Part shown: piece after piece, positions 1 to 21,840 of the stretch
Numbering within the stretch: position 1 is the first letter of the stretch
Layout of the letters: each line of letters opens with the position of its first letter
Origin: Lentzea aerocolonigenes
GTDB taxonomy: Bacteria; Actinomycetota; Actinomycetes; Mycobacteriales; Pseudonocardiaceae
Assembly: GCF_000955955.1 (NCBI RefSeq)
Contig: NZ_JYJG01000110.1
Span: 1-21,840, forward strand
Length of the DNA stretch: 21,840 nucleotides
Reading direction: 5' to 3'
The notes under the pieces: generated by a model
Databases searched by the model: none
Told to the model about the DNA's origin: nothing
The model's input: the letters and a program-made list of their open reading frames with translations, nothing else
Position numbers and translations under genes: made by a program

Positions 1-673
1 ATACCGGACGTCCCTGCGGGATCAGCGAGTCGTCGACCGCGCAGAACGATCCCGCGCGGATCGTCAGCAGGTGGTCGTAGATGTCGCCCGCGCCCTCGCC
101 GGCCAGGTTCCAGTACGTGTGGTTGGTCAGGTTCAGCACTGTCGGCGCGTCGGTCTCCGCGCGATAACCGATGGTCAGCCGGTTCCGCGCGTCGAGGTGG
201 TACGTCACCGCGGTCGTGACCCGGCCGGGAAAGCCCTGATCGCCGTCCGGGCTGACGTGGCTGAGCCGGACGCCGACGCCCTCGTCGTCGGAGAACGGGC
301 TCGCCTGCCAGACGTGCGTGTCGAAGCCTTCGGGGCCGCCGTGCAGGCAGTTGGCGTTCTCGTTGGCCTTGACCCGGTACTGCTCGCCGTCGAGTGTGAA
401 CGCCGCGCCGCCGATCCGGTTGGCGTACCTGCCGATCAGCGCGCCGAAGAACACCCGGCCGGCGTCCGGGCGGTTGTTGGCCACGTAGCCGTCGAGGTCG
501 CCGAAACCGAGCACGACGTTCGCGAGCGCGCCGTCGCGGTCCGGTGCGTCGATCGACTGGACCACGCCGCCGAGGTCCAGCACCCGCACGGTGATGCCGC
601 CCGGGTTGACCAGCGCGTATCGGTGCACGTCCACGTCACCGACCCTGCCGAAGTGCTCTGTGTCGACCAGCAT
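1..673 (-). CDS. galM: Aldose 1-epimerase (galactose mutarotase type), 3' part cut off by window edge
   Basis: The gene reads leftward from an ATG at 673 (MLVDTEHFG...) and is open to base 1, so about 224 residues of a family usually 300-400 long are visible. Family landmarks are GRYANRI, NANCLHGG (first catalytic-site His) and NLTNHTYWNL (second His). The C-terminal catalytic Glu lies outside the window. GalM enzymes interconvert alpha and beta anomers of aldoses in the cytoplasm, which fits a locus releasing xylose, arabinose or other aldoses. It starts 15 bases after the GH3 stop, so it is probably the last visible gene of the lacI-GH3-galM unit. An in-frame TAA lies just upstream, so this is the first possible ATG. 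The SD-like GGCGGA touches the start codon, so coupling or leaderless initiation (see 680-694) may matter. An ORF starting at 681 in another frame (MAECW...) is a shadow. Confidence 0.93.
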   Translation of the reverse strand, partial: MLVDTEHFGRVGDVDVHRYALVNPGGITVRVLDLGGVVQSIDAPDRDGALANVVLGFGDLDGYVANNRPDAGRVFFGALIGRYANRIGGAAFTLDGEQYRVKANENANCLHGGPEGFDTHVWQASPFSDDEGVGVRLSHVSPDGDQGFPGRVTTAVTYHLDARNRLTIGYRAETDAPTVLNLTNHTYWNLAGEGAGDIYDHLLTIRAGSFCAVDDSLIPQGRPV

Positions 674-679
674 TCCGCC

Positions 680-694
680 ATGTTAGCGCTAACA
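680..694. promoter_or_regulatory. LacI-type operator over GH3 stop codon, possible galM -10
   Basis: TGTTAGCGCTAACA at 681-694 is a perfect 14-bp palindrome with a central CG, the usual form of a LacI/GalR-family operator. It includes the TAG stop of the GH3 gene. On the minus strand TAACAT (680-685) fits the actinobacterial TANNNT -10 pattern and is followed after exactly 6 bases by the galM ATG, the arrangement of a leaderless transcript. No good -35 is visible at 17 bases. The palindrome is seen directly; the operator and promoter roles are inferred. Its half-site recurs at 19886-19899. Confidence 0.5.
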
Positions 695-2986
695 GTCGAT
701 CTCGAACTCCGGAGTGAGGACGCGGTCGAAGCCGACCTCGCGACGAGGTCCGGTCATCGTGAGGCGTACGGCGGTGTGGATGTCCGCGCTCGACCTGCCC
801 ACGTGCAGCTCGACCTCACCGGGGTCGACCTGCCGGTGACCGGCCCGGCCGGTGTAGGCGGTCAGGTCCGCGTGCAGCACGGTGGTGACGGTGCGCGTCT
901 GGCCGGGCTCGAGTTCCACCTTCACCGCGCCGATCAGCTGCCGGACGGGCCGGGCGACCTCGGCCACCGGGTCGTGCAGGTAGATCTGGACGACCTCGCT
1001 GGTGCCGCGATCGGTGTCGTTGTGCAGGGTCGTGGCCACTCGGCAGGTGCCGCCGGTCGGCCACTCCTGCGTGTCCGCGGTCACCCGCACCCAGGTGGCG
1101 GGGGCGTAGGACAGGCCGTGGCCGAACGGGAACAGCGGCGTCGGGTCGACGGTGCTGACCTCGCTGCGGGCGCCGAGCGCCGCGGTGAGGTAGGTCGACG
1201 GCTGGCTCGCGCCTGCACCGGGGAAGCTCACCGGGAGGCGGCCGGACGGGTTGATCCGTCCACTGAGGACTCCGGCCACCGCGGCAGCGCCTTCCTCGCC
1301 GGGGTAGAAGCCGCACACGGCCGCGGCGAGCCGATCGATCTGGCGTGACAGCTCGTAGGGCCTGCCGGACAGCAGGACCAGCACGACGGGGGTGCCGGTG
1401 GCGAGCAGGGCCTCCAGCAACTCCTCCTGCCTGCCGGGAAGCTGGAGATCGGCGGCGTCGCAGCCCTCCCCGGACGTGCCGCCGCCGAACAGACCGGCCT
1501 GGTCGCCGAGCACCGCGACGCAGACCTCCGCGTGCCGGGCGGTCTCGACGGCCTCCGAGATCTCCTCGTCGGTACCTCCGAGGACCGGGCAACCGAGTGC
1601 GTACGTGACGTCGTGATCACCGCGCAGGCGGTCCAGCACGGTCGGCACGTCGATGCCCATCGGCACGTCCGGATGGTGCACGCCGACGTGCAGGGGGAAC
1701 GAGTAGCAACCCATCAGCGCGCCGGGATCGTTGGCCCTCGGGCCGACAACGGCGACCCGCCTGCCGGTCAACGGCAGTACGCCGTCGTTGTGCAGCAACA
1801 CGATCGAGCGTTCGGCCAGCTCGCCCGCCAGCGCGCGGGACTCCTCGTCGTCGAGGTCGAGGTTCGCGGCGGGGTCGGGGGAGTAGCCCGGGTCCAGCAG
1901 CCCCAACTCGCACTTCTGCCGCAGCACGCGTTCCAGCGCGCGGTCCACCAGCGCGCCGTCGACCGAACCGGACTCCACCGCGGCCAGCAGCGGATCGCCG
2001 TAACAGTCCACAGTGGGCAGTTCGACGTCGATGCCGGCGATCAGCGCCTGGCCGGCGGAGTCCTCGCGACCGGTGGCGACACCGTGCAGCATGTGCAGGA
2101 ACGGCACCGCGAAGTAGTCCGCGACCACCGTCCCGGTGAAGCCGTACTCGCCGCGCAGCAGGTCGGTCAGCACCGTGGGATCGGCGGCGACCGGGACACC
2201 GTCGACGCCGGAGTAGGAGTTCATCACCGATCGCGCGCCCGCCCGCAGCGCCATCTCGAACGGTGGCAGGATCACGTCGGCCATCTCGCGCGGGCCGATG
2301 GACACCGGCGCGAGGTTGCGGCCCGCCCTGGAGGCCGAGTGGCCGGCGAAGTGCTTGAGCGTGGCCACGATCCCCGCCGACTCCAGGCCCGCGACGAACG
2401 CGGCGCCGACCGTGCCGACCAGGTGCGGGTCTTCGCCGATGGTCTCCTCGACCCGCCCCCACCGCAGGTCCCGCGTGACGTCGAGGACCGGGGCGAGACC
2501 CTGGTGCACGCCGAGGGCGCTCATCGAGCGACCGATGTGGAAAGCCATGCGCCGCACCAGATCCGGCTCGAAGCTCGCTCCCCAGCACAGCGGTGACGGG
2601 TACACCGTCGCCTGCCACGCGGCCAGCCCGGTGAGGCATTCCTCGTGCACCACCGCGGGAATCCCGAACCTGCCGCCCTCGATGATCTGCCGCTGGGTGC
2701 GGGCGAGGCTGTGCGCGCCCACCTCCGGCGCGATCGGGCGGGTGCCGAAGACGCGGGTGAGCTGACCGATCCCGTGTTGCGGCAACTCGTCGAAGTCCAG
2801 CTGTGCCACGAAGTCGTGCTGGTGCGGTGCGACCTCGCCGCCGGAGTCGATGCCGACCCAGACGCCGTACAGCTGCGCGACCTTCTCGCGCGGTGTCATC
2901 CGGGCCATCAGGTCCCGCACCCGCTCGGCGACGGGGACGCGGGGGTCGCGCCAGCGCTCGGCCGGCGTGGTGGCTTCGGTCGTCAC
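689..2986 (-). CDS. Glycoside hydrolase family 3, probable intracellular beta-xylosidase
   Basis: This 765-aa protein has the full GH3 layout: an N-terminal (beta/alpha)8 domain, an alpha/beta sandwich, and a C-terminal FnIII-like domain from about residue 640. The nucleophile is D290 in VVADYFAV; the likely acid/base is E507 in GGGTSGEGCD. KHFAGHSASRAGRN (211-224) is the substrate-binding block. No signal peptide is seen, so it should hydrolyse imported oligosaccharides. The context (LacI regulator, sugar importer, GH10, GH43) and the TSGEGCDAADLQLPG block recall actinomycete beta-xylosidases such as BxlA of the Streptomyces bxl cluster, but GH3 also includes beta-glucosidases and arabinofuranosidases, so the substrate is inferred. 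The GTG start overlaps the TGA of the repressor gene by 4 bases (2983-2986), implying translational coupling, with GGCGG upstream as a modest SD. Confidence 0.93.
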   Translation of the reverse strand: MTTEATTPAERWRDPRVPVAERVRDLMARMTPREKVAQLYGVWVGIDSGGEVAPHQHDFVAQLDFDELPQHGIGQLTRVFGTRPIAPEVGAHSLARTQRQIIEGGRFGIPAVVHEECLTGLAAWQATVYPSPLCWGASFEPDLVRRMAFHIGRSMSALGVHQGLAPVLDVTRDLRWGRVEETIGEDPHLVGTVGAAFVAGLESAGIVATLKHFAGHSASRAGRNLAPVSIGPREMADVILPPFEMALRAGARSVMNSYSGVDGVPVAADPTVLTDLLRGEYGFTGTVVADYFAVPFLHMLHGVATGREDSAGQALIAGIDVELPTVDCYGDPLLAAVESGSVDGALVDRALERVLRQKCELGLLDPGYSPDPAANLDLDDEESRALAGELAERSIVLLHNDGVLPLTGRRVAVVGPRANDPGALMGCYSFPLHVGVHHPDVPMGIDVPTVLDRLRGDHDVTYALGCPVLGGTDEEISEAVETARHAEVCVAVLGDQAGLFGGGTSGEGCDAADLQLPGRQEELLEALLATGTPVVLVLLSGRPYELSRQIDRLAAAVCGFYPGEEGAAAVAGVLSGRINPSGRLPVSFPGAGASQPSTYLTAALGARSEVSTVDPTPLFPFGHGLSYAPATWVRVTADTQEWPTGGTCRVATTLHNDTDRGTSEVVQIYLHDPVAEVARPVRQLIGAVKVELEPGQTRTVTTVLHADLTAYTGRAGHRQVDPGEVELHVGRSSADIHTAVRLTMTGPRREVGFDRVLTPEFEIDC

Positions 2987-4017
2987 GGGAACCGCCTGTC
3001 TTCGGGGAGGGTCAACGCGCGGGCCGAGCCGCGGACGATCAGCTCGGTGCCGAGCGTGATGTGCGTTTCATCCGGCGACTCGCCGTTGATGAGCCGCACC
3101 AGCAACGTGATCGCGCGACGGCCCATCTCCCGGATCGGCTGCTGCACCGTCGTCAGCGGCGGGGTGCACAGAGCCGATTCCGGGATGTTGTCGAAGCCGA
3201 CCACCGAGACGTCCTCCGGCACCCGCAGACCGAGTTCGAGAGCCGCTTCGATGGTGGCGATGGCCGTGATGTCGTTGGCGGCGAACACAGCCGTCGGTCG
3301 ATCGGGGCCGGCGAGCAGCTCCCGTGCCGACTCGGCGGCGATGTCGTGGTCGTAGTCACCGCGGCGGATCAGGTTCTCCTCCACGGCGATGCCGGCGGCG
3401 GCCAGCGCGCGCCGATAGCCGGTCTCGCGCTGCTGGGCCGACTTCAGGTCCTCGCGTCCGGTGAGCAGCGCGATCCGGCTGTGCCCCAACGAGATCAGGT
3501 GCTCGGTCGCGAGCTGCCCGCCGTGCAGGTTGTCGGAGTCGACGGTCGGCAGCGGTGAGCGGCCGGTGTGCGGGTCGACCGCGACGACCGGGGTGCCGGG
3601 CAGTCCCTCCAGATCGACCGCGGGCGTGACCAGCACGGCGCCGTCGACCAGGGTGCCGCTGAGTCGCGTGAGGTACCGCTGTTCCCAGCCCTGCGGATCA
3701 CCGGTGCGTCCGCCGGCCGAGTACACGACCAGCTCGAAACCGGTGCCGCGGATGGCGTCCGCCGCGCCCTTGAGCAGTTCGGTGCTGAACGGCTCGATGT
3801 CGGCGACCAGGATTCCGATGACGTTGGTGCGGTGGTTGCGCAGGCTCTGCGCGACCAGGCTCGCCTCGTACCCCAGCTCCTTGATCACGGCCTGCACCCG
3901 CGCGAGCGTCTCGGCGGCGACGCCGTAGCGCTGGTTGAGGACCTTGGAGACGGTCGCGACCGAGACGCCGGCTTGAGCCGCGACGTCACGGATGGTGACG
4001 CGAGAGCGAGGAGGCAC
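2983..4017 (-). CDS. LacI/GalR-family transcriptional repressor of the xylan locus
   Basis: The 344-aa protein begins with a classic LacI helix-turn-helix and hinge (VTIRDVAAQAGVSVATVSKV, residues 7-26, then LGYEASLVAQSLR near 48-60). A periplasmic-binding-protein-like sugar-sensing domain follows, starting NVIGILVADIEPFSTELLKG and including VFAANDITAIATIEAALELG and VSVVGFDNIPES. It probably represses both its own unit and the divergent transporter/xylanase operon until a xylo-oligosaccharide or pentose binds, as known for BxlR-type regulators; the ligand is inferred. The operator candidate lies at 4041-4054. The start is GTG at 4017 with no SD upstream. TAGCCT ends 6 bases before it, so a leaderless mRNA is predicted. 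It overlaps the GH3 start by 4 bases. Confidence 0.95.
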   Translation of the reverse strand: MPPRSRVTIRDVAAQAGVSVATVSKVLNQRYGVAAETLARVQAVIKELGYEASLVAQSLRNHRTNVIGILVADIEPFSTELLKGAADAIRGTGFELVVYSAGGRTGDPQGWEQRYLTRLSGTLVDGAVLVTPAVDLEGLPGTPVVAVDPHTGRSPLPTVDSDNLHGGQLATEHLISLGHSRIALLTGREDLKSAQQRETGYRRALAAAGIAVEENLIRRGDYDHDIAAESARELLAGPDRPTAVFAANDITAIATIEAALELGLRVPEDVSVVGFDNIPESALCTPPLTTVQQPIREMGRRAITLLVRLINGESPDETHITLGTELIVRGSARALTLPEDRRFP

Positions 4018-4023
4018 GGGGTC

Positions 4024-4052
4024 AGGCTAGCCGTGTAAAACGTTATCGACAA
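4024..4052 (-). promoter_or_regulatory. Predicted leaderless promoter of the LacI repressor gene
   Basis: On the minus strand TTGTCG (4047-4052), 17 bases, TAGCCT (4024-4029), then 6 bases to the GTG start at 4017. The 6-base gap from a TANNNT -10 to the start codon is typical of actinobacterial leaderless transcripts. The -35 lies inside the operator palindrome, which would give autorepression. This is inferred from spacing only. Confidence 0.5.
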
Positions 4053-4054
4053 CG
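4041..4054. promoter_or_regulatory. LacI-type operator in the divergent spacer
   Basis: CGTTATCGACAACG is a 14-bp inverted repeat with one mismatched pair and a central CG. It lies in the 129-bp region between the divergent lacI and binding-protein genes. It covers the lacI -35 and ends one base before the -35 of the rightward promoter, so one bound repressor could block both. The cognate repressor is probably the adjacent LacI protein, by position. Confidence 0.6.
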
Positions 4055-4055
4055 A

Positions 4056-4084
4056 TTGACACGGCGGGATCGAAGCGGAATTCT
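4056..4084 (+). promoter_or_regulatory. Predicted promoter of the transporter-xylanase operon
   Basis: A perfect -35 TTGACA (4056-4061) is followed after 17 bases by AATTCT (4079-4084), a fair -10. Transcription would start near 4091, leaving a leader of about 55 bases before the ATG at 4147. The -35 is strong; the -10 is only approximate. Confidence 0.5.
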
Positions 4085-4091
4085 CACTAGC

Positions 4092-4115
4092 CGTCGCGCA
4101 TCGTCGCGCATCGTC
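4092..4115. repeat. Short tandem repeat in the operon leader
   Basis: CGTCGCGCAT occurs twice in perfect tandem, followed by a further CGTC (2.4 copies of 10 bp). It sits just downstream of the predicted transcription start and upstream of the SD (AGGAG near 4135). It may be chance in GC-rich DNA or a direct-repeat protein site. Confidence 0.55.
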
Positions 4116-4146
4116 ACACTCGGCCGACGTCGTCAGGAGTGGACCA

Positions 4147-5430
4147 ATGCGTTCCCCGCACAAGCTGTCCGTCGCTTTAGCCGCCGCGGCGACGCTCATG
4201 CTCGCCGCGTGCAGCGGCTCCGGCGGCGATGCCTCAGCCAACGGCCCGGTGACCCTCACCTGGTGGCACAACCGCACGACCGAACCGATGAAGTCGATCT
4301 GGCAGGGAATCGCGGACGACTTCCACAAGGCGCACCCGGACGTCTCGTTCACGGTCGAACCGCTGCAGAACGAGCAGTTCCAGACCAAGGTGCCGCTCGC
4401 GCTGCAGGGCAACACGCCACCGGACATCTTCCAGCAGTGGGGCGGCGGCTCACTCGTCTCGCAGCTCAGCTCCGGCAAGATCGCCGACATCACGCAGGCG
4501 TCGTCGAGCTGGATCGGCCCGCTCGGCCAGGCGGCCCAGGGCTGGCAGTCCGGCGGCAAGCAGTACGGCGTGCCGTACCAGATGCACGCGGTCGGGTTCT
4601 GGTACCGCAAGGACCTCTTCGCCACCGCCGGTGTCACCAGTCCACCGTCTACATTGGACGAGCTGAACGCGGCGGTCGCCAAGCTGAAGACCGCGAACCT
4701 GGTGCCGATCGCGGTCGGGGGCAAGGACCGCTGGCCGGACGCGTTCTACTTCAACTACTTCGCGATCCGCCAGTGCTCGGTCGACTCGCTGAAGACCGCG
4801 GTGGAGAAGAAGGACTTCTCCGACCCGTGCTTCACCAAGGCGGGGGAGAACCTGAAGGCGTTCCTGGACACCAAGCCGTTCCAGGACGGCTTCGTCGGCA
4901 CCCCGGCCCAGCAGGGCGCTGGCAGCTCGGCGGGCATGCTCGCGAACGGCAAGGCGGCTATGGAGCTGCAGGGCGACTGGAACCCGGACGTGATGCAGTC
5001 GCTGTCCGAGGACAAGGACCTGGACTCGAAGATCGGCTGGTTCCCGTTCCCGGCGGTACCGGGCGGGCAGGGCGACCCGAACTCGGTCCTCGGCGGCGGT
5101 GACGGCTTCTCCTGCACCACGCGCGCTGCCAAGGCGTGCGCGGACTTCCTCGGCCATCTGGTCAGCGAGGACGTTCAGAAGAAGCTCGCCGCGACGGGGT
5201 CCGGCCTGCCCGTGCACCCGGCCGCCGTGGCGTCGCTGAAGACCGAGACGCACAAGAAGATCTCGGAGTACGTGTCGAAGGCGCCGCACCTGCAGTTCTA
5301 CTTCGACATCGCCATGCCGACCAACGTCGGCCAGGCGCTCAACGACGCGATCGCGAACTTCTTCGCCGGGCAGGGCGGGCCGGACACGATCGTGAAGTCG
5401 GTGAGCCAGGCGGCCGCCGGGAACAAGTGA
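4147..5430 (+). CDS. Sugar ABC transporter substrate-binding lipoprotein (xylo-oligosaccharide type)
   Basis: The 427-aa protein has a lipoprotein signal peptide with lipobox LAAC (residues 19-22, lipidated Cys22). A family 1 extracellular solute-binding fold follows (VTLTWWHNRTTEPM at the N-terminus, PPDIFQQWGGG near 91-101, GKAAMELQGDW near 268-278). It would capture an oligosaccharide outside the cell and deliver it to the two permeases encoded next. Substrate is inferred as xylobiose or xylo-oligosaccharides from the flanking GH3, GH10 and GH43 genes, as in the bxlE-type operon of Streptomyces. Cys210/228 and Cys323/331 could form two disulfides. AGGAG lies 7 bases before the ATG. Leu11 is encoded by TTA (4177-4179), very rare in such genomes and the only one I found in these genes. 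The stop overlaps the next start (TGATG). Confidence 0.95.
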   Translation: MRSPHKLSVALAAAATLMLAACSGSGGDASANGPVTLTWWHNRTTEPMKSIWQGIADDFHKAHPDVSFTVEPLQNEQFQTKVPLALQGNTPPDIFQQWGGGSLVSQLSSGKIADITQASSSWIGPLGQAAQGWQSGGKQYGVPYQMHAVGFWYRKDLFATAGVTSPPSTLDELNAAVAKLKTANLVPIAVGGKDRWPDAFYFNYFAIRQCSVDSLKTAVEKKDFSDPCFTKAGENLKAFLDTKPFQDGFVGTPAQQGAGSSAGMLANGKAAMELQGDWNPDVMQSLSEDKDLDSKIGWFPFPAVPGGQGDPNSVLGGGDGFSCTTRAAKACADFLGHLVSEDVQKKLAATGSGLPVHPAAVASLKTETHKKISEYVSKAPHLQFYFDIAMPTNVGQALNDAIANFFAGQGGPDTIVKSVSQAAAGNK

Positions 5431-6404
5431 TGAGCACCGCGACCAGGTCGCGGCCGTTGACCGCCCCCAGTCCGCACGCGCCCGCGGCTGGGGGCGCCCG
5501 GCGGCGGTCCCGCACGCGCACGCGTCTCGAGCTCGCGCTCCTGCTGGGGCCAGGTCTGGTGCTGTTCACCGCGTTCGTGCTGATCCCGATCGGCGTGGCC
5601 GCGTACTACAGCCTCTACTCGTGGAACGGTTTCGGCCCGCTGACGGAGTTCGTCGGGCTGGGCAACTACGTCGACGCGTTCTCCGGTGACGTGTTCCAGA
5701 GCGCCATCGGGCACAACCTGATCATCGTGGTGCTCTCGATCGTCGTGCAGCTCCCGCTGAGCATCGGCCTCGCGCTGCTGCTCAACCGGAGACTGCGGGG
5801 CCGGACGTTCCTGCGGATGGTGGTCTTCGCGCCGTACGTGCTGTCGGAGGCCGTCACCGCGGTGATCTGGCTGCTGATCCTGCAGCCGGGCGGGTTCATC
5901 GACGAACTGCTGCGCGGCGCCGGGCTCGGCTTCCTCGTGCGGCAGTGGCTCGCCGACCCGAAGATCGTGCTCTACACGCTGTTCGTCGTGATCACCTGGA
6001 AGTACATCGGGTTCGGCGTGATCCTGCTGCTGGCCGGGTTGCAGGGGATTCCGGCCGAGCTGCGGGAGGCCGCCGCGCTCGACGGCGCCTCGGGCTGGCA
6101 GGCGACCCGGCACGTCGTGCTTCCCCTGCTGGGGCCGACTATCCGGGTGTGGATCTTCCTGTCGGTGATCGGGTCGCTGCAGCTGTTCGACCTGGTCTGG
6201 ATCATGACGCTCGGCGGACCGGCCAACGCGTCCGCGACCATGGTGAGCTACCTGACCGACCACGGGTTCAAGCGCTACGAGTTCGGGTTCGGCAGCGCGG
6301 TCGCGGTGATCCTCTTCATCATCTGCTTCACCTTCGCGTTGCTGTACCAGCGGTTCGCGTTGCGCCGCGACACCGAGGGTGCGCTGACCAGGGCGGTGAG
6401 CTGA
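5430..6404 (+). CDS. Sugar ABC transporter permease, MalF type
   Basis: The 324-aa inner-membrane protein has about six hydrophobic segments. Its EAA loop is near residue 213 (EAAALDGASGWQATRHVVLP), the site that contacts the ATPase. The N-terminal 30 residues are Arg/Ala/Pro-rich and cytoplasmic. It pairs with the next permease to form the import channel. The start chosen is the ATG at 5430, which overlaps the TGA of the binding-protein gene by one base; a longer open frame begins at 5136 but that stretch is a shadow of the binding-protein gene. No strong SD is visible, so translational coupling is likely. Confidence 0.94.
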   Translation: MSTATRSRPLTAPSPHAPAAGGARRRSRTRTRLELALLLGPGLVLFTAFVLIPIGVAAYYSLYSWNGFGPLTEFVGLGNYVDAFSGDVFQSAIGHNLIIVVLSIVVQLPLSIGLALLLNRRLRGRTFLRMVVFAPYVLSEAVTAVIWLLILQPGGFIDELLRGAGLGFLVRQWLADPKIVLYTLFVVITWKYIGFGVILLLAGLQGIPAELREAAALDGASGWQATRHVVLPLLGPTIRVWIFLSVIGSLQLFDLVWIMTLGGPANASATMVSYLTDHGFKRYEFGFGSAVAVILFIICFTFALLYQRFALRRDTEGALTRAVS

Positions 6405-6405
6405 G

Positions 6406-7221
6406 ATGGCACGTCGCAACACCGCCGGCTACCTCGCCGCGTTCGCCGTCGTGGGCGTCACGGTCGTGCCGCTGCTGTTCGTGCTGCTGGGCGGGTTCCG
6501 GACCACGGCGCAGATCAACTCCGCACCGGCCGGGCTGCCCGGCCCGTGGGTGTGGGACAACTACCGGGACGTGCTGACCTCGCCGGTGTTCTGGCGGCTG
6601 CTCGGCAACAGCGCGCTGATCGCGGTGATCGCGTCGACACTCGCGGTCGCGCTCGGCTCGATGGCGGCGTTCGCGTTGTCCCGCTACGCCTTCCGCGGGC
6701 GGGAGGCGTTCTACACGCTGTTCACGCTCGGCCTGCTGTTCCCGCTGGGCGTGGCCGCACTGCCGTTGTACCTGTGGCTGCGGCTGCTCGGGCTGCTGGA
6801 GAACCCGCTCGGCGTGGCGATTCCGGAGGCGGCGTTCTCGTTGCCGGTCACGATCGTGATCCTGCGGCCGTTCATGCACGCCATCCCCGGCGAGCTGGAG
6901 GACGCCGCACTGCTCGACGGCGCGGCCAAGCTCGGGTTCTTCTGGCGGATCCTGCTGCCGCTGTCCCGTCCCGCGCTGATCACGGTCTCCGTGCTCGCGT
7001 TCGTCAGCAGCTGGAACTTCTACCTGTTGCCGTTGCTCGTGTTCAACGACTCCACCAACTTCACGCTTCCGCTGGGCGTCGCGATGTTCCAGTCGGAGCA
7101 CACCCAGGACACCGCGAAGGTGCTCGCCTTCACGGCGCTGTCGATGATTCCGGCGCTCACGTTCTTCGTGCTCGCCGAACGCCGCATGGTCGGTGGCCTC
7201 ACAGGTTCAGTGAAAGGGTGA
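6406..7221 (+). CDS. Sugar ABC transporter permease, MalG type
   Basis: The 271-aa membrane protein has about six hydrophobic segments. The EAA-like loop begins near Glu165 (EDAALLDGAAKLGFFW, then ILLPLS), where the second residue of the usual EAA is Asp. It is the second half of the importer channel with the preceding MalF-type protein. Its ATG follows the previous stop by one base. No ATP-binding gene lies in the operon, so the importer presumably borrows a multitask ATPase of the MsiK type encoded elsewhere, as is known for several Streptomyces sugar importers. Confidence 0.94.
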   Translation: MARRNTAGYLAAFAVVGVTVVPLLFVLLGGFRTTAQINSAPAGLPGPWVWDNYRDVLTSPVFWRLLGNSALIAVIASTLAVALGSMAAFALSRYAFRGREAFYTLFTLGLLFPLGVAALPLYLWLRLLGLLENPLGVAIPEAAFSLPVTIVILRPFMHAIPGELEDAALLDGAAKLGFFWRILLPLSRPALITVSVLAFVSSWNFYLLPLLVFNDSTNFTLPLGVAMFQSEHTQDTAKVLAFTALSMIPALTFFVLAERRMVGGLTGSVKG

Positions 7222-7240
7222 CCAGCTAAGGAGAGTCACG

Positions 7241-8245
7241 ATGATTTTGCGTGCCCGAATGTGCGTCACCGCGGTGGCGGCCGCGGTGATGGTGCTCGGA
7301 CAGGTGGCTCCCGCGTCCGCTGCGGGACCGTTGAAGGACATCACCAACAGGTATGTGGGTAGCGCGGTGGCTGCCCAAAACCTGAACGAAGCGGACTTCA
7401 AGTCGGTGCTGACGCGCGAGTTCGACAACGTCACGCCGGAGAACGAGATGAAGTGGGCGGTCGTCGAGCCGAACCGCGGCCAGTTCAACTGGTCCGGTGC
7501 GGACGCGATCGTGAACTACGCGCAGCAGAACGGGAAGTCGGTGCGCGGGCACACGCTGGTGTGGCACAGCCAGTACCCCGGCTGGCTCAACAACCTCGGT
7601 TCGTCCGAGCTGCGCAGCGTCACCCAGCAGCACATCAACACGGAGATGGGCCGGTACCGCGGCCGCATCCGGGCGTGGGACGTCGTCAACGAGATGTTCA
7701 ACGAGGACGGGTCGCGGCGGCAGTCGATCTTCCAGCAGAAGCTCGGTGACGGCTACGTCGCCGACGCGTTCCGCTGGGCTCGTGCCGCTGATCCGTCGGC
7801 CAAGCTCTACATCAACGACTACAACACCGAGGGCATCAACGCCAAGAGCACCGGCTTGTACAACCTGGTGCGCACGTTGAAGCAGCAGGGCGTGCCGATC
7901 GACGGCATCGGCATCCAGACGCACCTGGCGACGAAGTACGGGTTCCCGACGAGCTTCCGGCAGAACATGGAGCGGTTCGCCGCTCTGGGGCTCGACATCG
8001 CGATCACCGAGGCCGACGTGCGCATTCCGCTGCCTGCGGACTCGGCGAAGCTCGCGACGCAGGCGAGCTACTTCCGGCAGATCTGGGACGCCTGTCACGC
8101 CGTCTCGCGCTGCGTCGAGTTCACCACGTGGGGCTTCACCGACCGGCACTCGTGGGTGCCGGGCACGTTCCCCGGTGAGGGCGCGGCTTGCCTGTTCGAC
8201 TCGAACTTGAGGCCGAAACCCGCTTACACCAGGCTCAACCCGTAG
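7241..8245 (+). CDS. Secreted GH10 endo-1,4-beta-xylanase
   Basis: This 334-aa protein is a single-domain GH10 xylanase with a Sec-type signal peptide (likely cleavage after ASA, residue 27). Family motifs are FDNVTPENEMKW (61-72), GHTLVWHSQ (103-111), WDVVNE with acid/base E151, and DIAITEADVR with nucleophile E257. THLATKY and WGFTDRHSW complete the active site. It cuts internal beta-1,4-xylosidic bonds of xylan outside the cell, feeding oligosaccharides to the importer encoded just upstream. There is no carbohydrate-binding module, unlike many actinomycete GH10 enzymes, so it may act mainly on soluble xylan. AAGGAG (7228-7233) lies 7 bases before the ATG. It is 19 bases after the permease gene, so it is probably cotranscribed. 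Confidence 0.97.
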   Translation: MILRARMCVTAVAAAVMVLGQVAPASAAGPLKDITNRYVGSAVAAQNLNEADFKSVLTREFDNVTPENEMKWAVVEPNRGQFNWSGADAIVNYAQQNGKSVRGHTLVWHSQYPGWLNNLGSSELRSVTQQHINTEMGRYRGRIRAWDVVNEMFNEDGSRRQSIFQQKLGDGYVADAFRWARAADPSAKLYINDYNTEGINAKSTGLYNLVRTLKQQGVPIDGIGIQTHLATKYGFPTSFRQNMERFAALGLDIAITEADVRIPLPADSAKLATQASYFRQIWDACHAVSRCVEFTTWGFTDRHSWVPGTFPGEGAACLFDSNLRPKPAYTRLNP

Positions 8246-8247
8246 CT

Positions 8248-8261
8248 GGAGAGTCCACTTG
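8248..8261 (+). promoter_or_regulatory. RBS and TTG start of the GH43 gene
   Basis: GGAGAG (8248-8253) lies 5 bases before a TTG at 8259-8261, just after the GH10 stop. This decides the start of the GH43 gene: the family block HPDPS begins only 12 residues in, leaving no room for a later start. Confidence 0.75.
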
Positions 8262-9767
8262 GCACAGTTCTCGAACCCGGTCCTGCCCGGCTCGCACCCC
8301 GATCCGTCGGTGTGCCGGGTGGGACCGGACTACTACCTGGTCACGTCCACCTTCGAGTACTTCCCCGGCCTGCCGGTCTACCACAGCCGCGACCTGGTGC
8401 ACTGGCGGCAGCTCGGCCACGTGCTGGACCGGCCGTCGCAGCTGCCGTTGCAGGGAGTGCGCGCCTCCGGTGGGCTGTACGCGCCGACGATCCGGCACCA
8501 CTCCGGCGTGTTCTACGTGGTGTGCACGTTGGTTCACGGGACGCGGGAGACCGGCAACTTCGTCGTGACTGCCACCGATCCGGCCGGGCCGTGGTCCGAG
8601 CCGACGTGGCTTCCCGAGGCCGAGGGGTTCGATCCGTCGTTGTTCTTCGACGACGACGGGCGGGCGTGGTGGACCGGGACCCGCGAGATCCGCGACGGGC
8701 GAACCGAGGTCTACCTGCGCGAGTTCGACCTGGAGACGCTTTCCCCGGCAGGCCCGGACCACGTGGTGTTCCGCGGCGCGATGGCGGAGTCCCGGTGGCT
8801 CGAAGCACCGCATCTGTACAAAGTGGATGGACGATATGTGCTGGTGTGTGCCGAGGGTGGCACGGACTTCGAGCACTCCGTGGTGGTGGCGTTCGCTGAC
8901 GAGGTGACCGGACCGTATCGCGGGTCGCAGCTGAACCCGGTGCTGACCCATCGGCACCTCGGGCGTTCGCATCCGATCGCTGCTGCAGGGCATGCGGACC
9001 TCGTGTGCACGCAGAACGGTCAGTGGTACGCGGTGTTGCTGGCGGTGCGCCCGTACGGCGGCTACTACTACAACCTGGGCCGCGAGACGTTTCTCGTGCC
9101 TGTCTCGTGGGAGGCAGACGGTCCGGTGTTCAGCCCGGGCACCGGGCGGGTCGAGGTCTCGTACCCCGTTCCGGACCTGCCTCCGCACCCGTGGCCAGAG
9201 GAGGATCCGGCGTGGATGTTCGTGCGCACTCCGGAGTCGGACTTCCTGTCGCTCGATTCCGGCCGCGTGCGGCTGCGCCTGCGTCCCGAATCGATCACCG
9301 GCCTCGTCAACCCGAGTGCCGTGGTGCGGCGCCAGCAACACCAGTCGTTCCACGTGTCGTGCTCGCTCGACTTCTCGCCCGCGGGGCCGTCCGAGGCCGC
9401 TGGGATGGTGCTGCTGCAGAACAACGACCACCACGTGCGGTTGATGCTCGGGGCCGGCCGTGAGGTCACGCTGGTGCGCCGGGTCGGCGGGCAGGACGAG
9501 GTGCTCGCCAAGGCCCAGGCCGGCGAGGGTGCGGTCAGGCTCGGTGTGGAGGCACACGGTCAGGAGCACCAGGCGCTGGTCGACGGGCGACCGCTGGGTG
9601 CGCCGTTCGACGGCCTGTTCCTCAGCACGCCGGTCACCGGCGGGTTCACCGGAGTCCACATAGGACTCTATGCGACCAGTGACGGCGTGCCGAGCGACTC
9701 GTGGGCCGACTTCTCCGGCTTCACCTACCGCGAAGTCCCGCAGGGGTCATCCAGCTGCCACCAGTAG
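8259..9767 (+). CDS. GH43 beta-xylosidase / alpha-L-arabinofuranosidase (intracellular)
   Basis: The 502-aa protein has an N-terminal five-bladed beta-propeller and a C-terminal beta-sandwich (about 325-502), the layout of GH43 beta-xylosidases of the XynB type. The catalytic triad is visible: general base D15 in SHPDPS, pKa modulator D125 in EGFDPSLFFDDDG, and acid E182 in WLEAPHLYK. There is no signal peptide, so it should hydrolyse imported xylo- or arabinoxylo-oligosaccharides. Sequence alone does not separate xylosidase from arabinofuranosidase. It starts with TTG 13 bases after the GH10 stop and is probably the last gene of the operon. Its last 43 bases overlap the convergent GNAT gene, with no terminator between them. 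Confidence 0.94.
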   Translation: MAQFSNPVLPGSHPDPSVCRVGPDYYLVTSTFEYFPGLPVYHSRDLVHWRQLGHVLDRPSQLPLQGVRASGGLYAPTIRHHSGVFYVVCTLVHGTRETGNFVVTATDPAGPWSEPTWLPEAEGFDPSLFFDDDGRAWWTGTREIRDGRTEVYLREFDLETLSPAGPDHVVFRGAMAESRWLEAPHLYKVDGRYVLVCAEGGTDFEHSVVVAFADEVTGPYRGSQLNPVLTHRHLGRSHPIAAAGHADLVCTQNGQWYAVLLAVRPYGGYYYNLGRETFLVPVSWEADGPVFSPGTGRVEVSYPVPDLPPHPWPEEDPAWMFVRTPESDFLSLDSGRVRLRLRPESITGLVNPSAVVRRQQHQSFHVSCSLDFSPAGPSEAAGMVLLQNNDHHVRLMLGAGREVTLVRRVGGQDEVLAKAQAGEGAVRLGVEAHGQEHQALVDGRPLGAPFDGLFLSTPVTGGFTGVHIGLYATSDGVPSDSWADFSGFTYREVPQGSSSCHQ

Positions 9768-10162
9768 CCGGCGTCGTCGTGAGGTGATGGCTGCCCACCG
9801 GCGGCTTCGTACAGCGCCTTCGCGGCGTGGTTGTCCTCGTCGGTGAACAGCCACATCTTCCGGTGCCCTTCGCTGACGGCCTGGTCGCGGAAGGCCGTCA
9901 GCAGCGCGCGCCCGATGCCACGTCGCCGCGCCGTCTGATCGACGCCGATCTCGTACAACTGCACCTGCGAGTAGCCGCACACGTGGCGCTGCCGCAGTCC
10001 CCACACCCAGCCGAGCACCTTGTGGTCTCCCAGTGCCAGCAACGCGATGGTCGCCGGATCCGTCAGGAACGGAGTGTGGTCACGCACCTCGACGCCGCGG
10101 AACTTCCGCACCGCGGCGTCGAGCAGTTCGTGGTCCTCCGCGGTCAGCCGGTGGATGCGCAT
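9725..10162 (-). CDS. GNAT-family N-acetyltransferase
   Basis: The 145-aa protein is a compact GNAT domain. Acetyl-CoA binding motif A is LYEIGVDQTARRRGIGRALL (69-88), with RRRGIG as the pyrophosphate loop. NHAAKALYEAAGG (111-123) is motif B. It would transfer an acetyl group to an amine of unknown identity. The ATG at 10162 lies 20 bases after the GH38 stop in the same direction, so it is probably the last gene of the mannoside operon, possibly by coupling (GGCGGG just before the ATG). A much longer open frame continues upstream to 11413, but that extension is a shadow of GH38. Its 3' end overlaps the GH43 gene by 43 bases. A sugar-amine substrate would fit the operon, but nothing in the sequence proves it. 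Confidence 0.88.
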   Translation of the reverse strand: MRIHRLTAEDHELLDAAVRKFRGVEVRDHTPFLTDPATIALLALGDHKVLGWVWGLRQRHVCGYSQVQLYEIGVDQTARRRGIGRALLTAFRDQAVSEGHRKMWLFTDEDNHAAKALYEAAGGQPSPHDDAGYWWQLDDPCGTSR

Positions 10163-10182
10163 CCCGCCATCATCCGCCGTGG

Positions 10183-13100
10183 CTACCGGATGCTGACGGG
10201 GATCGCGGGGGAGTAGTACAGCCTGCCGTGCGCGGCCACCCGCACCAGCGTCCACCAGTGCGCACCTCGGCGAGCTGTGGGTGCCGCGGTGGCCGTCACC
10301 GGTACGGTGATCTTGCCTGCCGGTGGGATCACGAACGGCTGGGTGCGCGGACCGATGGTGACGTCGTCGTCCCACGTGCCGAACGGGCTGATCACGGTGA
10401 TCTCGCCGTGCAGTTCGCTCTGGACGCGGTTGTGCAGCGTCACCGGCAGCAGCGCGTGCTCGCTGGGCGCGAGCAGGAGGGCGCCTGCCCTGAGCAGGAC
10501 GTCGACCAGGTCCCGGTCGGTGCTGGGGCCGGACACCACCTCGATGCTGTCCTCCAGCACCTGGCCGAGGTGGTCGCGGATGCGGGCGGCGTGCAGGTGA
10601 CGCCCCGGCCTGGCCTTCAGGGTGGCGGTGAACTCGGCGAACTCGCCGGCCGCCAGGTCGTAGTCCCACGACTGACCACCGCTGAACTCCAGGCGACCCT
10701 TGGCCGGAGTTCCGCTGCAGCTCACGGTGATCCGCGCTGGGGCTGTGGCACCGGGCGCGAGACGGGTGAAGGACGGGGTGACGTGCACGGAGACCGGCAG
10801 GTTGCCGATCGGGGCCGGGCCGGAGTTGTGCCGCCAGTAGCGGGTGTAGACCGGCTGGACGGGTTCGAGCGTTTCGATCGGCGCGACGGGGAGCCGTGAC
10901 GAAGGCACCAGCCGCAGTGTTGCTACGTCCGCCGCGCCCAGTGAGACCTCGGCCTGTCCGGAGTGGACGGGAAGCGGTTCGATTTCGCGTTCTTCCAGCA
11001 GGTCCAGGCGTTGAACCGCTTCGATTCCGCCGTGCAGCGACATCGAAGCGGTTACCGGCGTCCCGGTCGACTCGTACAGCCGCACCGAGAGGTCGGAGCC
11101 GTGGTCGTCGGTGCACGACGCGAGAGGGTTGCCGTGGATCTTGGCCGCGGTCAGCAGGACACTGGGCGGTGAGACGGCCAGCAGGCTCAACGAGGCAGGC
11201 AGGTCGCCAGGGCTCGACGGCACCTGGCGGGCGTGCAGCGGGTGGTTGACGTCCTGGCTGATGCGGGCGAAACCAGCGCGGCGCCAGTCGCCCGCTCCGG
11301 CGACCAGGCTGAGGTCGAAGGTGTGGGACCAGTGCTGGTAGGCGAAGCTGGACCCGTCCGGCACCGTGCGGCGGTCGCCGTCGACCCACACCTCCGCCGG
11401 CCAGCCGCTGCACGAACGCATCAACGACACGTGCAGGGTGCCGTCCGGCGACACGACGAACCCCGGGGTGCCGCGGTTGACGACGGCCACCGAGTGGTCG
11501 ACGGCGGGATCGGTGGTGCCGCCGGACACTTCGACGCAGGCGTCGGCGAGGTCCTCGATCAGCGCCTCGACGTCCATCACGATCAGCACCGGCAGGTCAC
11601 GCGGTCCGCGCAGGTCGGCGTCCGGCACCCACCGCTGTGCTCGCGAATAGGAGGCGGGCACGAGCACCCGGCCGGTGGCGTCGAGCGTCGCGCGGTACTC
11701 GGGCGCGCTGTCGAGCACCGCCGCCGTGAAGTCGTTGTGGCCGACGACGATGCGCACGTCGGGCAGGTTGGAGTCCACGTCGAGCGAGCCGTAGCGCGGC
11801 CCGGAAGCGCTGGTGCGGGTGGCGGTGACGCCCTTGGCCACCAACGCGGCCATCAGGTCGCGGGCGTCGTCGGCGATGACCTCCGCGACCCCGATGGCGT
11901 GCAGAACACCGTCGGGCAGCCGAAGCCGAACTGGTGCGGAGAGCCCGGCCCAGGTGTGCGCGGGGCTGTCCAGCGTCCACAGGTGCGTGGCCGCGTCGAC
12001 GTCCGGGAAGCCGAACGAACGGCCCACCGCGGCGAACCCGACCTCGGCCACGGGCAGCGCGCCGGGCAGGTCGAACGCGAACCGGCTGCGCAACAAGCGG
12101 TCCTGGCCGATCGAACCGTCCACGAAGGACCGGACGTCGACCCGTGGCAACCCGTGCCACAGCGTGACCTGCTGCCTGATCCGCAGTTCGCCGAGCGAGC
12201 AGGAGCTGATGAGACGCTCGCCGACGGGGCTCGTCTCCGAGCGCACCACGGCCGGACCAGCGGTCACCCCTGGGCCCTTGGGCAGCAGATGCCACGGCCC
12301 CTCACCCCACACCGGATGCCCGGGATGTTCCTCCTGCACGAGCATTTCAGCCGCGAGACGACCAGGTCGTAGCAGTTCGCGCTCAGCCGCCACGTCGTAC
12401 ACGCGGGACAACGCACCGCCGCGCTCCGGATCGGCCTCGACCACGAACGCCTCGGACTCGATCGTCACACCGGGCTGTGGCATCCAGTAGGGCGGGACCT
12501 GGTAATCGTCGACCACCCGGAACACCCGGTAGCCGCAGGCGGGAACCTGCCGTGCCACGAACGTCAGCGTCAGTTCGAGCGTGTCGTCCGGATGCTTGAT
12601 CACCGCCTCGGTGACCGCGGCGACCTCGACGCCATCGGCGTCCAGCACGCGCGCACCCTTGAAACCGGGCAGACGGAGTTCCACGGTCGCGACCGCATCA
12701 CGGGCGAAGGCCAGCGAGTTGACGACGATCACCGCCTCGCCCACGCCGGAGGTGTCGGCGCAGGCGGCCAGGTGCGAGATCGCGTCGCCGAGAACCGCAC
12801 GACCGAGCTCGTCGGCTTCCCGCCAGCCCGTCAGCAGATCGAGGTACACCTGGTCCGACTCGGTACCGGTGATCGCGTCGTGGTGCGCGCCGTAGACAAG
12901 TTGCCGCCAGGCCTTGTCCAGCGCGAACGCCGGATAGCCCGCGCCGAGCAACGTCGACAGCGCCGCCATCCGCTCACCGTCGAGCACCGCCACCTCGGCC
13001 GCGCGCTGCGCCTGCTTGGTGTCGATGTACGAGACGTCCTTGCCGGTGTAGACGGGATTCATGTCCCTGGTCTGCGGGCTGAACTTCACCGAACGCTCAG

Positions 13101-14286
13101 AGGCGTCGGCACGCACCGCGGCGAAGAAGTCACGAGGCAGGCCGACGACGAACCGCGGCCAGACATAGCGTGCGTTCCACGCGCGATGGATCTCCGTGCA
13201 GAACCGCGACGGCACGTTGTGGTCGTGCCCGACCGGCAGCAGCACGTTCCGGGTGGCCGCGACCGAACGCAACGAGGTGAACTGCCGGTACGCCTCCGCC
13301 ATCGCCTCGTCCAAAGTGGACTTGCGCTCGATGTCCCACCCGGCCACGTAGTGATCGGCGAGGTAGGCCGTCAGCACCCCGCGCCCGCTCGGCGAGATCC
13401 ACTCGAACTCGGAGGGGAACTGCATCCGCGTGATGTCACCGGTGTGCCGCTTGGCCCCCACGTGATGCCACGGCCCGCGCGCCCACACGCTCGACGTGAG
13501 CCCCGCATCCGCCATCAGCCCGGGATAGGAGGGATCGTGCCCGAACACGTCGAGCATCCACGCGGACTGCGGATCGGCACCAAGCACGTCCCGTTGGAAC
13601 CCGACGCCGTAGACCGCGTTGCGCACGGTCGACTCCGGATGGGTCAGGTTCGTGTTGGCCTCGTTGTAGTTGCCGCCGACGATCTCGATCCGGCCTTCGC
13701 GCAGGAACCGCCGCAAATCGTGCCGGTCATGGGGGAACGCGTCCCAGTGCGGCTTGAGGTAGTCCACCTCGGCGAGCACGAACCGGTAGTCCTCATCCGT
13801 CCTGGCGGCGTCGAGATGAGCGCGCACCAGGTCGAACGCCGAGAGCTGGAACGGCATCCGCTTCGCCTGCGCGCCCGGCAGGTCGAGCCAGGTCTCGGTG
13901 AAGCCCGCCTGCGTGTTCCACCACACCGGGTCGTAGTGGAAGTGCGACACCATCCACATCGTCCACCCGGTCTCCGCGGCGGTCACCGTGACGTCCCAGG
14001 CGTGCGGTGGCGCACCGCTGACCGGCGCGACGAGCACGGTCGCCGGGTAGGCCGTGCCCGCGGTGGTCGGCGCGGAGAAGACCACGCCGACCTCGGCCAC
14101 GACCTCGTCCGGACCTGCCGCCACGCGCACCGGTTCCGGTGTGCGCACAAGAGGCCCGGTGATCCGCACCCACGCCTGCTCGGACCGCGGCACCGAGACG
14201 GTGACGCGAACCAGCTGGCGCGGTGCGGAAGCCAGGCCGACGAACAGATCCGTGCTCTCGACGGACACCCCAGGATCAGTTGGCAC
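10183..14286 (-). CDS. GH38 alpha-mannosidase, unusually long
   Basis: The 1367-aa protein contains a complete GH38 catalytic domain from about residue 108. All four expected zinc ligands are present: H117 and D119 in HFHYDPVWW, nucleophile D246 in WMLDVFGHD, and H469 in YGAHHDAITGTES. A roughly 105-residue beta-rich N-terminal region precedes it. A very long C-terminal part follows the mid and beta domains, ending in two beta-sandwich-like segments (about 1170-1270 and 1285-1367), the first resembling NEW3-type domains. Many bacterial GH38 enzymes are roughly 850-1050 residues. No signal peptide is seen, so it should act on imported alpha-mannosides; linkage is unknown. The GTG start is 4 bases after the binding-protein stop, with only a weak distant SD (AAGGGG), so coupling is likely. 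Confidence 0.95.
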   Translation of the reverse strand: MPTDPGVSVESTDLFVGLASAPRQLVRVTVSVPRSEQAWVRITGPLVRTPEPVRVAAGPDEVVAEVGVVFSAPTTAGTAYPATVLVAPVSGAPPHAWDVTVTAAETGWTMWMVSHFHYDPVWWNTQAGFTETWLDLPGAQAKRMPFQLSAFDLVRAHLDAARTDEDYRFVLAEVDYLKPHWDAFPHDRHDLRRFLREGRIEIVGGNYNEANTNLTHPESTVRNAVYGVGFQRDVLGADPQSAWMLDVFGHDPSYPGLMADAGLTSSVWARGPWHHVGAKRHTGDITRMQFPSEFEWISPSGRGVLTAYLADHYVAGWDIERKSTLDEAMAEAYRQFTSLRSVAATRNVLLPVGHDHNVPSRFCTEIHRAWNARYVWPRFVVGLPRDFFAAVRADASERSVKFSPQTRDMNPVYTGKDVSYIDTKQAQRAAEVAVLDGERMAALSTLLGAGYPAFALDKAWRQLVYGAHHDAITGTESDQVYLDLLTGWREADELGRAVLGDAISHLAACADTSGVGEAVIVVNSLAFARDAVATVELRLPGFKGARVLDADGVEVAAVTEAVIKHPDDTLELTLTFVARQVPACGYRVFRVVDDYQVPPYWMPQPGVTIESEAFVVEADPERGGALSRVYDVAAERELLRPGRLAAEMLVQEEHPGHPVWGEGPWHLLPKGPGVTAGPAVVRSETSPVGERLISSCSLGELRIRQQVTLWHGLPRVDVRSFVDGSIGQDRLLRSRFAFDLPGALPVAEVGFAAVGRSFGFPDVDAATHLWTLDSPAHTWAGLSAPVRLRLPDGVLHAIGVAEVIADDARDLMAALVAKGVTATRTSASGPRYGSLDVDSNLPDVRIVVGHNDFTAAVLDSAPEYRATLDATGRVLVPASYSRAQRWVPDADLRGPRDLPVLIVMDVEALIEDLADACVEVSGGTTDPAVDHSVAVVNRGTPGFVVSPDGTLHVSLMRSCSGWPAEVWVDGDRRTVPDGSSFAYQHWSHTFDLSLVAGAGDWRRAGFARISQDVNHPLHARQVPSSPGDLPASLSLLAVSPPSVLLTAAKIHGNPLASCTDDHGSDLSVRLYESTGTPVTASMSLHGGIEAVQRLDLLEEREIEPLPVHSGQAEVSLGAADVATLRLVPSSRLPVAPIETLEPVQPVYTRYWRHNSGPAPIGNLPVSVHVTPSFTRLAPGATAPARITVSCSGTPAKGRLEFSGGQSWDYDLAAGEFAEFTATLKARPGRHLHAARIRDHLGQVLEDSIEVVSGPSTDRDLVDVLLRAGALLLAPSEHALLPVTLHNRVQSELHGEITVISPFGTWDDDVTIGPRTQPFVIPPAGKITVPVTATAAPTARRGAHWWTLVRVAAHGRLYYSPAIPVSIR

Positions 14287-14290
14287 GGTG

Positions 14291-15592
14291 TTACTTGGCC
14301 CCTTGCAATGCTGCCTCGGCGTCGCGGAAGTACTGCGCGACCGCGTCGGGGATCGACATCTTGCCGAACGCGACCTGCTTCGCCGCCGAGTCCAGCGCCG
14401 TCTTCGCGTCGTTGTAACCAGGAGGCGCCGTCGGGGCGTTCGGCAGCCCGTCCTTCGCCACCTCGTCGGCGACGTACTGCGCGTACGTCACATCGCGCTT
14501 GTCGGATGCCGTCAACGTCGGCGTCAACGTCTCCAAGGCCTTGCCCGACGGCGGGATTCCGCGCGACATGCCCATCGCCTTGATCGCGTCGACGTCGCTG
14601 ATGAACAGGTCGATGACCTTGGCGGCGGCTTCCGGGTTCTTGCTCTTGGCCGGGATGCACAGGAGCACACCGCCGCTGAGGGCCTGTCCGGTCTTGCCGT
14701 TGCTGCCGCGCGGCACCACCACGATGTCGAGCGCGTGCTGGGTCAGCGGCGCCATCTGCGCGAGGCCCCACCCCGTGGTCATCGCGATCTGACCGGAGAT
14801 CAACGGGTGGTTGCCCGTCGCGGAGTCGGTGTTGGACAGCATCTCGGGCGGGCAGATCGCACCGGCCTTGCGCAGCTTGTCCCACAGCGCGAACCACTCG
14901 GCGAGATCGTCCTTGGTGAACCCGAGCTTGCCGTCGCCGGTGTAGAGGTCCTTGCCCCGCTGGCGAAGCCACGGCTGCAATGCGCCGGAGTCGTCCTTGG
15001 AAGCGTCCAGCGCGCCGTACTTGCCCTGCCCCATCGCCTTCGACATCTCACCGGCGATGCGGCCGAAGTCGTCCCACGTCCACGTGTCGGCGGGGACGGG
15101 GATCTTCGCCTGCTCGAAGACGGTCTTGTCGTAGAGCACCGGCGCGTAACCGGACCCGGACGGCACGCCGTAGGTCTTGCCGTCCACCACGCCCGCCCCG
15201 CGCACCGCCGAGTAGAGCGTGTCGAGGTGGATCGTGTTCGGGATGAACGATCCCAGGTCGGTCAGCACGCCCTTGGCCGCGTAGGTGCTGACCAGCGCGG
15301 TGTCCATCTGGAAGAGGTCGGGCGGGTTGCCGCCGGCGAACTCGGTGTTCAGCTTGTTGAAGTACCCGTCGTACCCGGAGAACTGGGGGTCGACCTTGGT
15401 GCCGTTCTTCTGCGTGAAGATCTGCAGAGCGCTCTGGTACGCCTTGTTGCGCGCTTCACCACCCCACCAGCGGAACGTCAGCGAGTTGTTCGCCGCGCCA
15501 CCGCTGTTGGTCGGCGCGAACCCGCAGCCGGCCACCGACGCGGCGGCGAGACCACCGGCAAGGCCGAAGAGGCCTCTCCTGGAGATGGACAT
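14291..15592 (-). CDS. Sugar ABC transporter substrate-binding lipoprotein (mannoside operon)
   Basis: The 433-aa protein starts with a twin-arginine stretch (SRRGLFG, residues 4-10), a hydrophobic run and a lipobox VAGC (20-23, lipidated Cys23), so it may be a Tat-exported lipoprotein. The mature part is a family 1 solute-binding protein (LTFRWWGGEARNKAY; NPPDLFQMDTALV; YGVPSGSGYAPVLYDK). It would bind the oligosaccharide that GH38 later cleaves; an alpha-mannoside is inferred from the downstream gene only. GGGAG lies about 4 bases before the ATG. It follows the MalG-type gene after a 29-base gap and precedes GH38 by 4 bases. Confidence 0.95.
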   Translation of the reverse strand: MSISRRGLFGLAGGLAAASVAGCGFAPTNSGGAANNSLTFRWWGGEARNKAYQSALQIFTQKNGTKVDPQFSGYDGYFNKLNTEFAGGNPPDLFQMDTALVSTYAAKGVLTDLGSFIPNTIHLDTLYSAVRGAGVVDGKTYGVPSGSGYAPVLYDKTVFEQAKIPVPADTWTWDDFGRIAGEMSKAMGQGKYGALDASKDDSGALQPWLRQRGKDLYTGDGKLGFTKDDLAEWFALWDKLRKAGAICPPEMLSNTDSATGNHPLISGQIAMTTGWGLAQMAPLTQHALDIVVVPRGSNGKTGQALSGGVLLCIPAKSKNPEAAAKVIDLFISDVDAIKAMGMSRGIPPSGKALETLTPTLTASDKRDVTYAQYVADEVAKDGLPNAPTAPPGYNDAKTALDSAAKQVAFGKMSIPDAVAQYFRDAEAALQGAK

Positions 15593-15621
15593 GTGTCTCC
15601 CTTTCTTGGCGGTGAAAGGCG

Positions 15622-16458
15622 TTACTTGATGCCGGTGGTCGCGACGCCCTCGACCAGACGGCGTTGCGAGACGATGAAGACGGCGACGGTGGGGACGAGG
15701 GTGACGACGGACATCGCGAGCATTCCGCCGTAGCTGGACCCGCTGGCCCGGTCGACGAACGCGTTGAGCCCGAGCGGTGCGGTGTAGCGCGAGTGGTCCG
15801 ACAGGTAGACCAGCTGGCGCAGGAAGTCGTTGAACGTCCAGATGAACGTCAGGATCGTCGTGGTGAGCAGCGCCGGCCGCAGCAGCGGCAGGATGATGCT
15901 GAAGAACACCCGCACGTGCCCGGCGCCGTCCAGCGCCGCCGCCTCGTCCAGCTCGCGCGGGATGCCGCGGATGAACTGCACCATCAGGAAGATGAAGAAG
16001 GCGTCGGTGGCCAGCAGGTAGGGCACCACCAGCGGCAGGAACGTGTTGATCCAGTTCAGCTGGTAGAAGATCGTGTACTGGGGGATCAGGGTCGCCTGGA
16101 ACGGCAGCATCATCGTGCCGAGCATCACCGCGAACCAGAACCTCTTGAACGCGAAGTCCAGGCGCGCGAACGCATACGCCGCCACCGAGCAGGACGCCAC
16201 GTTCGCGACCACCGTGCAGAGTGAGACCGTCAGCGAGTTGGCCAGGTAGACGGTGAACGAGTTGCCCGTCGCCGTCCAGCCGTTGATGTAGTTGGCGATC
16301 GTGAAGGCGAACGGGAACGGGTTCATCGTGCTGAAGATCTGGTTCTCCGGCTTGAACGACGCGCCGACCAGCCAGACCATCGGGTAGATCATCGCCACGA
16401 GCACGACGATCAGCACGGCGTGCGCCCGCCAGTGCACCTGCTTCTTCTCAGTCCGCAT
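15622..16458 (-). CDS. Sugar ABC transporter permease, MalG type (mannoside operon)
   Basis: The 278-aa protein has about six transmembrane segments, beginning HAVLIVVLVAMIYPMVWLVG. The EAA loop starts at Glu172 (EAAALDGAGHVRVFFSIILP) and would dock a shared ATPase. Its ATG lies inside the 3' end of the MalF-type gene with an 11-base overlap (16448-16458), so the two are translationally coupled. With the partner permease it forms the channel of the second importer. Confidence 0.95.
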   Translation of the reverse strand: MRTEKKQVHWRAHAVLIVVLVAMIYPMVWLVGASFKPENQIFSTMNPFPFAFTIANYINGWTATGNSFTVYLANSLTVSLCTVVANVASCSVAAYAFARLDFAFKRFWFAVMLGTMMLPFQATLIPQYTIFYQLNWINTFLPLVVPYLLATDAFFIFLMVQFIRGIPRELDEAAALDGAGHVRVFFSIILPLLRPALLTTTILTFIWTFNDFLRQLVYLSDHSRYTAPLGLNAFVDRASGSSYGGMLAMSVVTLVPTVAVFIVSQRRLVEGVATTGIK

Positions 16459-17401
16459 AGTTCACCCACTTGCGGGCCGACCAGAAGTAGATCGCCGTGA
16501 AGAGGCCGATCACGGCGAACAACACCCACGCCATCGCGGAGGCGTAGCCCATCTGCATGCTGCCGAATCCCTTGAGGTACAGATAAAGCGTGTACAGGAG
16601 GGTCGAGTCGATCGGGCCGCCGAGGCCGTTCGAGATGACGTAGGCCGGCGTGAAGGTCTGGAACGCGTTGATCGTCTCCAGCACGAGGTTGAAGAAGACC
16701 ATCGGGGACAGCAGCGGCAGCGTGATCTTGAAGAACACGGTGAACCGCCCGGCGCCGTCGATGGCCGCGGCCTCGTACAGGTCCTGCGGCAGCTGCTTGA
16801 GCCCGGCCAGGAAGATGAGCATCGGCGTGCCGAACTGCCAGCCGGACAACAAGACCAGCGTCCACAGCGCGTAACGCGGGTCACCGATCCAGTCCGAGCC
16901 CTGGATGCCGAACAGTCCCAGGAACTGGTTCACCAGCCCGTCGCGGGAGAAGATCTGCCGCCACATCACCGACACCGCGACGCTCGCGCCCAGCAGCGAC
17001 GGCAGGTAGAACGTCGCCCGGTAGAAGCCGAGCGCCTTCAATCCGCGGTTGAGCGCGACGGCGACCAGCAGCGCGGCGGCGAGCTTGAGCGGGACCGAGG
17101 TCACCACGTAGAGCAGCGTCACCTTGATCGACTGCAGGTACCGCTCGTCGGAGAACAGCCGGACGTAGTTGTCGAAGCCGATCCACTGTGGAGCGGTGAG
17201 CAGGTTGAACTTGGTCAGCGACAGGTACAGCGAGTACACCATCGGGATCAGCGTGAACGCGAACAGGCCGATCAGCCAGGGCGCGAGGAAACCGTAACCC
17301 GCGAGGTTGTGCTTGTGTCGCTTGCCTTTGCGTCGCACGGGCGGCGCCGCTTCCTCCGGGACAGGAGGGTCGAGCACGGCAACGCCGCTGTTCTCCGACA
17401 T
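16448..17401 (-). CDS. Sugar ABC transporter permease, MalF type (mannoside operon)
   Basis: The 317-aa protein has a basic cytoplasmic N-terminus (RRKGKRHKHN, about 23-32) and about six membrane segments. The EAA loop starts at Glu210 (EAAAIDGAGRFTVFFKITLP). It is the first gene of the mannoside operon. The start is the ATG at 17401 because AGGAG lies 6 bases upstream (17408-17412). The open frame continues upstream to an ATG at 17476, but those codons run into the MITE-like element and have no conserved look. Promoter and operators lie at 17568-17613. Confidence 0.94.
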   Translation of the reverse strand: MSENSGVAVLDPPVPEEAAPPVRRKGKRHKHNLAGYGFLAPWLIGLFAFTLIPMVYSLYLSLTKFNLLTAPQWIGFDNYVRLFSDERYLQSIKVTLLYVVTSVPLKLAAALLVAVALNRGLKALGFYRATFYLPSLLGASVAVSVMWRQIFSRDGLVNQFLGLFGIQGSDWIGDPRYALWTLVLLSGWQFGTPMLIFLAGLKQLPQDLYEAAAIDGAGRFTVFFKITLPLLSPMVFFNLVLETINAFQTFTPAYVISNGLGGPIDSTLLYTLYLYLKGFGSMQMGYASAMAWVLFAVIGLFTAIYFWSARKWVNYAD

Positions 17402-17438
17402 GTGCTTCTCCTGGGACGTCATCACTGGCCCTTGGGGC

Positions 17439-17518
17439 CTAGGCCGTGTCCTGTAAGTCTGTTCGATGAGAGTCACGGTCGAGACTGTCGCGGACGAGAC
17501 TTACAGGACACGGCCTAG
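17439..17518. mobile_element. MITE-like palindromic element, 80 bp
   Basis: Two perfect 22-bp inverted arms (17439-17460 and 17497-17518) enclose a 36-base centre. The left arm begins CTAGGCCGTGTCCTGTAAG. Both outer ends are CTAG, which may be terminal bases or a 4-bp target duplication; CTAR/CTAG-type targets are known for parts of the IS5 family. There is no room for a transposase, so if mobile it is non-autonomous. It lies 37 bases upstream of the first mannoside gene and inside its predicted leader, where the RNA would form a long hairpin. It lacks a T-tract, so a simple intrinsic terminator is unlikely. The repeat is seen; mobility is inferred. Confidence 0.65.
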
Positions 17519-17567
17519 TTGCCGATGCCACGCACGGCGCAGATCCAGTGGTCCGTCCCAGGGAGCT

Positions 17568-17581
17568 GGAAAGCGCTTTCC
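17568..17581. promoter_or_regulatory. LacI-type operator at the mannoside operon start point
   Basis: GGAAAGCGCTTTCC is a perfect 14-bp palindrome with central CG, the LacI/CcpA-family form. It begins 3 bases downstream of the predicted -10 and covers the expected transcription start near 17578. A repressor bound here would block initiation. No regulator gene lies in this operon, so the protein is encoded elsewhere or is the repressor at 2983-4017, although that one's apparent operator differs. Confidence 0.65.
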
Positions 17582-17584
17582 GGG

Positions 17585-17613
17585 ACTGTAGGAACCGGTT
17601 ACCCACCTGTCAA
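17585..17613 (-). promoter_or_regulatory. Strong predicted promoter of the mannoside operon
   Basis: On the minus strand, consensus -35 TTGACA (17608-17613), exactly 17 bases, then -10 TACAGT (17585-17590). Start near 17578 gives a leader of about 177 bases to the ATG at 17401. The match is close to the housekeeping sigma consensus, so the two overlapping palindromes probably keep it off without inducer. Confidence 0.7.
17590..17603. promoter_or_regulatory. Second operator-like palindrome in the promoter spacer
   Basis: AGGAACCGGTTACC contains the perfect 8-bp palindrome AACCGGTT (17593-17600) and is symmetric except for two pairs. It lies between the -10 and -35 boxes of the mannoside promoter. 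Its centre is 22 bp from that of the palindrome at 17568-17581, about two helical turns, so two dimers could bind the same face. Confidence 0.45.
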
Positions 17614-17663
17614 GAACATCTTCTGGAAACCTTGTTCTCCAACGATTGAGTCGAATTTGCGTC

Positions 17664-17697
17664 TTGACTCCGACCGGGTGAACAAGTTTACGTTTAA
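17664..17697 (+). promoter_or_regulatory. Possible promoter of the 655-aa protein gene
   Basis: TTGACT (17664-17669) is a good -35. At 17 bases the hexamer is TTTACG; at 19 bases TACGTT (17689-17694 region) fits TANNNT better. Neither is perfect. Transcription would start near 17700, leaving a leader of about 115 bases. Confidence 0.4.
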
Positions 17698-17699
17698 AC
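17686..17699. promoter_or_regulatory. Inverted repeat GTTTA-N4-TAAAC over the -10 region
   Basis: GTTTACGTTTAAAC has 5-bp perfect arms and a 4-bp centre and also contains the palindrome GTTTAAAC. It is AT-rich against a GC-rich background and overlaps the predicted -10 of the rightward gene. It differs from the palindromes at 17568-17603, so a different regulator may act on this gene. Confidence 0.45.
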
Positions 17700-17815
17700 C
17701 AACTAGGCGGGTCCCAGCCGCGCCGCACACGAGAACGACGGGGAGGAGCTGCACTCCGGCCACGCACGCCCACCACTGCTGACGATCTTGGGCGAGCGCC
17801 CCGCGAGGAGTACCG

Positions 17816-19783
17816 ATGACCGCCGCCGCGGTGTATCTGCCGAGCCAGCACGCGAGCGTGCACGACCTGCCCGACGACGACGAAGAGCTGCGGATGGTGC
17901 TCGCCAGGGCGGTGTCCGCGGTGATCGCGCGCCAGCGTCCCGACGGCAACCTCGAAGATCCGGCCGCTGACGATGACATCGGTGACATGGCGCTCGGCGT
18001 GGTGTCGTTGCTGTGCCTGGCATGGCACCGCGGTGACCGGCGGGACCCCGAGATCGTCGAATGCGTTCGACGCGGGCTGGACTTCGTGCTTGCCGAAAGG
18101 GTCTTCCGCACCGACAATCCCGGCGAGCCGTTCCTGCTCGTGCGCGACAGCGGTCTGCCGTACGCGCGCTACGTGCTCGAAGCCGGCGAGCACCCCTTCG
18201 GCGACTGGCCGAGCACGGTGTGGGCGTTGCTGCACGCGGTGAACGTGCTGGAGTTCGGCCGCGAGGTGATCACCGGGGAGCAGTGGACCGCGCTCGCCGA
18301 GGTGGCGACGGGGTTCTGGCGCTGGCTCACCGAGGCGAGCATGTTCAACCCGCAGCAGACGGCGAACCAGGCGATCGGCGCCGTGGTGGCCGGTTTGACG
18401 CTCGGGCGGTTGTTGTCCGAGAAGTCCATCGTGGACGTCGCGATGTTCCTGTACCACAGCGAGGTCAGGGCCAGCCGCGTCGTCGACCGCGAGCTGCGGC
18501 TGCCGGTCGAGCACGGCGCCGGGCACGACCAGAACTACCTGCCGATCTCGCTCACCTTCCTGGCGCGGGCCTACCAGGTGAGCGGCGAGAAGTGCTTCCT
18601 CGACGACGGCGAGGAGATCGCCCGGCACCTCGAGACCCGGCTGTCGGCGCGCGGTTTCGACTACGGCGGGCCCCGCTACAGCGAACAGCACTCCGGTTGT
18701 GAAGGCATGCTCGGGCTGCGGTTCTTCAGCGGTCGCATCCAGGCTGAGCTGGGGCGTTACCTCGGCGACCGGAGGGTGGCCTATTTCTGCGCCAGTACGC
18801 CCGGCCTGCCGAGCGGGCACTTCGCCTTCGCCACCGTGTGGTCCTTCCTCGACGACAGCCGGTGGTACCGCGAGCAGTCCGACGGCCCTGTGCACACCCG
18901 CTATTCGTTGCGGCACGGGAAGGTCTCCGTGTCGCTCACCGGCGCGTCGACCCCGTACCTGATCGACGCCGGTGGGACCGCGGTGATCGAGTCGATCGTG
19001 GACCACCAGCACGGCATCGGGCCGTTGGTGCGTTACGCCGACGGCCGCAGAACGCTGCTGACCCGGCCGCTCGGCCCGGCCCGTGTGCGCGACGTGGCCG
19101 CGGACGGACTGGGCGCCAAGCTGGTGACCAAGGCCGTGGTGACCTGGGACCAGGTCATGCACTCCGTGCAGCAGCTGTACGTCACCGACGGCGAAGGCCT
19201 GTTCGTGGTCGCGGTGCTCGACCGTGCCGCGGTGCCCCTCGACGCGGAGCTGACCTTCCTCGCCGGACTCCCTTATGCGACAGCGGAAGGCTCGCGGCAA
19301 CGTCGCATCCGGACGGTCGGCGAGCCGGGCGGCGTGTCGTTCGATCTCGGCGACTCGTGGCGGGCGTTCGACACCGGGGGAGTGCTGCTCGCGGGCGGCC
19401 TCGCGCTGACCTCGGCCGCCGGCCTGCGGGTGGAGAACCCGCCGGACGGCCCCGCGTACTTCAACAACCCGCGCACCGCGGGCATGACCCAGGAACAGCT
19501 GTCCTTCTGGCTCGGCGACGACCCCAGGGGTTACGGCAACCCGGACGCGGGCTGGCACCGGGTGATCGCGACCAACCACGTGCTGGCCGACCCGATCGCC
19601 ACCACGCCGCACGGGCGAGCCGTGTTCGTCCTCTGCTACGGACCGCACCCCGTCGCGCTCGAGGTCGCTGCCGAGGAGGTGCCGGACGGCGTGCGCGTGC
19701 GCACCCCGTTCTTCACGGCGGTGGTCGGCCACCCGGCCGGTGACGTGGGCGGCGAACCCGTCCTGCGCCTTGCCGCACCGTGA
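17816..19783 (+). CDS. Uncharacterised 655-aa protein, probable (alpha/alpha)-toroid carbohydrate-active enzyme
   Basis: I do not recognise a named family. The N-terminal 340 residues are helical with repeated hairpins (AVIARQRPDGNLEDP; ALGVVSLLCLAWHRGD; TANQAIGAVVAGLTLGRLLS at 182-201; SLTFLARAYQVSGEKCFLDDG), as in (alpha/alpha)6 toroids of heparinase/alginate-lyase-type enzymes and some hydrolases. Candidate catalytic blocks are VEHGAGHDQNYLP (231-243) and GPRYSEQHSGCEG (285-297), rich in His, Tyr, Asp and Glu. From about 360 to 655 it is beta-rich (YSLRHGKVSVSLTG; TPYLIDAGGTAVIES), like the beta-sandwich after the toroid in polysaccharide lyases. No signal peptide is visible, so it is probably cytoplasmic. 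GAGGAG lies 5 bases before the ATG. It is divergent from the GH38/ABC operon, suggesting the same substrate. Confidence 0.85.
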   Translation: MTAAAVYLPSQHASVHDLPDDDEELRMVLARAVSAVIARQRPDGNLEDPAADDDIGDMALGVVSLLCLAWHRGDRRDPEIVECVRRGLDFVLAERVFRTDNPGEPFLLVRDSGLPYARYVLEAGEHPFGDWPSTVWALLHAVNVLEFGREVITGEQWTALAEVATGFWRWLTEASMFNPQQTANQAIGAVVAGLTLGRLLSEKSIVDVAMFLYHSEVRASRVVDRELRLPVEHGAGHDQNYLPISLTFLARAYQVSGEKCFLDDGEEIARHLETRLSARGFDYGGPRYSEQHSGCEGMLGLRFFSGRIQAELGRYLGDRRVAYFCASTPGLPSGHFAFATVWSFLDDSRWYREQSDGPVHTRYSLRHGKVSVSLTGASTPYLIDAGGTAVIESIVDHQHGIGPLVRYADGRRTLLTRPLGPARVRDVAADGLGAKLVTKAVVTWDQVMHSVQQLYVTDGEGLFVVAVLDRAAVPLDAELTFLAGLPYATAEGSRQRRIRTVGEPGGVSFDLGDSWRAFDTGGVLLAGGLALTSAAGLRVENPPDGPAYFNNPRTAGMTQEQLSFWLGDDPRGYGNPDAGWHRVIATNHVLADPIATTPHGRAVFVLCYGPHPVALEVAAEEVPDGVRVRTPFFTAVVGHPAGDVGGEPVLRLAAP

Positions 19784-19785
19784 AC

Positions 19786-19799
19786 TGTTAACGCTCACA
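19786..19799. promoter_or_regulatory. Operator-like palindrome upstream of the PAP2 gene
   Basis: TGTTAACGCTCACA, immediately after the stop of the 655-aa gene, is an imperfect LacI-type palindrome with two mismatched pairs. It shares its outer half TGTTA with the site at 681-694. Its centre is exactly 100 bp from that of the next site, so looping is possible. Confidence 0.4.
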
Positions 19800-19885
19800 T
19801 CACCTCAACTTCGAGTACGGTCGCGTCTCGTTGCGTATTGTGCACCAAAATCCCCGCGTCGCCACACGCGTCCTTGAAGGACCAT

Positions 19886-19899
19886 TGGGAGCGCTAACA
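19886..19899. promoter_or_regulatory. Operator-like palindrome covering the PAP2 gene SD
   Basis: TGGGAGCGCTAACA has a palindromic core AGCGCT and the same right half as the 681-694 operator. It contains the SD GGGAG (19887-19891), 7 bases before the ATG at 19899, and ends on the first base of that codon. A promoter between the two sites is unclear; TATTGT at 19836-19841 is the best -10, without a good -35. Confidence 0.5.
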
Positions 19900-21797
19900 T
19901 GACCACCACCGCAGCCGCGACTTCTGGCGGGTTCGACCGCAGAGCCCTGTTGCGTCGTTCGGCGATGCTGTCCGCGGGCCTGCTGCTCGGCCCGGCCGCC
20001 CTGGACCGGGCCCTCGAAGCGGCCGCCGCCGAACTGCCCACGGGCGCGGCGCCGTTCGTCGACTCCTACCGCACCAATGTGACGGCCAACCGGACACCGG
20101 AGACCAACGCCGCCGTCCGCGCCCTGTCCGGGATGCAGGACCTCTGGCGCACCGGCGGCAGCTGGGACACCGGAGTCGTGCTCAACCGGAACGTGCTCAG
20201 GGCCAACGTCCGCCACGTCGCGCGGATCACCAGGGCGCGGACCGCCGATCAGGCCAAGCGAGCGTTCATCGTGGACCGTCAGCACCAGAGCTACAGCGCG
20301 ATCGGCGGCCTCGGCCCGCTGGCCGAGCTGTACAAAGCGGGAGCTAAGGCCGTCACCGGCATCACCTCGGCACCGGACGGCACACCGCCGTCCACTGTGG
20401 ACGACAAGCTGCCGCCGGACGCCCCGGCCGGCTCGGCACTCGGCGCGGGCTCGCAGGACTCCGAGCTCGGCCAGGTGGTGCTGCTGGTCAACACCCTGCG
20501 CGGGAACTTCGCCTCCGGCAACCCGTCCAAGTACGCCTACCAGTACCCGCGGCCGTGGCGGATGACCCCGGACAGCACGGTGGTGCCGACCGGTCAGACC
20601 GACCAGTTCGGCTTCCCGGTCTACCGCTCGGACGTCGTGGTCGCCCCGCAGTTGTTGCGCCAGCGCAACCTCAGTCCTGCCGACGACGCGGGCTACCCGA
20701 GCGGCCACACCAACGCGTTGCACCTCGCCTGCCTGGCGCTGGCCTACGCGATCCCCGAACGGTTCCAGGAGCTGGTGACCAGGGCGTTCGACACCGCCGA
20801 CACCAGGATCGTGGCGGGCATGCACTCGCCGGTGGACGTGATCAGCGGCCGGATCCTCGCGACCGCGCTGGCCGCCGCGACGCTCGCGGACCCGCAGAAC
20901 GCCACGCTCAAAGCCGCCGCCCGGACCCAGGCGAACGAGTTCTTCCGCCAGCACGTGGGCGTCGACCTGTTCGAGTACGCGCACTCCGCGGGCATCTCCG
21001 CCGACCCGTACGCCGACCGCGAGGCCAATGCCCGGCTGGTGGAGCCGTTGCTGACCTACGGGCTGCCCAGGATCGGCCACCGGGTGGCGATGACCGTGCC
21101 CAAGGGCGCGGAAGTGCTGCTGGAAACCCGTCTGCCGTACCTCTCGGCGAACCAGCGGCGTGAAGTCCTGCGCTCGACCGCGCTCCCGTCCGGGCACGCG
21201 CTGCTCGACGGCCCTGAGCAGTGGGGCAGGCTCAACCTCTTCGCCGCCGCCGACGGTTTCGGCGCGTTCGACGCCGACGTGCGCGTCGACATGGACGCGA
21301 ACCGCGGCGGCTTCCACACGGCCGACACCTGGCACAACGCGATCGGCGGCCGCGGCGGGCTGGTGAAGATGGGTACCGGCACGCTGACGTTGGCCGGCAC
21401 CAACGACTACACCGGCACCACCCGCGTCGAAGGCGGCACACTGGTCGCCGCATCACCGTCCGCGCTGGGCAGGGGAGATGTCGACCTGCGTGGCGGCACG
21501 CTGCGTCTCGAGACCGCGGTCCGGGTGCGGAACTACCGGCAGGCCTCCGGAACCACCCTGGCGGTGACAGTGCGGCGCGGAGGCTGCGCGGTGCTGTCCG
21601 CCGCACACCCGATCAGGCTGGCGACCGGCTGCGCGCTGGAGATCACGCTGGAGGACGTGCACGCCGGCGCGGTCGTGCCGGTGCTCACCGCACCAGGTCT
21701 GCTCGGCCGGTTCGCCGGCATCACCGTGGCAGGGGGAGAGCGCCGGGTCGAGCCCAGGTACAGCCCGGCCGGCCTCTCGGTGCGCGTCCTGGCCTAG
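19899..21797 (+). CDS. Secreted PAP2-family acid phosphatase with autotransporter-type beta repeat
   Basis: The 632-aa protein starts with a Tat-like signal (FDRRALLRRSAM, Arg14-Arg15, then a hydrophobic Ala/Leu run to about 45). The PAP2 / haloperoxidase-type site is complete: K211-x6-R218-P219 in KYAYQYPRPW, PSGH (267-270), and R303-x5-H309-x3-D313 in TRIVAGMHSPVD, with Thr in place of the usual Ser before Arg. It should hydrolyse phosphomonoesters outside the cell. A second PSGHA (430-434) precedes WGRLNLFAA. Near 486-517 GGLVKMGTGTLTLAGTNDYT is one autotransporter-associated beta-strand repeat, followed by a beta-rich tail without an outer-membrane translocator. The 115-base upstream region carries two operator-like sites. 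It does not obviously belong to either sugar operon, though a phosphomannan or phospho-glycan substrate is conceivable. Confidence 0.92.
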   Translation: MTTTAAATSGGFDRRALLRRSAMLSAGLLLGPAALDRALEAAAAELPTGAAPFVDSYRTNVTANRTPETNAAVRALSGMQDLWRTGGSWDTGVVLNRNVLRANVRHVARITRARTADQAKRAFIVDRQHQSYSAIGGLGPLAELYKAGAKAVTGITSAPDGTPPSTVDDKLPPDAPAGSALGAGSQDSELGQVVLLVNTLRGNFASGNPSKYAYQYPRPWRMTPDSTVVPTGQTDQFGFPVYRSDVVVAPQLLRQRNLSPADDAGYPSGHTNALHLACLALAYAIPERFQELVTRAFDTADTRIVAGMHSPVDVISGRILATALAAATLADPQNATLKAAARTQANEFFRQHVGVDLFEYAHSAGISADPYADREANARLVEPLLTYGLPRIGHRVAMTVPKGAEVLLETRLPYLSANQRREVLRSTALPSGHALLDGPEQWGRLNLFAAADGFGAFDADVRVDMDANRGGFHTADTWHNAIGGRGGLVKMGTGTLTLAGTNDYTGTTRVEGGTLVAASPSALGRGDVDLRGGTLRLETAVRVRNYRQASGTTLAVTVRRGGCAVLSAAHPIRLATGCALEITLEDVHAGAVVPVLTAPGLLGRFAGITVAGGERRVEPRYSPAGLSVRVLA

Positions 21798-21840
21798 TGT
21801 CCTGATCCGCTGGCACTCCTGGCGTATGCAAGTACCACCA
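21798..21840. other. Window edge, no gene seen
   Basis: These 43 bases follow the phosphatase stop. CTAG at 21794-21797 (including the TAG stop) followed by TGTCCTG recalls the end of the element at 17439-17518, which also has CTAG close to GTGTCCTG. It might be one end of an insertion sequence continuing outside the window, but the evidence is thin. Confidence 0.2.

Follow-up and report, generated by a model that had tools for sequence, protein, structure and literature searches.

Divergent from a set of ABC importer and glycoside hydrolase genes in Lentzea aerocolonigenes lies a gene for a 655-residue protein with no evident family, raising the question as to what kind of enzyme it is and what it might act on. 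The window examined here is an entire contig of 21,840 nucleotides (NZ_JYJG01000110.1, positions 1 to 21,840), for which the first-pass annotation had proposed a cytoplasmic, toroid-type protein resembling polysaccharide lyases, paired with a mannoside importer, a GH38 protein and a GNAT in the use of a mixed mannose/uronate or acetylated glycan. The open reading frame is as described there in coordinates and length: it extends from an ATG start at 17816 to 19783 on the plus strand, its codon usage is of the coding type, and the predicted product has near full-length homologues at 47-94% identity. On homologues and profile similarity we propose that it is a heparinase II/III-like protein (toroid plus beta) that may act as a cytoplasmic oligo-uronide lyase.

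Protein searching yielded 377 homologues at E<=1e-3 among 7996 candidates scored. Among the 120 matches listed every named one is actinobacterial, the best being from Lentzea, and most carry the name 'hypothetical protein', with some UniRef entries named 'Heparinase II/III-like'. A scan of genome contigs confirmed 179 loci, and the best 80 of these were analysed (63 Streptomyces, 8 Lentzea, 4 Amycolatopsis, 2 Saccharothrix, and one each of Actinospica, Kutzneria and Kibdelosporangium). The family is narrow in spread: in whole-genome samples that included the source genome, 2 of 396 genomes of the phylum gave matches at E<=1e-3, and in the class sample 11 of 394 genomes matched at E<=10, six strongly (E<=1.8e-75) and five through short weak stretches. 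Two long frames were set aside. The 1213-aa frame at L051:148-3789, near a contig end, joins a regulator-like N-part to a 655-aa-type protein and is probably an assembly join, and the long frame of G128 (L109), considered as a gene fusion, is a read-through in the wrong upstream frame. A search of open-licence papers, including the accessible portions of PMC13118837 and PMC9120177, found nothing published on the family.

Conservation was counted over 138 aligned rows, which represent 137 distinct sequences, and the polar residues prove to be very strongly conserved. The blocks rich in His, Tyr, Asp and Glu to which the first-pass annotation had drawn attention, at residues 231-243 and 285-297, are real, with E232, H233, D238 and Y241 in the former and R287, Y288, E290, Q291, H292 and E296 in the latter identical in all 138 rows; N240 is kept in 134. 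The accompanying claim of a helical N-half and a beta-rich C-half, for which periodicity is the line of evidence, is borne out as a trend at the two ends: of the helix and strand moments, the former is the larger in 29 of 37 windows across residues 1-220 but in only 10 of 33 across 441-655, with strand-like periodicity in the latter. The middle of the protein is mixed (7/18 windows for 221-330 and 10/19 for 331-440). The heparinase-like comparison set follows the same trend with a less clean N-end (9/19, 10/18, 15/18, 8/19, 3/18, 5/18 and 1/2). A search for a strongly hydrophobic N-terminal stretch found none, the best KD15 value being 1.37, against 1.67 for the solute-binding protein and 2.12 for GH10; because of this the protein is likely to be cytoplasmic, as had been suggested.

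Searches with the single protein gave no match in Pfam (E<=10), NCBIfam (E<=1) or the PDB sequences (E<=10). An alignment of 64 sequences likewise has no PDB match at E<=10, and one of 30 sequences gave a single match at chance level (E=0.93). When 64 members were scanned against Pfam and NCBIfam at E<=10 only scattered weak matches were seen, including TPR_10 in six members (best E 0.0062), Alginate_lyase in one (E=0.053) and the NCBIfam model TonB_dep_PUIUD in three (best E 0.00085); Hepar_II_III gave no match among the 64 at E<=10, a threshold to be read with the fact that few matches above about 0.1 survive the HMMER filters. Purpose-built profiles were no more productive. The best GH88 score (a profile of 4 proteins) is 1.0 bits over the 138 rows and -3.8 bits for the 80 neighbourhood copies, and the corresponding GH127 values (10 proteins) are 0.7 and 0.1 bits, so that we reject membership of either family. 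An alginate-lyase profile (4 proteins) reaches 3.2 bits, compared with 3.1 for reversed copies. We also considered PL8, to which the spacing of certain residues is close, but the PL8 profile (6 proteins) fails, with none of the 138 rows above 5 bits, a best score of -0.4 bits, and hhalign P values of 0.21 for the N-half and 0.87 for the whole family. Because there is no significant match to a curated heparinase II/III-like model, and because the active-site residues considered below point both ways, we regard the protein as a divergent heparinase-like variant outside any named PL family. The first-pass view of a toroid-type, lyase-like protein outside the described families is upheld by the Pfam, NCBIfam and PDB searches together with the profile comparisons, though its fold only moderately so.

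It is with the heparinases that a weak similarity does emerge. Heparinase-like proteins were collected by searches with PF07940, PF05426 and PF16889, and two HMMs were built, one of 26 proteins (profile A) and one of 17 selected for the NH motif (profile B); 1372 neighbourhood proteins in 261 clusters served as the comparison background. With profile A the 655-aa family ranks first of the 261 clusters at 13.2 bits, followed by the joined frame holding a 655-aa-type protein (9.8), by a second family, cluster 9 (9.2), and by unrelated clusters at 5.5 bits or less, and 37 of the 40 stretches above 5 bits in the neighbourhood copies span the NH-motif position. With profile B cluster 9 is first (13.2 bits), the 655-aa family second (10.0) and an unrelated single protein third (8.2). 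Applied to the 138 rows, profile A gives a best score of 12.1 bits versus 2.2 for reversed copies, and 28 rows (27 distinct) exceed 5 bits whereas no reversed copy does (0/138). Seventeen of these 28, the Streptomyces-type rows together with L016/P0035 and P0099, align in the NH register at 5.1-12.1 bits, over a stretch that corresponds to residues about 128-216 of the Streptomyces members, includes the equivalent of Asn184, and is preceded by a shorter colinear match. The other 11 (P0004-P0029, the Lentzea-near group) match the start of the model through residues 412-580 at 5.1-9.8 bits, a placement that we take for chance and that marks the noise level, with spurious scores of up to 9.8 bits. 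This group contains the family rows closest to the window protein, which itself scores below 2 bits with the heparinase HMM and lies outside the NH-register alignment.

Comparison of whole families with the heparinases by hhalign gives P values of 0.073 for the 655-aa family and 0.0009 for cluster 9; for the N-halves these are 0.039 and 0.00023, and for the C-halves 0.27 and 0.30. A C-half HMM does not separate the 655-aa family from reversed copies. Residues about 380-405 look by eye like the heparinase 'DPGTY...HNT..DG' stretch, a likeness that no score supports and that we discount. As judged from these comparisons, the N-half is probably a heparinase-like toroid.

If this is so, the catalytic residues may be sought by position. 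The Asn, Tyr and His of PL12, PL15, PL17, PL35 and PL39 enzymes are tabulated in PMC12088678 (Table 4), from whose Asn-bearing entries, as far as the table was available, we took Asn-Tyr spacings of 53-57 and Asn-His spacings of 184-219. Just five of 435 anchor positions, 184-188, have an invariant Tyr at +53 to +57 together with a His at +184 to +219 as defined by those entries, and Asn184 is the only invariant Asn among them, in a test that was framed after the spacing had been noticed. Asn184 (codon 18365-18367, plus strand, as are those that follow) is present in all 138 rows, is placed by hhalign on the NH-motif Asn, and is the proposed carboxylate neutraliser. Tyr241 (18536-18538; 138/138 rows), at +57 from Asn184, as in the PL17 entries available, is proposed as general base/acid, and His399 (19010-19012), picked out by the spacing test in the C-half, as the second base/acid; it is kept in 134/138 rows, with Arg or Asp in the remaining 4. 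Two features complicate the assignment, namely that the NH-motif His is replaced by Gln185 in 138/138 rows, and that hhalign in its register sets the lyase Tyr against residue 237 (His in 109 rows, Tyr in 29) and not against Tyr241. His233 (18512-18514; 138/138 rows), 8 residues before Tyr241, would by spacing be the alternative, PL8/PL23-like His.

Pfam identifies the genes adjoining on the other side, and the ABC and GH38 genes reported in the first-pass annotation are real. Reading leftwards from the 655-aa gene, all on the minus strand, are an ABC permease (16448-17476, or from 17422 if codon statistics are followed for the start), a second ABC permease (15622-16458), an ABC solute-binding protein whose nearest named solved relative is YesO (14291-15592), and a GH38 protein with no obvious signal peptide (10183-14286, alternative start 14268). 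The closest solved relatives of the last are 2wyh and 3lvt/5kbp, named alpha-mannosidase or GH38, and its sequences HFHYDPVWW, DVFGHDP and HHDAITGT keep the HxD, DxFGH and HHD motifs, which have catalytic meaning in GH38. Beyond this lie a GNAT gene (9725-10162), situated between GH43 and GH38 genes, and a distinct group of xylan-type genes (GH3, LacI, ABC, GH10 and GH43). To the right of the 655-aa gene is a PAP2-family protein with a PATR repeat (19899-21797, plus strand), whose N-terminus by reading is twin-arginine-like. PAP2 with an autotransporter-type repeat is an odd pairing in a Gram-positive, and both domains are also present in one scanned Streptomyces copy.

The neighbourhoods of the 80 loci show how much of this arrangement is conserved. 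The counts include loci at contig ends and depend on dicodon-based gene calls and sequence-similarity clusters, the family names of which derive from one or two scanned members each, and they take in permeases and binding proteins from any further ABC set that the flank contains; so read, both permeases are present in 76/80 loci, and 74 have a binding protein, 64 a ROK regulator, 62 the PAP2 cluster, 52 a BadF-type (GlcNAc-type) kinase and 36 cluster 9. An association with the importer is therefore found, as the pairing proposed earlier implied. With GH38 the pairing is seen outside Streptomyces (16 of 17 loci) but seldom within it, where it is present in 4 of 63 loci and was sought without success in the fetched flanks of the other 59, giving 20/80 overall. 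The proposed GNAT partner fares worse, as the gene is real but tblastn (E<=1e-5) finds nothing that corresponds to it in the flanks fetched for the 80 loci. Regular partners in Streptomyces are the ABC genes, ROK, the kinase and often the second heparinase-like protein. None of the 8 Lentzea loci has a ROK gene or a kinase, and a kinase search of the source genome found two stretches elsewhere at 31-32% identity.

Gene order also differs among the genera. In Lentzea the 655-aa gene diverges from the GH38 and ABC genes, whereas in Streptomyces it is immediately preceded, in the same direction, by the second permease (23 loci) or by cluster 9 (36 loci), with 57 of these 59 gaps being no more than 84 bases; 12 of the 23 permease gaps are no more than 7. 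The start of the gene is overlapped in Actinospica (4 bases), Kutzneria (10) and Kibdelosporangium (4) by a Gfo/Idh/MocA-like frame, assigned by reading and, for Kibdelosporangium only, by PDB search, and in the same three genera a DUF6807-cluster gene follows. In all 8 Lentzea loci (L002-L007, L010 and L015) the PAP2 gene is succeeded downstream by a second ABC set, then by a gene read as Gfo/Idh/MocA-like and a DUF6807 gene, a part of the locus that the window contig is too short to reach. Cluster 9 (L033:8281-9990 and 35 other Streptomyces loci) encodes a protein of ~570 aa with TPNHRWEL and YSERS motifs and no Pfam match in the one member scanned, and it is directly upstream of the 655-aa orthologue in 36/36 loci that have it. 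A paralogous relationship between the two was considered and set aside: direct hhalign gives nothing, though both resemble heparinases.

The partner proteins offer some guide to the substrate. Among named solved relatives the binding protein is closest to YesO (E 1.7e-39); 4ovj and 4r6k, whose names say no more than solute-binding protein, score similarly, and 2uvh, a pectin-oligosaccharide binder, is more distant. The description of a mannoside importer finds no support here, YesO being a pectin-oligosaccharide binder, and for an acetylated glycan we found no evidence. According to the sections of PMC7596534 available, the ligand of YesO is an unsaturated uronyl trisaccharide, and the system to which YesO belongs includes a cytosolic GH105 enzyme. 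For the kinase the nearest relative is a MurNAc/GlcNAc kinase (E 7e-20), with a hexokinase and NAGK next. In the parts of PMC12772297 available, a lyase occurs together with GH38, ABC genes and a GlcNAc kinase in the xanthan locus of an actinobacterium, and such components are also combined in xanthan loci in the available parts of PMC12827396. The substrate may thus be an oligosaccharide of uronate and mannose, perhaps with amino sugar as well. The host genome has seven GH88-type matches elsewhere, six of them over the cut-off, and their products could take up the product of a lyase; one of the seven (G000:C503:21176-22102) has an in-frame TAG.

We tentatively favour the interpretation, to which we give a little short of an even chance, that the 655-aa protein is a divergent heparinase II/III-like member acting as a cytoplasmic lyase on imported uronate oligosaccharides. 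For its detailed fold, lyase chemistry, residue roles, substrate and order of steps we infer the following. An alpha/alpha toroid and a beta-sheet domain would work together in the cytoplasm; the ABC importer would take up an oligosaccharide containing uronic acid, which the protein would cleave by beta-elimination, with Asn184 neutralising the carboxylate and Tyr241 and His399 as base and acid. The fragments would be finished by the GH38 alpha-mannosidase in most non-Streptomyces and a few Streptomyces loci, by the second heparinase-like protein in many Streptomyces, and, in the majority of Streptomyces loci as well as in Actinospica, Kutzneria and Kibdelosporangium, by the GlcNAc-type kinase.

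The same observations can be accommodated in other ways. A rather unlikely one is that a related toroid scaffold here carries glycoside hydrolase activity, that of a uronidase or an unsaturated-uronyl hydrolase for instance, with E232, D238, E290 and E296 supplying the acid/base and nucleophile. The family does have many invariant acidic residues and a Gln where heparinases have the NH-motif His, and the YesO system, in the sections of PMC7596534 available, pairs its importer with a GH105 hydrolase; the failure of the GH88 profile, although made from 4 proteins only, and of the GH127 profile speaks against this, as does the presence of GH88-type matches at 7 other places in the host genome. 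The loss of the canonical His could also be taken to indicate a relative that binds sugars in a regulatory role or without catalysis, or else an enzyme with another fold and no connection to uronates; the heparinase match would then be chance, and HMM scores of up to 9.8 bits at implausible places within the family lend this some weight. We nonetheless consider it unlikely, given the very strong conservation of polar residues, the stable co-occurrence with importer genes, and the rank of first or second among 261 clusters.

Less probable still is a lyase with PL8/PL23-type chemistry in which Asn184 (or Asn178), His233 and Tyr241 would all lie on the toroid. The spacing Asn-49-His-8-Tyr is close to those of PL8 (50, 9) and PL23 (55, 8) in the available part of Table 4 of PMC12088678, and the EHGGAYDNNYG of many Streptomyces members resembles the PL8 stretch QH....Y..GYG; against this are the PL8 profile and hhalign results given above, and Asn178 fits the PL8/PL23-like spacing as well as Asn184. 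We also entertained a new polysaccharide-lyase family in a pathway for the head groups of plant GIPCs (composition from the available part of PMC7980081), where GH38 would deal with mannose, the lyase with glucuronic acid, the kinase with GlcN(Ac), the Gfo/Idh/MocA-like protein of some loci with inositol and the apparently secreted PAP2 protein with phosphate, a reading that we regard as very improbable.

Among known systems, the heparinase II/III-like lyases (PF07940/PF16889; PL12, PL15, PL17, PL21, PL35 and PL39) resemble the 655-aa protein in the weak toroid-half match, the Asn in register and the Asn-Tyr-His spacing, but it differs from them in lacking a Pfam match and a detectable C-half match, in having Gln for the NH-motif His, in being probably cytoplasmic, and in the ambiguous Tyr assignment. 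The PL8 lyases (xanthan, hyaluronate, chondroitin AC) are similar in Asn/His/Tyr spacing and in the look of the His-Tyr stretch, but their profile does not detect it. GH105 enzymes are toroids, and YesR, the cytosolic enzyme of rhamnogalacturonan uptake by Bacillus subtilis YesOPQR, is one; that system is alike in its related binding protein and two permeases, but the GH88-type profile fails on our protein, and the available sections of PMC7596534 name no GH38 or ROK gene. The Paenarthrobacter ilicis 6C xanthan region, as far as its description was available, likewise brings GH38, an ABC importer, a GlcNAc kinase and a lyase directed at uronates together in a single locus, but the lyase is a secreted PL8 accompanied by GH9, neither of which Pfam finds in the Lentzea window; the host genome has no Lyase_8_N match. 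The first-pass annotation is partly supported and nearly right, in that the unassigned neighbour of the conserved importer is probably a toroid-type, cytoplasmic protein. It may represent an intracellular sugar-chain lyase of a new type. If our preferred reading is right, the heparinase-like lyases gain an unlisted intracellular branch in which the active-site motif has changed, and attention is drawn to an uptake locus conserved among actinobacteria, made up of importer, ROK regulator, kinase, lyase and GH38, for which the open-licence papers searched name no substrate.

The region between the divergent genes contains a perfect 14-bp palindrome, GGAAAGCGCTTTCC (17568-17581), found by pattern search, which we take to be LacI-operator-like. 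It occurs upstream of the orthologue in 8/8 Lentzea, 3/4 Amycolatopsis and 0/5 other non-Streptomyces loci, and the whole of the 63 Streptomyces loci yielded no copy when searched. The case for it lies in this exact conservation, not in its rarity in the window, where 0.83 chance occurrences of the pattern are expected with 3 mismatches allowed. Co-regulation with the xylan genes was considered and dismissed, as even with 3 mismatches there is a single occurrence in the window and none near those genes. A different palindrome, TGTTAGCGCTAACA, is present at 681-694, between the GH3 gene and a minus-strand frame at 2-673. The interval from the permease to the 655-aa gene also holds a 72-bp MITE-like element (17443-17514) with perfect 18-bp terminal inverted repeats, flanked by CTAG duplications at 17439-17442 and 17515-17518. 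It was not seen in the intergenic regions of the 8 other Lentzea loci, and two further 44-bp partial matches to it (89%) are present elsewhere in the genome.
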